64,000 nucleotides of DNA from Conexibacter woesei Iso977N (lineage in GTDB: Bacteria; Actinomycetota; Thermoleophilia; Solirubrobacterales; Solirubrobacteraceae): contig NZ_AUKG01000003.1 of assembly GCF_000424625.1 (NCBI RefSeq), positions 434,001-498,000 on the forward strand, read 5' to 3'. The notes beneath the pieces are model-generated. The model was not told where the DNA came from, searched no databases, and saw only the letters and a program-made list of their open reading frames with translations. The position numbers and the translations under genes are program-made. This document shows positions 1-64,000 of this stretch, piece after piece. The stretch's first letter is position 1. Each line of letters begins with the position of its first letter.

Positions 1-56
1 CGCCTGGCCCCACGCGCCGGTCACGACCCTCCCGCCGGACGCGCCCAGCATCGCGC

Positions 57-82
57 GCTCGAACGCGAAGGCGCGTTCGAGC
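57..82 (-). terminator. Hairpin terminator candidate
   Basis: Perfect 11-bp inverted repeat (GCTCGAACGCG at 57-67, CGCGTTCGAGC at 72-82) with a 4-nt loop. It sits just past the 3' end of the minus-strand gene that stops at 109. There is no T-tract, as is common for terminators in GC-rich actinobacteria. The core CGAACGCG/CGCGTTCG recurs at 4142-4162. Confidence 0.6.
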
Positions 83-108
83 GGCGACACGGAAGTCAAC
101 GCAGCGAG

Positions 109-675
109 CTACTCGTCGTCGTCGGACGGCGCGTCGTCGTCGTCTCCGACGCGCTTGATGACGATCTGGTCGGCCTCGACCGTCACCTCGACCTGGCGGT
201 GCCCGGCCCAGTGCTCGGCGTAGACGCCGTCGTCGGCGATCGCCGGGTCGAGCCACAGGCCGTAGCCCTCGTCGCCGTGCTCGAAGGTGCCCTCGTACGA
301 GGTCGCCTTCCTGGCACGGGCGCGACCGCGGCCACCACGACGGCCACGGCGGCGCTTGGGCGCGTCGCCGTCCTCGTCGTCGGAGTCACCTTCGGCCTCA
401 GCGGCCTCGGCCTCCTCGGCCTTGCGGGCAGCCTCGGCCTCGAGCTCGGCGGCGATCAGCGCGTCATCCTCGGCGCGCAGGTCGATCTCGTCGTCGAAGT
501 CGGTGCCTGTGGTCTCCGGAGCCTCACCGTCGGGGAGCAGATCGTTCTCCTTCTTGAAGGCTTCGATCTGCTGGACGGTGACCTCCAGCTGGTGAGCGAT
601 CCACGCGTCGGTGCGACCCTGGCGCACCCAGGTGCGGATCTGGTTCAGATGAGGACGGAGCGATCGTCTGGCCAT
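109..675 (-). CDS. Conserved small protein with HTH-like N-terminus and acidic/basic linker
   Basis: A 188-aa protein of unknown function. Residues 6-47 look like a small helical DNA-binding segment ([20 protein letters not shown]). Residues 50-105 are very acidic and Ala/Glu rich. Residues 108-123 form an Arg/Gly-rich basic patch. The last 60 residues are a likely beta-rich domain ending in an Asp-rich tail. The alternation of acidic and basic stretches suggests nucleic-acid or ribosome association, but this is inference. A TAGGAT box lies 12 nt before the ATG, so the mRNA may be nearly leaderless. It is divergent from csrA. Confidence 0.7.
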
Positions 676-902
676 GCGAAGGCCGTCATCCTAGTCGAGA
701 GTCCGGGCGGTACGTCGGGCCGGTGCGTGACACTCCAGTCCGATGCCCGACCACCGGCGTTCCACTTCGCACAGCCTTCCGGGGCAAGGCATGCCCTTCT
801 ACGACGTTCCCGGAAATTGAGCGTTTCGCCCCGCTTGCATGTGGGCAACGGCCCTGCGAGACTCGAACGGCCGGTGGCAGGGACGTTGGGAGGCGTTCAA
901 CC

Positions 903-1145
903 ATGCTCGTACTGACAAGAAAGTCCAACCAGAGCATCATGATCGGAGACGACATCGAAGTCTCCGTGTTGTCCATCATGGGCGAGAAGGTGCGCATCGG
1001 GATCCAGGCCCCGCGGGACATCCCCGTCTTCCGCAAGGAGGTCTACCTGGAGATCCAGCAGGAGCGCAACGGCGCCGTCGCCGACCCGGACGTCCGGGGC
1101 GAGGTCGACGAAGCACTGCGCAAGCTCGGCACCGCAGCCGAGTAG
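903..1145 (+). CDS. csrA: Carbon storage regulator CsrA
   Basis: An 80-aa RNA-binding translational regulator. It starts [20 protein letters not shown] and carries the conserved strands ([17 protein letters not shown]) of the intertwined CsrA dimer, followed by a family-typical variable C-terminus. CsrA dimers bind GGA motifs in mRNA leaders and block or change translation. The ATG at 903 was chosen over upstream in-frame codons because it gives the exact family N-terminus and has GGGAGG 9 nt upstream. That SD itself contains a GGA, so autoregulation is plausible. No flagellar or fliW gene is visible in the window. Confidence 0.95.
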
Positions 1146-1158
1146 ACGCTTTCCGGCC

Positions 1159-1194
1159 AGCTGCGCGCCCGGCGGGGGCCAAGCGCGCGCAGCT
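1159..1194. terminator. Bidirectional hairpin between convergent genes
   Basis: AGCTGCGCGC (1159-1168) pairs with GCGCGCAGCT (1185-1194). It lies between the csrA stop and the stop of the convergent minus-strand gene at 1195, so it could end transcription in both directions. It lacks a clear T-run. Confidence 0.55.
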
Positions 1195-1434
1195 CTAGCC
1201 CATGACGTAGTACAGCGTCTCGAACATCGCGACCGTGACCAGCACGGCCGTCGCGACGAGGATGAGGTAGAGCAGGCCGAAGCGCATCGACCCGCGCTTG
1301 TGGGTCTTCGCCAGCTGGCGCTGGCGCGTGCGACGCTCGGCCTCGCGACGAAGCCGCTCCGCCTTCTGGCGGTCCTGCTCGATCTCGTCGGTGAACGCCC
1401 GTTCCAGCTGGGCGAGGCTCTCGCGCATGCGCAT
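1195..1434 (-). CDS. Small coiled-coil, single-TM membrane protein
   Basis: A 79-aa protein of unknown function. Residues 1-45 are strongly charged and helical (Glu/Arg/Gln heptad-like, MRMRESLAQLERAF and on). The end holds one hydrophobic segment (LLYLILVATAVLVTVAMF) and a very short tail, so it is probably tail-anchored with the helix in the cytoplasm. The ATG at 1434 was preferred because the longer reading overlaps the 3' end of the upstream nuclease gene with implausible Arg-rich sequence. ATG 1428 is an alternative. Confidence 0.65.
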   Translation of the reverse strand: MRMRESLAQLERAFTDEIEQDRQKAERLRREAERRTRQRQLAKTHKRGSMRFGLLYLILVATAVLVTVAMFETLYYVMG

Positions 1435-1447
1435 TCGCAGCTGAAGG

Positions 1448-1939
1448 CTACCGCCGACACGCGCTCCACAACCCCTTCCCGGCACGTCGCGCAGCGGACG
1501 CGAGGGCCGCGAACTGACGCGCGTGACCGGTGTTCGGCGCAATCTCCAGCGTCCGGGCGTAGCCCTGCCGGACGAGCTCTGCGTTGACGAACAACCTGTC
1601 GCGCGCCCGGTAGACGTAGGCGAGCAGCCGCCCGTAGCGGTCGCGCCGCTCGGCGCCGTAGACGAGCCGGACGCGCGCGCCGTCCAGCAGCGTGTGCGTG
1701 AACGCCGAGGCGCGCTTCGCGAAGCACTGCACCGGCGTCCCGGGCTTGACGCTCTCCGGCGTGTCGATCCCGATCAGCCGGACGCGCTCGCCCGAGGTGA
1801 GCAGGATCGTGTCGCCGTCCACGACGCGCCGGACCTGCGCAGTGTCGCCGGTCGCCGACGGCGACGAGCCGCAACCGGCGACGGCGGCGAAGGCGAGGGC
1901 GACGAGGATGAGGGCCAGAACGCGGAACACCCGCCTCAC
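1448..1939 (-). CDS. Thermonuclease-family (SNase-like) lipoprotein
   Basis: A 163-aa secreted nuclease-like protein. The signal peptide ends in a lipobox (AFAAVAGC, Cys at about 22), so it is probably anchored outside the cytoplasmic membrane. SNase-fold motifs are present: VVDGDTI (calcium-binding Asp), RLIGIDTPE (catalytic Arg), and DRYGRLLAYVY. Family members hydrolyse DNA and RNA in a Ca2+-dependent way. The gene overlaps no neighbour on its strand and precedes the small membrane protein at 1434 by 13 bp, so the two may be cotranscribed. Confidence 0.88.
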   Translation of the reverse strand: MRRVFRVLALILVALAFAAVAGCGSSPSATGDTAQVRRVVDGDTILLTSGERVRLIGIDTPESVKPGTPVQCFAKRASAFTHTLLDGARVRLVYGAERRDRYGRLLAYVYRARDRLFVNAELVRQGYARTLEIAPNTGHARQFAALASAARRAGKGLWSACRR

Positions 1940-1993
1940 CCAAGCGCATCGGCGCGGGCGAGACGGGCGTTCTGCACGAAGTCGTTGCGATCT

Positions 1994-2932
1994 CTACGCG
2001 ACGCCTGCGCCCTGCTCCGCGGAGTTGTAGACGTCGATGAAGCGGAGGTAGTTGTCGGCGATCTGCTCCTGCGCGTCCGCGCGCGAGACCGAGCCGTCGA
2101 GGAAGCCCTTCAGCGCGTCCCACCAGATCGAGCGTCCGATCGCGAACCCGATGAACCCGTCGACCGGCGCGGCCGCGCGCAGCCACTCGTCGACCTTGGC
2201 GTCCGAGGCGCCACGACCGAGCAGCACGCACACGACGCCCGAGCGTCCCTCGCCGGTCCGCGCCTGCTTCGCCAGGATCTCAGCGTCGCTGCGCTCGTCG
2301 ACGCCCTCGATCTTCCAGATGTCGACCTCGATCCCGAAGTCCTGGATCTCGGCGATCGCGCGGCGCATCAGCTCGGGGCGCAGCTCGGCGTCGTAGCGCT
2401 CCTCCGAGCCGCCGACCGACTCCAGCTGCGCGGCCTCCGCCGGCACCAGCAGCTCGAACAGGAACTTGCGGTCGTGCGCGTGCAGCCAGTCCGCCAGCTC
2501 CTTGAGCTTCTCCAGTTGCCCGCGGTTCTCGTCCGCGTCCCCGTCGGGGTTGTAGCGGACCAGGACCTTCGAGAAGTCCGGGTCGAACGCCTCGATGTGC
2601 GCGCCGAAGTCGGCGCCGTACTCGAAGTCGAACAGCGGCTGGCCCGACCTCTCGACCGGCATCGCCAGCTTCAGCCCGGCGGCCTTCGCGTCGGCCTGGA
2701 TGTTCTTGGGCGCGCCGAACTGCTCGTCGACCAGGACGCCCAGCTCGTCGGCGTGCACGTCGCTCTTCTCGACGGCCTTGACCATGCCCTCGTAGATGAG
2801 GTGCTTGGCGTCGGAGATCGTCGCGGTCTCCTCGGGCGAGGGGTCGCCTTCGATGCCGAACATCTTCTTCTGGAACGACCCGCGGTGGTCGAACGCGAGG
2901 ATGTACAGCTTGCCGTCGTAGCCGAGTGCCAT
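1994..2932 (-). CDS. DUF2090-family aldolase-like TIM-barrel protein
   Basis: A 312-aa protein of the DUF2090 family (COG3892), which is related to class I aldolases and occurs fused to IolC-type kinases in myo-inositol breakdown. The N-terminus LYILAFDHRGSFQKKMFG, the lysine-containing strands KFLFELLVP and VDIWKIEG, and the C-terminal phosphate-site-like FIGFAIGRSIWW match the family. It may act on a 2-deoxy-5-keto-gluconate 6-phosphate type substrate, but no other iol gene is in view, so the substrate is unknown. ATG 2932 was chosen because AGGAG lies 7 nt upstream. ATG 2938 would sit directly on the SD. Confidence 0.8.
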   Translation of the reverse strand: MALGYDGKLYILAFDHRGSFQKKMFGIEGDPSPEETATISDAKHLIYEGMVKAVEKSDVHADELGVLVDEQFGAPKNIQADAKAAGLKLAMPVERSGQPLFDFEYGADFGAHIEAFDPDFSKVLVRYNPDGDADENRGQLEKLKELADWLHAHDRKFLFELLVPAEAAQLESVGGSEERYDAELRPELMRRAIAEIQDFGIEVDIWKIEGVDERSDAEILAKQARTGEGRSGVVCVLLGRGASDAKVDEWLRAAAPVDGFIGFAIGRSIWWDALKGFLDGSVSRADAQEQIADNYLRFIDVYNSAEQGAGVA

Positions 2933-3000
2933 GCTCATTCTCCTGTTCGTGATTCTCGACACGATCGTACCCTCGACCTGGCCCGGGTAGGGTCCCGCCC

Positions 3001-4140
3001 GTGGACCACGCTTTCACCGGGCCGAGCTACACGATCGGCATCGAGGAGGAGCTGATGATCGTGGACTCCGGCTCGTTCGAGCTGGTCAACGCGATCGAGA
3101 CGCTGCTCGAGGACGCCAAGGCCGCCGCGCCCGCCGACAACGTCGGCGACATCAAGCCCGAGCTCATGGAGTCGGTGCTGGAGATCGCCACGAGGCCGGC
3201 CAGGAACACGGCCGAGGCCGGCATCCAGCTGCGCGCGCTGCGCCGCCAGGTCCACGACGTCGCGCAGCTGCGCGGCCTCACCGTCGGCTCGGCCGGAACG
3301 CACCCGTTCGCGCTTTGGGAGGACCAGCGGATCGCCTCGCGCCTGCGCTACCGCGAGCTCGTCAACGCGCTGCGGTTCGTCGCCCGCCAGGAGCTGATCT
3401 TCGGCCTCCACGTCCACGTCGGCGTCGACGACCCCGACAAGGCGATCCACGTCGCCAACGGCATGCGCGTCCACCTGCCGGTCCTGCTCGCGCTGTCGGC
3501 CAACTCGCCGTTCTGGCGCGGCGACGGCACCGGCATGGCCTCCACGCGCCTGCCGATCTTCCGCGCGTTCCCGCGCGTGGGCGTCCCGCCGTCCTACCGC
3601 GACTGGTCCGACTACGAGCGCGAGATCGAGTTCATGATGTCGAGCGGCGTCATGGAGGACTACACCTACCTCTGGTACGACGTCCGCCCGCACCCGAGGC
3701 TCGGGACCGTCGAGATCCGCGCCTGCGACGCCCAGACCCGCGTCGAGCACACGCTCGGCCTCGCGGCGCTGATCCAGGCGATGGTCAAGGAGCTGTGCGA
3801 GCACTTCGACTCCGGCCAGCACCTCGGCGAGTACCCGTGGCAGATGCTCGACGAGAACCGCTGGCTCGCCGCCCGCCACGGCCTCGACGGCGAGCTCGTC
3901 GACCTCCCGTCCAACGAGCGCGTCGGCACGAAGGCGCTGGCGCGGCGATTGCTCGATCGGCTTCGCGACCACGCCGAGGACCTCGGCAGCGCCGCCGAGC
4001 TGGACGGCATCGAGGACCTCCTGGCCCGCGGCAACGGCGCCGCCCGGCAGACCGTCGTCTTCGAGGCCAACCATGACCTCAAGGAGGTCATGGCCGAGAT
4101 CGTCGCCGCCACGCACGGCAACGGCGACGGAGAGTTCTAG
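3001..4140 (+). CDS. Carboxylate-amine ligase, GCS2 family (YbdK-like)
   Basis: A 379-aa member of glutamate-cysteine ligase family 2. The family uses ATP to join the gamma-carboxyl of glutamate to an amine such as cysteine. Visible signatures are YTIGIEEELMIVD at the N-terminus, LHVHVGVDD (metal-binding His), YRDWSDYEREIEFM, and the C-terminal TVEIRACDAQTRVEHT and ENRWLAARHGLDG. The GTG start lies 7 nt after TAGGGT (2988-2993) with no SD, suggesting a leaderless transcript. It is divergent from the DUF2090 gene and followed by a hairpin. Confidence 0.88.
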   Translation: MDHAFTGPSYTIGIEEELMIVDSGSFELVNAIETLLEDAKAAAPADNVGDIKPELMESVLEIATRPARNTAEAGIQLRALRRQVHDVAQLRGLTVGSAGTHPFALWEDQRIASRLRYRELVNALRFVARQELIFGLHVHVGVDDPDKAIHVANGMRVHLPVLLALSANSPFWRGDGTGMASTRLPIFRAFPRVGVPPSYRDWSDYEREIEFMMSSGVMEDYTYLWYDVRPHPRLGTVEIRACDAQTRVEHTLGLAALIQAMVKELCEHFDSGQHLGEYPWQMLDENRWLAARHGLDGELVDLPSNERVGTKALARRLLDRLRDHAEDLGSAAELDGIEDLLARGNGAARQTVVFEANHDLKEVMAEIVAATHGNGDGEF

Positions 4141-4141
4141 A

Positions 4142-4162
4142 GCGAACGCGCCGCGCGTTCGC
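4142..4162 (+). terminator. Hairpin terminator candidate
   Basis: GCGAACGCG (4142-4150) pairs with CGCGTTCGC (4154-4162) around a 3-nt loop, starting two bases after the stop codon of the carboxylate-amine ligase. It shares its core with the hairpin at 57-82. Confidence 0.6.
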
Positions 4163-4187
4163 GTGGCGTCCTAGAATCGAAGGTCAG

Positions 4188-4952
4188 ATGGCCGGGACGC
4201 CCGATCTCTTCGTGGTGTGCAAGAAGTGCGGGTCTGAGGTCAGCCCGTACATCACCGAGTGCCCGTACTGCGGTACGCGCCTCCGCAAGCGCGCGCCCAA
4301 GATCGACCGCAGGGCCGGCGAGCCGGCGCCGCGCCAGCAGCGCAGGGTCCCGCGGCCGACGCTGACGCCGCTGCGCTCGGGGGAGATCCCGGGGATCCGC
4401 GGCGACGCGTTCGGCAGGCCGGTCGCGACCGCGGTGATCGTCGCGATGTCGCTGCTCGGGATGCTCGTCACGGTCTACACCGCCAAGGTCGACGTCGGGC
4501 TCGTCGACTTCAGCGTCCCCGCGTGGCGCTGGGCGGCGGCGCCGTTCCTGTACTTCAACTCGTGGTACGAGCTGGCGGTCCTGCTGGCGATCGGCATCTT
4601 CGGCTGGCGCCTGGAGCTGCGCCACGGGCCGATCCTCGTGATCGCGCTGTTCATCGCCTGCGGCATCGGCGGCGACGCGATCGCGGTCGCCGCGGGGACC
4701 AACGCGATCGTCTTCGGCGCGCCCGGCGCCGCGCTCGGCATGCTCGCCGCGTGGGCGCTGCCGGACATCGTCCGCGCGCGCAACGGCATCGACCACGACG
4801 GCGACCTGATCGGCACCGCGGTGATCGCGGCCGTGGTCCTGCTGATGCCCGCGGTCGTCCCGTTCGCGTCGATCACCGCGACGGTCGCGGGCGGCGTGCT
4901 CGGCCTGCTGTGCGGCCTCATGCTCCTGCGCACCAGCGACACAACGCGCTGA
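4188..4952 (+). CDS. Zinc-ribbon, rhomboid-like membrane protein lacking catalytic residues
   Basis: A 254-aa protein. Cys11, Cys14, Cys25 and Cys28 form a cytosolic zinc ribbon (CKKCG ... CPYCG), followed by a basic linker and about six membrane segments from residue 85 on. The membrane part follows the rhomboid plan: the L1-like WYELAVLLAIGIFGWRLE, then FGAPGAALGMLAAW where active proteases have GxSGAxxG, then ITATVAGGVLGLLCG where they have a catalytic His before GG. Ser is replaced by Pro and the His is absent, so protease activity is not expected. The ATG follows TAGAAT by 10 nt. Confidence 0.72.
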   Translation: MAGTPDLFVVCKKCGSEVSPYITECPYCGTRLRKRAPKIDRRAGEPAPRQQRRVPRPTLTPLRSGEIPGIRGDAFGRPVATAVIVAMSLLGMLVTVYTAKVDVGLVDFSVPAWRWAAAPFLYFNSWYELAVLLAIGIFGWRLELRHGPILVIALFIACGIGGDAIAVAAGTNAIVFGAPGAALGMLAAWALPDIVRARNGIDHDGDLIGTAVIAAVVLLMPAVVPFASITATVAGGVLGLLCGLMLLRTSDTTR

Positions 4953-4976
4953 CGCCACCGCGCTAGGGTGGGCTGC

Positions 4977-5345
4977 GTGCCCGCCCGTCGCTTCACCGCC
5001 GAGCAGGTCGACGCCGCGGTCGCGGCCCTGAGCAGCGATCCCGAGCGGTTCGTCCACTCCCAGGAGATCGTCACCCACGCCGCCCCTGGGCTGCAGCGCG
5101 TCATGAACGAGGCGCTCGACGCGGGCGGCTGGTTCGGCGAGGCCCACGAGGCGCAGCTGACCGGCGTCGCCGCCGCGCCCGAGGACGAGCGCCTGTCCGC
5201 GCTGCGCGTCCTGATCGCCGAGGAGACGCGCCTGAGCATGCTCGTCGGCGTCGCGGTCGGGCTGGAGCTGGCGCGGGAGCTGTACGACCCCGAGACGCCG
5301 TTGACCGACACCCTCAACAAGTCCGAGCAGCAGGAGAGCAGCTAG
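4977..5345 (+). CDS. Hypothetical conserved protein
   Basis: A 122-aa soluble protein with no recognised motif. It is mostly helical by composition (RFTAEQVDAAVAAL; DERLSALRVLIAEETRLSMLVG) and acidic at its C-terminus. GTG 4977 was chosen because TAGGGT lies at 4964-4969, 7 nt before it, matching the leaderless pattern of neighbouring genes. GTG 4968 is possible. It abuts the MBL hydrolase gene (stop at 5345, ATG at 5346), so the two are almost certainly cotranscribed. Confidence 0.65.
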   Translation: MPARRFTAEQVDAAVAALSSDPERFVHSQEIVTHAAPGLQRVMNEALDAGGWFGEAHEAQLTGVAAAPEDERLSALRVLIAEETRLSMLVGVAVGLELARELYDPETPLTDTLNKSEQQESS

Positions 5346-6026
5346 ATGCCGAAGATCACCTTCCTGGGTCACGCCGCGTTCTCGATCGAGCACGACGGCA
5401 GGACCGTCCTGATCGACCCGTTCCTGACCGGGAACCCGAAGGCCGCCGCCAAGGCCGACGAGGTCGCCGCCGACGCGATCTTCCTCACGCACGGCCACGG
5501 CGACCACCTCGGCGACACCGTCGACATCGCCAAGCGCACCGGCGCGACGGTCGTCGCGATCGTCGAGCTGGCCGACGAGCTGAGCAAGTCGGTGGACAAC
5601 GTCAAGGACCCCAACATCGGCGGCACCGTCGACCTCGGTTGGGTCTCCGTCCGCCTGACGCCGGCCTGGCACACGGGCACGTCACCGTCCGGGACGGCCT
5701 CGACGCCCGCGGGCCTCGTGATCGAGATCGGTGGCAAGCGGATCTACCACCTCGGCGACACCGGCCTGTTCTCGGATCTGGCGCTGCCGTCGAAGCGTGG
5801 CCACATCGACGTCGCGATCGTCCCAATCGGCGGCCACTACACGATGGACCGCTTCGACGCCGTGGTCGCGGCCGACTTCCTGAAGGCCGACCAGATCATC
5901 CCGTGCCACTACGACACGTTCCCGCCGATCGAGACCGACGCCGAGGCCTACAAGAAGGACGTGCAGGACGCCGGGTACGCCGAGGTCATCGTGCTGGAGC
6001 CGGGCGCCGCGCACGACGTGCGATGA
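5346..6026 (+). CDS. Metal-dependent hydrolase, UPF0173 MBL fold (YtkL-like)
   Basis: A 226-aa metallo-beta-lactamase fold hydrolase. It begins KITFLGHAAFSIEHDGRTVL, has the metal motif THGHGDHLGD, a further metal Asp in IYHLGDTGLF, and His residues in PIGGHYTM and IPCHYDTFP. Length and motif order match the UPF0173 family, whose substrate is not established. It lies in a tight operon: zero spacing from the upstream gene and a 4-nt ATGA overlap with the downstream AsnC-domain gene. Confidence 0.85.
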   Translation: MPKITFLGHAAFSIEHDGRTVLIDPFLTGNPKAAAKADEVAADAIFLTHGHGDHLGDTVDIAKRTGATVVAIVELADELSKSVDNVKDPNIGGTVDLGWVSVRLTPAWHTGTSPSGTASTPAGLVIEIGGKRIYHLGDTGLFSDLALPSKRGHIDVAIVPIGGHYTMDRFDAVVAADFLKADQIIPCHYDTFPPIETDAEAYKKDVQDAGYAEVIVLEPGAAHDVR

Positions 6027-6298
6027 CCACCGCCGTCGTCCTGATCCAGGCGGACCGCGACGTCCTGACCACGCTCGGCGGCTCGATCGCCGAGCTGGAC
6101 GGCGTCGCGGAGGCCTACTCCGTGACCGGTGAGTGGGACTTCGTGGCGATCGTGCGCGTGCCGCGGCACGAGCAGCTGGCCGAGGTCATCTCGGGCAGGC
6201 TCGTGCAGCTGGACGGCGTGAACCGGACGCAGACGATGGTCGCCTTCGAGGTGTTCTCCGAGCACGACCTCGAGGCGATGTTCTCGATCGGGCAGTGA
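6023..6298 (+). CDS. Stand-alone Lrp/AsnC ligand-binding (RAM) domain protein
   Basis: A 91-aa protein that is only the alpha/beta effector domain of Lrp/AsnC regulators (VLIQADRDVLTTLGGSIAEL; YSVTGEWDFVAIVRVP), without a DNA-binding HTH. Such stand-alone RAM proteins oligomerise and bind amino acids. The glycine-centred VTGEWD turn is typical. ATG 6023 overlaps the preceding stop, and the next gene starts on a GTG overlapping this gene's stop, so the genes are translationally coupled. Confidence 0.85.
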   Translation: MTTAVVLIQADRDVLTTLGGSIAELDGVAEAYSVTGEWDFVAIVRVPRHEQLAEVISGRLVQLDGVNRTQTMVAFEVFSEHDLEAMFSIGQ

Positions 6299-6882
6299 GG
6301 GGCGCGGCGGCAGCGGCCGCGGCGCTCGCGCTCGCCGCGGCGGCCGGTGGCGTCGCGGCGTGCGGCGGGTCGGGCAACGACGCGGCGACGACCGCGGTGC
6401 AGGCGCCGGCGAGAACCGGCGCGGTGCCGACGACGACGACCGAGCAGCCGCTCGTCACCGGGACGGTCACGACGAAGGACAACAGCGTCACGGTCACGAC
6501 GACGCCGCCGACCGCCACGACCGGCGTGCCGGTCCCGGACAAGAGGACGGGCACGACCACGACCGGCGAGTCCGGCCAGGGTGGGGCGGGGGACGAGGAG
6601 GCGATCCGGACGCCCGTCGCGCTGACCGCGCGCCCCGGCGCGCTCTCGCCGACGACCGTGACGATCCCCGCGTTCCTGGCGCTGACGGTCACCGTCACGT
6701 CGAGCGGCCCCGCCGAGACCGTCACGATCGACGCGCCCGGCGGCGGGACGCTCAGCGTGCCGGCCGGCGGCAAGGCCTCCAAGTCGCTGACCGGCCTCAG
6801 GCCCGGCGACTACCCGGTGACGACCGGGAGCGGCGGCAGGACCGTCCTGCACGTCGTCAACGGCGGCGACCCCGGGCCCTAG
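6295..6882 (+). CDS. Threonine-rich putative lipoprotein
   Basis: A 195-aa exported protein. It has an Ala-rich hydrophobic signal ending in a lipobox-like GGVAACGG (Cys at about 22). A low-complexity Thr/Pro/Val stretch follows (residues 28-100), then a beta-rich C-terminal domain (TVTIPAFLALTVTVTSSGPA; GLRPGDYPVTT). The C-terminal pattern resembles cupredoxin-like or Ig-like folds, but no copper ligands were identified. The GTG at 6295 overlaps the upstream stop. The function is unknown. Confidence 0.65.
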   Translation: MRGAAAAAAALALAAAAGGVAACGGSGNDAATTAVQAPARTGAVPTTTTEQPLVTGTVTTKDNSVTVTTTPPTATTGVPVPDKRTGTTTTGESGQGGAGDEEAIRTPVALTARPGALSPTTVTIPAFLALTVTVTSSGPAETVTIDAPGGGTLSVPAGGKASKSLTGLRPGDYPVTTGSGGRTVLHVVNGGDPGP

Positions 6883-6892
6883 GCCCGGCGGC

Positions 6893-7363
6893 TCACCAGC
6901 TGCCGACCGACGAGTACCCCGGGAACGTGACGCCCGGGATCGCCCTGCTGCAGCCCGCGCTGCCGCCCGGCGAGCACAGCCGGCGCACGCCGGTCGTGTC
7001 GCGGTAGTAGGCGAACCACGCGCCGTTCCTGCGCGCCCGGACGCCGACGACGAACGACGTCTTGTCCGGGTTGGTGCTCGCCGTCCCGCTGACCAGCAGC
7101 CGGCTCTCGTTCTGCGCCTCCTTCAGCGACGCCTCCTGCGCGACCAGCGACGCCGTGGTCGCGCCGGTGTAGCCGTTGCCGTCGTTGTCGATCCCGTAGC
7201 TCTCGACCGCCCTCAGCGCGACCTCCGCACCGGACTTCGCGTCCGCCGCGCGCGCCTTGGCGCTCTGGCCCAGGAAGCTCGGAATCGCGATCGCCGCGAG
7301 GATCCCGATGATCAGCACGACCACCAGGATCTCGATGAGCGTGAACCCTTCGTCTCGCCGCAT
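6893..7363 (-). CDS. Type IV pilin / GspG-like pseudopilin
   Basis: A 156-aa prepilin. A short basic leader MRRDEG precedes FTLIEILVVVLIIGILAAIAIP, the class III signal cleaved and N-methylated by prepilin peptidase before the Phe. Glu5 of the mature protein, needed for assembly, is present. The globular domain has a disulfide pair candidate near the C-terminus (LCSPGGSAGCSRAI). No pilus assembly genes are in the window. It lies 46 bp downstream of lspA on the same strand. Confidence 0.9.
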   Translation of the reverse strand: MRRDEGFTLIEILVVVLIIGILAAIAIPSFLGQSAKARAADAKSGAEVALRAVESYGIDNDGNGYTGATTASLVAQEASLKEAQNESRLLVSGTASTNPDKTSFVVGVRARRNGAWFAYYRDTTGVRRLCSPGGSAGCSRAIPGVTFPGYSSVGSW

Positions 7364-7409
7364 GGCCCAACCGATCGACCGGTTTGCGGGATCTTGAAGG
7401 GCGGCGGTC

Positions 7410-7913
7410 TTAACGCTGTAAGGGCGCGGACGCCGCGGCCTGCGTCTGGGCGCGGTGTTGCGCGCGGTCGCCGCGCCAGACGAGCACCAGCAGGATCACG
7501 ATCCCGAGCGTGATCGCCTGGTCGGCGAGGTTCATCGGGCCGGAGTGGCCGCGGACGATCCAGTCGGTCACGGCGCCGGAGGTGAGGCGGTCCAGGAGGT
7601 TGGAGAGCCCGCCGCCGAGGACCATCCCGACCGGCAGCCACGCCAGGCCGCCGCGCGGGGCCAGGCGCGTCGCGATCCACAGCAGGCCGACGAGCGCGAC
7701 GGCCGAGACGGCGATGATCAGCGCGGTGCTCTGACCCGCCAGCAGGCCACCGGCGATCCCCGAGTTGCGGGCGTTGACCAAGTGCAAGGTGTTGGTCCCG
7801 ATCACTTGGACGTCCTCGCCCGGCGCGATCCGGTCGCGGACGACGGCCTTGGCGAGCTGGTCGATCGCGACGACTGCGATCGTCACCAGTCCCGCGCGCC
7901 GTGCGTAGCCCAT
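7410..7913 (-). CDS. lspA: Lipoprotein signal peptidase II
   Basis: A 167-aa inner-membrane aspartyl peptidase that cleaves diacylglyceryl-prolipoproteins. Four membrane segments are visible. Conserved motifs are AIDQLAKAVV, NARNSGIAGGLL, GGLSNLLDRLTSGAVTDWI with the first catalytic Asp, and MNLADQAITLG with the second. The ATG at 7913 gives normal family length. Several lipoproteins encoded in the window are plausible substrates. Confidence 0.9.
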   Translation of the reverse strand: MGYARRAGLVTIAVVAIDQLAKAVVRDRIAPGEDVQVIGTNTLHLVNARNSGIAGGLLAGQSTALIIAVSAVALVGLLWIATRLAPRGGLAWLPVGMVLGGGLSNLLDRLTSGAVTDWIVRGHSGPMNLADQAITLGIVILLVLVWRGDRAQHRAQTQAAASAPLQR

Positions 7914-7967
7914 GCGGACACGGTAGTGCGGCCGGCACGCGGCGCGGGCGCCTAGACTGCAGCGTCG

Positions 7968-8618
7968 ATGTCCGTCGTCCGTCCCGAGTTCGGCCCGACC
8001 CTGCCCGAGCTGCTCGGGCCGCGGATCCGCGCCTGGCCGCGCCCCGCCCGGATCGCGCTGGCGGCCGTCGCGGCGCTCGTCGTCCTGCTGCTGCTCTACG
8101 CGGTCTTCAAGCCCGAGGGGGCGACCGCGAGGAAGCGCGCGGTGATCGTCCGGACGCCGGTCGCGTTCAACTTCGTCTACCGCCGCCCGTTCGCCAAGGA
8201 GCAGCCGCAGGGCAGGGAGACCGCGCGCGTGGGGTCGCAGACCCAGACGTTCGCGGTCAGGCCGCTGCAGCTGCCCGCCTACCAGGGCGACGCCGCCGGC
8301 TTCCTGCCGCTCTACGCCGCGCAGCAGGAGGCGGCGATGGCCAAGCAGTACCCGGACTTCGTGTGGCGCGACGACGGCCGCGCGAACATCAACAAGCAGC
8401 AGGGCTTCGAGATCGTCTTCCAGTTCCGCGGCGACGACGGCAAGACCGTCTACGGGCGCCGGATCTTCCTGCTGCCCAACGTGACGTCCCGCACCGGCGC
8501 CGACATCCTCGTCACCGCGCCGCGCTCGCCCGCGATCGTGCACGCCGACGACGTCGGCCACAACGGCGGCCTCAAGACGGCGCTGCGCTCGTTCCGGTTC
8601 GGCACGGAGCGCCCGTGA
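7968..8618 (+). CDS. Membrane-anchored protein of unknown function
   Basis: A 216-aa protein. A cytosolic N-terminus (about 33 residues) is followed by one membrane helix (IALAAVAALVVLLLLYAVF, about 36-54) and a 160-residue extracellular domain with no known motif (AVIVRTPVAFNFVYRRPF; YPDFVWRDDGR; FRGDDGKTVYGRRIFL). TAGACT lies 9 nt before the ATG and no SD is seen. The last 33 bp of this gene are duplicated 53 bp downstream. Confidence 0.65.
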   Translation: MSVVRPEFGPTLPELLGPRIRAWPRPARIALAAVAALVVLLLLYAVFKPEGATARKRAVIVRTPVAFNFVYRRPFAKEQPQGRETARVGSQTQTFAVRPLQLPAYQGDAAGFLPLYAAQQEAAMAKQYPDFVWRDDGRANINKQQGFEIVFQFRGDDGKTVYGRRIFLLPNVTSRTGADILVTAPRSPAIVHADDVGHNGGLKTALRSFRFGTERP

Positions 8619-8672
8619 GGCTCGCGCGACGAGCGCCGAGCTCGTTCCGGTTCGGCTCGGAGCGCCCGTGAG
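8587..8672 (+). repeat. 33-bp direct repeat pair spanning a gene junction
   Basis: Copies at 8587-8619 and 8640-8672 differ at one base (CGGCACGG versus CGGCTCGG). The first copy ends the upstream gene with its TGA. The second supplies the leader and GTG start of the next gene. Confidence 0.9.
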
Positions 8673-9018
8673 CGACGACGGCGCCGCGCCGGAGATCACC
8701 TTCGACGACTTCGCGAAGGTCGACATCCGCGTCGGCCGGATCGTTGCGGTCGAGGACTTCCCGGAGGCGCGCAAACCCGCCTGGAAGCTGCGGATCGACT
8801 TCGGGCCGCAGCTCGGCGAGAAGCGCTCGTCGGCGCAGATCAAGAACTACTCGCGCGAGCAGCTCGAAGGCCGGCTGGTCCTGGCCGTCGTGAACTTCCC
8901 GCCGCGCCAGATCGGCCCGGTGCGCTCGGAGGTCCTGACGCTCGGGACGTACTCGGGCGACGTCGTGCTGCTGGTCGACCCGGGCGCCGACGCGCAGCCG
9001 GGCGACCGCCTCGGCTAG
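8668..9018 (+). CDS. csaA: CsaA-type tRNA-binding protein
   Basis: A 116-aa OB-fold protein that closely follows the CsaA pattern: FDDFAKVDIRVGRIVAVEDFP, then ARKPAWKLRIDFG, then KRSSAQIKNYS, and AVVNFPPRQIGPVRSEVL. CsaA is a dimeric tRNA-binding protein of the EMAP-II/Trbp111 type with reported chaperone-like or export-related roles. The GTG start lies within the second copy of a 33-bp repeat of the preceding gene's 3' end, so its leader appears to be of recent duplicative origin. Confidence 0.85.
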   Translation: MSDDGAAPEITFDDFAKVDIRVGRIVAVEDFPEARKPAWKLRIDFGPQLGEKRSSAQIKNYSREQLEGRLVLAVVNFPPRQIGPVRSEVLTLGTYSGDVVLLVDPGADAQPGDRLG

Positions 9019-9024
9019 CGCGCG

Positions 9025-10671
9025 CTAGTTCGCCGGCGTCGTCGAGGACGACGAGGGGTCGCCGTCGCTCGGCGTCGTGCTCGACGGCTCGCTCGGCGTG
9101 GTGGTGCTCGCCGGCGGCGTGGTGGTGGAGGGCGACGTGCCGTCGGCCGGCGGCGCCGGGTCGGCGGCGGTCGGCTCGGAGGTGGTGGTCGTCGGGTCCG
9201 ACGGAGGGGCGGTGGTCGTCGCGGGCTGCCCGGCGGTCGACGGCTGCGGGTCGGCGGCCGGGGCCGGCTGCGCGGGCGCCGGGGTGGCGGGCGCGGGCGT
9301 CATCGGCGCGGCGGCGGTCTGCGACTGGTCGGGCAGGCGCGTGTCGTCGTAGCCCTCCTGCGTGCCGCCGGGCGTGGCGGTCGACGGCGGCAGTGCGGCG
9401 GTCGCGGTGTTCTGCTCGGTCGCGGTGGTCGTCCCGGCCGGCTGCGCGGTCGAGGCGGCAGTGCCCGAGCCGGAGCCGTGGCCGCCCGGACCGCCCTTGC
9501 CCGCGGCCGCGTGACCGGCGGTGCCCTGCGGCGCGCTCGAGACGGCGGTCGGCGCGGGCGCGGCGGCCGGCGGCGCGGCGGCGACGGCCTTCGGGGCGGC
9601 GCTCACCTGCGCGGCAGCGGCCGAGGCCCCGGCGAAGCGGTGCTGCTTGACGTGGTCGACCTCGACCGCGCCGGTCGTGACGAGCGCGACCGCCGCGAGC
9701 CCCGCGGCGGCCTTCGTCGCGACGGCGCCGACGCCGGCGCTCAGCGCGCCGCCCGTCGTCATGCCGCCCGCGGCGACCGTGCCGGTCGCGGCGGCGCCGC
9801 CACCGGCGCTCGCACCCGCGACGCCGCTGGCGCCCTGGGCGAGCAGGAACTTCTTGAAGACCAGCAGCGGGCCGATCGGCAACACGGCGGCGAGCGCCTT
9901 GTTGTTGGCCTTGAGCTGCTTCTTGAACGACCCGCAGCGCTGGCAGCCGCGGACGTGGCGGCGGACCGGCGCGCTGATCGACTCCAGGCCCTCGGCCCAC
10001 ATGCCCAGCTCGTCGCGGACCTCGACGCACGTCAGCTTGCGCGCCTCGGCGGCCTCGGCCAGCGATACCCGCGCCCGGACGAGCAGCGACTTCACCGACG
10101 GGACCGTGGTCTCCATCGCCTCGGCGATCTGCTCGTAGGAGAGCGCGTCGATCTCGCGCAGCAGCAGCGCGGTGCGCTGCGTCTCGGCCAGCGTCTGGAC
10201 GTCGGCGACGAGCTCGCGGAACTCCTCGCGGTCGTGGACCTTGTCCGCGGTGCTCGTGCCGTTCTCGGCGAGGTGGACGTCCATCGAGTCCACGCCGATC
10301 GCCGTCTGCTTGCGCAGGTGGTTCAGGCAGCGGTTGCGCGCGATCCGGTACAGCCACGGCCGCACGTTGATCGGCCGGTCGTCGGCGAGCATCGCGTTGA
10401 ACGCGGCGGCGAAGACCTCCTGCAGGACGTCCTCGGCGTCCTCGCGCGATGCCAGCATGTGGCGGCAGAACGCGAGCAGCCGCGCCTGGTAGCGCGCGAC
10501 CAGCGCCTCGTAGGCCGCCTGGTTGCCCTTGCGCGTGAGCGCGACCAGGCGCTCGTCGCCCTGCAGGCGCAGCAGCGGCGTCGGGCCCCGGAGTCCGGAG
10601 GCGCCATGGAGTTTGAGAGCAGAGACTTCCACGCGTGGGTTCCCACGGGCCTTTCCATGCCCGTTGCTCAT
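9025..10671 (-). CDS. ECF sigma factor fused to zinc finger, TM helix and Thr/Pro tail
   Basis: A 548-aa protein. Residues about 40-125 are sigma region 2 (AYEALVARYQARLLAFCRHM; DAEDVLQEVFAAAFNAML). Residues about 150-205 are region 4 (LLREIDALSYEQIAEAMET). A zinc-binding anti-sigma-like motif follows (CVEVRDEL ... HVRGCQRC). Then come a Gly/Ala-rich hydrophobic segment (TKAAAGLAAVALVTTGAV) and a 200-residue Ala/Pro/Thr/Ser tail with TTT repeats that would lie outside the cell. Sigma and sensor therefore sit in one membrane-tethered chain. ATG 10671 is the likely start. It is convergent with csaA, 6 bp apart. Confidence 0.82.
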   Translation of the reverse strand: MSNGHGKARGNPRVEVSALKLHGASGLRGPTPLLRLQGDERLVALTRKGNQAAYEALVARYQARLLAFCRHMLASREDAEDVLQEVFAAAFNAMLADDRPINVRPWLYRIARNRCLNHLRKQTAIGVDSMDVHLAENGTSTADKVHDREEFRELVADVQTLAETQRTALLLREIDALSYEQIAEAMETTVPSVKSLLVRARVSLAEAAEARKLTCVEVRDELGMWAEGLESISAPVRRHVRGCQRCGSFKKQLKANNKALAAVLPIGPLLVFKKFLLAQGASGVAGASAGGGAAATGTVAAGGMTTGGALSAGVGAVATKAAAGLAAVALVTTGAVEVDHVKQHRFAGASAAAAQVSAAPKAVAAAPPAAAPAPTAVSSAPQGTAGHAAAGKGGPGGHGSGSGTAASTAQPAGTTTATEQNTATAALPPSTATPGGTQEGYDDTRLPDQSQTAAAPMTPAPATPAPAQPAPAADPQPSTAGQPATTTAPPSDPTTTTSEPTAADPAPPADGTSPSTTTPPASTTTPSEPSSTTPSDGDPSSSSTTPAN

Positions 10672-10748
10672 GAAACCGGCGGCGGGCAGGGAAGTTGCGG
10701 GTTCGCCGAGTGTAGGAAGCCCCGGATAAGGTCCAGATGAAGACCGCG

Positions 10749-10833
10749 CCCGGGTGGTGAAACTGGTCAGACACGGCCGGCTTAAACCCGGCTGCCCTTG
10801 CGGGCATGAGGGTTCGAGTCCCTCCCCGGGCAT
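10749..10833 (+). tRNA. tRNA-Leu (anticodon UAA)
   Basis: An 85-nt cloverleaf. The acceptor GCCCGGG pairs with CCCGGGC. The D arm is GTG/CAC, the anticodon stem GCCGG/CCGGC has loop CTTAAAC (anticodon TAA), the class II variable arm is TGCCCTTGCGGGCA, and the T arm is GAGGG-TTCGAGT-CCCTC. The discriminator is A. CCA is not encoded. Confidence 0.95.
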
Positions 10834-10920
10834 GCGTGACGGATGTTGGCGCGCGGACGATCGCGCGTCCCCCTGCCCGGGTGGTCTCCGCTCACCCGCC
10901 ACGGGTGCACGCTGCGTTGC

Positions 10921-13311
10921 ATGCGGAAGCTCGTCGTGGGGTTGGTCGCGCTGGTGGTCGTCGCGCTCGGCGGCGGGGTCGCCAATGCTCAGGAATGTGG
11001 GACGATCGGGAACGCGAAGGACTTCGACGTCTTCGTGCACGGCGACTACGACGTCAGCAACACGCAGGTCCAGGGGCGGGTGGCGGTCGGCGGCAACGCG
11101 CGCGTCGCGACCGGCGGCGGATACGGCGTCGGCACGCAGCTCGCGCCCGACCCGAGCCGCGTCGACCTGCTCGTTGGCGGCACGCTGACGGTCGGCGGCG
11201 CCGGTGCCCAGGCGCACAACGGGTCGGTCACCTACGGCAGGCCGCCGCTGACCGGCTCGATCGCGACGCCCCACGGGACGACGTCCCAGAAGGCGCCGCC
11301 GTTCTCGTTCGACACCTCGTTCACCGACCTCGCCGCGGCGTCGCAGGCGCTCAGCGGCCTGAGGACCAACGGCACGTGGTCGATCACGCCGTGGTACGCG
11401 CTCACGTTCACCTCCACCAACGCCACGCGCGCGGTCTTCACGATCAGCGCCAACGAGCTGCAGCAGGCCCAGCAGGTGATCTTCGCCGTCCCGCCGAGCG
11501 CGACCGTGATCGTCAACGTCACCGGCGCCGCCTTCTCGTCGGCGACCCACCCGATGACCTCGATGTCGGGCGTGTCCGCGGGCAGGTTGCTGTGGAACTT
11601 CCAGCTGGCGACGCGCGTCCAGATCGGCCCGTCGATCCAGTGGCTCGGCTCGATCCTGGCGCCGCAGGCCGCGGTCACGTTCACCAACGGCCAGCTGCTC
11701 GGTCAGGTGATCGCCGCCTCCTACAGCGGCGACGGCACGGTCATCCGCACGCCCTTCGGCGGCTGCCTGCCGCCCGCGCCGACCCACGACCTGCTCGCCA
11801 CCGCGCTGTGCCGCAACCCGCTCAGCGACGCGACGTCGGTCCGGGTCACGAACACCGCGACGCACGCGATCGACGTCACGTGGTCGGACGCCGACAGCGC
11901 CCAGGGCGGGCCGCTCACGCTCCCGGCCCGGACCGACACCTACTTCGACGTCCTCGACGGGGCGACCCCGCACCACATCACGATCAGGTCGGCGACCGAG
12001 TCGGTCTCGGTGACGACCGCGACGCGGGCGTGCGCGGGCAGGATCCTCGTGAGCAAGGTCGTGACCGGCGACGGCACGCCGCCCACCGGCCCGTGGCAGG
12101 TCGTCGTCACCGGCGACAACGGCGACACCTACAGGGCCAACGTCAACGCCGGCCAGACCGTCACGTTCGACGTCCCCGGCGACTACGAGGCGGGCACGGT
12201 CGGGATCGGCCAGGTCGTCGGCGGCTTCAAGTACTCCGTGACCGAGCCGGACCCGCGCGGCGCGATCGCGACCGTCAGCCAGTCGCCGGTGACGATCCTC
12301 GACGGGACGCAGGAGAGCGTCGTGATCGGCAACCACTACGACGCGACGTCCGGCGGCGGTGGCGAGGAAGGCGGCGGCGGCGAGGAGGGCGGCGGTGGCG
12401 GCGAGGGCGGCCAGGGCGGTGGGGGCGGCGTCGTCGACCCGCCGCTGCCCGGCCCGGGCGACGAGGTCATCCAGCCCTCGCAGCCGACGCTCCCGCCCGG
12501 CGCGCCCGCGCCGGCGCCCGGCCCGGGCCTGGTCGCCGGGGCGTCGACCGACGCCGCCGACCTGGCGGTCACCCAGCGCGTCACGCCGCCGAGGACCGTC
12601 GTCGGCGCGATCGAGCTGTCGATCACGACGATCCGCAACGTCGGGACGCGCGCGGCCAACGCGGTCGTCGTGCGCGAGATCCCGCAGGCCGACCCGGCGC
12701 ATCCCAACCGCATCGTCGAGCTCGTGTCGGTCGACGCGGGGACCTTCAGGTGCACGGGCAGGCGGCCGGTGCAGTGCCAGCTCGGGACGCTGCAGCCGGG
12801 CGCCAAGGTCACGATCGTCGCCAAGGGTGAGATGTTGAAGCCCGGGTCCTACAAGTCGGTCGTGATGGCCTCCAGCCCGACGCCGGAGAGCAACCTCACC
12901 AACAACATCGGGTCGGACGGCGTGGTCGTGCACGCGGCCGAGCCGCCGCTGCGCGTGAGCGTCCGGTCGCCGCGCACGGTCCACGCCGGCGACCGGGTCG
13001 ACTACCGCGTGGCGGTGCACGCGCCGAGGAAGGGCGTCGACGCCGTGCGGCTCTGCCACCGCCCGGCGCGCGGGTTGTTGGTGATGTCGGCGCCCGGCAC
13101 GCAGCGCGTCGGCGCCCGCCTCTGCCTCGACATATCGCACTTGAAGTCCGGGACGACGCGGTCGTTCACCGTGCACGCCGTCGCCTCGGCGCAGTACGCC
13201 GGGCGCCGTGTGCTCCTGCCGGCCGCCGCCGACTCGCCGGAGCGCGTCCGTGCGGTCCGGGCGGCCGCGGTCACCGCGATCGTCGACGAGGAGCCGAGCG
13301 GGCTGGGCTAG
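10921..13311 (+). CDS. Secreted multidomain choice-of-anchor A / DUF11 surface protein
   Basis: A 796-aa exported protein. The signal peptide is about residues 1-23 (VANA-QE). Residues about 28-285 resemble the choice-of-anchor A collagen-binding-like domain (FDVFVHGDYDVSNTQVQGRV; NFQLATRVQIGPSIQWLGSI). Residues about 370-475 resemble SpaA/DUF5979 Ig-like domains (ILVSKVVTGDGTPPTGPWQV). A Gly/Glu linker follows (GGGGEEGGGGEE, 478-510). Two DUF11-like beta domains come next (ADLAVTQRVTPPRTVV; LRVSVRSPRTVHAGDRVDYR). There is no LPXTG or C-terminal TM, so the anchor is unclear. It is probably a wall-associated adhesin. Confidence 0.78.
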   Translation: MRKLVVGLVALVVVALGGGVANAQECGTIGNAKDFDVFVHGDYDVSNTQVQGRVAVGGNARVATGGGYGVGTQLAPDPSRVDLLVGGTLTVGGAGAQAHNGSVTYGRPPLTGSIATPHGTTSQKAPPFSFDTSFTDLAAASQALSGLRTNGTWSITPWYALTFTSTNATRAVFTISANELQQAQQVIFAVPPSATVIVNVTGAAFSSATHPMTSMSGVSAGRLLWNFQLATRVQIGPSIQWLGSILAPQAAVTFTNGQLLGQVIAASYSGDGTVIRTPFGGCLPPAPTHDLLATALCRNPLSDATSVRVTNTATHAIDVTWSDADSAQGGPLTLPARTDTYFDVLDGATPHHITIRSATESVSVTTATRACAGRILVSKVVTGDGTPPTGPWQVVVTGDNGDTYRANVNAGQTVTFDVPGDYEAGTVGIGQVVGGFKYSVTEPDPRGAIATVSQSPVTILDGTQESVVIGNHYDATSGGGGEEGGGGEEGGGGGEGGQGGGGGVVDPPLPGPGDEVIQPSQPTLPPGAPAPAPGPGLVAGASTDAADLAVTQRVTPPRTVVGAIELSITTIRNVGTRAANAVVVREIPQADPAHPNRIVELVSVDAGTFRCTGRRPVQCQLGTLQPGAKVTIVAKGEMLKPGSYKSVVMASSPTPESNLTNNIGSDGVVVHAAEPPLRVSVRSPRTVHAGDRVDYRVAVHAPRKGVDAVRLCHRPARGLLVMSAPGTQRVGARLCLDISHLKSGTTRSFTVHAVASAQYAGRRVLLPAAADSPERVRAVRAAAVTAIVDEEPSGLG
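12352..12432 (+). repeat. GGC/GGA low-complexity tract encoding Gly/Glu linker
   Basis: Imprecise repeats of GGCGGCGG and GAGGAGG encode an interdomain linker of the secreted protein at 10921. The tract is prone to slippage and in frame here. Confidence 0.8.
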
Positions 13312-13323
13312 GCTCGCCCGCTC

Positions 13324-13611
13324 GTGCCCGCCGACGACGACCAGCACGCCGACCTCGCCGTCCGCCTGACCCCGCGCGCGGACCGCGACCGGCTGCTCGC
13401 GGGCGACCCGCTGCGGGCGCGCGTCACCGCGCCGCCGGTCGGCGGCGCCGCGAACATGGCCCTGACCAAGTTGGTGGCCAAGGCGCTGGGCGTCCCGAAG
13501 TCGCGCGTCAGCGTCGTCCGCGGGCACACGGCCCGGGACAAGCTCGTGCGCGTCGACGGCCTCTCCGCCGCCGACGCACAGAAGCGTCTGTCGAGGTTGC
13601 GCGACCGCTAG
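13324..13611 (+). CDS. DUF167 family protein (YggU-like)
   Basis: A 95-aa protein with the DUF167/UPF0235 pattern: LAVRLTPRADRDRLL, then LRARVTAPPVGGAANMALTK, and VSVVRGHTARDKLVRVDG. The biochemical role is unknown across the family. The GTG start is 9 nt after TAGGCT (13309-13314), which overlaps the stop codon of the upstream gene. It is convergent with the HxlR gene, 3 bp apart. Confidence 0.85.
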   Translation: MPADDDQHADLAVRLTPRADRDRLLAGDPLRARVTAPPVGGAANMALTKLVAKALGVPKSRVSVVRGHTARDKLVRVDGLSAADAQKRLSRLRDR

Positions 13612-13614
13612 GCG

Positions 13615-14346
13615 CTACGCGACGGGCGCCTCGCGCACGGCGAGCGGCGCCAGTGCGTCCAGGATCGAGTCGGCGAACTCGCGATCGCCGGTGATCTCCA
13701 GCTCGGTGCGCGACGCGTCGGGCCCGAGGGCCTCGATCCACGCACGCTCCGGTCCCGAGATCCGGGCGTCGGCCTCGGGGGCCGAGCGCTCGGCCAGCTC
13801 CACGCGCCCGTGGCGCGAGGTCAGGACGTAGCGCTTCATGTCGCCCGCGCGGCGGACGACCGTCACCTCGACCATGCCGTCGACCGACTCCGGGAGCGTG
13901 ATGCCCGGCACCGTGCGCAGGATCGCGCCGATGTCGACGGCCTCGTCGGGTCTCGGCGGACTCCACGCCCAGCGGGCGCCCCATCGGGCAAGAGCGCCGA
14001 CGACGGGCAGGAGGTCACGGGCGCGCTCGGTCAGCTCGTAGTCCACGCGTGGCGGTACCTCGCGGTAGCGCTGGCGGGTGAGCAGGCCGTCGGCGACCAT
14101 GCGGTTCAGCCGCGAACGCAGCTGCTCCGTGGAGATGCCTGGCAGGACGCGTTGCAGTTCGACGAAGCGCCGGGGACCGGCGACGAGGTCGCGGACGATC
14201 AACAACGTCCACTTGTCGCCGACGAGATCGAGAGCGCGAGCGTCAGGCGCCCACTGGTTATAGGGGTGCCGCTTGGGGGGTGGAACGGAGGGAATGGCTG
14301 CCTCCCTTGAGACCGCGATAGACGGAACGGACCCCTCAGCCAACAA
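13615..14346 (-). CDS. HxlR-type winged-helix regulator with SCP2-like C-terminal domain
   Basis: The open frame is 243 aa. Residues about 35-125 form an HxlR winged helix (LDLVGDKWTLLIVRDLVAGP; LPGISTEQLRSRLNRM; YELTERARDLLPVV). The C-terminal 110 residues resemble an SCP2/sterol-carrier-like ligand domain, as in several actinobacterial HxlR proteins. The start is doubtful. TTG 14346 has no SD, whereas a strong AAGGGAGG precedes an ATT codon (14295) by 5 nt that would give a 226-aa protein beginning just before PPPKRHPYNQW. It probably senses a hydrophobic ligand, which is inference. Confidence 0.78.
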   Translation of the reverse strand: MLAEGSVPSIAVSREAAIPSVPPPKRHPYNQWAPDARALDLVGDKWTLLIVRDLVAGPRRFVELQRVLPGISTEQLRSRLNRMVADGLLTRQRYREVPPRVDYELTERARDLLPVVGALARWGARWAWSPPRPDEAVDIGAILRTVPGITLPESVDGMVEVTVVRRAGDMKRYVLTSRHGRVELAERSAPEADARISGPERAWIEALGPDASRTELEITGDREFADSILDALAPLAVREAPVA

Positions 14347-14440
14347 CCATGGTACCCACGTCCGCGTGCAGACGCGCTGTTTTTCGGCGGACGTGGACGT
14401 GCGTTCGAGTCACACATAGGAATCGCACCAACGAAACGGC

Positions 14441-14513
14441 TTTCGCGAAATTCCTGAAAGGTGCAAATTGCTCATACATGATGCTCTTTGCACCTCGGAT
14501 GAGACCAATGTGA
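14441..14513 (+). promoter_or_regulatory. Palindrome-rich leader upstream of adenylate cyclase
   Basis: An AT-richer stretch with three elements: the perfect palindrome TTTCGCGAAA (14441-14450), a 9-bp inverted repeat AGGTGCAAA (14459-14467) / TTTGCACCT (14487-14495) with a partly palindromic centre (TCAT-ac-ATGA), and TGTGA (14509-14513), which resembles a CRP-family half-site. No core promoter was assigned with confidence. Confidence 0.45.
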
Positions 14514-14579
14514 CACTTGCACTCCGGCGTGCTGGCGTACAGACGTTCGGTTCGTCACCCTGTGGGTGTGCAGCGCGCC

Positions 14580-16121
14580 ATGCTCACCTGGTCCTTCCGC
14601 CGCTTCGGGGCACGCTACCCGCGCCTCGCGATCGCGCTGTGGTTCCAGGTCGCGCACCTGATCGTCGCCGGCGGCGTGCTGCTGCTCGACCTGTACGTGG
14701 ACCTGACCAGGACGCAGCTCGTGACGATCTTCGTCGTCGCCGAGCTCGCCGTGCTGGTCGAGAACGCGGCAGCGATCGGGATCGTCTGGCGCCTGCTCGC
14801 GCCCGCCGACCCGTGGCTGCGCGGCGACCGCAACCCGCGCACGGCGTTGAAGGCGTGGCGCGCGCTGGCCGGCGCGCCGCTGGCGTTCGTGCGCTGGGGC
14901 CGGGCGGTGCCGTTCCTGGTCAACGTCATCCCGATCAGCGTCTTCCTGGTCTACGAGCTGGACGCCGAGCTGTGGCCGGCGTTCTTCCCGCTCGCGGCGG
15001 GCGTCGCGGTGGTGCTGCTCTACGGCGTGTTCCTGCGCTTCTTCGGCCTGGAGCTGGTGCTGCGCCCCGTGCTCGAGGAGGTCTCGCGCGACCTGCCGGA
15101 CGGGCCCGGCGTGGCGAGCGTGAGCGTCCCGCTGAAGTGGAAGCTGCTGATCGCGCTGCCGGCGATCAACATCATCTCGGGCGTGACCGTCGTCGGCCTG
15201 GCCTCGCCGGACACCGCGGGGCTCAAGCAGCTCGGCTTCGGCGTGCTCGTGACGATCGGCGTGTCGTTCACGGTCTCGCTCGAGTTGTCGTTGTTGCTGC
15301 TGCGCTCGATCCTGCAGCCGCTCGACGACCTCCAGCACGGGACCGCGCGCGTCGCCGCGGGCGACCTGACCGCGCGCGTGCCCGTCCTCGGGACCGACGA
15401 GACCGGCCGGCTGGCGGGCTCGTTCAACACGATGGTGTCGGGGCTGCAGGAGCGCGAGCGCCTGCGCGAGGCGTTCGGCGCGTTCGTCGACCCGGACGTC
15501 GCCGAGCGTGTGATGGCGGAGGGGCACGTGCTGGAGGGCCAGGAGGCCGACGTGACCGTGCTGTTCCTGGACATCCGCGGCTTCACGGCGTTCGCCGAGC
15601 GCGAGGGCGCGCGCGAGGCGGTCGCGCGGCTGAATGACCTGTACGAGTTGATCGTCCCGGTGCTGGTGAGGCACGGCGGGCACGCCAACAAGTTCATCGG
15701 TGACGGGCTGCTGGCGGTCTTCGGCGCGCCGGAGAGGCTCGACGACCACGCCGACCGGGCGGTCGCGGCGGCGCTGGAGATCGTCACGCGCGCCCGCGCG
15801 CGTTACGGCGAGCGCTTGCGCTTGGGGATCGGTCTGAACTCCGGACCGGTCGTGGCCGGCACGATCGGTGGCGGCGGGCGCGTCGAGTTCACCGTCATCG
15901 GCGACGCGGTCAACACCGCGGCGCGGGTGGAGGAGGCGACGCGCATCACCGGCGACGACATCCTGCTCACCGAGGCGACGCGCGTCCTGCTGCGCGCTGA
16001 CCACGGCGGCTTCGTCGGCCGCGGCGACGCGGAGTTGAAGGGCAAGCGCGAGCGCGTGCACCTCCATGCGCCGCTGTCCGGCGCGGCGCAAGGCCGCGCC
16101 GTTCAGCTGCGCGCGATCTAG
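14580..16121 (+). CDS. Membrane class III adenylate cyclase with HAMP domain
   Basis: A 513-aa enzyme making cAMP from ATP. The N-terminal half has about six membrane helices. A HAMP domain follows (LRSILQPLDDLQHGTARVAA ... GSFNTMVSGLQERERL). The catalytic domain has metal Asp residues in FLDIRGFTAFAE and FIGDGLLAVFG, the adenine-selecting Lys in NKFIGDG, and the transition-state Asn/Arg in GDAVNTAARVEEA, so a homodimer should be active. ATG 14580 was chosen. GTG 14568 and TTG 14517 are alternatives. Inverted repeats and a TGTGA half-site precede it. Confidence 0.88.
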   Translation: MLTWSFRRFGARYPRLAIALWFQVAHLIVAGGVLLLDLYVDLTRTQLVTIFVVAELAVLVENAAAIGIVWRLLAPADPWLRGDRNPRTALKAWRALAGAPLAFVRWGRAVPFLVNVIPISVFLVYELDAELWPAFFPLAAGVAVVLLYGVFLRFFGLELVLRPVLEEVSRDLPDGPGVASVSVPLKWKLLIALPAINIISGVTVVGLASPDTAGLKQLGFGVLVTIGVSFTVSLELSLLLLRSILQPLDDLQHGTARVAAGDLTARVPVLGTDETGRLAGSFNTMVSGLQERERLREAFGAFVDPDVAERVMAEGHVLEGQEADVTVLFLDIRGFTAFAEREGAREAVARLNDLYELIVPVLVRHGGHANKFIGDGLLAVFGAPERLDDHADRAVAAALEIVTRARARYGERLRLGIGLNSGPVVAGTIGGGGRVEFTVIGDAVNTAARVEEATRITGDDILLTEATRVLLRADHGGFVGRGDAELKGKRERVHLHAPLSGAAQGRAVQLRAI

Positions 16122-16162
16122 CCGTTCGCGCCGGGAACCACGCCCTCTGGGCGGGGTTTCCC

Positions 16163-16357
16163 CTAGACGTTGACCAGGCCCGCGAGGATCTGCTCGTCGA
16201 AGACGTCTTCCTCGTGGCCCAGATGCAGTGTCGCGGCGGGCGCGAGCATCGGGTAGGTCGCGTCCTGCTCGGCCGTGAGGGCCGCAAAGCGACGGGTCGG
16301 CAGGCTCGTGTCCTGCGCGGGGATGTCCGGCAGGTCCTTCTCGAAGCGGGCGTCCAT
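16163..16357 (-). CDS. Small orphan protein
   Basis: A 64-aa acidic protein with no recognised family (MDARFEKDLPDIPAQ ... LHLGHEEDVFDEQILAGLVNV). AGGAG lies 12 nt before the ATG, which is rather far. It is divergent from the ThDP enzyme gene and convergent with the cyclase. Size and composition could fit a small regulatory or peptide-precursor protein, but no modifying enzyme is nearby, so no function is assigned. Confidence 0.5.
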   Translation of the reverse strand: MDARFEKDLPDIPAQDTSLPTRRFAALTAEQDATYPMLAPAATLHLGHEEDVFDEQILAGLVNV

Positions 16358-16480
16358 GGTGATGGGCGGCTCCTCTCTCCTCGGGTGCCTTACGCCTATT
16401 CGTTGTACTCCTCTCGCGGCGAGGCGCAAGCGCGGTTGTGCGACCAGACGCCCGGGTGGGGGGTGCGTTGGAGGTTTCCT

Positions 16481-16531
16481 ATGAACGCGAGCCGGGATCG
16501 CGGGTGCATCATGTCGGTCTATGAGCGTTGA
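16481..16531 (+). CDS. Leader ORF overlapping the ThDP-enzyme start
   Basis: A 16-codon ORF ([16 protein letters not shown]) with a near-ideal GGAGG 6 nt before its ATG. Its stop (16529-16531) lies 8 nt inside the next gene, whose own ATG (16521) has no SD. The arrangement fits translational coupling. It is not enriched in Leu/Ile/Val, so a classic ilv-type attenuator peptide is unlikely. Confidence 0.5.
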
Positions 16532-18167
16532 GACCGATACCGAGACCCGCGTCCACGGCGGGCGGCTGATCGCGCGGCGGCTGAAGGCGCACGGCGTCAC
16601 GAAGCTGTTCACGCTGAGCGGCGGCCACATCTTCTCGATCTACGACGGCTGCCGGGCCGAGGGGATCGACATCGTCGACACGCGCCACGAGCAGGCCGCG
16701 ACGTTCGCCGCCGAGGGCTGGGCGAAGGTGACGCGCACGCCGGGTGTCGCGGCGCTGACCGCGGGGCCGGGCGTGACCAACGGGATGAGCGCGATCGCGT
16801 CGGCCCAGCAGAGCGCCTCGCCGATCATGGTGCTCGGCGGCCGCGCGCCGGCGCTGCGCTGGGGGATGGGCTCGCTGCAGGAGATCGACCACGTCCCGTT
16901 CGTCGCGCCGCTGACGAAGCTGGCGAAGACCGCGGGGTCGCCGGACGAGATCGCCGGGCTGGTCGACGAGGCGCTGGCGACGTCGATGGCGCCGCACTCG
17001 GGCCCGACGTTCCTGGACTTCCCGATGGACCACGTGTTCAGCGAGGGCAGCGAGGGCGGGGCCGACGGTGTCCTGCACGACGTCCTGGCCGAGCCGATCG
17101 CGCCGGGCGACGTTGACAAGGTGATCGCCTTGCTCGACGCCGCGGAGCGCCCGGTGATCATGGCGGGCACGAACCTCTACTGGGGCCGCGGCGAGCACGC
17201 GCTGCGGGCGCTGGCCGAGGCGCGTGGGATCCCGGTCTACCTCAACGGCCAGGCGCGCGGCTGCCTGCCCGCCGACCACGACCTCTTCTTCTCGCGCGCG
17301 CGAGGCGACGGCCTGAAGGGCGCGGACCTCGCGCTGGTCATCGGCGTCCCGATGGACTTCCGGCTCGGCTTCGGGGGCTCGTTCGGCGAGGACACCAAGT
17401 TGGTCGTCATCGACCGCGCCGAGCCGGTCCGGGCGCACCCGCGGCCGGTCGAGGTCTCGCTGTACGGCGGGATCGACGCGACGCTGCGCGCTTTGGTCGG
17501 CGATGGCTCGGGGGCGGCGCGCACCACCGACTGGGTCGCGCACCTGCGCGGCAAGGAGACCGAGAAGCGCGAGGCCGAGCGCGCAGAGCTCGACGACGGC
17601 CGCTCGCCGCTGCACCCGATGCGCCTGTACCGCGAGCTCGGCGAGGTCCTGGACCGCAACGCGATCGTGATCGGCGACGGCGGCGACTTCGTCTCCTACG
17701 CCGGGCGCGTGATCGACACCTACGAGCCGGGCTGCTGGCTCGATCCGGGCCCGTTCGGCTGCCTCGGCACCGGCCCGGGCTACGCGCTGGCCGCCAAGCT
17801 CGCGCACCCGGACCGTCAGGTCGTCCTGCTCGTCGGCGACGGCGCGTTCGGGTTCTCCGGCATGGAGTTCGACACGCTCGCGCGCCACGGCGTCAACGTC
17901 GTCGCGGTGATGGGCAACAACGGGATCTGGGCGCTGGAGAAGCACCCGATGGAGTTCCTGTACGGGTACTCGGTCGCCGCCGAGCTGACGCCGGAGACAC
18001 GCTACGACCAGATGGTCGAGGCGCTCGGCGGCCACGGCGAGCTGGTCCGGACGCCGGAGGACGTCAGGCCGGCGATCGCGCGGGCGTTCGAGAGCGGCAG
18101 GCCGGCGCTCGTGAACGTGCTCACGGACCCCGACGTCGTCTACCCGCGCAAGTCGAACCTGGCCTAA
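16521..18167 (+). CDS. Thiamine diphosphate enzyme of the acetolactate synthase family
   Basis: A 548-aa ThDP-dependent enzyme. The N-terminal PYR domain has [19 protein letters not shown] and the catalytic Glu in [18 protein letters not shown] central domain follows, then the C-terminal PP domain with [15 protein letters not shown] ... VMGNNGIW, the ThDP/Mg motif. The family joins or cleaves 2-oxoacids (acetolactate synthase, 2-hydroxyacyl-CoA lyase, oxalyl-CoA decarboxylase). [11 protein letters not shown] is closer to the lyase-like branch, and no ilvN or ilvC lies adjacent, so a biosynthetic ALS role is not assured. The start overlaps a leader ORF. Confidence 0.8.
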
Positions 18168-18189
18168 GGCGTACTCGCGCGTACTGCTT

Positions 18190-18680
18190 TGGTGCGGTGT
18201 CCCTCCGATCGGCGGGGCACCGTGCCTAGGCAAGCCCGTTCGACTCCTTTCCGGCAGGAAGGATCGGCGGTCTTTCCGGTGCGTCTACACCCAGAAAGTC
18301 GGAAGCCGCCCAAACGGGCGGCTTCCAAACTCGGCCCCGACAGGACGGGCAGGGGTACGTGCCATGCGGGGGCCTGATTGTGTTGGCCCGAGCGGCGGGA
18401 GGCGCCGATTCGATGCGGCTTCGCTCGGACCTTTGCGTCGGGACGGCGAACGAACGAGCCTGTTCGGCACGTACATCCCGTTGCCCGACAGCAGGCAGTA
18501 TCTGACGGGTCCGGAGGGGCGGCAATCAGACACCCGTCCAGGCAGGTTCCGAGAAGTGGGGATGCGAGGTACAACCCCACGGCGGCAGTAACGGGAGGTG
18601 GGGCTTCGGCCTTGCTCGACCCAAGTCGCTGAAGCGGCCGGGGCGGGCGTGTTCCTCAGCCCTCGCCCGTCCCGCCGCAT
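18190..18680 (+). ncRNA. Candidate large structured noncoding RNA
   Basis: This 490-nt stretch lies between two convergent genes and holds no convincing ORF on either strand. GC is about 60-65% by hand count of two lines, against coding flanks above 70%. Helices seen: 18191-18199/18218-18226 (9 bp, two G-U), 18301-18311/18316-18326 (11 bp, perfect), 18346-18350/18483-18487 plus 18352-18354/18477-18479 plus 18355-18363/18466-18474 (17 bp long-range), 18370-18374/18385-18389, 18390-18394/18422-18426, 18504-18510/18532-18538, 18556-18561/18575-18580, a cUUCGg hairpin at 18600-18613, and a terminal 13-bp hairpin at 18634-18678. The G-U pairs and UUCG loop favour the + strand. RNase P, tmRNA and SRP motifs were sought and not found. 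Confidence 0.6.
18634..18678 (+). terminator. Strong GC hairpin ending the candidate RNA
   Basis: CGGGCG (18644-18649) pairs with CGCCCG (18664-18669). The stem is extended by GGG/CCC and GCGG/CCGC on either side of a one-base bulge and a small internal mismatch. There is no U-run. It could also serve the convergent minus gene, which stops at 18721. Confidence 0.5.
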
Positions 18681-18720
18681 CAAGTGGTGACGCGTGCTCG
18701 GGGGAGCAGCATCACGAGCA

Positions 18721-19650
18721 TCACGACGCGGTGGCGGCGGCCCGGTCCAGCGCCGCCCCGCGGAGGATGTCGTGCTCGGAGACCTCGACCTCGGAGAGGT
18801 CGAAGGTGCGCATCGCCTCGATCAGGAGGATGACGCCGGCGACGATCGCCTCGGCGCGGTCGGGGTGCAGGCCGGTGACGTGGCGGCGCTCTTCGGTGGT
18901 GAGCTGGGCGAGTCGGGCCAGCAGCATCTCGGCCTGCGCGCGGAGGAGGCGGAAGCCGTGGACCTTCGCGGGGTCGTAGGGGTCGAGCTCCTGGAGGATC
19001 GCGGCACAGGACGTGGCGGTGCCGGCGACGGCGATGCCCTTGGAGACGCGGGCGCGCTCCGATGCGGGCACGGAGGTCGTGAAGATCTCGTGGGTCTCCT
19101 GCTGGAGGAGCTGGAGCTCTTCTGGTCTCGGCGGATCGCTCTTGAGGAAGCGCTCCGTCTGGCGCACGACGCCGGCCTGGGTGGAGACGTGGAAGTGGAC
19201 GCTTGGGCCCTGGCCGACGACCAGCTCGGTCGAGCCGCCGCCGACGTCGATGACGACGGTGGGCTCGTTGCCGGCGGGGCGGTCGGAGGTGGCGCCGAGG
19301 TAGGTGAGGCGCGCCTCCTCGTCGCCGGTGATCGTGCGGGCGTTGATGTTGTAGGTGTCGTTGAGGCGGGTGGTGAACTCGCTGCCGTTGCGCGCGTCGC
19401 GGACAGCGGAGGTCAGGACGCCGGTGACGGCGTCGACGTTGTTGTCGTCGATGACCGCGCGGTACTCCGCGACGGCCTTCTCGACGCGCGCCATCGCCTC
19501 GTCGGCGAGCAGGCCGCTGTGGTCGACGCCCTGGCCGAGGCGGGTGACGGTGGTCCGGCGGTCGATCTCGGCGCTGATCGCGCCGTCCTCGACGTCCGCG
19601 ATGTAGAGGCGGGTGGAATTGGTCCCGACGTCGATGACCGCGATGCGCAT
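18721..19650 (-). CDS. Exopolyphosphatase / pppGpp phosphohydrolase family
   Basis: A 309-aa Ppx/GppA protein of the actin-like ATPase superfamily. The phosphate-1 loop is VIDVGTNSTRLYIADV, the catalytic Glu lies in ITGDEEARLTYLGA, and the phosphate-2 loop is VVIDVGGGSTELVVG. GIAVAGTATSCAA follows. The length corresponds to the short form, without the HD domain. It releases phosphate from polyphosphate or the 5' phosphate of pppGpp, and the sequence does not decide which. It lies 13 bp downstream of the hydroxyacid dehydrogenase gene on the same strand. Confidence 0.9.
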   Translation of the reverse strand: MRIAVIDVGTNSTRLYIADVEDGAISAEIDRRTTVTRLGQGVDHSGLLADEAMARVEKAVAEYRAVIDDNNVDAVTGVLTSAVRDARNGSEFTTRLNDTYNINARTITGDEEARLTYLGATSDRPAGNEPTVVIDVGGGSTELVVGQGPSVHFHVSTQAGVVRQTERFLKSDPPRPEELQLLQQETHEIFTTSVPASERARVSKGIAVAGTATSCAAILQELDPYDPAKVHGFRLLRAQAEMLLARLAQLTTEERRHVTGLHPDRAEAIVAGVILLIEAMRTFDLSEVEVSEHDILRGAALDRAAATAS

Positions 19651-19663
19651 GGCGTGGCCGAGC

Positions 19664-20587
19664 CTACTTCGCGGGGTGGGGGAGCGGGCGGCCGTCGAGG
19701 CCGGCGAGGAGGTTGTCGACGGCGAGCGCGGTCATCTTGGCGCGGGCGGTGTGGGTGGCGGAGCCGATGTGGGGGAGGACCAGGAGGTTGGGCGCTGCGA
19801 GCAGCGGGTCGTCGGGCGGGAGCGGCTCCGGGTCGGTGACGTCGAGCGCGGCCGCTTGGAGGTGGCCGCTGTGGAGCGCGTTCGCCAGCGCGGCCTGGTC
19901 GACGAGGCCGCCGCGGCCGGTGTTGACGAGGATCGCACCGGGCTTCGTCGCTGCGAGTGCCGTGGCGTCGATCATGTGGCGCGTCTGCGGGGTGAGCGGC
20001 GCGTGGAGCGAGACGAAGTCGGCTTGTTGTAGGGCTTGGTGGAGGTCGTCGTCGCGGCCGACGGCCAACACCTTCATGTCGAACCCTTCCGCGCGCCTCG
20101 CGACGGCGCTGCCGATCCGCCCTGCGCCGCCGACGATCGCGATCGTCTGGCCGGCGACATCCGCGCCGAGCCAGCCCTGCGTCTCGAACGTGCGCCAGCG
20201 CCCGTCCTTGACGGCGGCCGCGGCCTCGGGGAGGCGGCGCGCGGCGGCGAGCAGAAGCGCGAACGCCAAGTCCGCCGTCGCATCCGTCAGGACATCCGGG
20301 GTGACGCCGACCGCGATGCTGCGCGCGGCGGTCGCGTCCATGTCGATGTTGTCGAACCCGATCGCGTAGTTGGCAATCACCTTGAGTCGGGGTGCGGCAT
20401 CGAGCAGCGCCTGGTCGACGCGCTCCGTGAGCGTCGTCAGCAGGCCTTCCGTGTCGGCCACCGCATCCCGCAGCTCGGTCGGATGCGGCGGCAGGTTGCC
20501 CGGCCACACGGTCACCGCGTGCCCCGCCTCCTCGAGCTTCCCGAGGGCATCGCCTTCGAGCCTGCGCGCCACGAACACATCAGCCAT
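19664..20587 (-). CDS. D-isomer 2-hydroxyacid dehydrogenase (glyoxylate/hydroxypyruvate reductase-like)
   Basis: A 307-aa NAD(P)H-dependent dehydrogenase. The Rossmann motif is IAIVGGAGRIGSAVARR. The catalytic Arg is in ILVNTGRGGLVDQAAL, the Glu in ALDVTDPEPLPPDDPLL, and the His in VLPHIGSATHTAR. The N-terminal substrate domain has VIANYAIGFDNIDMDA. ATG 20587 gives MADVFVARR, the normal beginning. The longer open frame runs into the divergent promoter. It probably reduces glyoxylate or hydroxypyruvate. Confidence 0.87.
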   Translation of the reverse strand: MADVFVARRLEGDALGKLEEAGHAVTVWPGNLPPHPTELRDAVADTEGLLTTLTERVDQALLDAAPRLKVIANYAIGFDNIDMDATAARSIAVGVTPDVLTDATADLAFALLLAAARRLPEAAAAVKDGRWRTFETQGWLGADVAGQTIAIVGGAGRIGSAVARRAEGFDMKVLAVGRDDDLHQALQQADFVSLHAPLTPQTRHMIDATALAATKPGAILVNTGRGGLVDQAALANALHSGHLQAAALDVTDPEPLPPDDPLLAAPNLLVLPHIGSATHTARAKMTALAVDNLLAGLDGRPLPHPAK

Positions 20588-20628
20588 CTGCGCGACCCTA
20601 CGCCAGGTGAGCCCTAGGCTTCGCGCCG

Positions 20629-20931
20629 ATGTTCGTGGCCACCGCCCGCACCGGGGACCCCCAAGCACCGGAGATCATCCCCTCCGACCACTGCATCGCC
20701 CGCTACCGCGAACGCAGCCCCGTGCGCAGTGCCGGCCTCGACGCCGTCGTGCACGGCCTCATCGCCATCCTCGAGGACGCGACGATCATGTCCTACCCGC
20801 CCGCGTGGGCGGTGAGCGACCGCCCCGCGCCCCTCTGGGCCATCTCCGGCGACCTCGCCTTCCCGCTGGCGCGGACCCCACAACCAGGCCGCTGGCTCGC
20901 GGTGACCTGCCTCCGCAAGACCCGCCGGTAA
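20629..20931 (+). CDS. Hypothetical small protein
   Basis: A 100-aa protein of unknown function. The segment IPSDHCIARYRER, followed by WAVSDRPAPLWAISGDLAFP and WLAVTCLRKTRR, has the length and HxxxRxxER-like start of some small toxin or DUF4258-type folds, but the match is too weak to assign. TAGGCT (20615-20620) lies 8 nt before the ATG, consistent with leaderless expression. It is divergent from the dehydrogenase and directly upstream of tRNA-fMet. Confidence 0.5.
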   Translation: MFVATARTGDPQAPEIIPSDHCIARYRERSPVRSAGLDAVVHGLIAILEDATIMSYPPAWAVSDRPAPLWAISGDLAFPLARTPQPGRWLAVTCLRKTRR

Positions 20932-20986
20932 CCCACCCGACACACCCCGCCGCAACCGTTCACACCCGCTATACTTCTCCGTCCGC

Positions 20987-21060
<74 letters not shown>

Positions 21061-21064
21061 CTCA

Positions 21065-21100
21065 ACAAAAGGTCCGCTTTTGCGGGCCTTTTGTCGTTCT
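21065..21100 (+). terminator. Rho-independent terminator after tRNA-fMet
   Basis: The stem ACAAAAGGTCCGC / GCGGGCCTTTTGT with a TTTT loop begins 5 nt after the tRNA and is followed by CGTTCT. The form is classical apart from the short U-run. Confidence 0.85.
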
Positions 21101-21131
21101 GCAGCGACTGCTTAAGTCGCGGAAAACGCGG

Positions 21132-21167
21132 TGGGGCAATAAATGGGGCAATAACCGTATTGCCCCA
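21132..21167 (+). repeat. Direct and inverted TGGGGCAATAA repeats beside tRNA
   Basis: TGGGGCAATAA occurs at 21132-21142 and 21144-21154 (12-bp period). ATTGCCCCA (21159-21167) is the exact inverse of the second copy's first 9 bases, so TGGGGCAAT-aaccgt-ATTGCCCCA can form a perfect 9-bp hairpin. The A+T content and position next to a tRNA are reminiscent of integrase arm sites. Confidence 0.7.
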
Positions 21168-21306
21168 TGCGATCGCGCCGACCGCAGGCGGCGCTAGGTT
21201 CGCCGCCCGCTGGACTGGCACACCGCCGCCAGCTCGGCGGGCCTGTCTGAAAAGCGCCCCGCGCCGCGTCAACGGCCGGGGGCATGGCCCAAGGAGCTGA
21301 CACTCC

Positions 21307-21699
21307 ATGAGCACCTTCTCGCCCGGCCTGACCAACACGACCCAGTCCACGGCGTTCAACGCCACCGACACGCTCTCGACATGCTTGTCGCTCGCCGATC
21401 CGACCACGGGGACCTACAGCTGCACCGCGCAGCAGGCGCCGGCCGGCAGCACCGGGACGGCCACGTTCACGTGGGCCGACAGCACCACGAGCACCTTCAG
21501 CTACACCGACGTCAACGGCGCCCTGCTGGTCGGCGGGTCCTACGTCGACACCTTGACGGGCACGATGACCAGCGGGAAGTTCGCCGGCGCCACCGTCACC
21601 GAGGTGATCGTCGATCCAACGCTGTCGGTGCTGCAGTGCCTGACCACCGGCGTCTCCGACCTCACCGGCGTCGCGACCCTGACGGTCACCGGCATCTAG
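21307..21699 (+). CDS. Beta-rich protein lacking a signal peptide; paralogue of the 30463 protein
   Basis: A 130-aa protein of unknown function, rich in Thr, Ser and Gly. It aligns over nearly its full length with the secreted protein at 30463. Shared blocks include FTWADSTTSTFSYT versus YTWADRTTSVFSYT, MTSGKFAGATVT versus MTSGKFAGAAVT, and DPTLSVLQCLTTGVSDLTG versus DPTLSLVQCLTTGISAVTG. Unlike its paralogue it begins directly in the mature domain, so it is either cytosolic or a truncated copy. An AAGGAG lies 10 nt upstream of the ATG. Confidence 0.65.
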   Translation: MSTFSPGLTNTTQSTAFNATDTLSTCLSLADPTTGTYSCTAQQAPAGSTGTATFTWADSTTSTFSYTDVNGALLVGGSYVDTLTGTMTSGKFAGATVTEVIVDPTLSVLQCLTTGVSDLTGVATLTVTGI

Positions 21700-21726
21700 A
21701 CGCTGCCCCCCGCACCCCAGGACGCG

Positions 21727-22860
21727 TCAGGCGACCTTCGCGTCGGTCAGGTGCGCCGTCCAGCGCTCCTCGATGTGCCCGAAGCGCCAGACGGCGAGCG
21801 CGACGGCCCAGGTGACGATGAAGAGCACGACGATGAGGTAGCCGATCAGGTTGATGTCCAAGCCGTCGATCCAGTCGAAGAACGCACCGGTGAGCGTGAG
21901 CTTGTCGGCGAGCACCTGGATCAGCTCGATGGTCCCGATGAGCAGCGCGACCATGACCGACAACCCCGTGATGGTGATGTTGTAATACACCTTGCGCACG
22001 GGCCGCGAGAAGGCCCAGCCGTAGGCGAAGTTCATCAACGCCCCGTCGATGGTGTCCAGCAGCGACATGCCGGCGGCGAAGAGGACCGGCAGGCAGAGGA
22101 TCGCGTAGAACGGCAGGCCGCTCGTCGTCGCCGCGCCGGCCGTGGCCAGGAGCGCGATCTCGGTGGCGGTGTCGAAGCCCAGGCCGAAGAGGACGCCCAC
22201 GGGGTACATCTGCCAGGGCTGCCTGACCGCTCGCGTCGCGCGGCCCAGGAAGCGGTTCATGAAGCCGCGTGAGTCGAGCTGGTGCTCGAGCCGGCGCTCG
22301 TCGTAGTCACCGTGGCGCATGCGCCGGAACACGCGCACGATGCCGGCGAGCGCCGCGAGGTTGATCAGGCCGACGAGGAACAGGAACGAGCCCGACACGG
22401 TCGGGCCGATCACCCCGGTGGCCTGGTGCAACGCGGAGTCGTCGGCGGCGACGTCGCCGCCGAGGCCGCGCACGCCGACCGCGAACAGCGCTGCGAGCGC
22501 GAAGACGATCGTCGAATGCCCGAGCGAGAAGAAGAACCCGACGCTCAGCGGCCGCTGGCCTTCGGTCATCAGCTTGCGTGTGGTGTTGTCGATCGCGCCG
22601 ATGTGGTCGGCGTCGAACGCGTGGCGCAGACCCAAGGTGTAGGCCGTGATCCCGACGCCGATCCCGAACGCGCCGCTGCCCGCGCCGAGGTCAAGGTGGT
22701 GGGGGACCACGAAGACGACCAGCAGGCCGAACCCGACGACGTGCAGCGCGAGGATCGCGAACGCGAGCACGGCGGCGCGCCGCCACTCGGCGGGCGTCAG
22801 CGCACCGGCGGTCCGGCGCAGGCACGAGGCTCCGGGCACGCCCGCGCTGCCAGCGCTCAT
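21727..22860 (-). CDS. NiCoT-family nickel/cobalt permease
   Basis: A 377-aa membrane transporter with about eight helices. The family signature HAFDADHIGAIDNTTRKL lies in the second helix (about residues 96-113). GFFFSLGHSTIVF and LFGLGFDTATEIALLA follow, both typical of HoxN/NixA proteins that import Ni2+ or Co2+ with high affinity. It is divergent from the peroxidase operon. No Ni enzyme is in the window, so the metal is uncertain. A GGCCC-type inverted repeat lies in the shared 116-bp promoter region. Confidence 0.88.
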   Translation of the reverse strand: MSAGSAGVPGASCLRRTAGALTPAEWRRAAVLAFAILALHVVGFGLLVVFVVPHHLDLGAGSGAFGIGVGITAYTLGLRHAFDADHIGAIDNTTRKLMTEGQRPLSVGFFFSLGHSTIVFALAALFAVGVRGLGGDVAADDSALHQATGVIGPTVSGSFLFLVGLINLAALAGIVRVFRRMRHGDYDERRLEHQLDSRGFMNRFLGRATRAVRQPWQMYPVGVLFGLGFDTATEIALLATAGAATTSGLPFYAILCLPVLFAAGMSLLDTIDGALMNFAYGWAFSRPVRKVYYNITITGLSVMVALLIGTIELIQVLADKLTLTGAFFDWIDGLDINLIGYLIVVLFIVTWAVALAVWRFGHIEERWTAHLTDAKVA

Positions 22861-23015
22861 TGATCGGCTCCTTGGTTCGGTGTGGCCCCGGTCTCACGCC
22901 GGGCCTCGCGGACCTATGCCCCACGAGCGGCTCGACGCTACCGGCCTGCGGTGACTCGCGCGATCACCCGTTCGGGATGATGCGCGGCCACCCCGGCGTG
23001 GAGACACTTGAGGAC

Positions 23016-23564
23016 ATGGCAACAACTGCGCAAGGGACGCCCGAGCACGGGGTCAGCGTCGGACCGACGAGCGAGTTCAGCCTGTTCTTCCGCGTCAAGC
23101 CCGGGGACGGTCCGGGGCTGCGGACGGCGCTCGGCGACCTGCAGAAGACACCCGGCTACCGGCCGGGGGACTACGGGATGGCGATCTCGTCGATCCACGA
23201 GGCGCGGTTCGTGCTGTTCGACGACGACACGCAGCTGGCGTTCATCACCAGCTTCGACGGCCCGTGGGACGCCTACATGGAGGACTTCTTCATGTCGGGG
23301 CCGACGCTCGCGCTCTTCGACGCTATCTTCCGCCACACGGAGGGCTACGACGGCCTTCCGGACCTGGCTGCGGTGAAGCGCTTCGTCTTCGGCGCACAGC
23401 AGACCGCGACCGCCTACGCGCGCAACTACGGCGGCACCGTGAAGGAGCTGCGCAAGGCGCAGCGCGTCAACGCCGCCTTCCAGCAGGTGCTCGACCACCC
23501 GGACGCCGCCGCTGCGCTGCAGCACCCGGCGCTCAAGCCGCTGCTCGAAGAGGCCGCGGACTAG
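23016..23564 (+). CDS. Unknown protein leading the DyP peroxidase operon
   Basis: A 182-aa soluble protein. The first half has a ferredoxin-like alternation (EFSLFFRVKPGDGPGLRTAL; SSIHEARFVLFDDDTQLAFI; FDGPWDAYMEDFF), and the second half is helical. It resembles a recurrent IHEARFVLFDD-type domain I cannot name. The start is uncertain: ATG 23016 has GAGG only 2 nt away, and ATG 22977 or 22980 would add 12-13 residues. It is 3 bp from the DUF4331 gene, so it is probably a partner of the DyP enzyme. Confidence 0.65.
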   Translation: MATTAQGTPEHGVSVGPTSEFSLFFRVKPGDGPGLRTALGDLQKTPGYRPGDYGMAISSIHEARFVLFDDDTQLAFITSFDGPWDAYMEDFFMSGPTLALFDAIFRHTEGYDGLPDLAAVKRFVFGAQQTATAYARNYGGTVKELRKAQRVNAAFQQVLDHPDAAAALQHPALKPLLEEAAD

Positions 23565-23567
23565 TCG

Positions 23568-24701
23568 ATGTCCGACCACATCTCCGGGCCGCGGGCGCTG
23601 TCGGATCCGATCGCCGACATCACCGACGTGTACGCCTTCCCGAGCCCCGAGCGCCCGGACCGCCTCGTGCTCGTCATGAACACGCTCCCGTTCGCCAAGC
23701 CGTCGAGCGCACTGTCTGAAGGGCTGATCTACCGCTTTCGGCTGCGGCCCCTCACCCCGAACGGGTCCGGGGACGGCGCGCCGTTCACGCCGAGCGACGA
23801 CGAGCTCGTGTTCGACTGCGTGTTCGCCGTGCACGTGCACACCGACGGCCTCTGGGGCTTCGAGCAGGAGGGCACGTGCACCACGCCGGACGGGGAGACC
23901 GTCGCGTTCCGCGTCAACGATCCGGCCAGCGCCGAGGAGCACGGTGTCCGGGTCTTCGCAGGGTCGCGATGGGACCCGTTCATCATGGACGCCCCCGCCG
24001 CGCTGAAGACCGTCGCGACGGGGGAGATGGCGTTCACCGACCCGTCGTCGATCTACCTCGACGGCAAGAACGTCCTCGGCCTGGTCGTGGAGCTCGACAT
24101 GGCCCTGCTCGGCGGCGCGACGATGGTGGCCGTCGTCGCCGAGACCGTCACCCGGGGCGTGTTCCACGTCCGGATCGAGCGCGTCGGCCGTCCCGAGGTC
24201 AAGAACATGATGTTGGGCCCGAAGCAGTTCGACCCCGTCAACCGCGACCTCGAGATCCGCGATCTCTACAACAGCGAGGACGTCTTCGACCTCCAGGACG
24301 ACTACGTCGGCGCCTACCGCGCTCGGCTCGACGCCAACCTCGCCTTCTGGGACGGCCTCGACGGGAAGGCCGACTGGACGCTGGGCGAGGGTGGCCGCCA
24401 TCCGCTGACCGAGGTGGTGCTCGCCGACTACCTCGTCGTCGACGTGACCAAGCCCTACGTCGAGCAGGGGTCGTACCTGGAGATCGAGCTCGCGGCGCTG
24501 CGGGGCGATGCCCACGCGACGTGCGGCGGACGGACGCTCAACGACGACGTGGTCGACACGATGTTCACGCAGCTCATCAACGCCGGCACCGGGCCCGTGA
24601 TCCGCGACGGCGTCGACCGCTCGTCGCGCCCCGGCACCCGCACGTTCCCGTACCTGGCCGAGCCCAACCCGGATCCGCCCCAGCCCCCCGGGCACCTCTG
24701 A
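23568..24701 (+). CDS. DUF4331 family protein, cytosolic
   Basis: A 377-aa protein with the DUF4331 hallmarks: ADITDVYAFPSPERPDRLVL at the N-terminus and CGGRTLNDDVVDTMFTQLIN near the end. It also has KNVLGLVVELDMALL and VGRPEVKNMML. Characterised function is lacking. DUF4331 proteins are often exported, but this one has no signal peptide. It lies between the unknown leader gene and the DyP peroxidase (20-bp gap), suggesting a joint role in peroxide or radical chemistry. Confidence 0.78.
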   Translation: MSDHISGPRALSDPIADITDVYAFPSPERPDRLVLVMNTLPFAKPSSALSEGLIYRFRLRPLTPNGSGDGAPFTPSDDELVFDCVFAVHVHTDGLWGFEQEGTCTTPDGETVAFRVNDPASAEEHGVRVFAGSRWDPFIMDAPAALKTVATGEMAFTDPSSIYLDGKNVLGLVVELDMALLGGATMVAVVAETVTRGVFHVRIERVGRPEVKNMMLGPKQFDPVNRDLEIRDLYNSEDVFDLQDDYVGAYRARLDANLAFWDGLDGKADWTLGEGGRHPLTEVVLADYLVVDVTKPYVEQGSYLEIELAALRGDAHATCGGRTLNDDVVDTMFTQLINAGTGPVIRDGVDRSSRPGTRTFPYLAEPNPDPPQPPGHL

Positions 24702-24721
24702 ACGATGGTGGACCTGCGGCC

Positions 24722-26065
24722 ATGACGGCGACCGAGGGCATCCGCCTCGAGCTCGACGACATCCAGAGCGGCGCGCTGCACGAGCGCCCGTCGCCCTACG
24801 TCGGCGCCTACCTCCTGCTGCGCATCGACGATCGCGCCGCGGGGCGCGAGCTGGTCCGGCGACTGCTGCGCATCGTCGACTCGGGCCGCCCGTCGGAGGA
24901 TCCCGCGCGCGACGCGTGGATCACCGCGGCCTTCACCTACCAGGGCCTCAAGGCGCTCGGCGTGCCGCAGGCGTCGCTGGACAGCTTCGCGCCCGAGTTC
25001 CGGCAGGGCATGGCCGCCCGCGCCGCCGAGCTGGGCGACGTGGGGGAGAGCAGTCCTGAGCATTGGGAGAAGCCGCTCGGCTCGCCCGACGTCCACGTCG
25101 CGTTGGCGGCCCTGTCCCCCGACGCCGCGCGGCTGGAGGCCGTGGTCGACCGGGCCGATCGCGCCCAGGAGGAGCTCGCCGGCGTCGAGGTGATCTGGCG
25201 CCAGGACTGCTACCAGCTGCCGACCGGTCGGACGTCCTTCGGGTTCAAGGACGGGATCGGCCAGCCGGCGGTCGAGGGCAGCGGCCGGCCGTCCTCCAAC
25301 CCGCACGAGCGACCGCTCAAGGCGGGGGAGATCATCCTCGGCTACCCGGATGAGTCGGGCGAGCTGCCGCCGATGCCGACCCCGGACGTGCTCGGCCGCA
25401 ACGGCACGTACATCGTCTTCCGCAAGCTGCACACGCGGGTGGCGGCCTACCGCCAGTACCTGCGCGCCAAGAGCGCGAGCCGCGAGGACGAGGCGCTGCT
25501 CGGGGCCAAGATGGTCGGCCGCTGGCAGAGCGGCGCGCCGCTCGCGGTGACGCCCGAGCACGACGACCCAGGGCTCGGCGCCGACGCGCAGCGACACAAC
25601 GACTTCGCCTACGGCGACGATCCGCGCGGCCTCAAGTGCCCGCTCGGCGCCCACGCGCGCCGCGCCAACCCGCGCGACGCGTTCGACGGCGACGGCGCGG
25701 TCGACGTGCGCCTGCACCGGATGATCCGGCGCGGCACCAGCTACGGGCCGATGCTGCCCGAGGGCGTGCTCGAGGACGACGGCGCCGACCGCGGCATCGT
25801 CTTCGTGTTCGCTGGCGCGCACCTCGGGCGCCAGTTCGAGTTCGTCAAGACCCAGTGGTTGAACGACGGCATCTTCATCGGCGCCCCGGCGGAGAAGGAT
25901 CCGCTGGTCGGCCCGAACGACGGCACCGGGACGTTCACCGTGCCCGCGCGCCCGATCCGCCGGCGGCTGCAGGACCTGCCGCCGTTCGTCGTCACCCGCG
26001 GCGGTGAGTACTGCTTCGTGCCGAGCCTGAGCGCGATGCGCTGGCTCTCGGAGCTGGAGTCATGA
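24722..26065 (+). CDS. DyP-type heme peroxidase
   Basis: A 447-aa dye-decolourising peroxidase. The distal motif is FGFKDGIGQP (Asp about residue 177, the GxxDG signature). The proximal heme His lies in CPLGAHARRANPRD, and distal Arg candidates are in VRLHRMIRRGTSYG. The C-terminal FVKTQWLNDGIFIG is also conserved. It uses H2O2 to oxidise dyes, phenolics or unknown physiological substrates. No Tat or Sec signal and no encapsulin gene were seen, so it is cytosolic. Its stop overlaps an ATG of the next frame, but the SD points to a later start there. Confidence 0.9.
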   Translation: MTATEGIRLELDDIQSGALHERPSPYVGAYLLLRIDDRAAGRELVRRLLRIVDSGRPSEDPARDAWITAAFTYQGLKALGVPQASLDSFAPEFRQGMAARAAELGDVGESSPEHWEKPLGSPDVHVALAALSPDAARLEAVVDRADRAQEELAGVEVIWRQDCYQLPTGRTSFGFKDGIGQPAVEGSGRPSSNPHERPLKAGEIILGYPDESGELPPMPTPDVLGRNGTYIVFRKLHTRVAAYRQYLRAKSASREDEALLGAKMVGRWQSGAPLAVTPEHDDPGLGADAQRHNDFAYGDDPRGLKCPLGAHARRANPRDAFDGDGAVDVRLHRMIRRGTSYGPMLPEGVLEDDGADRGIVFVFAGAHLGRQFEFVKTQWLNDGIFIGAPAEKDPLVGPNDGTGTFTVPARPIRRRLQDLPPFVVTRGGEYCFVPSLSAMRWLSELES

Positions 26066-26094
26066 GCGGTCCCGACCTACAGGAGGAGCACGAC

Positions 26095-26961
26095 GTGGCC
26101 ACCAACCCGCCCACCACCGACCGGTGGAAGACGCTCGACTTCGGCCCACCGCCGGACGGCGTCGAGGAGCCCGACTCCCCGGTCCTCCTCGACTACCTCG
26201 ACGACGGCCGGGTCGCGCTGATCACGCTCAACCGGCCCAACGCCGACAACGCGATCACCACCGAGATGGGGGCGAGCCTGACCGAGGTCGTCGAGACGAT
26301 CGCCGTCCAGACCGCCGTCCGCGCCGTGATCCTCACCGGTGCCGGCGAGCGGGCGTTCTCGGTCGGCAGCGACCTGCGCCAGCGCAAGAGCATGACCAAG
26401 GAGGACTGGCTGCGCCAGCGCCAGGCCTTCGACCGGACCCTCTACACGGTCCGCCAGCTGCGCAAGCCGATCCTCGCCGCCGTCAACGGGACCGCCTACG
26501 GCGGCGGCTGCGAGCTGGCCCAGAGCACCGACTTCATCATCGCCTCGGAGAACGCGACGTTCGGGCAGCCGGAGGCGATGCTCGGCCTCGCCGCGGGCGG
26601 CGGCTCGCCGGCGCTGCTCCCGCGGCTGCTGCCGCGGGGCCGGGCCCTGCAGATGCTCATGACCGGCGACCCGATCAGCGCGCAGGAGGCACACCGCCTC
26701 GGCATGGTCAACGAGCTCCATCCGCAGGACGAGCTCCTGGACGCGGCGCGGCGGATCGCGGCCAGGATCGCCGGCAATTCGCCGACGGCGGTTCAGGCCG
26801 TCAAGCGCGCCGTCCAGCTCGGCGAGGGCCAGCCGACCGAGCAGGCGATCGCCACCATGATGGACATGCACTGGCGGTCCGCCGTCCATCCGGATCGCGT
26901 CGAGGGCATCGGTGCGTTCAACGAGGGCCGCGACCCCACCTTCCTAGACGCCGACTTCTGA
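26095..26961 (+). CDS. Enoyl-CoA hydratase/isomerase family protein
   Basis: A 288-aa crotonase-fold protein. Oxyanion-hole segments are AFSVGSDLRQR and VNGTAYGGGCELA. The conserved Glu lies in FGQPEAMLGLAAGGGS, where many hydratases have a second Glu, so activity may be hydratase or isomerase. There is a 30-residue N-terminal extension. GTG 26095 was chosen because AGGAGG (26081-26086) is 8 nt upstream. ATG 26062, overlapping the peroxidase stop, lacks an SD. Why a CoA enzyme sits in a peroxidase operon is unclear. Confidence 0.82.
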   Translation: MATNPPTTDRWKTLDFGPPPDGVEEPDSPVLLDYLDDGRVALITLNRPNADNAITTEMGASLTEVVETIAVQTAVRAVILTGAGERAFSVGSDLRQRKSMTKEDWLRQRQAFDRTLYTVRQLRKPILAAVNGTAYGGGCELAQSTDFIIASENATFGQPEAMLGLAAGGGSPALLPRLLPRGRALQMLMTGDPISAQEAHRLGMVNELHPQDELLDAARRIAARIAGNSPTAVQAVKRAVQLGEGQPTEQAIATMMDMHWRSAVHPDRVEGIGAFNEGRDPTFLDADF

Positions 26962-26983
26962 TGATCCACGAGGAGGCCCCGCC

Positions 26984-28066
26984 ATGGCCCTAGCCGACGA
27001 CCAGCTCGCCCACGACCGCGCCGCGCTGCAGATGATCAACCCGGCGCCCTACAACGCGGAGGCGCCACCGGCGGCGCTGGAGGGCGAGATCACCCCGACC
27101 GACCTCCATTACGTCCGCAGCAACTTCGCCGTGCCCACGCACGACGGCACGCTGCAGATCGGCGGCGCCGTCGAGAACCCCATCACCCTGACGCTGGACG
27201 ACCTGCGTGCCCTGCCGGCGACCGAGCGCGCGGTCACGCTGGAGTGCGCGGGCAACGGGCGCCTGGAGACGCGGCCGCTGCCGATCGGCGAGCCCTGGGG
27301 CGACTACGCGGTCTCGACCGCGCGCTGGAAGGGCGCCCTGCTGCACGACGTCCTGAGCCAGGTCCATCCGTCGCCGGATGGGGTCGACGTGCGGTTCTCG
27401 GGAGCGGACGCCGGCGCCTACCACCTCAACCCGGTCCTGAAGGACACCAACAAGGACGACCTGCGGTTCGTTCGCGCGCTCCCGCTCGCCCTCGCGGCGG
27501 ATCCGGCGGCGGAGATCCTGATCGCCTACGAGATGAACGGCGCGCCACTGCGCCCCGACCACGGTGCGCCCTTCCGGCTCGTCGTGCCGCACTGGTACGC
27601 CGTCGCCTCCGTGAAGTGGCTGTCGCACATCGACGTGCTCACCGAGCCCTACGCGGGCGAGTTCCAGACGGGCCACTACGTGTACGAGTGGCCCGACCGC
27701 GAGCACGAGGCGGTCACCCACATGCGCGTGCGCGCGCGCATCACCGCTCCCGCCGCCGGTTCGAGGATCGAGCCGGGGACGCACACGGTGCGCGGCAAGG
27801 CGTGGTCCGGGACGGGCCCGGTGACGAGCGTCGAGGTCAGCCTCACCGGCGAAGGCGACTGGCTCCCGGCGCGGCTCGACCCGCCGTCCGGGCCGTATCA
27901 CTGGCAGGAGTGGTCGTTCGACTGGGCCGCCGACGACGTCGGCCGCCACACGCTGCGCGCGCGGGCCACCGACGCGGCGGGCCACACCCAGCCGGAGGTC
28001 CCGCCCTGGAACCGGCTCGGGTACGGCAACAACGCGGTCGAGGTCATCTACATCGACGTGGGCTGA
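26984..28066 (+). CDS. Sulfite-oxidase-family molybdopterin enzyme
   Basis: A 360-aa Mo-cofactor protein. The Mo-binding Cys lies in VTLECAGNGR (about residue 88). Other conserved segments are YEMNGAPLRPDHGAPFRLVV and YAVASVKWLSHIDV, followed by an Ig-like dimerisation domain (about 245-355). There is no heme b5 domain and no signal peptide, so it resembles bacterial cytosolic sulfite dehydrogenase-like proteins. GAGGAGG lies 7 nt before the ATG. It is the last gene of the operon and is followed by a hairpin terminator. Confidence 0.87.
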   Translation: MALADDQLAHDRAALQMINPAPYNAEAPPAALEGEITPTDLHYVRSNFAVPTHDGTLQIGGAVENPITLTLDDLRALPATERAVTLECAGNGRLETRPLPIGEPWGDYAVSTARWKGALLHDVLSQVHPSPDGVDVRFSGADAGAYHLNPVLKDTNKDDLRFVRALPLALAADPAAEILIAYEMNGAPLRPDHGAPFRLVVPHWYAVASVKWLSHIDVLTEPYAGEFQTGHYVYEWPDREHEAVTHMRVRARITAPAAGSRIEPGTHTVRGKAWSGTGPVTSVEVSLTGEGDWLPARLDPPSGPYHWQEWSFDWAADDVGRHTLRARATDAAGHTQPEVPPWNRLGYGNNAVEVIYIDVG

Positions 28067-28086
28067 GCGGGACCGCGCGCAGCGAC

Positions 28087-28111
28087 GGAGCCCCAGCCCG
28101 GACGGGGCTCC
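28087..28111 (+). terminator. Hairpin terminator of the DyP operon
   Basis: GGAGCCCC (28087-28094) pairs with GGGGCTCC (28104-28111) around a 9-nt loop, followed by TTCC, 20 bp after the sulfite-oxidase-like stop. Confidence 0.75.
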
Positions 28112-28278
28112 TTCCGCTACCCGCGGCGACTTCTTGTGCCGCTCTTCACGACGGCGGTCGTGGCGGCCGACGTCTTGTCCTGCCGGCCCTAAGATCGCGC
28201 GACTTCGAAACCGGCCGAAACCCGCCGTTTCCGGGCTGTTCGCGAGCTCCAGGTAGAGCAGAGAAGCTCACCAAGACA

Positions 28279-28324
28279 GCTCATGACTCGAAGGTCGCAG
28301 GTTCGGATCCTGCCCCTGCTACTC
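28279..28324 (+). pseudogene. Displaced 3' part of tRNA-fMet
   Basis: Matches 21018-21063 (anticodon loop to the tRNA 3' end plus 3 nt) with only four differences, all transitions. It keeps CAT and the T arm (GCAGG-TTCGGAT-CCTGC). The 5' acceptor and D arm are not recognisable, so it cannot be a functional tRNA. The downstream terminator and flank are also homologous to those of the intact tRNA. Confidence 0.85.
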
Positions 28325-28328
28325 CCGA

Positions 28329-28353
28329 AAGGCCCTGCGTTGCAGGGCCTTCC
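28329..28353 (+). terminator. Terminator of the tRNA-fMet fragment
   Basis: AAGGCCCTGC / GCAGGGCCTT, a perfect 10-bp stem with a GTT loop, followed by CCGTCGTTCTG. The stem differs from the one after the intact tRNA but stays fully paired, and GTCGTTCTG is shared. Confidence 0.8.
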
Positions 28354-28429
28354 GTCGTTCTGGGGCGCCTGCATGAGTCGTCGAAGATGGCCATGAGGCA
28401 ACGGCCGCCCGGCCTATGATCAGGCCGTG

Positions 28430-29113
28430 ATGAGTCACTTCCCTCCGAGCGTCGTCGAGGCCGGTCATGTCGCGCCGGCGCCGCGGCGTGTTCGTGGTTA
28501 CAAGGACGGTGGGGTCGTCTTCGACACGGTGCGTGCGCTGTACGTGTGGGAGTGGCCGCACTACCCGCGGTACGCGATCCCGGCCGACGCGTTCGCGGCG
28601 GGCGCGCTCGATGCGCTCGCCCACCGCGTCATCGACGACGGGCCGGCCGCCGGCCACGTGCTCGTGGAGTGGGACGCGCTCGACGCCTGGTTCGAGGAGG
28701 ACGAGGAGATCTTCGTGCACCCGCGCGACCCGTACGCGCGCGTGGACGCGATCCGCTCCTCGCGACCGATCCGCGTCGAGCGCGACGGGCTCCTGCTCGC
28801 TGAGGCCGAGGCCACCATCATGGTCTTCGAGACCGGCCTGCCGACGCGCTACTACCTCGAGCGGACCGCGCTGAACGCCGAGCACCTCGTGCCGAGCGAC
28901 ACCGTGACGGCCTGCCCGTACAAGGGCAAGACCTCCAACTACTGGTCGCTGCGGAACGCCGCCGGCCGGGTCGTCCCCGACATCGCCTGGTCCTACAACT
29001 TCCCGACGCTCGCGCTGGCGCCGATCGCCGGGCTCGTCGCGTTCTACAACGAGCGCGTCGACATCACGCTCGACGGCGTCGCGCTCGAGCGCCCGCAGAC
29101 GCACATGGGCTAG
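28430..29113 (+). CDS. Tandem DUF427 protein
   Basis: A 227-aa protein with two DUF427 units. Residues about 15-95 are YKDGGVVFDTVRALYVWEWP. Residues about 100-225 carry the signature CPYKGKTSNYW and PDIAWSYNFP. The family has a beta fold (MTH538-like) with no established reaction. It is encoded by ATG 28430, with GTG 28427 one codon earlier. TATGAT lies 6-9 nt upstream and no SD is seen, so a leaderless mRNA is likely. Confidence 0.85.
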   Translation: MSHFPPSVVEAGHVAPAPRRVRGYKDGGVVFDTVRALYVWEWPHYPRYAIPADAFAAGALDALAHRVIDDGPAAGHVLVEWDALDAWFEEDEEIFVHPRDPYARVDAIRSSRPIRVERDGLLLAEAEATIMVFETGLPTRYYLERTALNAEHLVPSDTVTACPYKGKTSNYWSLRNAAGRVVPDIAWSYNFPTLALAPIAGLVAFYNERVDITLDGVALERPQTHMG

Positions 29114-29285
29114 GTGCCGGCTTCGAGGATCGCCATGACTCAGCAATCCTGAGCGAGGTTCGCCCAGCTTGCGACCGCTCCGGTTTCCCCCTCACCCGCC
29201 ACGGATGAGGCTTCCTCACTCGTAGGCCCGCGATGCTGGTGGTCGTCGAGCCGTGTGGCGGACGTTGCCGGAGGGTTGGTGAGTG

Positions 29286-30416
29286 ATGGCCATCGCCATG
29301 AAGTGGGCGATCGCGTGCGTGACCTGTGCCTGCGCCTTCGTGGCGCCGGTGGCGGCCCGGGCGGAGCGGGTCACGCTGCCGGTCTCGTCGTCGCCGCTGC
29401 CCGGCAGCGGGTTCCAGGGCGGCGACGGTGATCAGGACGACTACGCCGACTGGGGCACGGCCCAGTCCTACGGGTACATGGTGTACGACCAGAGCGACCC
29501 GGACGACGCCGACGGCGACACGGTCTTCGCCGCCGGCAGCCGGGAGCTCGAGCCCGGCCGGTGGGACCTGCTGACGCGCGAGGACGCGGGCACGCAGCCG
29601 GCGGCCGACCTCGGGCACGCCTGGTGCGCCATCGAGGAGCGCGGCCCGGAGGTCTTCCTCAACGCCGCGTTCCTGCGGGCCGGTGACGGCGATGCCCACA
29701 TCGTCCTGGACCTCAGCCGCATGGGCGGCGGCTGGTACAACGGCCACAACGGCATCCCCTGCCGCAGCACCGGCGACCTCGTCGTCTCGCTCGATCGCGA
29801 CGGCTCGCAGACGAGCGCCGCGGTGCAGGTGTGGGAGACGACCAGCTACTCGCCCTACAGCGGGTGCGCGGCGACCGGCGTCCTGCGCGACGTCCCGGAC
29901 GTGCAGGCCGGCATCGACGTCCAGGGTGCGTTCAACGCCGCGTCGATCCCCAACCACCTGCCCGGCGCACCGGCGACGATCGACCCCGGCCGGTTCGGCG
30001 AGCTGTCGATCAACCTGTCGTCGATCCAGCGCCGCGTGCCGTACCCGGACGGCGGGTGCTTCTCCTACCAGTCGCTGTGGCCGCACACGCGCGCGTCGAC
30101 CAGCGACGACGCCGCGCTCGACGACATCGTCGACCAGACCTGGCTGCAGCCGCGCAACTGCTCGGCCTGGGGGACGAAGTTCGACGACATCAACGGCAAC
30201 GGCGTCCAGGACGCGGGCGAGCCGGGCGTGCCGGGCGTGCGCGTCTGGGCCGACTACAACCAGAACGGCGAGTTCGAGGACTACGAGCCGTGGTCGGTCA
30301 CCGACGACCAGGGGCACTACCGGATCGAGGGCATCCGCCAGTTCTACCAGCTGCGCGAGGAGATGCTGAGCGGTCAGGGTCGCGACGGGTGGGTCTGCTC
30401 GTTCCCGGCCTACTGA
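29286..30416 (+). CDS. Secreted protein with C-terminal SdrD-B-like domain
   Basis: A 376-aa exported protein. The signal peptide (about 1-26, ending VAARA-E) is followed by a unique 270-residue region rich in Asp, Gly and Cys. The C-terminal SdrD-B-like beta domain (about 305-365) has TKFDDINGNGVQDAGEPGVP and VWADYNQNGEFEDYEPW, with Asp/Asn positions suited to Ca2+ binding. There is no sorting signal. GGAGGG lies about 11 nt before the ATG. It is probably coexpressed with the next secreted gene 46 bp downstream. Confidence 0.7.
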   Translation: MAIAMKWAIACVTCACAFVAPVAARAERVTLPVSSSPLPGSGFQGGDGDQDDYADWGTAQSYGYMVYDQSDPDDADGDTVFAAGSRELEPGRWDLLTREDAGTQPAADLGHAWCAIEERGPEVFLNAAFLRAGDGDAHIVLDLSRMGGGWYNGHNGIPCRSTGDLVVSLDRDGSQTSAAVQVWETTSYSPYSGCAATGVLRDVPDVQAGIDVQGAFNAASIPNHLPGAPATIDPGRFGELSINLSSIQRRVPYPDGGCFSYQSLWPHTRASTSDDAALDDIVDQTWLQPRNCSAWGTKFDDINGNGVQDAGEPGVPGVRVWADYNQNGEFEDYEPWSVTDDQGHYRIEGIRQFYQLREEMLSGQGRDGWVCSFPAY

Positions 30417-30462
30417 CCTCCGGGTGGGCGGACCAGTGCAGTCCAATCAAGGAGAGCGAACG

Positions 30463-31002
30463 ATGACGTGCTCATTGCGGGGTCCTGCGGCGATCGTCGG
30501 AGCGTGCGCGGCGGCGGTCCTGATGCTCCTGGTGCTCGGCGCGCCGGCGCGGGCGGTCGGGCTGGCCGTCTGCACCGGCAGCGAGTCGGCGAGCTTCTCC
30601 CCGGCGATGACGCTGACGGCCCAGTCGGGGAGGATCGACTACGCCGACACGCTCGGCTGCACGTCGAACGACTCCGGCGCGGCCACGGCGACGACCGGCG
30701 GCAGCTTCACCGGGTCCTACGGCTGCCTCGATCCGGTCACGCTTCCGGGGCAGACCGGCACGCTGACCTACACGTGGGCCGACAGGACGACGAGCGTCTT
30801 CAGCTACACGTCGGTCACCGGTGACCTCTTCGCCGGCGGCTCGTACGTCTTCACCGCGGTCGGCTCGATGACCAGCGGCAAGTTCGCCGGCGCGGCGGTC
30901 ACGCTGGTGCAGGCCGACCCGACGCTGTCGCTCGTGCAGTGCCTGACCACCGGGATCTCCGCCGTGACCGGCGACCTGACCCTGACGGTCACGGGAACAT
31001 GA
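30463..31002 (+). CDS. Secreted beta-rich protein, paralogue of the 21307 protein
   Basis: A 179-aa protein. The signal peptide is about 1-31 (LMLLVLGAPARA-VG). The mature Thr/Gly/Ser-rich domain has Cys residues (VCTGSES, LGCTSND, YGCLDP, VQCLTTG) that may form disulfides. It has no recognised family. It shares conserved blocks with the signal-less protein at 21307. AAGGAG lies 8 nt before the ATG. It is convergent with the ZIP transporter gene, 6 bp apart. Confidence 0.7.
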   Translation: MTCSLRGPAAIVGACAAAVLMLLVLGAPARAVGLAVCTGSESASFSPAMTLTAQSGRIDYADTLGCTSNDSGAATATTGGSFTGSYGCLDPVTLPGQTGTLTYTWADRTTSVFSYTSVTGDLFAGGSYVFTAVGSMTSGKFAGAAVTLVQADPTLSLVQCLTTGISAVTGDLTLTVTGT

Positions 31003-31008
31003 GCATGC

Positions 31009-31737
31009 TCACCCCGCGACCGCGAGCACGCCGGCGGCGAGGTAGCCGAGCACGGTGAGCAGGCCGACGGTCCGGCCACCGTGCTGGAAGGCCTCGGGCA
31101 TCATCGAGTCGGCGAGCATCGTGAGGACCGCGCCGCCGGCGAAGGCCTCGGCGTAGCGGCCGCCGTCGGGAACCCTGTCGGCGAGCAGGAAGCCGAGCGC
31201 CGAGACGACCGCGCAGGCGACGGTCAGCGCCGTCCACATCCAGAAGATCCGCCGCTGCGAGACGCCGGCCTCCTGCAGGCTGATCGTCCCGGCGGCGCCC
31301 TGCGGGATGTTCGACACGAAGATCGCGGCGACGAACGCGGTGCTGATCGTGCCGCCGAGGCCGAGCCCGATGCCGAGGATGAACGCCTCCGGGATGCCGT
31401 CGAGCAGCGCGCCCAGGAACATCGCCATGCCGCTGCCCGCGGGCGGCCTGGCGTCGAGGTCCTGGCGCTCGGCCCCGCCGCCGGCGTCGACGAGCCGGTC
31501 ACCGACGTAGTACGCCAGGGCACCGAGCAGGAAGCAGCCACCGATCCCGGCGGCGTGCTCGAGGCTCGACGACGGCACCAGCTCGTAGGCGACCGCGCTG
31601 AGCAGCGCGCCCGCGCCGAAGCCCATCACCTGCCCGGTCAGCCGGCGGCGCTCACGCAGCGGCCCGGCCAGGGCCTGGCCGAGGTACAGCGCGGCGGACG
31701 ACAGGCCGCCCCACAGGAGCGCCGACCAGACGGACAC
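31009..31737 (-). CDS. ZIP-family metal permease
   Basis: A 242-aa membrane protein with about seven helices. The metal-site helices carry FLGALLDGIPEAFILGIGLG and FVSNIPQGAAGTISL, the D/N-x-PE pattern of ZIP proteins. It probably moves Zn2+ or another divalent cation into the cytosol. The variable loop between helices III and IV is short and lacks a His cluster. Nothing in the sequence shows its regulation. Confidence 0.85.
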   Translation of the reverse strand: MSVWSALLWGGLSSAALYLGQALAGPLRERRRLTGQVMGFGAGALLSAVAYELVPSSSLEHAAGIGGCFLLGALAYYVGDRLVDAGGGAERQDLDARPPAGSGMAMFLGALLDGIPEAFILGIGLGLGGTISTAFVAAIFVSNIPQGAAGTISLQEAGVSQRRIFWMWTALTVACAVVSALGFLLADRVPDGGRYAEAFAGGAVLTMLADSMMPEAFQHGGRTVGLLTVLGYLAAGVLAVAG

Positions 31738-31800
31738 GACCGACAGCCTGAGCGCTGCCGGGGTGACGTCGGCTCACCCGCGCGGGGTGGGGGCGATCGG

Positions 31801-32751
31801 TCAGGTGGGCGTCCAGGTCAGGGCAATCTCGGTCTCCACCGAGGCGCCCGGTTCGAGCGTGCGCAGCGCGCCGGCGGCGATCGCGTCGGGCGTCGAGCGG
31901 CAGGGGATCGTGGAGAACTCGAGGGCGAAGGTGTCGCCGCCGCCATAGAGCGGGAAGGCGGCGGGCGGGCCGAAGTCCTGCCAGAGCAGGATGTAGGGGA
32001 AGTCGGTCGGGTTGTAGGTGATCTCGAGCGCGCGGTCGAACCGCGGGGCCGTGATCCGGTACCGGCCCTCGGGCACGGTCAGGCAGGTGTGGTCGACGCG
32101 GCCGTCGCGCGCACCCGGGACGAGCGAGAGGTCCTCGGTGGTGCCGTCGGCGCAGGGTGCGTGCGGCCAGGTGAACGGGTTGCCCGGCGCCAGGGTCGCG
32201 TGGGCGGGGTCGTGGGCGGGCGCGGGGACCTCGGCGACCGAGGGCGCGAGCTCGATCCGGCCGCCGGCGAACGTCGCCCGCGAGAAGCAGGGGTGGTGGC
32301 CCCACGCGTAGTCCGCCGCCAGCGCGCCGACGTTCTCGATCCGCTCGCTGACGCGCAGCGTGCTGCCGTCGACCTCCACACGCCGCTCGAGCGTGAGCGG
32401 GCGGCGCAACGTCTGCACGCGTGCGGTGACATGCCGCTCGCCCGCGTCGAGCACGTCCCACGGAAGGCGTACAACTTCGCCGTGCAGGAACGACGCCGGG
32501 TCGTCGGCGGCCGGATAGCCGACCTCCGGGAACATCGCGAACCAGCCGCCGGTGAAGGCGTCGAGGAACGTCGGGATCGACGCCTCGCCGGCCGCGCCGA
32601 GTGCGCGGACCGCCGTCGCGGCGACGTGGCCGGGCCGGCGCCATAGTGCTTCCGCGCCGCTGCTGCGATCACGGATCGCGTCGATCGCAAAGCCGCGCCC
32701 GGGGTCGCAGACGACCTCGAGCGCGTCGCTCTGCAGCGTGACCGCGCTCAC
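31801..32751 (-). CDS. Aldose 1-epimerase-like protein
   Basis: A 316-aa galactose-mutarotase-fold protein. The His candidates lie in WGHHPCFSRATF, with a Glu in FALEFSTIPCR. The middle carries LFAxxP-type core strands (GGWFAMFPEVGYP). The family interconverts sugar anomers, but this divergent group often acts on other sugars or is uncharacterised. The GTG start overlaps the stop of the upstream MBL gene (GTGA), so the two are translationally coupled. It is part of a sugar-catabolic locus. Confidence 0.75.
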   Translation of the reverse strand: MSAVTLQSDALEVVCDPGRGFAIDAIRDRSSGAEALWRRPGHVAATAVRALGAAGEASIPTFLDAFTGGWFAMFPEVGYPAADDPASFLHGEVVRLPWDVLDAGERHVTARVQTLRRPLTLERRVEVDGSTLRVSERIENVGALAADYAWGHHPCFSRATFAGGRIELAPSVAEVPAPAHDPAHATLAPGNPFTWPHAPCADGTTEDLSLVPGARDGRVDHTCLTVPEGRYRITAPRFDRALEITYNPTDFPYILLWQDFGPPAAFPLYGGGDTFALEFSTIPCRSTPDAIAAGALRTLEPGASVETEIALTWTPT

Positions 32752-33548
32752 GCCAGGACGGGCGTGACGGCGAAGCGCTCGCCGAGCTCCAGCACCCGCG
32801 CCGGCGGGCCGCCGAGCGCCGCGCACGTGTCGGCGAACAGCTGCGGGTCGAGCGTCGGCGCCTCGGCGGGATCCTGGCCGGGGTGCGCGCCGTAGCCCTC
32901 CGGCGCCCACATCCCGTAGTGGCACGGGATCGCCACGCCGAGCGGCAGCGAGGAGGCCATCAGCGCCGCCTCGCGCCCGTTCATGCAACCACCGCTGCCG
33001 TTGCTGACGAAGATCCCGACGTCGAACGGCCCGAGCGCGCGGACCGCGAGGCAGCGCGCGTCGTACTCGGTGTCGCCGCTGTGGAGGATCCGCGTGCCGC
33101 CGGTCTCGACGACCAGGCCCATCGCGTCCTCGGTCAGGAACCCGGCGACCTCATGCCGCGCGTACGTGCCGTGGAACGTGAACGGCCCGACCGTGACGGT
33201 CTCCCCGCGCTCGAAGACGACGATCCGGTCGCGCGCGACGCCGCGGCCCAGCAGCCGCGCGACGATGCTCGACGGCCCGGCGAAGATCGTCTCGGGATGG
33301 TGCTCGGCCAGCGCCTGGCAGGTCGGGAGGTCGAGGTGGTCGTGGTGCCAGTGCGTGATCGCGACGACCAGCGGCCTCGCGGTCTCCACGTCGACCACCA
33401 CCGGCGCGATCCGCGGCGTCCCGAGCTCCTCGAGCACGTACTCCGAGAGGTAGGGGTCGATCAGGCACAGCTCGCCGCCCGGAGCCTCCAGGGCATAGCC
33501 GGCCTGGCCGATCCACGTCAGCGTCGTGTCGCCGCCGGTCGCGCTCAT
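32748..33548 (-). CDS. MBL-fold hydrolase, UlaG/lactonase-like
   Basis: A 266-aa metallo-beta-lactamase-fold enzyme. The metal motif is ITHWHHDHLDLP, followed by YARHEVAGF, the bridging Asp in ILHSGDTEYD, and His in VAIPCHYGMW. The pattern resembles UlaG-type lactonases, and its pairing with a mutarotase and SDRs suggests a sugar-lactone substrate (inference). ATG 33548 was chosen because AGGAGG lies 6 nt upstream. The longer open frame covers the divergent promoter. Confidence 0.78.
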   Translation of the reverse strand: MSATGGDTTLTWIGQAGYALEAPGGELCLIDPYLSEYVLEELGTPRIAPVVVDVETARPLVVAITHWHHDHLDLPTCQALAEHHPETIFAGPSSIVARLLGRGVARDRIVVFERGETVTVGPFTFHGTYARHEVAGFLTEDAMGLVVETGGTRILHSGDTEYDARCLAVRALGPFDVGIFVSNGSGGCMNGREAALMASSLPLGVAIPCHYGMWAPEGYGAHPGQDPAEAPTLDPQLFADTCAALGGPPARVLELGERFAVTPVLA

Positions 33549-33621
33549 GTCGCGCTCCTCCTGTGTTCGTGAACTGCGATCAAAGGACCCTCTCCACCAT
33601 CTTGCGAACGGAACACAGGGG

Positions 33622-33651
33622 TTGACCCCCGGCCCGCGGCGCCCGTAGAGT
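33622..33651 (+). promoter_or_regulatory. Promoter of the first SDR gene
   Basis: TTGACC (33622-33627), an 18-bp spacer, and TAGAGT (33646-33651). A possible operator TTTGTCAACA follows at 33668-33677. The gene starts at 33701. Confidence 0.55.
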
Positions 33652-33700
33652 CGCGACCGGTCGGTCATTTGTCAACAGAAAACGAATCCAGGAACCGTCG

Positions 33701-34474
33701 TTGAGCACCACACAGGAGCGACGGGTCGCGCTCGTCACCGGCGCGGCCTCGGGCATCGGCCGCGCGACCGCGCTGCGCCTGGCGCGCGCCGGCGACGCGG
33801 TCCTGCTGGCCGACCGCGACGAGCGCGGGCTCGCCGAGACCGCCGCGCAGATCGAGGCGCTCGGCGGCACCGCGGCCATCGCGGTCACCGACGTCGCCTC
33901 GGCGACCGCCTGCGAGCAGGCCGTCGCCGCCGCCGCGCGGCTCGGGCCGCTGCGTGCGCTCGTCCACGTCGCGGGCGTGACGGCGGCGCCGGACACCGTC
34001 GAGACGACCTCCGACGAGGATCTCGAACGCGTCATCAGCGTCAACGTCGGCGCCGTCTTCCGCCTCGGCCGCCACGCGATCCCGCTGCTGCGCGCGGCCG
34101 GGGGAGGGGTGATCGTCACGACCTCCTCCGTCCACGCCTACGCGTCGATGACCGGCAACGCCGCCTACGCCGCGTCGAAGGGCGCGCTCGTCGCGCTCAC
34201 GCGGCAGATGGCGCTCGACCTCGCGCCCGACCGGATCCGCGTCGCCGGCGTCGCGCCCGGCTCGGTCGACACGGCGATGACGCGCGCCGAGCTCGACCGC
34301 CGCGGCCTCACGCCCGAGGCCGCCGGCTTCACGACCGACCCGGGCGCGATCGGCCGCGTCATGGCCGCCGACGAGATCGCCGCGGTGATCGCGTGGGTCG
34401 CCTCCGACGACGCGACCGCGCTGAACGGCACGACCGTCGTGGCCGACGCGGGCCTGCTCGCGCGGCTCGTCTAG
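33701..34474 (+). CDS. Short-chain dehydrogenase/reductase (sugar dehydrogenase candidate)
   Basis: A 257-aa classical SDR. The cofactor motif is VTGAASGIGRAT, followed by VHVAGV (NAG variant), SSVHAYASMTGNAAYAASKGA with the catalytic Ser, Tyr and Lys, and the C-terminal TVVADAGL. LADRDERG after beta-2 has an acidic residue that favours NAD+. TTG 33701 is the apparent start, with AGGA about 8 nt upstream. It is divergent from the MBL/mutarotase pair and probably oxidises a sugar or sugar-acid hydroxyl. Confidence 0.85.
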   Translation: MSTTQERRVALVTGAASGIGRATALRLARAGDAVLLADRDERGLAETAAQIEALGGTAAIAVTDVASATACEQAVAAAARLGPLRALVHVAGVTAAPDTVETTSDEDLERVISVNVGAVFRLGRHAIPLLRAAGGGVIVTTSSVHAYASMTGNAAYAASKGALVALTRQMALDLAPDRIRVAGVAPGSVDTAMTRAELDRRGLTPEAAGFTTDPGAIGRVMAADEIAAVIAWVASDDATALNGTTVVADAGLLARLV

Positions 34475-34503
34475 ACGAAGAACCGGGTCGGCGAAAAAGA
34501 TCC

Positions 34504-34531
34504 TTGACACGACCGATTCGATCCGTATACG
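34504..34531 (+). promoter_or_regulatory. Strong sigma70-type promoter of the sugar ABC operon
   Basis: A consensus TTGACA (34504-34509), a 16-bp spacer, and TATACG (34526-34531). This is the clearest housekeeping promoter in the window. Confidence 0.75.
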
Positions 34532-34540
34532 TTCTCTGTA

Positions 34541-34560
34541 ATTGTTTACCGTTTACGTTT
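34541..34560 (+). promoter_or_regulatory. Candidate operator overlapping the ABC operon start site
   Basis: ATTGTTTACCGTTTACG carries GTTTAC twice at a 7-bp period (34544-34549, 34551-34556), just past the -10 box. It shares the TTGTNNAC pattern with 33669-33676. The nearby GntR/FCD regulator is the obvious candidate to bind (inference). Confidence 0.45.
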
Positions 34561-34609
34561 GCCGGTCGGGAGAGACCGGCAGACGCGGGTGTTGGGTCAG
34601 GAGAGAGAA

Positions 34610-35734
34610 GTGTCCCCACTGGTGCAGCGGGAGCGGTCGGGTTCGGCCGCGCCGCTCCTTGACGTCGAGGCTGCCGTGGTCGCCCCTCCGGCGGCCCCCA
34701 ACCGGCTGCGCCGGGCGCTCGCGATCAGCGAGGCCAGCGTGCTGCTCTCGCTCGCGGGCCTGGTGCTCGTGTTCTACCTGCTCGAGCCGGCGTTCCTGTC
34801 GAGCACCAACGTGCGCTCGATGCTCAGCGCGATCTCGTTCGTCGGGATCATCGCCGTGGGGCAGACGCTGCTGCTCGTCGCCGGCGAGTTCGACCTCTCG
34901 GTCGGCTCGACCGCCGGGCTCTCGGCGATCGTCAGCGCGTGGCTGATGACCAAGGGCGGCCTTCCGCCCGGCATCGGGATCCTCGGTGGCCTCGGGACCG
35001 GCGCGCTCGTCGGGCTCGTCAACGGCTTCCTCGTCGTCGGCCTCGGGATCCCCGCGTTCATCGGGACCCTCGGGATGCTCTACGCCGCCAAGGGCTTCAC
35101 GTACGTGATCACCAACGGCTACCCGATCTACCCGCTGCCGAAGGTCATCGGGAGGATCGGCAGCGCCGAGGTCATCTTCGGCCTCGGGTGGAGCTTCGTG
35201 CTGCTGGTCGTGCTCGCCTTCGCCGGCGACCTCGTGCTGCGCCGCACGACGATCGGGCGCAACCTGTTCGCCACCGGCGGCAACGAGGAGGTCGCGCGCC
35301 TGGTCGGGATCCCGACCGGCCGCTACAAGATCTTGGCCTTCATGGTCGTGGGCATGCTGTCCTCCGTGGCCGGCATGTTGGTCCTGGCCGACGGCGCGAG
35401 CGGGACGCCGTCGATCGGCCAGGGGTGGGAGCTGACGGTCATCGCCGGCGTCGTCATCGGCGGGGTGAGCCTGTTCGGCGGGGTCGGCACGGTCGCCGCG
35501 GGCATCGTGGGCATGTTGCTGCTGCAGGTGGTGCAGAGCGGCCTGGTGGTCGTCGGCGTCAACCCCAACTGGCAGACGGTCGCGGTCGGGCTGATCATGA
35601 TCCTGGCCGTCGGCGTGGACGTCACGCGCCGCCGCGTCGCGCTCGCAGGTGGGTCGCGCAGACGCAAGCGCAGCAACAACACCAACAACGCCGCAGGTGC
35701 CGAGCGGGAGACGGCGCCCGCCCAAGGCGCGTAG
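34610..35734 (+). CDS. Sugar ABC transporter permease (RbsC-like)
   Basis: A 374-aa inner-membrane permease with about ten helices. Family motifs are VGQTLLLVAGEFDLSVGST, NGFLVVGLGIPAFIGTLG and VIGGVSLFGGVGTVAAGIVG. The C-terminus has an unusual basic and Asn-rich tail (RRRKRSNNTNNAAG). GTG 34610 has AGGAG 6-7 nt upstream. It works with the binding protein at 35794 and the ATPase at 36943. The gene order permease, binding protein, ATPase is less common than ATPase-first. Confidence 0.9.
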   Translation: MSPLVQRERSGSAAPLLDVEAAVVAPPAAPNRLRRALAISEASVLLSLAGLVLVFYLLEPAFLSSTNVRSMLSAISFVGIIAVGQTLLLVAGEFDLSVGSTAGLSAIVSAWLMTKGGLPPGIGILGGLGTGALVGLVNGFLVVGLGIPAFIGTLGMLYAAKGFTYVITNGYPIYPLPKVIGRIGSAEVIFGLGWSFVLLVVLAFAGDLVLRRTTIGRNLFATGGNEEVARLVGIPTGRYKILAFMVVGMLSSVAGMLVLADGASGTPSIGQGWELTVIAGVVIGGVSLFGGVGTVAAGIVGMLLLQVVQSGLVVVGVNPNWQTVAVGLIMILAVGVDVTRRRVALAGGSRRRKRSNNTNNAAGAERETAPAQGA

Positions 35735-35772
35735 GTCGCAGGTCGTAGGTCGTCCCAGCCACGGGGCTGGGA
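35732..35772 (+). repeat. AGGTCG triple repeat and intercistronic hairpin
   Basis: AGGTCG occurs at 35733, 35740 and 35747 (7-bp period). A perfect 8-bp hairpin TCCCAGCC-ACGG-GGCTGGGA (35753-35772) follows, in the gap between permease and binding-protein genes. It may stabilise or process the mRNA. Confidence 0.65.
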
Positions 35773-35793
35773 TCAACCCTGGAGAGGAGAGTC

Positions 35794-36855
35794 ATGAAGG
35801 GTCACATCACCCTGCCGTCGTCACGGCGGTGGGTGCGGGGAGTGCTGCTCGCAGCGCTCGCCGCGATCGCCTCCGTCGCGCTTGCGGCGTGCGGGTCCAG
35901 CAGCGACAGCGGGTCCACCAACGCATCGAGCGGCGGTTCGGCCAACGCGAACGCCAGCTCCGGCGGTGGAGGGTCCAAGGGCAAGCTGCTCTGGGTCCAG
36001 CCGCTGCGCAACAACCCCGTCCACCGCGTCATGCAGGGCGGCTTCCTGACGGAGTGCAAGAGGCTCGGCTACTCCTGCGAGATCGTCGGCTCCGAGGAGC
36101 TCGACATGCCGGCCACCGCGCCGCTGGTCGACGCGGTCCTGTCCAAGGGCGGCGTCAAGGCGATGGGCGTCTACGCCTATGACCCGTCGACCTACCCCTT
36201 CATCGCCAGGTGGGGCAAGGACCACAAGATCGTCTCGTGGCACATCCCGGTGCCCGAGGGCACCGCGCAGGGCCTGACGGCCACCACCGGCTGCGTCCCG
36301 ACCGAGTACGCCAGGAACGCCGCGGTGGCGATCGGCAAGAAGCTCGGCGGCAAGGGCACGGTCGCGGTCACCGAGGGCTCGTTCAACACGGTGGAGAACC
36401 TCGTCGCCAAGACGTTCACCGACACGATGAAGGCGCAGTTCCCGAACGTGAAGGTGCTCAAGCCGCAGGTCGAGGGCTTCGACGCCCCGGCCGCGAAGGC
36501 CAAGGCGGTCTCGATCCTGCAGTCCGACAAGTCGATCAACGCGGCGTTCTCGACCACGGGCGGCGGGCCGGTCACGTGGGCCGGCGCGCAGCAGGCGTCG
36601 GGGCGCAGGCTGACGATCATCGGCATGGACTACGTCCAGCAGAACCTGGACCTCGTCAAGAGCGGTGAGGTCTACGCCGTGGTCGGCCAGCCGCTGTTCC
36701 AGGAAGGCGCCAAGACCGCCGACCTGCTCGCGAAGCTCGCCACGGGCGGCACCGTCTCCTACGAGAACCCGCTGCCCGCCGAGATCATCACCAAGGACCT
36801 GGTCCCGAAGTACGAAGGCCTGCTCCAGCAGGCGGCCGCGGCCGAGAAGAGCTAG
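35794..36855 (+). CDS. Sugar-binding lipoprotein of ABC transporter (RbsB-like)
   Basis: A 353-aa lipoprotein. The signal has lipobox ALAACGSS (Cys about 34), followed by a flexible Ser/Gly/Asn linker. The periplasmic-binding-protein fold type I starts at about residue 64 (LLWVQPLRNNPVHRVMQGGF). The ligand is not predictable, but Trp and Asn/Asp residues at the usual sugar contacts are present. GGAGAGGAGAG precedes the ATG. It is flanked by hairpins on both sides, consistent with higher expression than the membrane components. Confidence 0.9.
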   Translation: MKGHITLPSSRRWVRGVLLAALAAIASVALAACGSSSDSGSTNASSGGSANANASSGGGGSKGKLLWVQPLRNNPVHRVMQGGFLTECKRLGYSCEIVGSEELDMPATAPLVDAVLSKGGVKAMGVYAYDPSTYPFIARWGKDHKIVSWHIPVPEGTAQGLTATTGCVPTEYARNAAVAIGKKLGGKGTVAVTEGSFNTVENLVAKTFTDTMKAQFPNVKVLKPQVEGFDAPAAKAKAVSILQSDKSINAAFSTTGGGPVTWAGAQQASGRRLTIIGMDYVQQNLDLVKSGEVYAVVGQPLFQEGAKTADLLAKLATGGTVSYENPLPAEIITKDLVPKYEGLLQQAAAAEKS

Positions 36856-36876
36856 CGGATCCGTCCCCCTGAGGGC

Positions 36877-36918
36877 GCGGCCGGCGGACATCCCCTCCTC
36901 CTTGGCTCCGCCGGCCGC
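36877..36918 (+). terminator. Intercistronic 12-bp stem-loop after the binding-protein gene
   Basis: GCGGCCGGCGGA (36877-36888) and TCCGCCGGCCGC (36907-36918) pair perfectly around an 18-nt loop, between the binding-protein stop and the ATPase ATG. It is probably a partial terminator or 3' stabiliser that raises binding-protein expression. Confidence 0.7.
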
Positions 36919-36942
36919 CCCTCCCGTCACCTCCGAGCTGAC

Positions 36943-38478
36943 ATGACCTACGTCCTTCAAACCGAACGACTCGGCAAGCGCTTCGCGGGCGTGCCCGCGC
37001 TGAGCGACGTCGACTTCGGCCTCACCGCCGGCACGATCCACGCGCTGGTCGGCCACAACGGCGCCGGCAAGTCGACGCTCGTCAAGGTGCTCACCGGCGT
37101 CTGGCCGGCGGGCAGCTACGACGGCGCGATCAAGCTCGACGGCGCCGAGGTGCGCTTCGGCTCCCCGGCCCAGGCGCGCGCGGCCGGCATCGCCTACGTG
37201 CCGCAGGAGATCCAGGTCGTCGAGCAGCTGTCGGTCGCCGAGAACCTCTTCGTCGGGCAGACCGGGCGCGACGGCTCGCCGCTCGTCTCGTTCCGGGAGC
37301 TGCACCGCCGCGCCGCGGCGCTGCTGCAGCGCCTGGAGATCCCGCTCGACGCGCGCCAGCCGGTCGCCGCGCTGAGCGCGACCCAGCGCCAGCTCGTGAT
37401 GATCGCCCGCGCGCTGGCCGGCGAGCCGCGCGTCCTGATCCTCGACGAGCCGACCGCCTCGCTGGCGGGCAACGAGACCGCGCGCCTGTTCGGCGTCCTG
37501 AACCGGCTGCGCGACGCGGGCACGACGATGATCTTCATCACGCACCGGATCCCGGAAGTGATGAGCATGTGCGATCGCGCGACGGTGCTGCGTGACGGCC
37601 GCGCGGTCGCCGAGCTGGAGCGCGACGCCTTCAGCGAGCAGGCGATCGTCGCGGCGATGGTCGGCCGCCGGCTGGACCGCCTCTACCCGCAGCGCGAGTC
37701 CGCCCACGGCACCGAGGAGACGCTGCGCCTCGACCACGTGTCGGTGCCGCACCCCACGCGCCCCGGCGACGTCGTCCGCGACGTCAGCCTGACCGCACGC
37801 CGCGGCGAGATCGTCGGCATCGCCGGCGTCGTCGGGGCCGGGCGCACCGAGCTGCTGAGCGCGGTCTACGGCCGCCTGTCGCACCGGGGCACGATCAGCG
37901 TGGACGGCAGGCCGCTGCGCCTGCGCAGCCCCGCCGACGCTCGCCGCGCGGGGATCGCGATGCTCAGCGAGGATCGCAAGGGCAGCGGGTTGTTGTTCAA
38001 CTTCGGCCTGCAGCAGAACGTCACGATCGGCAACCTCGGCGGGATCGCGAAGATGGGCTTCGTCGACCGCCGCGCCGAGGCGCGCGTCGCGCGCGAGTTC
38101 ATCGGGTCGCTCAGCATCAGGGCGCCCTCGGCCACCGCGGACGTCGCCCACCTCAGCGGCGGCAACCAGCAGAAGATCCTGCTCGCGCGCGTCCTCATGA
38201 ACGCGCCCAAGGTGATGTTGTTGGACGAGCCGACCAAGGGCGTGGACGTCGAGACGCGCCAGGAGATCTACCGGCTGATCCTCGAGCTGGCCGACAGGGG
38301 CGTGACGCTGCTCGTCGTCTCCTCCGAGATCGCCGAGCTCGTCGGCCTCTGCGACCGCTGCGTCGTCCTGGCCGACGGCGCGATCGTCGACGAGTTCGCG
38401 CGCGGCGAGGGCTCCGAGGCGCGCGTGATCGAGGCGACGACCACCGCCGTCCCGCCCGTTGAGGAGGTGGTGGCGTGA
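36943..38478 (+). CDS. Sugar ABC transporter ATP-binding protein (RbsA-like, two domains)
   Basis: A 511-aa protein of two tandem ABC domains. Domain 1 has Walker A GHNGAGKSTLVK, signature LSATQRQLVMIARAL and Walker B VLILDEPTASL. Domain 2 has a degenerate Walker A (GVVGAGRTELLS), signature LSGGNQQKILLARVL and Walker B VMLLDEPTKGVD. One strong and one degenerate site is normal for this carbohydrate-uptake CUT2 type. The stop overlaps the GTG of the regulator gene. Confidence 0.92.
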   Translation: MTYVLQTERLGKRFAGVPALSDVDFGLTAGTIHALVGHNGAGKSTLVKVLTGVWPAGSYDGAIKLDGAEVRFGSPAQARAAGIAYVPQEIQVVEQLSVAENLFVGQTGRDGSPLVSFRELHRRAAALLQRLEIPLDARQPVAALSATQRQLVMIARALAGEPRVLILDEPTASLAGNETARLFGVLNRLRDAGTTMIFITHRIPEVMSMCDRATVLRDGRAVAELERDAFSEQAIVAAMVGRRLDRLYPQRESAHGTEETLRLDHVSVPHPTRPGDVVRDVSLTARRGEIVGIAGVVGAGRTELLSAVYGRLSHRGTISVDGRPLRLRSPADARRAGIAMLSEDRKGSGLLFNFGLQQNVTIGNLGGIAKMGFVDRRAEARVAREFIGSLSIRAPSATADVAHLSGGNQQKILLARVLMNAPKVMLLDEPTKGVDVETRQEIYRLILELADRGVTLLVVSSEIAELVGLCDRCVVLADGAIVDEFARGEGSEARVIEATTTAVPPVEEVVA

Positions 38479-39245
38479 GCAGCCTCGGCGACCGCGCCGC
38501 CGCGCTTCCGCGCCTGGCGCCGCTCGGGCCCGGCGCCGTCGCGCCCGGCAGCGGCCAGCACGCGACCAAGCTGAGCCGCTCGATCTACAGCGGCTGGGTC
38601 GCCGAGGTGCTGCGCGAGTCGATCGTGGACGGTTCGCTGGCGGCCGGCACGCCGCTGGTCGAGATGCGCGTCGCCGAGGAGCTGGCGGTCAGCCGCGGCC
38701 CGGTCCGCAGCGCGCTGCACGTGCTGGAGGGCGAAGGCCTCGTCCGCACGCAGCCCAACGGGCGCACGACCGTCGTCGGCTTCGGCGCCGACGACGTCCA
38801 GGACCTGCTGCGCGTGCGCTACGAGCTGGAGGCGACGGGGATCCGCTGGGGCGTCGCGCAGGGCGCGTCGATCGCGCCGCTGGAGATCGCGTTCGCCGCG
38901 GTCGCGGCCGAGGGCGCGACGACGCCGCGCCTGGTCGAGCTCGACGTCGCCTTCCACCGCGCGATGCTCGCGTTCTCGGGCAGCCGCTTCCTGATGGAGG
39001 CGTGGCAGGCGATCGCGCCGGTCATCCAGACCGTCATCACCGTCGGCAACCAGCGCCTCGCGGCCGCGGACCCGGCGAAGCACATGACGCGCATCGTCGC
39101 CTCGCACCGGCCGCTGCTCGAGGCGATCGGCCGCGGCGCCGCGGAAGAGGCGTGCGCGCTGCTGCGCGACCAGTTCGGACTCACCGGCTCGCTGTTCGAC
39201 GGCGGCCGCGACCACCAAGGACGAGGAGCAGGCGATGAGCAGTGA
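38475..39245 (+). CDS. GntR/FadR-type (FCD) regulator
   Basis: A 256-aa regulator. The winged helix covers residues about 35-105 (LRESIVDGSLAAGTPLVEMR; VAEELAVSRGPVRSALHVLE; LVRTQPNGRTTVVGFG). The FCD ligand domain follows, with metal-site residues Asp/His in ELDVAFHRAML and His in IVASHRPLLEA. It overlaps the ATPase gene by 4 nt and the following SDR by 11 nt. It probably represses this locus and is released by a sugar acid. A paralogue lies at 48105. Confidence 0.88.
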   Translation: MSSLGDRAAALPRLAPLGPGAVAPGSGQHATKLSRSIYSGWVAEVLRESIVDGSLAAGTPLVEMRVAEELAVSRGPVRSALHVLEGEGLVRTQPNGRTTVVGFGADDVQDLLRVRYELEATGIRWGVAQGASIAPLEIAFAAVAAEGATTPRLVELDVAFHRAMLAFSGSRFLMEAWQAIAPVIQTVITVGNQRLAAADPAKHMTRIVASHRPLLEAIGRGAAEEACALLRDQFGLTGSLFDGGRDHQGRGAGDEQ

Positions 39246-40041
39246 CGCGGTGGCGCGCGAGAGCGCGGTCCTGGACGCGGTGGCCGGCGGCGCGCCGCTG
39301 CTGGCCGGGCGCACGGTCGTCGTGACGGGCGCGACGGGCGGGATCGGCGCGACGCTCGCGCGCCTGCTGGCCGCGGCCGGCGCCAGGGTCGCGCTCACCG
39401 ACCTGCGCGAGGAGGCGGTCGCGCCGCTCGCCGCCGAGCTGCGCGAGGACGGGGCGGAGGTCTGCGCGCGGGCGCTCGACGCCAGCGACTTCGCGGCGTT
39501 CGCGGCGTTCGCCGCCGAGGCCGCGGCCGAGCTGGGGCCGGTCGACGGCCTCGTCAACTGCGCCGGCCTGTTCGAGGTCCGGGACTTCACCGCGCTCGGC
39601 GAGCAGGACTGGGCGCGCGCGCTGAGCGCCAACCTCGGCACCGCCGTCGCCGGCTGCGCCGCCGTCCTGCCCGGGATGCTCGCGCGCGGCGGCGGCTCGA
39701 TCGTCAACGTCGCCTCGACCGCGGGCGAGTACGGATCGATCAGTCCTGCGGCGCATTACGCAGCCGCCAAGGGCGGCGTCATCGGGCTCACCAAGTCGCT
39801 CGCACGCGAGGCGGCGCCCGGCAACGTGCGCGTCAACGCCGTCTCGCCGGGCCCGACCGAGACCGCCGCCACGCACGCCGACACCTCGCCGGAGCAGAAG
39901 GCGGCCGTCGCCGCCCGCACGCTCTTCAACCGCCTCGGCCGCCCGGAGGAGATCGCGGCCGGGTGCGTGTTCCTGCTCAGCCCCCTGTCCACGTTCATCA
40001 CCGGTCACGTGCTCCGCGTGAACGGCGGCTCACTGCTCTAG
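39235..40041 (+). CDS. Short-chain dehydrogenase/reductase
   Basis: A 268-aa classical SDR with VTGATGGIGATLARL, VNCAGLF, Ser in NVASTAGEYGSISP, YAAAK, and the C-terminal FITGHVLRVNGG. LTDLREEAV suggests NAD+. It starts inside the 3' end of the GntR gene and is clearly cotranscribed. As the second SDR of the locus it could oxidise a 2-keto-3-deoxy sugar acid at C4 (inference). Confidence 0.87.
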   Translation: MSSDAVARESAVLDAVAGGAPLLAGRTVVVTGATGGIGATLARLLAAAGARVALTDLREEAVAPLAAELREDGAEVCARALDASDFAAFAAFAAEAAAELGPVDGLVNCAGLFEVRDFTALGEQDWARALSANLGTAVAGCAAVLPGMLARGGGSIVNVASTAGEYGSISPAAHYAAAKGGVIGLTKSLAREAAPGNVRVNAVSPGPTETAATHADTSPEQKAAVAARTLFNRLGRPEEIAAGCVFLLSPLSTFITGHVLRVNGGSLL

Positions 40042-40054
40042 AGAAGAGGTCGTC

Positions 40055-43000
40055 GTGCTCCGTTCCCTGTTCCGCGCGGTCCCGCTCGCGCTGCTGCTCA
40101 CCGCCGCGCTCGCCGCGAGCGCCCACGCCGTCACCGTCGGCGACGCCTACGCCACGCAGGGCGCCAACGCGTGCACCTGGACGTTCGGCACCGCCGCCGT
40201 CGAGAAGACCGTCACGTTCAGCGGCGGGACCTACACGCTGACGAGCTTCAAGAACAAGCTGGCCAGCCCGGTGCGCCAGTACGTGGACGCGAGCTCGCCG
40301 TCGAGCGAGCTGCGCTTCACCTGGGACGGGACCGAGATCACCGGCTCGACGACGGGCTGGAGCTGCGGCTCCGGCAGCGCGGCGAGCACGACGACCAACG
40401 GGCAGACCGCCCTGCAGCTCGACGTCGCGCTGACGCGCACCGGCGTGCAGGCGACCAAGCACTACCTGATCTACCCGAGCACGAGCGTGGTCCGCGAGTG
40501 GGTCACCTACAAGAACACCGACACGAGCGCGCACACGCTGGCCAGGCCGTCGTTCCTGGAGCAGCACGTGATGGGCGACGAGGCCTCCAACTCGACGTTG
40601 CAGTGGATGAGCGGCGCCCGCGCGGTCGGCAACAGCTGGCAGCTGCGGACCGCGAACCTGTCGAGCAGCTACGCGCGCACGTTCGACTCCTATGACTCGT
40701 TCGACTGCCCGACGACCACCACCAACACCGGCACGGGCTGGCACGACATCGCGGCCTACGCGGCCAGCGGCTACCAGGGCCAGCGGGAGTGGCACGACGG
40801 GTCCGGCGGCTACGTCTGGCCGGGCGCCGAGCACCCCGGGCCGGCCAACGACACCGCGCGCGCGTTCACGGCGCCGACGAGCGGCACCGTCAACATCACC
40901 GGCACCGCGGCCAAGCGCGACACCGGCGGCAACGGCGTCGTCGTCTCGATCACCAAGAACGGCTCCACGATCTACGCGGCGCACACGATCGGCGGGTCCG
41001 ACACGACCGGCATCTCGACCAGCGTGTCGAGCGTCGCGGTCAGCGCCGGCGACGTGATCCGGTTCGTCATCAACAACAACGGCGACTGGAGCTACGACGC
41101 CACGAACTGGGACCCGACGATCGCCTACAGCGGCGGCTCCTCGTACACGGCCTCGACGGGCTTCAGCTCCACCCAGGGCACGAACAACTGGCGCTACCAG
41201 GACTACTCCAGCGGCAGCAGCGGCTGCCCGAGCGCCGGCTGGTCGGAGACGTCGGCCGTCTACATCCCGTGGTTCAGCCAGTTCAACACGTCGACGAGGG
41301 ACGGCGTCTCGGTCGGCTTCGACTACTACGGGCGCTGGGCGCTGGCCGCCGGCAACCAGGGCGGCGGGACCGGCGACCTCTCGCTGACGATCCCCAACTA
41401 CTCCGCCTCGCTGGCGGCGGGCGCGTCGGTGACGACGCCGAAGGCCTTCACCTCGGTCTACACGACCGACCTGGACAACATGACCAACGGGCTGCTCGAC
41501 TGGCAGTACCAGTACATGTGGGACGACACCCGCAGCCCGTACTTCGGCGCGATCCGGATGCTCGGGTACTGGTACACGGGCAGCCAGTGGACCGGCTCGT
41601 GGGACCAGGCCGGGACACTGCAGAAGATCTTCGGCATCGCCGACCACCTGCGCACGATGGGCGCCGACACCTACCACCGCGACAACGGCTGGTGGGACAC
41701 GCCCGGCAACTGGAACGGGCCGGACTTCAAGCAGAGCGGCGACTTCCTCGGCAAGTCCGGGATGAAGCAGCTGGTCTACATGATGGCCTACGACGCGAAC
41801 ACCAACTCGAACGTCTTCTCGGCGCACCCGAGCTGGTTCTCGACCGGCTCGCCCTGCGGCTACGCCGACCGCCTGATCGACCTGACGCAGGCGGGCGCCG
41901 AGACGTGGATGGGCGACCTGCTGATCGGCAAGGCCCAGGACTGGGGCGACTTCCAGTGGCGCAACGACTCCTGCCCGGTCGCCGACTGGAGCGGTGACCA
42001 GCAGCTCGCGCAGGACCAGGCGTTCCGCCGCGTCCAGCAGCGCTTCCTCGACGCGCGCCCCGGCTCGGCGATCCAGGCCGTCGACTCCGGCGGCAACGAG
42101 GTCAGCTGGGAGTTCATGCGCGTCGCGTCGAGCTTCTCGATCACGGACAACAACGGCATGGCGGAGTCCTACGACGCCGCACGGCTGTTCCCGACCGACA
42201 AGATCAGCGGGATCCCGGACGCGTGGAGCCCGGCCAACTGCAGCAACGCCTACAACGCGCTGCTCGCGTTCAACCCGGACTTCACCGGCGACACGAGCGA
42301 CCCGGCGGCGCTGGCCTGCATGCGCAAGCTCGTCGACACCTACCACTACATGATCGAGCAGGGCGTGGCCGGCCGCTACGTCCACCAGTTCCACCCGCAC
42401 GGAACCGACAACGACCGCAACTGGTTCGAGCGTGTCTCGCAGAACCAGCAGCACGCGTTGGTGGTGTACAAGGGCGGCAACGGCTCGGGCGCGACGACCG
42501 TCTACCCCAAGGGCCTGGACGCGACCCGCACCTACGACGTGCGCTACCAGCTCGCGTCGGGCAGCGCCTCGCGCACCGGCTCAGACCTCATGACCAACGG
42601 CGTCACGCTGACCTCGCCGCAGGCGGGCGAGCTGATCTGGATTGGCCTGGCCAAGCACCCGGGCGGCGGCCAGGACACGACGGCGCCGAGCGCGCCGGGC
42701 AACGTCCAGGCGCGGATCGCGACCAACATGGGGTACTCGGGCACCGACGTCACCTGGACGGCGGGCTCCGACGACAACCACGTCTCCGGCTACAAGGTCT
42801 ACCTGAACGGGAACCTGATCGCGACGGTCGACAAGGGCACGTACTACTTCGACCACTCGCACCTGAACTCGCCCAACGCGCCGTACACGGTCAAGACCGT
42901 CGACGGCGACGGCAACCTCTCGGCGGCCGCCTCGTCGCCCGGCTTCACGGCCGACACGACCGCCGCCGACGACGCCGACGCGGGCGTGACCTACGCCGGC

Positions 43001-44227
43001 TCGTGGACGCACCAGACCGCGCTGCCCGACGCCTCGGGCGGGACGCTGTCCTCGTCGAGGGACTGCCACGACGCGTGCACGGGCTTCAGCTCGACGCAGG
43101 GCGCCAACAACTGGCGCTACCAGGACAAGTCAGGCAGCACGTGGACCGACATCGGGTCCTACAACTCGAGCGGCTACCTCGGCCAGCGCGAGTGGCACGA
43201 CGCGTCGGGCGGCTTCGTCTGGCCGACCGCCGAGCATCCCGGCGCGTCCAACGACACCGCGCGCACGTGGATCGCCCCGCATGCCGGCACGGTCGCGATC
43301 GCCTCGCACGTCGCGAAGATGAACACCGACGGCAACGGCGTCGTGGTCAAGATCACCAAGAACGGCACGACGGTCTGGGGGCCGACGACGATCGCGGGCA
43401 ACGACACGACCGGCGTCGACGCCAACGTCGGCAGCGTCACGGTCGCGTCCGGGGACGCGATCCGGTTCGAGATCAACAACAACGGCGACTACGCCAGCGA
43501 CGCGACGTCGTGGGATCCGTACGTCACGTACTCCACCGACCCACCGCCCTCGACCGGCACGGCGACGGCGAGCTGGACGTTCACCGGCGGCCAGGTCAGC
43601 TACATCGCCAAGCTCGGCCCCGACCAGGGCAAGGCCACCATCAAGATCGACGGCACGACCGACGCGACGATCGACCTCTACGCGCCCGACGACGACAACT
43701 GGGCGGTGCCGGTCTACGTCAAGACGTTCAGCAGCGTCGGCACGCACACGATCCAGATCGTCCCGTCCGGCACGCGCAACGCGCTGTCGACCTCCAACGC
43801 CATCAACATCGACGGCTTCCAGGCGCTCACCAACGCGGCGACGGTCAAGCAGGACTCCGACGCCTCGGTCGCCTACAGCGGCAGCGGCTGGTCGACCAGC
43901 TCGATCGCGAGCGCGTCGGGCGGCTCGGCCCATGTCGACGCCACCGCGGGCGACACGGCGACCGTGACCTTCAGCGGCCGCCGGATCACGTGGGTCGGGC
44001 GGCTCTGCCCGGCCTGCGGCAAGGCCGACGTCGCGCTCGACGGGACGTTCGCCGCGCGCGTCGACACGTACGGGTTCCGCGGGCCCGACGTCAGCCAGGC
44101 CGCGGTCTACCAGGCGACGTTCCCGACCAGCGGGACGCACACGCTGACGATCACCGTCCTCGGCGCGCACAACCTCGACTCGACCGGCAACACCGTCCAG
44201 GTCGACGCGTTCCACGTGCGCCCGTGA
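40055..44227 (+). CDS. Large secreted GH36-like alpha-glycosidase with duplicated beta modules
   Basis: A 1390-aa exported enzyme with the signal at about 1-25 (LAASAHA-VT). An N-terminal supersandwich is interrupted by a module (about 228-365) containing GYQGQREWHDGSGGYVWPGA. The barrel at about 470-800 has the clan GH-D nucleophile region DTYHRDNGWWDTPGNW and an acid/base candidate in SSFSITDNNGMAES. An Fn3-like domain (about 875-970), a second copy of the module (about 1025-1165) and two C-terminal beta domains follow. It is probably an alpha-galactosidase or related exoglycosidase feeding the adjacent transporter. Substrate unproven. Confidence 0.8.
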   Translation: MLRSLFRAVPLALLLTAALAASAHAVTVGDAYATQGANACTWTFGTAAVEKTVTFSGGTYTLTSFKNKLASPVRQYVDASSPSSELRFTWDGTEITGSTTGWSCGSGSAASTTTNGQTALQLDVALTRTGVQATKHYLIYPSTSVVREWVTYKNTDTSAHTLARPSFLEQHVMGDEASNSTLQWMSGARAVGNSWQLRTANLSSSYARTFDSYDSFDCPTTTTNTGTGWHDIAAYAASGYQGQREWHDGSGGYVWPGAEHPGPANDTARAFTAPTSGTVNITGTAAKRDTGGNGVVVSITKNGSTIYAAHTIGGSDTTGISTSVSSVAVSAGDVIRFVINNNGDWSYDATNWDPTIAYSGGSSYTASTGFSSTQGTNNWRYQDYSSGSSGCPSAGWSETSAVYIPWFSQFNTSTRDGVSVGFDYYGRWALAAGNQGGGTGDLSLTIPNYSASLAAGASVTTPKAFTSVYTTDLDNMTNGLLDWQYQYMWDDTRSPYFGAIRMLGYWYTGSQWTGSWDQAGTLQKIFGIADHLRTMGADTYHRDNGWWDTPGNWNGPDFKQSGDFLGKSGMKQLVYMMAYDANTNSNVFSAHPSWFSTGSPCGYADRLIDLTQAGAETWMGDLLIGKAQDWGDFQWRNDSCPVADWSGDQQLAQDQAFRRVQQRFLDARPGSAIQAVDSGGNEVSWEFMRVASSFSITDNNGMAESYDAARLFPTDKISGIPDAWSPANCSNAYNALLAFNPDFTGDTSDPAALACMRKLVDTYHYMIEQGVAGRYVHQFHPHGTDNDRNWFERVSQNQQHALVVYKGGNGSGATTVYPKGLDATRTYDVRYQLASGSASRTGSDLMTNGVTLTSPQAGELIWIGLAKHPGGGQDTTAPSAPGNVQARIATNMGYSGTDVTWTAGSDDNHVSGYKVYLNGNLIATVDKGTYYFDHSHLNSPNAPYTVKTVDGDGNLSAAASSPGFTADTTAADDADAGVTYAGSWTHQTALPDASGGTLSSSRDCHDACTGFSSTQGANNWRYQDKSGSTWTDIGSYNSSGYLGQREWHDASGGFVWPTAEHPGASNDTARTWIAPHAGTVAIASHVAKMNTDGNGVVVKITKNGTTVWGPTTIAGNDTTGVDANVGSVTVASGDAIRFEINNNGDYASDATSWDPYVTYSTDPPPSTGTATASWTFTGGQVSYIAKLGPDQGKATIKIDGTTDATIDLYAPDDDNWAVPVYVKTFSSVGTHTIQIVPSGTRNALSTSNAINIDGFQALTNAATVKQDSDASVAYSGSGWSTSSIASASGGSAHVDATAGDTATVTFSGRRITWVGRLCPACGKADVALDGTFAARVDTYGFRGPDVSQAAVYQATFPTSGTHTLTITVLGAHNLDSTGNTVQVDAFHVRP
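41157..41205 (+). repeat. Intragenic repeat, copy 1
   Basis: Encodes GFSSTQGTNNWRYQD. It is nearly identical at the DNA level to 43079-43127 (GFSSTQGANNWRYQD) in the same gene and belongs to a larger duplicated module. Confidence 0.85.
43079..43127 (+). repeat. Intragenic repeat, copy 2
   Basis: Partner of 41157-41205. Here the segment precedes the GYLGQREWHD module, whereas in copy 1 it follows it, so the order is permuted. Confidence 0.85.
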
Positions 44228-45195
44228 CGGCGGTCCTGCTCACCGACCGGGACCGCTTCCCGTTCGGCCCCGAGGATCACGCGGCGCTCGCGCAGGCGGG
44301 CGTCGCGCTGATCGAGCTCGACGGCCACGACCCGGATGCGATCGCCGCGGCCGGGGCGGAGGCCGCGGGCATCCTCGTCTACCACGCGAAGCTGACCGCT
44401 GAGCTGATCGCACGACTTCCGCTGTTGCGCGTCATCGCGCGGTGCGGCAGCGGCTACGACAACGTGGACGTCGCCGCCGCGCGGGCGCGCGGGATCGAGG
44501 TCGTCTACGTCCCCGACTACGGCGTCGACGACGTCGCCGACCACACGCTCGCGTTGCTGCTGGCGGTCGCGCGGCGCGTGCCCGCGTCGGACCGGGCGCT
44601 GCGCGACGGGCGCTGGCTGGCCTACGAGCAGCTCGGGACGATGCGCCGCCTGCGTGGCTCGGTGCTCGGCCTGCTCGGCTTCGGCCGGATCGCCCAGGCC
44701 GTCGGCGTCCGGGCCCGCGCGTTCGGCATGGAGCTGCTCGTGCACGACCCGGCGATCGGCGACGACGTGCTCGCGGCCGCCGGCGCGCGCCGGGCGGAGG
44801 ACCTCGGCGCGCTGCTCGACGGCTCCGACGCGCTCTCGCTCCACGTCCCGCTGACGCCCGCCACGCGCGGCCTGATCGGCGCGGGCCAGCTCGCGCGGCT
44901 GCGCCCGGGCGCGCTGCTGGTCAACACCAGCCGCGGCGAGATCGTCGACGAGGCCGCGGTGCAGGCCGCGCTCGCCTCCGGCCACCTCGGCGGCGCCGGC
45001 CTCGACGTCTTCGAGCACGAACCCCTTGACCCCGACAGTTCCCTGATCGAAATGGAGTCCGCAGTGCTGACACCCCATTCCGCGGCGTTCTCCGAGGAGG
45101 CGCTCGCCGAGGTGCGCGGGCGCGCCCTCGCCGACGCGCTGCGCGTCCTCGCCGGCCGGCCGCCCCGCGACCCCGCTCCGGAGGCTCGCGCATGA
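44224..45195 (+). CDS. D-isomer 2-hydroxyacid dehydrogenase
   Basis: A 323-aa NAD-dependent dehydrogenase. The NAD motif is VLGLLGFGRIAQAVGVRA, the catalytic Arg lies in LLVNTSRGEIVDEAAV, Glu in LDVFEHEPLDPD, and His in VLTPHSAAFSEE. The substrate domain has VIARCGSGYDNVDVAAA. GTG 44224 overlaps the glycosidase stop, and its own stop overlaps the E1-alpha ATG, so the genes are translationally coupled. It may interconvert a 2-oxoacid and a 2-hydroxyacid made by this pathway. Confidence 0.87.
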   Translation: MTAVLLTDRDRFPFGPEDHAALAQAGVALIELDGHDPDAIAAAGAEAAGILVYHAKLTAELIARLPLLRVIARCGSGYDNVDVAAARARGIEVVYVPDYGVDDVADHTLALLLAVARRVPASDRALRDGRWLAYEQLGTMRRLRGSVLGLLGFGRIAQAVGVRARAFGMELLVHDPAIGDDVLAAAGARRAEDLGALLDGSDALSLHVPLTPATRGLIGAGQLARLRPGALLVNTSRGEIVDEAAVQAALASGHLGGAGLDVFEHEPLDPDSSLIEMESAVLTPHSAAFSEEALAEVRGRALADALRVLAGRPPRDPAPEARA

Positions 45196-46157
45196 GCCAC
45201 GCGGACCTCTACCGCACGATGCGCACGATCCGGCGCTTCGAGGAGACGGTCGTCGAGCTCGTCAACGCCAACGAGATCGCCGGCGTCACGCACGAGTACA
45301 TCGGCCAGGAGGCCGTCGCCACCGGCGTCTGCGCGGCGCTGCGCGACGACGACGTCATCACCTCGACCCACCGCGGTCACGGCCACGTGATCGCCAAGGG
45401 CGCCGAGGTGTCGCGCATGCTCGCCGAGTTGCTCGGCCGCACCACGGGCCTGAACCGCGCGCGGGGCGGCTCGATGCACATCGCCGACGTCTCGCTCGGG
45501 ATCTACGGCGCCAACGGGATCGTCGCGGCCGGCGCGCCGATCGCCGCGGGCGCGGCGTGGGCGGGCGTGCAGGCCGGGAGCGACCGCGTGGCGGTCGTCT
45601 TCTTCGGCGACGGCGCGATCAACCAGGGCGTCCTGCACGAGACGATGAACATGGCCGGGATCTGGAAGCTGCCCGTGCTCTTCGTGTGCGAGAACAACGG
45701 CTACGCGGTCTCGTTCTCCTCGCAGGAGGCGACGTCCGGCTCGATCACCGGCCGCGCCGCGGCCTACGACATGCCGGCCGTGCACGTGGACGGGATGGAC
45801 GCCGAGGCGGTCCTTCAGGCGACGGCGACCGCGGTCGCGCACGCCCGCTCCGGCGGCGGCCCGAGCTTCCTGGAGTGCGAGACCTACCGCTTCGTCGGCC
45901 ACCACACCGCCGAGCGCACGATGAACCTCGGCTACCGCACCGACGAGGAGATCGAGCGCTGGCGCGAGCGCGACCCGCTGCGGGTGCTCGCCGAGCGGAT
46001 GGCGCCCGACGACGTCGCGGCGCTCGATGACGAAGTCGAGCAGCTGCTGGAGGCCGCGCTCGCGTTCGCGCGCGAGAGCCCGCGCCCGGAGGCGTCGGAG
46101 GCGTTGGACTACGTGTACGCAAGCGGCCCCGCGCCGCGGAAGGGGGTCTCGGCCTGA
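45192..46157 (+). CDS. 2-oxoacid (pyruvate/acetoin-type) dehydrogenase E1 alpha subunit
   Basis: A 321-aa ThDP-binding subunit. The ThDP/Mg motif is FFGDGAINQGVLHETMNMAG ... CENNGYAVS. RGHGHVIAKGAEVSRML and RARGGSMHIADVSLGIYGAN match pyruvate or acetoin E1 alpha, and the phospho-loop-like YRFVGHHTAE follows. It decarboxylates a 2-oxoacid and reductively acylates the lipoyl carrier encoded two genes downstream. It overlaps both neighbours by 1-4 nt. Confidence 0.9.
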   Translation: MSHADLYRTMRTIRRFEETVVELVNANEIAGVTHEYIGQEAVATGVCAALRDDDVITSTHRGHGHVIAKGAEVSRMLAELLGRTTGLNRARGGSMHIADVSLGIYGANGIVAAGAPIAAGAAWAGVQAGSDRVAVVFFGDGAINQGVLHETMNMAGIWKLPVLFVCENNGYAVSFSSQEATSGSITGRAAAYDMPAVHVDGMDAEAVLQATATAVAHARSGGGPSFLECETYRFVGHHTAERTMNLGYRTDEEIERWRERDPLRVLAERMAPDDVAALDDEVEQLLEAALAFARESPRPEASEALDYVYASGPAPRKGVSA

Positions 46158-47140
46158 TGGCCCGGATGCGATACCAGGCGGCGCTGGCCCAGGCGCTGCG
46201 CGACGAGATGACGAACGACCCCTCGGTCTTCATCATCGGTGAGGACGTGCGCGCGTCGCTGCGCGGCGTCTCGAAGGGGCTGGTCGCCGACTTCGGCCGC
46301 GAGCGGGTGATCGACACGCCGATCTCCGAGCAGGCCTTCACCGGCTTCGCGATGGGCGCGGCGCTGGCCGGCCACCGGCCGGTCGTCGAGTTCCAGATCC
46401 CGTCGCTGCTGTTCACGGCGTTCGAGCCGATCGTCAACCAGGCGCAGAAGTTCCGGCTGATGACCGGTGGCCAGGCGAAGGTCCCGGTCACCTACATCGT
46501 GCCGGGCTCCGGCGCGCGCAAGGGCCTGGCGGCCCAGCACTCCGACCACCCCTACGCGCTGTTCGCCCACGCGGGCGTGAAGACCGTCGTCCCGGCGACG
46601 GCGCTCGACGCCTACGGGTTGTTCGTGTCGGCGATCCGCGACGACGACCCGGTGGTCCTGTTCTTCCCGGCCGCCGTGCTCGGCACCCGCGAGGAGGTCC
46701 CGGAGGTGCTGGAGGCCGTGCCGCTCGGCGTCGGCCGCGTGCACCGCGCGGGCGACGACGTCACGATCGTCGCCGTCGGCCACCTCGTCCACGACGCGCT
46801 CGCGGTCGCCGAGGAGCTGGCGGCCGAGGGGATCTCCGCCGAGGTCTGGGACCCGCGCACGGTCCTGCCCTTCGACTGGGACGGCCTGCGCGCGTCGGTG
46901 CAGAAGACCGGCCGCCTCGTCGTCTTCGACGACACCAACCGCACCTCCGGCCTCGCCGCCGAGGTGCTCGCCACCGCCGCCGAGGAGTACCCGTTGCAGG
47001 CACCACCGCGGCGCGTGACGCGCGCCGACGCGCCGATCCCGTTCGCCGTCGACCTCGAGCTGGCGCTGCTGCCGTCGCGCGAGCAGCTGGCCGACGCGGT
47101 CCGCGGCGTGCTCGCCTTCGCCCCGGAGGTCGCCTCATGA
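46157..47140 (+). CDS. 2-oxoacid dehydrogenase E1 beta subunit
   Basis: A 327-aa subunit. Conserved segments are MRYQAALAQALRDEMTNDP, FIIGEDVRASLRGVSKGL, RVIDTPISEQAFTGFAMGAA, and the C-terminal VWDPRTVLPFDWDGLRASV. The Glu of the ISEQ segment activates ThDP in the alpha/beta interface. The start codon overlaps the E1-alpha stop (TGATG), ensuring balanced synthesis. Confidence 0.9.
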   Translation: MARMRYQAALAQALRDEMTNDPSVFIIGEDVRASLRGVSKGLVADFGRERVIDTPISEQAFTGFAMGAALAGHRPVVEFQIPSLLFTAFEPIVNQAQKFRLMTGGQAKVPVTYIVPGSGARKGLAAQHSDHPYALFAHAGVKTVVPATALDAYGLFVSAIRDDDPVVLFFPAAVLGTREEVPEVLEAVPLGVGRVHRAGDDVTIVAVGHLVHDALAVAEELAAEGISAEVWDPRTVLPFDWDGLRASVQKTGRLVVFDDTNRTSGLAAEVLATAAEEYPLQAPPRRVTRADAPIPFAVDLELALLPSREQLADAVRGVLAFAPEVAS

Positions 47141-47385
47141 TCGACGTCCACATCCCGAAGATGGGCATGTCCACGGTCGAGGTCGAGATCGTCACGATCA
47201 TGGTCGAGGTCGGCCAGAGGGTCGGCCCCGAGGACGCGGTCGTCGAGATCGAGGGCGACAAGTCGTCGTTCGACGTCGAGGCGGGCGTCGCGGGCGTGAT
47301 CGCCGAGATCCTCGTCACCGAGGGCCAGGAGTGCGAGGTCGGCGACGTCGTCGTCCGGATCGACGACCAGGCGGCGTCCGCATGA
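47137..47385 (+). CDS. Stand-alone lipoyl carrier domain (split E2)
   Basis: An 82-aa protein consisting only of a lipoyl domain. Lys42 in IEGDKSSFDVEAG is the lipoylation site, on the usual hairpin between the two half-barrels. In most complexes this domain is the N-terminus of E2. Here it ends with a stop 2 nt after the ATG of the separate acyltransferase gene. It would shuttle acyl groups from E1 to the E2 core as a free protein, like a GcvH-type carrier. Confidence 0.88.
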   Translation: MIDVHIPKMGMSTVEVEIVTIMVEVGQRVGPEDAVVEIEGDKSSFDVEAGVAGVIAEILVTEGQECEVGDVVVRIDDQAASA

Positions 47386-48095
47386 GCGACATGATGGTGA
47401 ACGCCGCGACCGCGCAGAAGCTCACCCGCACGCAGAAGCTCGTGGCGCGGCGGATGGCCGAGGCCAAGCGCGAGGTGCCGGAGTTCACGGCGGCGATCGA
47501 CGTCGAGATGGACACCGCGGCCGCGCTGCGCGGCGAGCTGAAGGCGGCCGCGAGCGACGGTGTTCCGGTTCCCTCCTACAACGACATGATCGTCCGGGCG
47601 TGCGCGCTGGCGCTGCGCACGCACCCGGCGGTCAACGGCAGCTTCGACGCCGAGGGCGGCACGTTCCAGCTCTGGGAGCACGTCAACGTCGGCATCGCCG
47701 TCGAGGCGGGCGACCGGCTGCTCGTCCCGACGGTCCGCGACGCGGACGCGAAGTCCCTGGCGGAGATCGCGCAGGAGACCCGAGCGCTCGCGGAGTCTGT
47801 CCGCGACAAGTCGATCCTCCCGGAGGCGCTGGCCGACGGGACGTTCACGGTCTCCAACCTCGGGATGTTCGGCGTGCGCCACTTCGAGGCGGTGCTCAAC
47901 CCGCCGCAGGCGGCGATCCTCGCCGTCGGGGCGGTCCGGGCGGTCGCGGTCCCGCGCGACGGCGCGATCGTCGCGGCGCAGCAGATGACGCTGACGCTGA
48001 CCAGCGACCACCGGATCATCTACGGGGCCGACGCCGCGCGCTTCCTGGCCGACGTGCGCGACCGGCTGCAGGACCCGCAGGGCCTGCTGGGCTGA
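47382..48095 (+). CDS. Catalytic core of 2-oxoacid dehydrogenase E2, no lipoyl or subunit-binding domain
   Basis: A 237-aa CAT-fold acyltransferase. TRTQKLVARRMAEAKREVP starts the core, SYNDMIVRACALALRTHP and TVSNLGMFGVRHFEAVLNPP follow, and the active-site segment reads LTSDHRIIYGADAARF. The catalytic His is present, but the Asp of the usual DHRxxDG motif is Tyr, a variant whose activity should be verified. The peripheral subunit-binding domain that normally holds E1 and E3 is missing. No E3 gene lies in the locus. Confidence 0.85.
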   Translation: MSDMMVNAATAQKLTRTQKLVARRMAEAKREVPEFTAAIDVEMDTAAALRGELKAAASDGVPVPSYNDMIVRACALALRTHPAVNGSFDAEGGTFQLWEHVNVGIAVEAGDRLLVPTVRDADAKSLAEIAQETRALAESVRDKSILPEALADGTFTVSNLGMFGVRHFEAVLNPPQAAILAVGAVRAVAVPRDGAIVAAQQMTLTLTSDHRIIYGADAARFLADVRDRLQDPQGLLG

Positions 48096-48104
48096 CGCGC
48101 CGTG

Positions 48105-48821
48105 TCAGCCCAGGTCGGTGCTGAACATCGACGTCGTGACGTCGAACTGCTTGGCCAGGAGCGCGGTCGCCCTCCTGGCGTCGTGCTTGGCGATCGCGGC
48201 GACCAGCGGCCTGTGCGCGGCGACGATCCGGTCGAAGTTCTGCTCCGGGTCGCGCTCGGTCAGGCGGCGGTTGCCGATCGTGATGACCGTGTGGATCACG
48301 GGCGCGAGCGCGAGCCACGCCTGGGTCAGGAAGCGGCTGCCCGACAGCTCCAGCAGGCGCAGGTGGAACTCGATGTCGAGGTCGACGAGGCGTTGCGTCG
48401 AGGCGCCCTCCTCCTCGAAGGCGGCGAACGCCTCCTGGATCGGCGCGACGTCGGCCCTGCGCTCGCAGCCGCGGCGGATCGCCGCGGCCTCCAGCTCGAA
48501 GCGCACACCGGTCAGGTCCTCCAGGTCCTCGGGGCCGAAGCCGACGACGACCGTGCGCCCGTTGGGCTGGGTGCGGACGAGGCCCTCGCCCTCGAGCGCG
48601 TGCAGCGCGTTGCGGACCGGCCCGCGGCTGACCGACAGCTGCTCGGCCAGGCGCGCCTCGACGAGCGGGTCGCCCGCGCCGAGCTCGCCCTCGATGATCG
48701 CCTCGCGCAGGATCGACGTGACGCGGCCGGAGTAGACGCTGCGCTCGAGCTTGACGGCGTGCTGGCCGGGCGCCAGGACGGGGCTGCCGCCGGCACCGCG
48801 GCCGAGGTTGAGGCCCGTCAT
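48105..48821 (-). CDS. GntR/FadR-type (FCD) regulator, paralogue of the 38475 protein
   Basis: A 238-aa regulator nearly collinear with the one at 38475 (LREAIIEGELGAGDPLVEAR; LSVSRGPVRNALHALEGEGL; RTQPNGRTVVVGFG). FCD metal ligands lie in DLDIEFHLRLLEL and IVAAHRPLVAA. ATG 48821 has AGGA 9 nt upstream. ATG 48860 is an upstream alternative. It is convergent with the E2 gene and divergent from the flavoprotein gene at 48905, which it may control. Confidence 0.87.
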   Translation of the reverse strand: MTGLNLGRGAGGSPVLAPGQHAVKLERSVYSGRVTSILREAIIEGELGAGDPLVEARLAEQLSVSRGPVRNALHALEGEGLVRTQPNGRTVVVGFGPEDLEDLTGVRFELEAAAIRRGCERRADVAPIQEAFAAFEEEGASTQRLVDLDIEFHLRLLELSGSRFLTQAWLALAPVIHTVITIGNRRLTERDPEQNFDRIVAAHRPLVAAIAKHDARRATALLAKQFDVTTSMFSTDLG

Positions 48822-48904
48822 CGGGGTGGGTCCTGGCTGCTCACGGGAGGCGCCCAACATACCGCGGAACCCAGCGGCTTCGCCATTCCTGCTGCGGAGG
48901 CCTC

Positions 48905-50281
48905 GTGACCACTGCATCTACCTCACGCCTGCTCGCCGACCTGGAGGGCGCGGGCGAGCTGATCGCCGACCCGGACGTCCTGGCCTCCTACCGCGCCGAC
49001 CAGGCGGCGCCGGGGCTGCTGGAGGCCGGGATGCCCGCGGTCGTCGTGCGCCCGCGGCGCACCGCCGAGGTCCAGGCCGCGGTGCGCGCGGCGGCGCGGC
49101 ACGGCGTCCCGATCGTCCCGCGCGGCGCGGGCAGCGGGCTGGCCGGGGGCGCGAACGCGATCGACGGCTGCGTGGTGCTGTCGACCGAGTTGATGACCGG
49201 GATCGTCGGCCTCGATGCCGCGTCGCTGACCGCGACGGTCCAGCCGGGGCTCGTCAACGCGCACCTCGGGGATGCGGCCAAGCAGCACGGGCTCTGGTAC
49301 GCCCCCGACCCGGCGAGCTACGCGTTCTCGACGATCGGCGGCAACGTCGCGACCAACGCGGGCGGGCTGTGCTGCGTCAAGCACGGCGTCACCCGCGACG
49401 CGCTGCTCGGGCTGGAGCTGGTGCTCGCCGACGGCCGCGCGGTCCGGGTCGGCCGGCGCACGCGCAAGGGCGTGGCGGGCTACGACCTGGTGTCCTTGGT
49501 CTGCGGCTCGGAGGGGACGCTGGCGATCGTGACCGAGGCGACGGTCCGGCTGCTGCCGGCGCCGCCGCCGGGCGCGACGCTGGCCGCGAGCTTCGCCGGG
49601 CTCGGCGACGCCGGGCGCGCGATCGCGCGGATCGTCCGGAGCACCACCCCGGCGATGCTGGAGCTGATGGACCGCACGACGATCGCGGCGGTCGAGGCGA
49701 TGGCGCCGCAGGGGCTGGACCAGGACGTCGAGGTGCTCGTCTTCGCGCGCTCGGACCTGCCCGGCGCGGCCGCGCTGGAGGAGGTCGAGCGGATGGCGAG
49801 CTGGTGCGAGTCCGAGGGCGCGACGCTCGCGGTCGTGACCGACGAGGAGGCCGAGGGGCGGATGCTGACCGCCGCGCGGCGGCTGGCCTACAGCGCGCTG
49901 GAGCGCCAGGGCGCGACGCTGCTGGACGACGTCTGCGTTCCGCTCGGCGCGATCCCGGCGCTGCTCGAGGGGATCGAGGCGATCGCCGCGCGCCACGACG
50001 TCCTGATCGGCACGTTCGGCCACGCGGGCGACGGCAACATGCACCCGACGGTCGTCTACGACCGCGGCGACCCGGACGCCGTCGCGCGGGCGCGCGCCGC
50101 GTTCGCGGCGATCGTCGCGCTGGCGCTGGAGCTGGGCGGCACGATCGCCGGCGAGCACGGCATCGGGCTGTTGAAGCACGGGCTGCTCGGCGACGAGCTC
50201 GGCGCAGCCCACGACCTGCACCGGCAGATCAAGCACGCGCTCGATCCGGCCGGCCTCCTCAACCCGGGCAAAGGGATCTGA
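48905..50281 (+). CDS. FAD-linked oxidase, GlcD/D-lactate dehydrogenase type
   Basis: A 458-aa flavoprotein of the VAO/PCMH family. The pyrophosphate loop is PIVPRGAGSGLAGGANAIDG, followed by FSTIGGNVATNAGGLCCVKHG. The C-terminal metal-binding FGHAGDGNMHP and GTIAGEHGIGLLK mark the glycolate oxidase/D-lactate dehydrogenase group. It oxidises 2-hydroxyacids. The GTG start has GGAGG 4 nt upstream. It is 1 bp from the FAH-family gene, so the FAH product may be its substrate. Confidence 0.88.
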   Translation: MTTASTSRLLADLEGAGELIADPDVLASYRADQAAPGLLEAGMPAVVVRPRRTAEVQAAVRAAARHGVPIVPRGAGSGLAGGANAIDGCVVLSTELMTGIVGLDAASLTATVQPGLVNAHLGDAAKQHGLWYAPDPASYAFSTIGGNVATNAGGLCCVKHGVTRDALLGLELVLADGRAVRVGRRTRKGVAGYDLVSLVCGSEGTLAIVTEATVRLLPAPPPGATLAASFAGLGDAGRAIARIVRSTTPAMLELMDRTTIAAVEAMAPQGLDQDVEVLVFARSDLPGAAALEEVERMASWCESEGATLAVVTDEEAEGRMLTAARRLAYSALERQGATLLDDVCVPLGAIPALLEGIEAIAARHDVLIGTFGHAGDGNMHPTVVYDRGDPDAVARARAAFAAIVALALELGGTIAGEHGIGLLKHGLLGDELGAAHDLHRQIKHALDPAGLLNPGKGI

Positions 50282-50282
50282 C

Positions 50283-51104
50283 ATGCGTGTGGGAACGGCT
50301 GTGGTGGACGGGGTGGAGCGAGCGGTCGCCGAGCGCGACGGCGCGCTGTGGCCGCTGGGCGACGGCGCGCCGCTGGCGGCGCTGATCGCGGCGGGCGCGC
50401 CGCTCGACGCGCTGGTGGGCGATGCGCCGCTCGGCGCGGGCGCGCGGCTGACCGTGCCGCTGCGGCCGGGCAAGATCGTCGCGATCGGGTTGAACTACAT
50501 GGACCACATCCGCGAGGCGGGGATGGCGGTCCCGGCGGGGCCGCTGGTCTTCACGAAGTTCACGACGAGCCTGATCGGCGACGGGGAGGCGATCCGGATC
50601 GACCGCGCGGTGACCGCGCGCGTCGACTGGGAGGTCGAGCTGGCCGTCGTCGTCGGCCGGCGCATGACGCGCGTCGCGGCGCAGGACGCGTTGTCCTACA
50701 TCTTCGGCTACACGGTCGCCAACGACGTCTCGGCGCGCGACGTGCAGTTCTCCGACGGCCAGTGGGTCCGGGGCAAGAGCCTCGACACGTTCTGCCCGCT
50801 CGGTCCGGTGATCGTCACGGCCGACGAGGTAGCGGACCCGCAGGCGCTCGCCTTGCGCACGCGCGTGAACGGTGAGGTCATGCAGGACTCGACGACCGCC
50901 GAGATGGTCTTCGGCGTCGCCGACCTGCTCTCGTTCTGCTCGCACAGCTTCACGCTCGAGCCCGGCGACGTCCTGCTGACCGGGACGCCGTGGGGCTGCG
51001 GCGAGTTCATGGACCCGGTCCGCTCGCTCGCCGACGGCGACGTCGTCGAGACCGAGGTCGAGCGGATCGGCGCGCTGCGCAACCCGGTCGCCGAGCTGCG
51101 CTGA
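50283..51104 (+). CDS. Fumarylacetoacetate-hydrolase family enzyme
   Basis: A 273-aa FAH-fold enzyme. KIVAIGLNYMDHIREAGM begins the domain. Metal ligands lie in DWEVELAVVVGRRM (Glu/Glu), and Asp in NDVSARDVQFSDGQWVRGKS, with the terminal LLTGTPWGCGEF. The family includes 2,4-diketo-3-deoxy-L-fuconate hydrolase and 2-keto-4-pentenoate hydratase types. Coupling to a hydroxyacid oxidase and sugar SDRs favours cleavage of a diketo sugar acid to pyruvate plus lactate or glycolate (inference). Confidence 0.87.
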   Translation: MRVGTAVVDGVERAVAERDGALWPLGDGAPLAALIAAGAPLDALVGDAPLGAGARLTVPLRPGKIVAIGLNYMDHIREAGMAVPAGPLVFTKFTTSLIGDGEAIRIDRAVTARVDWEVELAVVVGRRMTRVAAQDALSYIFGYTVANDVSARDVQFSDGQWVRGKSLDTFCPLGPVIVTADEVADPQALALRTRVNGEVMQDSTTAEMVFGVADLLSFCSHSFTLEPGDVLLTGTPWGCGEFMDPVRSLADGDVVETEVERIGALRNPVAELR

Positions 51105-51115
51105 CGCGCGCGGGG

Positions 51116-52951
51116 CTACTCCCGCAAGGCCGGCGTGGCCGCGGCGACGGCCGGCGGGTGCCCGTCGCCGGCGGTCGTCGTCCGGGCCTCGGCGTCGGAG
51201 ATCGCGCGGGCCGCGACGATCAGCGTGAGGTGGCTGAAGGCCTGGGGGAAGTTGCCGACCTGGCGGCCGCGGGCGACGTCGTACTCCTCGGCCAGCAGGC
51301 CGAGGTCGTTGGCCAGCCCGGCGAGGCGCTCGAACAGCGCGCGCGCCTCGGCGACCCGGTCGTTGTGCGCCAGCGCGGCGGCCAGCCAGAACGAGCAGGC
51401 CAGGAACTGGCCCTCGTCGCCGTCGAGGCCGTCGTCGGTCTGCGCGGTCGAGTAGCGCGAGACGAACCCGTCGCGGCCCAGCTCGTCGCGCACCGCGTCG
51501 ATCGTCGCGGTCACGCGCGGGTCGTCGCCGGGCAGGAAGCCGACGAGCGGGATGTTGAGGATGCTGGCGTCGAGCGCTCGCGATCCGTAGTACTGGGTGA
51601 ACGTACGGCGGTCAGGATCCCAGCCCTTGTCGCAGACCTCCTGGTGGATCTCGTCGCGCGTCGCGCGCCAGCGCTCCAGCGGCGCCTCGAGCCCGAAGCG
51701 CTCGGCGAGGCTCACGGCGCGGTCGAAGACGACCCAGGCCATGACCTTGGAGTACGTGTAGTGACGGCGCGGGCCGCGGCTCTCCCAGATCCCGTCGTCG
51801 GGCTGCTGCCAGACGCCGGCGACGTGCTCGACGATCGCGCACCAGCGCGGCCACAGGTCGCGCTCGATCTCCCCGGTGAGGTCGATGCCGATGGCCGCGA
51901 CCGCGAACGCCTCGCCGAAGACGTCGAGCTGGAACTGCTCGGAGGCCGCGTTCCCGATCCGCACCGGCTGCGAGCCCTCGTAGCCGGGCAGCTCGGGCAG
52001 CTCGAACTCGGTCAGGCGCCGCTCGCCGCGGATCCCGTACATGATCTGGATCTTGGCCGGGTCGCCGGTCCCGACGCGCAGCAGGAAGTCGCGGAAGCCC
52101 GCGGCCTCGTCGGTGTAGCCGGCGTCCAGCAACGCCTCGAGGACGAGCACCGAGTCGCGCAGCCAGCAGTAGCGGTAGTCCCAGTTGCGGCTGCCGCCGA
52201 GGTCTTCGGGCAGCGAGGTCGTGGGCGCCGCGACCAGCGCACCGGTGGCCTCCAAGGTCATGGCCTTGAGGACGACGAGCGAGCGCAGCACCTCGTCGCG
52301 GTAGGCGCCCTCGTAGGTGCAGCGACCGGTCCACGCGCGCCACCAGGCGATCGTGCGCGCCAGCGCGGAGTCGGCGTCCTCGATCACCGGCGCCCGCTCG
52401 TAGGAGCGGTGCCAGGTGAGGACCGCGCGATGGCGCTCCTGCGCCGAGACGACCAGCTCGGCGTGCGCGCCGCCGACGTCGAGCTCGAGCGGCAGCGTGG
52501 TGCTCAGGCGGAAGCCGTCGGGGCCGGCGAGCGCGGTGAGGCCGTCGGGCGCCGCCTCGACCCACGGGACGATCGTGGCGTAGTCGGGCCGCAGCGCGAA
52601 GTCCATCCGCACGGGCACCTCGCCGCGCAGGCCCTCGACGATCCGCATCAGCTGCGACGCCAGCGCGCCGTCGCCGCGCGGGGGCAGGAAGTCGGTGATG
52701 CGGATCGCGCCGTCGGCGGTCTCCATGTCGGTCTCCAGGACCAGCGTGCCCTCGACGTAGCGGCGCGTGGTCGTGTGGACGTCGCCGACCGGCGCGATGC
52801 GCCAGGTGCCGTGCGAGGCGTCGCCGAGCAGCGCCGCGAAGCACGAGGCCGAGTCGAAGTGGGGCAGGCACAGCCAGTCGACCGACCCGTCGCGGCCGAC
52901 GAGGGCGGCGGTCTGGCAGTCGCCCAGCACGGCGTAGTCTTCGATGCGCAT
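51116..52951 (-). CDS. GH15 glucoamylase/trehalase-like hydrolase
   Basis: A 611-aa cytosolic GH15 protein. The N-terminal beta domain starts YAVLGDCQTAALVGRDGSVD. The (alpha/alpha)6 barrel has LGGSRNWDYRYCWLRDSVLV, the catalytic acid in QQPDDGIWESRG and the base in GLLAEEYDVARG. No signal peptide is present, so an intracellular substrate such as trehalose or maltooligosaccharide is likely. ATG 52951 gives the canonical beginning MRIEDYAVLGDC. Longer in-frame sequence upstream is Ala/Arg-rich and lacks a start signal. Confidence 0.88.
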   Translation of the reverse strand: MRIEDYAVLGDCQTAALVGRDGSVDWLCLPHFDSASCFAALLGDASHGTWRIAPVGDVHTTTRRYVEGTLVLETDMETADGAIRITDFLPPRGDGALASQLMRIVEGLRGEVPVRMDFALRPDYATIVPWVEAAPDGLTALAGPDGFRLSTTLPLELDVGGAHAELVVSAQERHRAVLTWHRSYERAPVIEDADSALARTIAWWRAWTGRCTYEGAYRDEVLRSLVVLKAMTLEATGALVAAPTTSLPEDLGGSRNWDYRYCWLRDSVLVLEALLDAGYTDEAAGFRDFLLRVGTGDPAKIQIMYGIRGERRLTEFELPELPGYEGSQPVRIGNAASEQFQLDVFGEAFAVAAIGIDLTGEIERDLWPRWCAIVEHVAGVWQQPDDGIWESRGPRRHYTYSKVMAWVVFDRAVSLAERFGLEAPLERWRATRDEIHQEVCDKGWDPDRRTFTQYYGSRALDASILNIPLVGFLPGDDPRVTATIDAVRDELGRDGFVSRYSTAQTDDGLDGDEGQFLACSFWLAAALAHNDRVAEARALFERLAGLANDLGLLAEEYDVARGRQVGNFPQAFSHLTLIVAARAISDAEARTTTAGDGHPPAVAAATPALRE

Positions 52952-53021
52952 GGCGCGACGGTAGGTGCGCCGGCAACGACGCGCATCCCCCGGAGCGGGT
53001 GACGACAGGGGACGCGGCGCG

Positions 53022-53050
53022 TTGACGGTTCGGCCCGGCGCCGGTACGTT
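53022..53050 (+). promoter_or_regulatory. Promoter of a probably leaderless gene
   Basis: TTGACG (53022-53027), a 17-bp spacer, and TACGTT (53045-53050). The GTG start is at 53058, where transcription itself should begin. Confidence 0.6.
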
Positions 53051-53057
53051 CGCGGGC

Positions 53058-54743
53058 GTGCGCCGGCTCTCCGTTGTGGTCCTCGCCGTCGGCGCGCTGC
53101 TCGTCGCTGCCGCTCCGGCCGGCGCGTTCGTGATCCAGGACGTCAGCGGGCCGCAGTCGGCGACGAACGGCATCGCGCTCGGGCCGGACGGGAACTTCTG
53201 GGTCGCCGAGGAGTTCGCGGGCTCGGTCGTGCGGATCGCGCCGAGCGGCGCGGTCGTCCAGCGCTACGTGGTCGGCGACCAACCCCATGCGGTTGCGACC
53301 GGACCGGGCGACCGCGTCTGGGTCGCGGTCAACGGCGCCGCCAAGCTGGTCTGGTTCGACGCGAGGTCGGCGGCCCCGACGGCGCACCCGGTCACGCTCC
53401 CCGCGGGCTGCGCGCCGGACGGGCTGGCGGCGGCGAACGGGCGGATGTACTTCGGCTGCGGGTCGGGCAGGAGGGTCGGCTACGTGGCCGACGACGGGAC
53501 CGGCGCGGTGACCACGGCGGCGGTCGGCGGCACCGTGTTCGACCTCGAGGCCGTCGGCGGCAAGCTCTACGCGCCCGACTACGACGGCGACGTCGTGCGG
53601 CGGCTGTCCAAGGACCTGGCCGTGGAGTCCACGATCGCCACGGCCACCCCCGGCGCGGGACCGGACGGCATCGCCTCCGACGGCGCCGGGAACCTCTGGG
53701 TGACCGAGAACATCGTGGGCAGGCTCGCCCGGTTCCCGGCCGCGCAGTCCGGCGGCGTGGCGGCCGAGATCACGCCCACGGGCGGGGCGTTCTCGGACCC
53801 GATCGGGATCGTCGCGGGCGCCGACGGCCGCATCTACGTCGCGGCGAAGGGCAGCCACGGCGTCGTGCGGCTCAACGCCGACGGCACGAACGCCAGGTTC
53901 TACGGCGTCGCGGACAACGGCGAGCCCTTCGACATCGTCAAGGGCCCCGACGACGACCTCTGGTTCACCGACAACAACAGGTCGCGGATCGCGCGCCTGG
54001 TCGACGGCGCGCCGCGCACGACGACCGGGACCGCCGCGGCCACCGGGACGGCGACGGCCGCCGTCGGCGCCGTCGCCGACCCGCGCGGCAACGAGACCAC
54101 GGTCGTCTTCGACTACGGCCCGAGCACCGCCTACGGGCAGACCTCGGCGCCGGTCACCGTGCCCGCCGGCATCGGGCCCGTGCCGGTCGCGACCGCGCTC
54201 GCGGGCCTGGCCGCGGGGACGACCTACCACGTGCGGGCGCGCGCGATCAACGGCGAGGGCGGGACGGCCGGCGCCGACGCGACCTTCACCACCGCGCTGC
54301 TGCCCGCTCCGGCGCCGCCCGGGCCGATCGTCGCGAGGCCCGCGCCGAGGGCGCCGAGGATCGCGCGCGTGACCGCCAGGACGACGTTCCACGTCCGCAC
54401 GAGCGCCAGGACGCACCGGACGGTCGTGACCAGCGTCGTCATCAGCGGCCTGAGGGGGACCGAGAGGGCGACGCTGACCTGCACGGGGAGGCGCTGTCCG
54501 TTCAGGACCGCCAAGCACTTCACGCTCACGAGGAAGACGCTCAGGAAGGGCGCGCGCAGCTTCGGCCGCGACGTCTTCAGGAACCGCAACCTGGCGGGCA
54601 CGACGACGATCTCCGTCCAGGTCACGGCGCCGGGCGCGATCGGGACCTCGACGGTGCTCCAGATCCGCCCGCACAAGCGGTTCAGGATCGTGAGTCGCTG
54701 CGTCCAGCCGGGCGCCAGGAAGACCAGCGTCTGCCCGGCCTGA
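53058..54743 (+). CDS. Secreted beta-propeller (NHL/Vgb-like) protein with Fn3-like domain
   Basis: A 561-aa exported protein. The signal peptide is about 1-24 (AAAPAGA-FV). A propeller with repeating blade sequences is at about 30-325 (GPDGNFWVAEEFAGSVVRI; GAGNLWVTENIVGRLARF; GPDDDLWFTDNNRSRIARL), like virginiamycin B lyase-type propellers. A beta-sandwich follows (VFDYGPSTAYGQTSAPV, about 345-420), then an Arg-rich C-terminal beta domain with two Cys pairs. Function unknown, possibly wall-associated binding. No SD was seen, and the promoter position implies a leaderless mRNA. Confidence 0.75.
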   Translation: MRRLSVVVLAVGALLVAAAPAGAFVIQDVSGPQSATNGIALGPDGNFWVAEEFAGSVVRIAPSGAVVQRYVVGDQPHAVATGPGDRVWVAVNGAAKLVWFDARSAAPTAHPVTLPAGCAPDGLAAANGRMYFGCGSGRRVGYVADDGTGAVTTAAVGGTVFDLEAVGGKLYAPDYDGDVVRRLSKDLAVESTIATATPGAGPDGIASDGAGNLWVTENIVGRLARFPAAQSGGVAAEITPTGGAFSDPIGIVAGADGRIYVAAKGSHGVVRLNADGTNARFYGVADNGEPFDIVKGPDDDLWFTDNNRSRIARLVDGAPRTTTGTAAATGTATAAVGAVADPRGNETTVVFDYGPSTAYGQTSAPVTVPAGIGPVPVATALAGLAAGTTYHVRARAINGEGGTAGADATFTTALLPAPAPPGPIVARPAPRAPRIARVTARTTFHVRTSARTHRTVVTSVVISGLRGTERATLTCTGRRCPFRTAKHFTLTRKTLRKGARSFGRDVFRNRNLAGTTTISVQVTAPGAIGTSTVLQIRPHKRFRIVSRCVQPGARKTSVCPA

Positions 54744-54765
54744 ACGGCGCTATGCTGGAGGTGAG

Positions 54766-54784
54766 AGACCACGAGTGGTGGTCT
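54766..54784 (+). terminator. Stem-loop in the leader of the 54843 gene
   Basis: AGACCAC (54766-54772) pairs with GTGGTCT (54778-54784) around GAGTG. It lies 23 bp after one stop and 59 bp before the next ATG. It could terminate the upstream mRNA or regulate the downstream gene. Confidence 0.5.
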
Positions 54785-54842
54785 TCCGGACGAGAGCGCG
54801 CGCTGTACCCGGCCTGACGACGGCGCGCATCGGAGGTTGGTC

Positions 54843-55094
54843 ATGGACCAGATCGTCCAGGTGCTCGGATCGCTCTTGATCCTCGTCGCGTTCGTCGCCG
54901 CCCAACGCGGCAGGCTGTCGGCGTCCTCGCCCGTCTACCTCGCGCTGAACTTCACCGGTTCGCTCGTGCTCGCGGTGCTCGCCGCGCAGGAGCGCCAGGC
55001 GGGGTTCCTGCTGCTGGAGGGCTGCTGGGCGATCGTGTCGGCCGCGGGGCTGCTGCGCGCCGCCCGCGGCCGGCCGGCACGCGTCAGCGCCTGA
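54843..55094 (+). CDS. Small two- or three-TM membrane protein
   Basis: An 83-aa protein with hydrophobic segments at about 4-20, 31-47 and 54-70 (IVQVLGSLLILVAFVAA; VYLALNFTGSLVLAVLAA; GFLLLEGCWAIVSAAGLL). It resembles the CBU_0592-type small membrane family. GGAGG lies 6 nt before the ATG. A conspicuous 7-bp stem-loop lies in its leader. The 3' end overlaps the 3' remnant on the other strand. Confidence 0.72.
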   Translation: MDQIVQVLGSLLILVAFVAAQRGRLSASSPVYLALNFTGSLVLAVLAAQERQAGFLLLEGCWAIVSAAGLLRAARGRPARVSA

Positions 55095-55270
55095 CCCTGA
55101 AGGCCTTGGTCTTCGCGGCGCCCCGCACGCCGGCCCTGGTCCTGGCGGTCGCGACGAGGCGGTAGGAGCCGGGCTTCAAGGCCTTGCGGTTGAGCTTGCC
55201 GTTCCACCTGGCCGTGTTCCTGCCCGCCCTGTCGGCGTTGTCCACCAACGTGGCATCGCTCCGCGAGCGC
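55084..55270 (-). pseudogene. Remnant C-terminus of a secreted repeat protein
   Basis: Reading the minus strand to the TGA at 55084-55086 gives a sensible C-terminus (RWNGKLNRKALKPGSYRLVA and then a KAFRVRR ending), the pattern that closes many exported actinobacterial beta-sandwich proteins. It is cut off upstream by an in-frame TGA at about 55290 and has no start codon or signal. The rest of the gene is gone. It overlaps the last 11 bases of the + strand membrane gene. Confidence 0.6.
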
Positions 55271-55309
55271 CCGCGCCGCCGGTCTCAGGCGAGGCTTGGC
55301 CGGCGCTGC

Positions 55310-57001
55310 CTAGCTGCCGCTGTAGGGCAGGTTCGCGATGTTGGCGGGCACCGGCACGCCGGCCTTGTTCATGATCTCGATCGCCGCCCGCTGGCCGCTC
55401 TCGACGCCGCCGTTGAGATACGCGCGGCTGTAGGTGGAGGTGTGCTCCCCGGCGAAGTGGATCGCGCCCTCGGCGCGGTAGTTGAAGCCCTCGTTGGCCG
55501 TGTACTGGCCGATGCCGTACGCGGAGTACGAGCCACGCACCCACGGGTCGTTGACCCACGCGTCGATCCACGCCTCGCCCGTGAAGTGCGCCCCGGTGCC
55601 CGGGACCGTCGCGTCGAGGTGGGACACCGCGTTGGCGACGAACGCGCCCGAGGCGCCGGCGTGCGCCGGCCGGCCCGCCCACGCCGGCGCGCCCTGGCCT
55701 CCGTAGAACATGGTGGTGATGCTTCCGTTGCCCGGCTGCCGCCGGGTGCTGTCCCACGTGTGGCGGGCGGCGCCGTAGTCGAGGCTGAAGCCCGTCCACT
55801 GGCCGAGGGCGTACGTGTGGGCCTGCGGCCGGTCGTCGTAGCGCAGCAGCAGCTTGCCGTTGGTCCCCATGCTGAGCTGCTGGATCACGCTCATGCGGTG
55901 CGGGCTGAGCCCCGCGCAGGACAGGTCGACGTCGCGCAGGGTCGAGTACGGCAGCGCCAGGACGACGCGGTCGGCGAGGACCGTCGCGCCGATGCCGCCG
56001 AAGCGCAGCTCGTAGCGGCCGTCGTTGCGGCGGCTGAGCCGCTGCAGCGGGGCGTTCATGTGCAGCGCGCCCCTGGGCAGGGCGGCGGCCGCGAGCGTCG
56101 GCACCTGGTCGTTGCCGCCGCGGATGTGGTACCGCTCGTCGGCGTCGTCGGGCCCGAGCAGGTCCATCCAGTTGATCGCGGAGGAGCCGCTCATCGGCAG
56201 CCCGATGCCCGAGCCGGCGATGCGCTCGAGCAGCTTGCCGAACGGGCTGCCGGTCGTTCCCGGAAGGCGCTGGTCGAGCCAGTCGGTCATCGACAGCTGG
56301 TCGAGCTGCCTGGCCGCGGGCGTCGCGGTCCCGTAGCTGTAGGCGGTCGGGTCGATCGCCCCGTTGCTGACGGCGCCGATGGCGCGCGCCTGCTTGATGA
56401 TCGCCCTGGTGAGCCGGTCGAAGTCCGGGTCCCACGCGTCCTCGGGGTACCACGTGCCGCCGATGTAGGCCGGCCAGCCGGGCGGGTTGCCCTGGGCGTC
56501 GAAGAAGTCCTCGAGGGTGAGCCCGAGCTCCTGGGCGAGCTTGATCAGATGCACGTGCCGCGTGTCGACGAACTCGCCGCCGTGCTCGGCCGTCTGCCCG
56601 CCGCTGAACCCGCGCGCGGTGAAGCAGCGACCGCCGACGCGGTCGCTCGCCTCGTACAGGTTCACGGGGATGCCGACCTGCGCCAGGCGGTAGGCCGCGG
56701 TGACGCCGGCCAGGCCCGCGCCGACCACCACGACGTTGGGCCGGTTGCCGGCGGCACGGGCCGCCGTGGTGCCACGCGTCATCTGCGCCGCGAGCAGCGA
56801 CGCGCCGAGCGCGCCCCCGGTGCGCAGCAGCTGGCGGCGCGACAGGCCCCCGGCGCGCTCGTCGCCCGCGCCGTGCGGCGCTGCGGTCCCGGCGGTCTCG
56901 GGCTCTGCGGCGGCGCGCCTGGCGGTGCCCTCGGGGTCCAACTCCTCGCGGGCCGCGGCGCGGACGGCGGGCGGCAGGGCCTTGCCCAAACCAACGCTCA
57001 T
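55310..57001 (-). CDS. Tat-exported flavin monoamine oxidase-like enzyme
   Basis: A 563-aa FAD amine oxidase. A long N-terminus ends in a twin-arginine motif, LSRRQLLRTGGALGASLLAA (about residues 53-72), so the folded flavoprotein is probably exported. The FAD site is VVVVGAGLAGVTAAYRLAQ with GGRCFTARGF, and the C-terminal FAD segment is AIHFAGEHTSTYSRAYLNGG. It oxidises primary or polyamines, releasing H2O2 and NH3. ATG 57001 has AGGAG 8 nt upstream. It lies downstream of the PucR regulator on the same strand. Confidence 0.87.
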   Translation of the reverse strand: MSVGLGKALPPAVRAAAREELDPEGTARRAAAEPETAGTAAPHGAGDERAGGLSRRQLLRTGGALGASLLAAQMTRGTTAARAAGNRPNVVVVGAGLAGVTAAYRLAQVGIPVNLYEASDRVGGRCFTARGFSGGQTAEHGGEFVDTRHVHLIKLAQELGLTLEDFFDAQGNPPGWPAYIGGTWYPEDAWDPDFDRLTRAIIKQARAIGAVSNGAIDPTAYSYGTATPAARQLDQLSMTDWLDQRLPGTTGSPFGKLLERIAGSGIGLPMSGSSAINWMDLLGPDDADERYHIRGGNDQVPTLAAAALPRGALHMNAPLQRLSRRNDGRYELRFGGIGATVLADRVVLALPYSTLRDVDLSCAGLSPHRMSVIQQLSMGTNGKLLLRYDDRPQAHTYALGQWTGFSLDYGAARHTWDSTRRQPGNGSITTMFYGGQGAPAWAGRPAHAGASGAFVANAVSHLDATVPGTGAHFTGEAWIDAWVNDPWVRGSYSAYGIGQYTANEGFNYRAEGAIHFAGEHTSTYSRAYLNGGVESGQRAAIEIMNKAGVPVPANIANLPYSGS

Positions 57002-57097
57002 GCGTGTCTCTCCTGCTGTGTGACGACGTGGTCCTCCATCGTCGCCATGTCCCAGGCCTTCGCGCTTGGGACTTTCGTCGAACACCGCCGACCGCCT

Positions 57098-57112
57098 TGC
57101 CGAACTTCGGCA
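57098..57112. promoter_or_regulatory. Perfect 15-bp palindrome upstream of the amine oxidase
   Basis: TGCCGAA-C-TTCGGCA is a 7-bp perfect inverted repeat around one base, about 100 bp before the amine oxidase ATG, between it and the PucR gene. It is a plausible operator for the adjacent regulator. Confidence 0.5.
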
Positions 57113-57198
57113 CGGTCGTTCGTCTTGCCTGCGGATGGGGTGGGAGCCTCATCACAATGCGATGCGGAACGGTCCGGGACCGCCCATGAGCGGGCCGC

Positions 57199-58371
57199 TC
57201 AGCGCATGGCCGCGTCGCCGGCGGCGAGCGCGTGGAGGCGCAGGGCCAGCGCGAGCTCGTCGCGCCGCTCGGCGATCGGGACGCCCAGGACACGCTCTTC
57301 GATCCGGCGCAGGCGATAGCCGACGGTGCGGTCGTTGACGCCGAGCCGCGCCGCCGCGGCCAGCGCGTTCTGGCCGGCGGCGAAGTAGGTCGACAGCGTC
57401 GTGCGCAGCACCGCCGTGCGCGGGTCGTCATCCGCGAGCGGGCCCAGCCAGTGCGCGACGAAGTCGGTCGCCGCCGTCGGGTCTGCCGTGGCCAGCGCCA
57501 CGAGCGCGACGTCGCGGTAGCAGGTGAGCGAGCCGAGCGGCCGGCGCACGCCGACGCGGTAGGCGCCGTGCGCCTGGCGATGCGTGACGCGGAAGCCCTC
57601 GGGTCCCTCGGCCGGCTCGCCGACGGCGCACGAGGTCCCGGCCGGCAGCACGAGCGACGGCTCGCACGGCCCGGCCGGCACGGCCAGCCACGCGCGTGCG
57701 CAGTCGCCGTCGGCGACGAGCAGGCACTCGCGCGCGCCGAGGTCGGCGGCCAGCGTCTGGATCGCCAGGCCGGGCGCGGCGCCCCAGGCGATCGCGCCCA
57801 CGTGCCGCGCGCGGAGGTCGTAGCCGAGGTCGGCGGTGTCGACCGGTAGGCCCTCGAGCAGCTCGCCGATCAGCAGCTCCTTGCGGCGGTCGCGATCCTC
57901 GACCAACGCGTTGCGCGCGTGTGCGTGGGCCGCGCGCAGCAGCGGCAGCGCGCTACCGGCATGCGCGAACAGGAAGCGCGACGCGGTCTTCATGAGGTCG
58001 GCACGCGCCGCGCCGGTGAGCTCGCTCGCGCTGATCTCCTCGACGCACGCCTCCCACAGCGCGGCGTGCGCGAGCCGGCGGGTCGCCAGCAGGTCTTCGA
58101 CCGGGACACGGGCCCGCGCCGCCGTCTCGGCCTCGCGGCGCGCTTCGGCCGAGAGCTCGGCCAGCGGCGCCCGTCCACGCCCGAGCTCGCGGACGGCGCC
58201 GGCGACGTGATCGCAGACGCCGCGCGCGAGCGCGTGTTCGAGGCCGGCGTCGCGCCTGTCCCAGAGCGTGGGCAGCTCGCGCCGCGTCAGCGCGTCGACC
58301 TGCGCGCAGATCTCGTCCAAGCGAGCCTCCAGCTCGCTGGACAACGCCGCCAGGTGCTGCTGGTTGGTCAC
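57199..58371 (-). CDS. PucR/CdaR-type transcriptional regulator
   Basis: A 390-aa regulator. Residues 1-160 form an RsbR-like helical sensor (ALTRRELPTLWDRRDAG). A central GGDEF-like fold covers about 175-310. The C-terminal PucR helix-turn-helix ends the protein (LSTYFAAGQNALAAAARLGV; NDRTVGYRLRRIEERVLG). GTG 58371 gives a natural beginning (VTNQQHLAALSS). Such proteins often activate neighbouring purine, amino-acid or amine catabolic genes, here presumably the amine oxidase. Confidence 0.82.
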   Translation of the reverse strand: MTNQQHLAALSSELEARLDEICAQVDALTRRELPTLWDRRDAGLEHALARGVCDHVAGAVRELGRGRAPLAELSAEARREAETAARARVPVEDLLATRRLAHAALWEACVEEISASELTGAARADLMKTASRFLFAHAGSALPLLRAAHAHARNALVEDRDRRKELLIGELLEGLPVDTADLGYDLRARHVGAIAWGAAPGLAIQTLAADLGARECLLVADGDCARAWLAVPAGPCEPSLVLPAGTSCAVGEPAEGPEGFRVTHRQAHGAYRVGVRRPLGSLTCYRDVALVALATADPTAATDFVAHWLGPLADDDPRTAVLRTTLSTYFAAGQNALAAAARLGVNDRTVGYRLRRIEERVLGVPIAERRDELALALRLHALAAGDAAMR

Positions 58372-58619
58372 TCGATCGGCAGCGCGCGCATGGCAGACAC
58401 CGAGTCTGGTCGGGGCTGCCCTGCTGTGGCAAGCGGCGAGGTGTCGCCGACCGGCGCGCGGGAGCCGACACTCTGTCCAGTCCCGCCGCCCGAGGGGCGA
58501 GTCACAGGACGTTCCTCGTCCAGCCCGGCTCGACGGCGCCGTGGCGGCGTAGGACCCGCCCGGACGTCTAGGCACTCCCTTGCGCAGCAACGCTGATCGA
58601 CCTATCGTCGCTCACCGTG

Positions 58620-59975
58620 ATGCCCTCCACCACCTCAACCGTGCTCGAAGACTGGGGGAGGATGGTCGCGTTCACGCCCGACGTCGTCCTGCGCCCCACG
58701 TCGATCGACGAGCTGAAGACGATGCTGGCCGACGCGCACGCCGCGGGCAGGCGCGTCCGGGTGCCGGGCAGCCTGCACTCGTGCGCCGAGATCGTGGTGA
58801 CCGACGCGCTGCTCGACACGTCCGGGCTCCCGAAGGAGATCGTGATGGACGCCGACCGCGGCGGGTTCGTCGCGACCGCGAACGTCAGGCTCCACGACCT
58901 CCTCGCCGAGCTGGGCACCCACGGCAAGTCGCTGACAGCCACCGGCGGCACCGACGCGCAGACGCTCGCGGGCCTGATCTCCACCGGGACCGCGCCCGCG
59001 AGCTCGCGCAACTCGCTCTACGAGAAGCTCGAGTGGGTCGAGCTGGTGACGATCGAGGCCGGCAGCGGCGCGGCGGTCGAGCGCCGGATCGCGCGCGGCG
59101 ACGCCGACTGGCCCGCGGTCGTCTGCTCGCTCGGCGTGCTCGGCGTCCTGACCCGCGTGCGCTTCGCGGTCGTCGACGAGCTCTACTTCGACGTCGTCCA
59201 GGAGAAGGTCCTGATGGACGACGTCCTCATCGACCTCGACGCGACCAGCAGGAGGTACGACTTCTGGCGCGTCAACTGGATGCCCAAGAGCCGGTACGCG
59301 CTGCTGTGGGCGGCGACCGCGGTGCCGCGCGGCGAGTCCAGGGACGACGGCGACTACGTGCCCGACCAGTCCGAGCAGATCCTCGAGTTCGTCGAGAAGG
59401 TCCTCGACGAGATCGCCGACGTCGGGCCGCTGCTGGACCTGCCGCTGGAGCTCCTCTACAGGGGCATGGAGTTCGCCTACGACCCCGACAACCGCACCGG
59501 CCCGCTGCGCAACATGCTGCCGGTCGACCGCCGCGCGCCGACGCACGTCGCGATGGCCGAGTGGAGCTTCCGCCCGCGTGACATCGACCGCGTCCGCGGC
59601 GCCTGCGAGGCCTACTTCGACGCCCACGGCTGGCCGAACATCCCGACCGAGATCGAGCTGACCCAGGTCGACGGCAGCTGGATGTCGGCGTGGGGCTGGG
59701 ACGACGAGGCCTACATCGTGAAGTTCAACTTCATGTACTTGACCGACGTGTGCAAGCAGCCGGGCGACAAGGAGAAGATCTTCACCCACCTCAAGGGCCT
59801 CTGGGACCACCTCAGGGACGACGCGAGGGTCGAGTTCCGCGCGCACTGGGGCAAGCTCAACTTCATCGACCCCGACTGGGTGGAGACGCACAGCCACATC
59901 GAGGAGTTCCGCCCGTTCGTCTGCCCGGTGTTGTTGAACGACTACATCGAGGCGCGGATCGGACCGGCGGCATGA
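58620..59975 (+). CDS. FAD-linked aldonolactone oxidase-like protein
   Basis: A 451-aa VAO-family flavoprotein. The FAD-binding N-terminus has RVRVPGSLHSCAEIVVTD and GGTDAQTLAGLISTGT. The C-terminal D-arabinono/L-gulono-lactone oxidase domain ends VEFRAHWGKLNFIDPDW, the conserved ALO tail. It oxidises aldonolactones or alditols with O2. Residue and context do not settle the substrate. TATCGT lies 8 nt before GTG 58617, and ATG 58620 follows, so the mRNA may be leaderless. Coupled to the M19 gene 1 bp downstream. Confidence 0.83.
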   Translation: MPSTTSTVLEDWGRMVAFTPDVVLRPTSIDELKTMLADAHAAGRRVRVPGSLHSCAEIVVTDALLDTSGLPKEIVMDADRGGFVATANVRLHDLLAELGTHGKSLTATGGTDAQTLAGLISTGTAPASSRNSLYEKLEWVELVTIEAGSGAAVERRIARGDADWPAVVCSLGVLGVLTRVRFAVVDELYFDVVQEKVLMDDVLIDLDATSRRYDFWRVNWMPKSRYALLWAATAVPRGESRDDGDYVPDQSEQILEFVEKVLDEIADVGPLLDLPLELLYRGMEFAYDPDNRTGPLRNMLPVDRRAPTHVAMAEWSFRPRDIDRVRGACEAYFDAHGWPNIPTEIELTQVDGSWMSAWGWDDEAYIVKFNFMYLTDVCKQPGDKEKIFTHLKGLWDHLRDDARVEFRAHWGKLNFIDPDWVETHSHIEEFRPFVCPVLLNDYIEARIGPAA

Positions 59976-59976
59976 C

Positions 59977-61098
59977 ATGACCCTCCTGATCGACATCCAC
60001 GCCCACCCGGCGATGAACGCGTTCCTCTGGGACCGCGACCTGCGCAGGCACGTCATGGGCGGCGACATGTTCAACCCGCTCGCGAGCCTCAGCGACTTCG
60101 AGATGCTGAGTCGTGGGGGTGTCGACGTGCTCTGGTCCGCGCTGCACGTTCCGGAGAGGGAGTTCATCGACAACCCGCCGATCCACCTCGCCGCCCACCT
60201 CACCAGGGGCGGCAGGATGCTGCTGGAGAGGAACGCGTGGGAGTGCCTGCTCGTGCAGATGGGCCAGATGGAGCAGCAGGTCGAGCGCTCCTCGGAGCAC
60301 TTCCGCCACGTCCGCTCCAACGCCGAGCTGGACGCCGCGCTCGCCGACGGCCGCACCGCGATCGTCCACACCGTCGAAGGCGGCCACCACCTGTCGGCGG
60401 GCCTCGAGCCCGGCGACGAGGCCGGCCGCCTCGCGCGCGTCGACCTGCTCGCCGACCGCGGCGTCGCGTCGATCACGCTCGCGCACCTGTTCCCCAACGA
60501 CCTCGCGGGCCACGTCGACGCGATCCCGAAGGAGGAGCACAGGATCCTGTTCTGGAAGGTCGACCCGCAGGTCGACCTCACGCGCGGGCTGACCGAGCTG
60601 GGCAGGGCCGTCCTGGAGCGGATGATCGAGCGCAGGATCCTGCCCGACGTCGCCCACTGCACGATCCCGGCGCGCCAGCAGGTCTACGCGCAGGTCGCCA
60701 ACCGGATCCCGATCGTCGCCTCCCACATCGGCGTCGCGACGCTCAACGCCGAGCCCTACAACTTGACCGAGGAGGACGTCACGGCGATCGCCGCCAGCCG
60801 CGGGATCGCCGGCGTCATCTTCATGCCCTACTGGCTGGAGTCCTCGCACCCCAAGGACGGCCTCGACGCGATCTGGCGCACGATGGTCCAGCTCAACGAC
60901 TGGGCGGGCGGGACCTGGGAGCACGTCGCGGTCGGGACCGACTTCGACGGCTTCACCGATCCGCCTGACGACTGCTCGGACGAGAGCCAGCTCCCGAAGC
61001 TCCGGACCCACCTCGAGCAGCAGGGCCTCACCGGCGACGCGCTCGACAGGGTCCTCGGCGCCAACGCCCGCCGCGTGCTCACCGACGGCTGGCGTTAG
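59977..61098 (+). CDS. Membrane-dipeptidase family (M19) metallohydrolase
   Basis: A 373-aa amidohydrolase-fold enzyme. Metal ligands are His/His in LIDIHAHPAMN, the bridging Glu in VHTVEGGHHL, His in PDVAHCTIP, and His in PIVASHIGVA. GTDFDGFTD closes the site. M19 enzymes cleave dipeptides, often with D-residues, or beta-lactams. This one has HAHP where classical renal dipeptidase has HNDxP, so its substrate may differ. No signal peptide is present. It follows the flavoprotein gene by 1 bp. Confidence 0.83.
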   Translation: MTLLIDIHAHPAMNAFLWDRDLRRHVMGGDMFNPLASLSDFEMLSRGGVDVLWSALHVPEREFIDNPPIHLAAHLTRGGRMLLERNAWECLLVQMGQMEQQVERSSEHFRHVRSNAELDAALADGRTAIVHTVEGGHHLSAGLEPGDEAGRLARVDLLADRGVASITLAHLFPNDLAGHVDAIPKEEHRILFWKVDPQVDLTRGLTELGRAVLERMIERRILPDVAHCTIPARQQVYAQVANRIPIVASHIGVATLNAEPYNLTEEDVTAIAASRGIAGVIFMPYWLESSHPKDGLDAIWRTMVQLNDWAGGTWEHVAVGTDFDGFTDPPDDCSDESQLPKLRTHLEQQGLTGDALDRVLGANARRVLTDGWR

Positions 61099-61211
61099 GC
61101 GCCCGCGGGCATCGGCGCGACCGCAACCGGCATCGCCGCGCGCTCCCACCCGGCGTACCGTCGGTGTCCGGCCGGTCCAGGCACCGACACCTACACGTAG
61201 GGGAGATCATC

Positions 61212-61883
61212 ATGGAGCAGCACTCAGCGGGCGCCCTGCTGGACGCCACCGCGCAGGCCGCGCGCAACGCCGACGGCGAGGGCCGCCAGGAGGTCTTGGA
61301 CTTCCTGGTCACCGAGGAGCAGCTCGGCGTGACGTTCGTGAGCGCCGCGATCGAGCGCGCGGGAGGGACGCCGTCGGAGGCGTTCCTGCCGGTCCTGCGC
61401 AACGCGGTCACGACCGAGTACCACCACGTCGAGGCGCTCAAGGACGCGGGCGGCAGGGCGTTGACCACCAGGTACTGGTTCCCGGACGCCGCGTTCGGCG
61501 ACGGCGGGATCGGCCTGTTCGAGACGCTCGAGGTCGTCGAGACGATCGAGATCTCGCTCTACCTGCTCGGCGTCAGCGCGTTCGCGCGCGGCGGCGAGGC
61601 GTTCGGCGCGCGCCTGTGCGCCGAGGCGATGGGCACCGAGGCCGTGCACCGCGCGCTCGTCCGCTTCGCGCAGTCGCAGATCGGCGGCCAGCCGATCGTG
61701 CCCAACGACGTCGGCTTCGAGAACTTCGACTGGCGCTCGGTCCCGGTGGTCCGCGCCGCGCTCGAGGACCTCGGCATCGGCTACGGCGTCGAGAGCAACC
61801 AGCCCGGCAGGTTCTACGACTACCCCGGCGACCCGCTGGCCTCCGGCCTCGGCACGCCGGTCAGCCACATCAGCCCGGCGTAG
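61212..61883 (+). CDS. Ferritin-like domain protein
   Basis: A 223-aa protein with a predicted four-helix ferritin-like bundle. Helix 1 has VLDFLVTEEQLGVTFVSAA, helix 2 VTTEYHHVEALKDAGG with ExxH, helix 3 ETLEVVETIEISLYLL, and helix 4 CAEAMGTEAVHRALVRFA with ExxxxxxH. These are plausible di-iron ligands. No Tat signal is visible, unlike many actinobacterial ferritin-like proteins. GGGGAG lies about 7 nt before the ATG. Its 3' end overlaps the convergent efflux gene by 14 bp. Confidence 0.75.
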   Translation: MEQHSAGALLDATAQAARNADGEGRQEVLDFLVTEEQLGVTFVSAAIERAGGTPSEAFLPVLRNAVTTEYHHVEALKDAGGRALTTRYWFPDAAFGDGGIGLFETLEVVETIEISLYLLGVSAFARGGEAFGARLCAEAMGTEAVHRALVRFAQSQIGGQPIVPNDVGFENFDWRSVPVVRAALEDLGIGYGVESNQPGRFYDYPGDPLASGLGTPVSHISPA

Positions 61884-63330
61884 ACGCCGCGCCCGCGCCG
61901 ACCGCGACGCGGCCGGCCTCCGGCGTGCGCACCAGCACGGCCGCCGCCACCCAGGCGGCGGCCGCGCAGCCGACCGCGACCCAGAGCGCGAGGTGGTAGC
62001 CGCCCAGCAGCGCGTCCGGCGTGCTCGCGCCGCGCGCCAGCAGCGACCGCGTGCGGTCGTCGGAGAGCGAGCCGAGCGCCGCGATCCCGATCGCGGCGCT
62101 GATCTGCAGCGACGTGTTCGTCAGTCCGGAGGCGACGCCCGCGTCGGCGGCCGGCACGCGCGCCATCGCGATCACCAGCAGCGGCATCAGCGACAGCCCC
62201 GCGCCGAGGCCGGTCAGCAGGAACGACAGCACGAGCACCGGCACGTAGGCGGTGTGCTCGCCCGCGGTCGCCAGCAGCGCGAGGCCCGCGGCGATCAGCG
62301 GCAACCCGGACAACAACGTCGCCCGCGGGCCGAAGCGCGCCACGAGCCTCGCCGTCGGGCCGAGCGACAACACCATCATCATCAGGGTCTGGGGCAGGAA
62401 CGCGATGCCGGTCGTCAGCACGCTGTAGCCGCGCAGCTTCTCGATGTACAACACGCCGATCAGGAACGTCGAGAACAGCCCGACGATCAGCAGCCCGCGG
62501 ACGACGCTCGTCGCCGCCAGCCCCGGGATCCGGAAGACCCGCAGCGGCATGATCGGGTTGGCGATCCGGCTCTCCAGCGCGACGAACGCCACGCCCATCG
62601 CCAGCCCGAGCGCGCCGAAGCCCAGAGTGTGCGGCGATCCCCAGCCGTCGGTGCTCGCGGTGACGATCGCGTAGACGACGACCAGCATCGCGCCGGTGAT
62701 CAGGACCGAGCCGAGCCAGTCGAGGTCGCGCCCGATCCCGGGCCCGGGGTTCTCGACCAGCCACAGCCGCCCGAGCACCAGCGTGACGACGCCGATCGGC
62801 AGGTTGACGTAGAAGATCCAGTGCCAGTCGAGCACGGTCGTGATCACGCCGCCGAGGATCAGCCCGAGCGACCCGCCGCCGGCGATCACCAGCGTGTAGA
62901 CCGACATCGCCCGCGCGCGCTCGCGCGGGTCCGGGAACTCGGAGGCGATGATCGCCACGATCACCGAGACCGCGGCCGCGCCGCCGAGGCCCTGCGCGAA
63001 GCGCGCCACGACGAGCGTCGCCTGGTCGGAGGCCAGCCCGCACGCGGCGGACGCGAGCGTGAACAGCGTGACGCCGACGAGGAACATCCTGCGCCGCCCG
63101 ACGAGGTCGCCGAGCCGCCCGCACAGCAGCAGGAACGAGCCGAAGGTGATCAGGTAGCCGTTCAGGACCCACGTCAGCGTCGACTGGCTGAAGTGCAGGT
63201 CATGCTGGATGTCGGGGAGTGCGACGTTGACGATCGTGGAGTCCAGGATCGACATCAGCTGCGCCATGCAGACGACGGTGAGGGCGACCCAGCGCGCGCT
63301 GGGGAGCTGGGCGCGGTCGGTGACTGTCAT
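61870..63330 (-). CDS. DHA2-type (14-TM) MFS drug efflux pump
   Basis: A 486-aa proton-coupled exporter. Motif A is GRLGDLVGRRRMFLVG, motif D1 is LDSTIVNVALPDIQ, and motif C-like GGGSLGLILGGVITTVLDW marks antiporters. Fourteen helices are expected. ATG 63330 has AAGGA 7 nt upstream. ATG 63339 lies on the SD. It is divergent from a MarR regulator across a perfect palindrome, so expression is probably inducible by the pump's substrates. Confidence 0.9.
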   Translation of the reverse strand: MTVTDRAQLPSARWVALTVVCMAQLMSILDSTIVNVALPDIQHDLHFSQSTLTWVLNGYLITFGSFLLLCGRLGDLVGRRRMFLVGVTLFTLASAACGLASDQATLVVARFAQGLGGAAAVSVIVAIIASEFPDPRERARAMSVYTLVIAGGGSLGLILGGVITTVLDWHWIFYVNLPIGVVTLVLGRLWLVENPGPGIGRDLDWLGSVLITGAMLVVVYAIVTASTDGWGSPHTLGFGALGLAMGVAFVALESRIANPIMPLRVFRIPGLAATSVVRGLLIVGLFSTFLIGVLYIEKLRGYSVLTTGIAFLPQTLMMMVLSLGPTARLVARFGPRATLLSGLPLIAAGLALLATAGEHTAYVPVLVLSFLLTGLGAGLSLMPLLVIAMARVPAADAGVASGLTNTSLQISAAIGIAALGSLSDDRTRSLLARGASTPDALLGGYHLALWVAVGCAAAAWVAAAVLVRTPEAGRVAVGAGAASTPG

Positions 63331-63333
63331 GGA

Positions 63334-63357
63334 GATCATCCTTGCACAAGGATGATC
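63334..63357. promoter_or_regulatory. Perfect 24-bp palindromic operator (MarR site)
   Basis: GATCATCCTTG (63334-63344), CA, and CAAGGATGATC (63347-63357) form an exact inverted repeat. It lies 3 bp before the efflux-pump ATG and 24 bp before the MarR start, so a bound dimer would block translation-proximal transcription of both. The SD of the pump gene is inside the palindrome. Confidence 0.85.
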
Positions 63358-63380
63358 AGCAGTCCAATGGAGATCACGGG

Positions 63381-63818
63381 ATGGCCTACGATCCGGGCAT
63401 GGCCGTGAAGCACCGCGAGGGAACGCTGATGCTCCTCTCCCGCCTGTCCAAGCAGGCGATGCGCGCCACCCCCGAGGCCGACATGGGGATGTCGATCCGG
63501 CACTTCATGGCCCTGCACTCGATCCCCGGCGAGATGCCCCAGCGCCAGCTGGCCGACGTCATGTGCATCGACGCCAACAACACGGTGATCCTGCTCAACG
63601 AGCTGGAGGCCCTGGGCTGGGTCGTGCGCGAGCGCGACCCGCAGGACCGGCGCCGCCACGTCGTCCGGATCACCGACGCCGGCCGCGCCGCCTACGACCG
63701 CGCGCTGGGCGCCCGCGACGGCATCGAGGACGACGTCCTCGGCCCGCTGAGCGAAGCCGAGCGCCGGCAGCTGCACGACCTCCTCGCCCGCGCGTTGGGC
63801 GAGCCCGAAGCGTCCTAA
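63381..63818 (+). CDS. MarR-family regulator
   Basis: A 145-aa winged-helix regulator. The recognition region is PQRQLADVMCIDANNTVILL, the wing is VRERDPQDRRRHVVRITDAG, and dimerisation helices lie at both ends. ATG 63381 was chosen because GGAG lies 8 nt upstream. TTG 63342 would start inside the operator. It presumably represses itself and the divergent efflux pump through the 24-bp palindrome and is released by a small phenolic or drug ligand. Confidence 0.88.
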   Translation: MAYDPGMAVKHREGTLMLLSRLSKQAMRATPEADMGMSIRHFMALHSIPGEMPQRQLADVMCIDANNTVILLNELEALGWVVRERDPQDRRRHVVRITDAGRAAYDRALGARDGIEDDVLGPLSEAERRQLHDLLARALGEPEAS

Positions 63819-63899
63819 CGAGCGCCGGCGCGCCAGGCGCGTCGAACGAGCGTCCATCGAATCTCCACCACATCGCTGGGAATCCGCTATGGTGGGTGA

Positions 63900-64000
63900 C
63901 GGTCAAGAGCGCCAGCGTCAAGCCCCGGCTCGCTGGCCGGCAACCCTCGTTCGCGGTGGGGTGCCCCGGGTGAAGACCAGGCCCGCGTGCCACGTGGCAC
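63900..64000 (+). promoter_or_regulatory. SAM-IV type S-adenosylmethionine riboswitch, truncated by window end
   Basis: The core matches the actinobacterial SAM-IV pattern: GGTCAAGAGCGCCAGCGTCA, then CCCCGGCTCGCTGGCCGGCA ACCCTC, GCGGTGGGGTGCCCCGGGTG, closed by GAAGACC pairing with the initial GGTC. A following hairpin, GTGCC-ACGT-GGCAC (63987-64000), would be P5. It should switch off a methionine or sulfur gene just beyond the right edge when SAM is abundant. Confidence 0.88.

What the first reader, a model, noticed from the sequence alone, without database searches (positions are those of the whole stretch)
18168..18720. Candidate undescribed ~490-nt structured RNA between convergent genes
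Seen: a 553-bp gap between two gene 3' ends, with lower GC than its flanks and no convincing ORF. It holds at least nine inverted repeats: a 17-bp long-range helix (18346-18363 with 18466-18487), a perfect 11-bp hairpin (18301-18326), a 9-bp helix with two G-U pairs, a cUUCGg tetraloop and a 13-bp terminal hairpin. Because both neighbours point into it, it cannot be a 5' leader of either. G-U pairs and the UUCG loop fit the + strand only. Hallmarks of RNase P (GAGGAAAGTCC), tmRNA and SRP RNA are absent on both strands. Inference: a stand-alone large ncRNA, possibly lineage-specific.
Basis: partly seen in the sequence, partly recalled or inferred. Interest (0 to 1): 0.78.

Follow-up and report, generated by a model that had tools for sequence, protein, structure and literature searches.

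The report
Unnamed conserved small RNA, opposite strand
The gap holds a gene for a roughly 200-letter non-coding RNA that is conserved across one order of soil actinobacteria and matches no catalogued RNA family; it is read from the opposite strand to the one first proposed, and its job is not yet known.

Summary
The 553-bp convergent gap contains a conserved structured RNA, but it is about 198 nt, not 490, and lies on the MINUS strand (about 18490 to 18293). Models find it in 112 of 232 genomes of the order and in no sampled genome outside it. Of 76 parsed loci, 72 lie beside the same exopolyphosphatase gene. Architecture: promoter-like sequence, hairpin P1, linker, hairpin P2 with unpaired CCUCCC, hairpin P3 with a nearly invariant C-rich loop, terminator hairpin. 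Helices covary (5 of 21 pairs on a MAFFT alignment; 17 of 21 on a model-fitted one). G-U cells outnumber A-C 125 to 7 on this strand; T-tails favour it in 62 loci against 7. In 7 of 76 loci, from four genera, the RNA is inverted, so it is an autonomous gene. No Rfam family matches at gathering score. Function is inferred: most likely a trans-acting small RNA using C-rich motifs like mycobacterial 6C/B11, but my test for ribosome-binding-site complementarity was not significant. Identity is secure by comparison; transcription and mechanism are untested.

The parts
18293..18490 (-). Inferred non-coding RNA, about 198 nt; 5' end near 18490, 3' end near 18293
   Evidence: Ends inferred from promoter-like sequence and terminator; 18291-18491 minus folds with z -4.27; model match G000:C3:452332-452435 minus = window 18332-18435
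18520..18525 (-). -35-like element TTGCCG
   Evidence: 17 nt upstream of the -10; best pair of this locus, reached by 3% of 100 shuffles; a strict consensus scan of the window finds no promoter
18497..18502 (-). -10-like element GATACT
   Evidence: several relatives carry TATACT or TATAGT there
18523..18539 (-). Conserved motif GGACGNNTGTYYGATTG overlapping the -35, possible transcription-factor site
   Evidence: Seen upstream of many f1 homologues; elsewhere in the genome it is little above its control, 23 places with up to 2 mismatches against 12
18436..18489 (-). P1: 5' hairpin GUCGGG...CCCGAC, variable in sequence
   Evidence: 52 nt before the linker: mean fold z -2.06 over 76 loci, 58 of 76 below -1; MFE of the window copy
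18430..18436 (-). Linker GCAAAGG, mostly CAUAGG in relatives (its last two bases open P2)
   Evidence: ATAGG in 67 of 83 aligned homologues
18385..18431 (-). P2: 10-bp covarying stem with an inner 4-bp GCCG/CGGC stem
   Evidence: 10-bp stem: all 250 cells paired in A2 (25 of 30 sequences), 5 of its 10 pairs changed on both sides; inner stem never varies in A2
18395..18405 (-). Unpaired GCGCCUCCCGC in P2
   Evidence: CCUCCC in 76 of 83, CGCCUCCCGC in 74 of 83
18333..18374 (-). P3: hairpin GGCCCC...GGGGCC
   Evidence: Outer helix: 5 of 5 pairs with both-sided changes in A3; none with both-sided changes and 95.2% of cells paired in A2
18341..18358 (-). P3 loop region GUACCCCUGCCCGUCCUG
   Evidence: Exact in 58 of 83; CCCCUGCCC in 75 of 83
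18301..18326 (-). Terminator hairpin
   Evidence: Best hairpin after P3 scores above all 20 shuffles in 72 of 74 scorable loci
18293..18300 (-). Short tail GACTTTCT after the terminator; weak in this genome, up to 7 T in a row in relatives (L012)
   Evidence: strict terminator scan of the window finds none
16521..18167 (+). Neighbour: acetolactate synthase family TPP enzyme
   Evidence: NF004516 884 bits, cut-off 587; three Pfam TPP domains
18721..19650 (-). Neighbour: Ppx/GppA exopolyphosphatase family protein
   Evidence: PF02541 180.7 bits; TIGR03706 exopolyphosphatase 226.2 bits, under its cut-off of 307

Best explanation
It is the gene of a stand-alone structured small RNA of about 198 nt on the minus strand, made from its own sigma-70-like promoter near 18497-18525 and ended by an intrinsic-type terminator at 18293-18326 (this identity: about 0.93). 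Most likely mechanism, inferred: the RNA works in trans and presents two conserved C-rich single-stranded segments, CCUCCC in P2 and ACCCCUGCCCG in P3, which pair with G-rich stretches of mRNAs such as ribosome-binding sites and so lower translation, as reported for 6C/B11 in mycobacteria. Shown by comparison: conservation, strand, helices, terminator, orientation independent of the neighbours. Inferred: transcription, exact ends, trans action, targets, sign of regulation.
For: blastn with the gap matches 35 of 61 genomes at E <= 1e-3, own genome included; model R2 112 of 232 genomes of the order. Covariation: 5 of 21 pairs changed on both sides on the MAFFT alignment A2, reached by 0 of 500 shuffles; 17 of 21 on A3, still 17 of 21 by the pair table without its three opposite-strand rows. 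Strand: 125 G-U against 7 A-C cells on A3, which is fitted to a model of this strand; on the unfitted A2, 24 against 2, all 22 cells in P2 being G-U. Terminator tail: 62 loci favour minus, 7 plus, 5 ties. Promoter-like pairs reached by at most 5% of shuffles in 34 of 76 loci, 3.8 expected. Inversion in 7 of 76 loci, genera g11, g42, g25, g8. C-rich motifs nearly invariant. 6C/B11 as precedent: passages of PMC10470900.
Against: The target test did not reach significance: 6-mers complementary to the P3 loop occur in 20 of 222 start regions against 12.2 expected, but 23.5% of shuffled loops do as well and the reversed loop gives 21 against 12.4; P2 segment 18 against 10.4, 9% of shuffles. No 12-nt perfect complement of the P3 loop lies elsewhere in 7 of 8 genomes; in G017 there are two further places. 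Conservation of paired as well as unpaired stretches (55 invariant columns of 108 in A2) is stronger than antisense pairing needs. In A2 one of five covariation measures, further pair types, is reached by 28 of 500 shuffles. The window copy itself has a weak promoter and tail: strict scan 0 and 0. The RNA was not found in 120 of 232 genomes of the order, 51 of 112 good-quality ones. No expression data.
Confidence: 0.4

Rival explanations
1. The RNA is chiefly a protein partner: it binds and sequesters or guides a conserved protein (RNA polymerase, as 6S or Ms1 do, a ribosome-associated factor, or an RNA-binding regulator), and the invariant P2/P3 segments are the protein-binding site.
For: 55 invariant columns of 108 in A2, stems included (35 when all 30 rows are kept); one match per genome in 106 of 112 genomes; length near that of 6S (recalled); 6S itself found by RF00013 in 0 of 5 tested f1/f2 genomes.
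Against: The fold is a row of hairpins, not a 6S-like rod with a central bubble (shape of 6S recalled); the f3 genome G287 has both a 6S match and this RNA; not found in 120 of 232 genomes of the order.
Confidence: 0.3
2. It is a 3'-UTR element: the processed, stable end of the exopolyphosphatase mRNA (or, where inverted, of the acetolactate synthase mRNA), acting as a terminator or a 3'-derived small RNA.
For: In the usual orientation the P3 loop lies 146-396 nt after the ppx match on the same strand, with two loci at 766 and 773 nt; it carries a terminator.
Against: Promoter-like sequence upstream in many loci; inversion in 7 of 76 loci puts it behind the other gene; conservation far beyond a terminator.
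Confidence: 0.15
3. A plus-strand ~490-nt RNA as first proposed.
For: The plus strand also folds better than shuffles, z -3.35, with a lower MFE than the minus strand (-281.8 against -270.8).
Against: G-U against A-C cells and T-tails favour minus; 10 of 30 loci have a gap of only 212-296 nt.
Confidence: 0.03
4. The C-rich sequence is a short conserved reading frame.
For: The same 20 letters occur at the start of an unrelated zinc-ribbon-like reading frame (L144; reading mine), so the string is codable.
Against: Block spacing not in multiples of three; the ATG of ATGGCAC is AAG or otherwise in many homologues; compensatory helix changes.
Confidence: 0.02

Closest known systems
6C / B11 sRNA of mycobacteria
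   Same: Intergenic actinobacterial small RNA with conserved hairpins presenting cytosine-rich loops, reported to pair with ribosome-binding sites (PMC10470900, passages seen)
   Different: Our RNA is about 198 nt with three hairpins plus terminator; its C-rich segments are one internal loop and one apical loop; no Rfam family matches
Ms1 RNA (binds the RNA polymerase core, Actinobacteria)
   Same: Actinobacterial RNA in a conserved intergenic place (PMC9130861, abstract, outline and passages seen)
   Different: Ms1 is tied to a HAD hydrolase gene; ours to exopolyphosphatase and acetolactate synthase. The words Thermoleophil-, Solirubro-, ppx, gppA and exopolyphosphatase do not occur in that paper's main text
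6S RNA (RF00013)
   Same: Similar length (recalled), stand-alone gene
   Different: No RF00013 match at the element in six genomes; different fold; both coexist in G287

Membership tests
6C (Rfam family, name recalled; mechanism from PMC10470900) | Match to an Rfam model | tested here: not met
   No family at gathering score at the element in the window or in 20 loci; only weak matches to other families, all under gathering score, up to E 10 in 18068-18820 and, tRNAs apart, up to E 3 in five homologues
6C (Rfam family, name recalled; mechanism from PMC10470900) | Two C-rich unpaired loops | tested here: inconclusive
   Two conserved C-rich unpaired segments exist, but one is an internal loop
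6C (Rfam family, name recalled; mechanism from PMC10470900) | Pairs with ribosome-binding sites | tested here: inconclusive
   Weak enrichment in 222 crude start regions, not significant against shuffled or reversed controls
Ms1 | HAD-hydrolase synteny | tested here: not met
   Immediate neighbours are Ppx/GppA and acetolactate synthase
Ms1 | Binds RNA polymerase core | not testable with these tools
   Needs immunoprecipitation
6S RNA | Match to RF00013 | tested here: not met
   No match in G000, G001, G025, G027, G046; G287 matches on another contig
RNase P RNA | Match to RF00010 at this place | tested here: not met
   Single genomic match at C2:709411-709741
Intergenic bacterial small RNA (general kind) | Conserved structure, terminator, no coding signal | tested here: met
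Intergenic bacterial small RNA (general kind) | Own promoter | tested here: inconclusive
   34 of 76 loci reached by at most 5% of shuffles; strict scan of the window copy finds none
Intergenic bacterial small RNA (general kind) | A transcript | not testable with these tools
   No expression data at hand

The most novel reading that the evidence does not exclude
An order-specific ribonucleoprotein RNA of Solirubrobacterales, a functional counterpart of 6S/Ms1 or a ribosome-directed RNA, whose invariant P2 internal loop and P3 loop form a single binding site for one conserved protein or ribosomal partner.
Probability: 0.22. Interest if true: 0.8.

Novelty: new member of a known kind. Interest (0 to 1): 0.55.

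Why it matters
The searches listed in the report turned up no described small RNA of this order of Thermoleophilia among the papers they listed. A conserved RNA with a clear strand, likely ends and invariant motifs gives a direct handle for northern blots, pull-downs and deletion in cultured strains whose genomes hold it (for instance Conexibacter arvalis DSM 23288 or Solirubrobacter soli DSM 22325), and would be a new Rfam family.

Tried and rejected
Plus-strand RNA: disfavoured by wobble and terminator asymmetry. RNase P, 6S, any Rfam family: no match at the element (some of the sub-threshold matches overlap the element, each far under its gathering score). Ms1 by synteny: rejected. LexA control of the promoter: next to lexA in five genomes, the own one included, lies CGAACACATGTTCG (four) or CGAACACACGTTCG (one), unlike GGACGNNTGTYYGA, so not supported; the sixth lexA locus fetched was not examined. 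Single conserved antisense target by a 12-nt perfect match: none in 7 of 8 genomes. Ribosome-binding-site statistic: not significant. P1-P3 long-range pairing: 26 of 49 loci with GGCACG (7.5 expected), 4 of 27 with variants (1.4 expected), two of these four from one genus; left open. Micromonospora hit L144: 17.2 bits, no ppx or als nearby, reads as a protein start. A phage carrier: the exact 20-mer is absent from viral contigs. Divergent copy beside ppx in lineages without hits: 14 ppx loci (12 from the order, 2 from elsewhere in the class) gave nothing better than E 0.27 with filters off; in four (L194, L195, L200, L201) ppx and als still converge, three with a gap of about 30 nt or less and one with about 165 nt. 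One of these 14 genomes, G006, has a weak match to R2 (E 0.001) some 6 kb from ppx, not followed up.

Rows dropped: 5 of 30 sequences (L022, L024, L028, L029, L030) were left out of A2 and model R1, mainly because MAFFT misaligned P3 in some of them. Three opposite-strand matches in A3 (L016, L014, L036) were dropped before the counts and before model R2; still contains them. Seven of 83 homologous loci were not parsed by my motif anchor, so per-locus counts use 76, and terminator counts 74 (two have too little sequence after P3).

Full report
WHAT WAS CLAIMED AND WHAT IS THERE. The gap 18168-18720 lies between a plus-strand acetolactate-synthase-type TPP enzyme and a minus-strand Ppx/GppA protein. 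It is less GC-rich than most of its flanks, holds 13 inverted-repeat pairs at my settings and folds better than shuffles on both strands. Rfam 15 has no match there at gathering score; up to E 10 there are nine matches, the best with 20.6 bits for a family whose gathering score is 102. In 20 homologous loci only four tRNAs reach gathering score. In five homologues and L144 up to E 3, two tRNAs do, and the other seven matches, some overlapping the element, stay far below.

CONSERVATION. The gap, used as a blastn query, matches 35 of 61 genomes at E <= 1e-3, own genome included. The conserved unit is shorter than the gap: 10 of 30 loci have gaps of only 212-296 nt (ends extended from tblastn matches). 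A covariance model from 25 sequences (R1) finds it in 83 of 399 genomes drawn from the class and 3 of 296 from the phylum, all three of the own family. A second model from 83 sequences (R2) finds it in 112 of 232 genomes of the order, 61 of 112 good-quality ones, 35 of 54 genera, and in 85 of 399 of the class. All these matches are in the window's own order (families f1, f2, f3); in searches of this size the tool's stricter filters lose some weak matches. An exact 20-letter scan of the genome-contig collection gave 65 stretches, mostly labelled Solirubrobacterales, Solirubrobacteraceae, Thermoleophilaceae, Conexibacter or Solirubrobacter, or only Actinobacteria/Actinomycetota; 64 of 65 lie within 2.5 kb of a ppx or als homologue. 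The exception, labelled Micromonospora, reads as the start of a zinc-ribbon-like protein. One labelled Bifidobacterium breve matches R2 with 76.1 bits and has the usual neighbours, so its label is probably wrong. The viral collection has none.

STRAND. (1) On the MAFFT alignment A2, helix cells include 24 G-U and 2 A-C read on the minus strand; in P2 all 22 are G-U. On A3 without its three opposite-strand rows the count is 125 to 7; A3 was fitted to a model of this strand and leans that way. (2) In the nine bases after the terminator hairpin T averages 3.8 on the minus strand, and the mirror count for the other strand is 1.6; 62 loci favour minus, 7 plus, 5 tie (a first count with shorter flanks gave 64 against 6). 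(3) Promoter-like sequence lies upstream in that direction: in 34 of 76 loci at most 5% of shuffles do as well, and in 67 of 76 the best -10 starts 43-70 nt before the linker, within an 80-nt search window. (4) The minus strand has the lower z, though the plus strand has the lower MFE. For the window copy alone promoter and tail are weak, and a strict scan finds neither; the case rests on the family.

STRUCTURE. Read 5' to 3': P1 hairpin, variable in sequence (mean fold z -2.06 over 76 loci); linker, mostly CAUAGG; P2, a 10-bp stem in which every cell of 25 sequences pairs and 5 pairs change on both sides, enclosing an inner GCCG/CGGC stem and an unpaired CCUCCC (76 of 83); a variable linker; P3, whose outer stem has both-sided changes at 5 of 5 pairs in A3 but at none in A2, and a loop region GUACCCCUGCCCGUCCUG (exact in 58 of 83); terminator hairpin, above all 20 shuffles in 72 of 74 loci. 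Over A3, 17 of 21 pairs change on both sides and 0 of 500 shuffles reach this; sliding the partner lowers the covariation score from 0.317 to at most 0.088 (three spurious rows of 86 included; the pair table, without them, still shows 17 of 21). On A2 four of five measures are reached by 0 of 500 shuffles and the fifth, further pair types, by 28. It may be a second conformation or a loop-loop contact; I do not rely on it.

GENE CONTEXT. Of 76 parsed loci 72 have ppx, 60 have the TPP enzyme and 56 have both in the fetched stretch. In 7 of 76 the RNA is inverted: four loci of genus g11 and one each of g42 and g25 relative to both neighbours, and one of g8 where only ppx is in the stretch; g42, g25 and g8 have uninverted members too. 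So the RNA is not bound to either neighbour as its 3' end. Of 14 ppx loci read in genomes without a match to R1, four still have convergent ppx and als, three of them with almost no gap and one with about 165 nt; the model finds nothing better than E 0.27 with filters off. The RNA was thus probably lost or moved there.

HOW IT MAY WORK. A terminator, promoter-like sequence, lack of a coding signal and invariant C-rich unpaired segments suggest a trans-acting small RNA. The nearest described behaviour is that of 6C/B11 of mycobacteria, whose cytosine-rich loops pair with ribosome-binding sites (PMC10470900, passages seen). I tested this on 222 crudely predicted start regions from 464 kb of this genome (400 kb plus the window): 20 against 12.2 expected for the P3 loop and 18 against 10.4 for the P2 segment, but 23.5% and 9% of shuffled segments do as well, and the reversed P3 loop gives 21 against 12.4. 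The gene finder chose starts partly by Shine-Dalgarno-like sequence, which inflates such counts, including the anti-Shine-Dalgarno control (28 against 3.6). The mechanism therefore stays an inference at about 0.4; binding of one conserved protein is a serious rival.

LITERATURE. Seven searches of open PMC papers listed no paper on a small RNA of this order among the 8 to 15 shown per search; titles and starts of abstracts were seen, except for PMC9130861 (abstract, outline, passages) and PMC10470900 (passages). Subscription journals and supplementary files were not searched.

VERDICT.

Noticed in passing
L207 (G287:C48:14327-14481 minus): A 6S RNA match (RF00013, 55.6 bits, gathering 46.4) beside an ORF that looks like aspartyl-tRNA synthetase (by eye) in a genome of this actinobacterial order, though 6S is described as missing from Actinobacteria (PMC9130861 abstract). 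Contamination not excluded.
   Followed up: partly
window 18523-18539 minus; L103, L111, L116: Motif GGACGNNTGTYYGATTG: 23 places with up to 2 mismatches in the genome against 12 for the reversed control. Three by eye look promoter-like or lie at an ORF start: L111 (followed by a CATACT), L116 (start of a MerR-like ORF) and L103 (about 1.16 kb before a DnaK-like ORF, another ORF between). It is not the LexA box of this lineage.
   Followed up: partly
window 18552-18561 minus: CCCCACTTCT or a near form recurs upstream of the RNA promoter in several homologues (by eye); role unknown.
   Followed up: no
window 63901-64000: SAM-IV riboswitch, 88.1 bits, cut by the window end.
   Followed up: no
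L082/L083 (G378) and L084/L085 (G204): Two matches to the RNA in one assembly (6 of 112 genomes have two); duplication, mixed assemblies or, for G224, a weak second match.
   Followed up: no
L163 (CAMCUD010000012.1): A record titled Bifidobacterium breve carries this RNA between homologues of ppx (58% identity) and als (70%); its title is probably wrong.
   Followed up: partly
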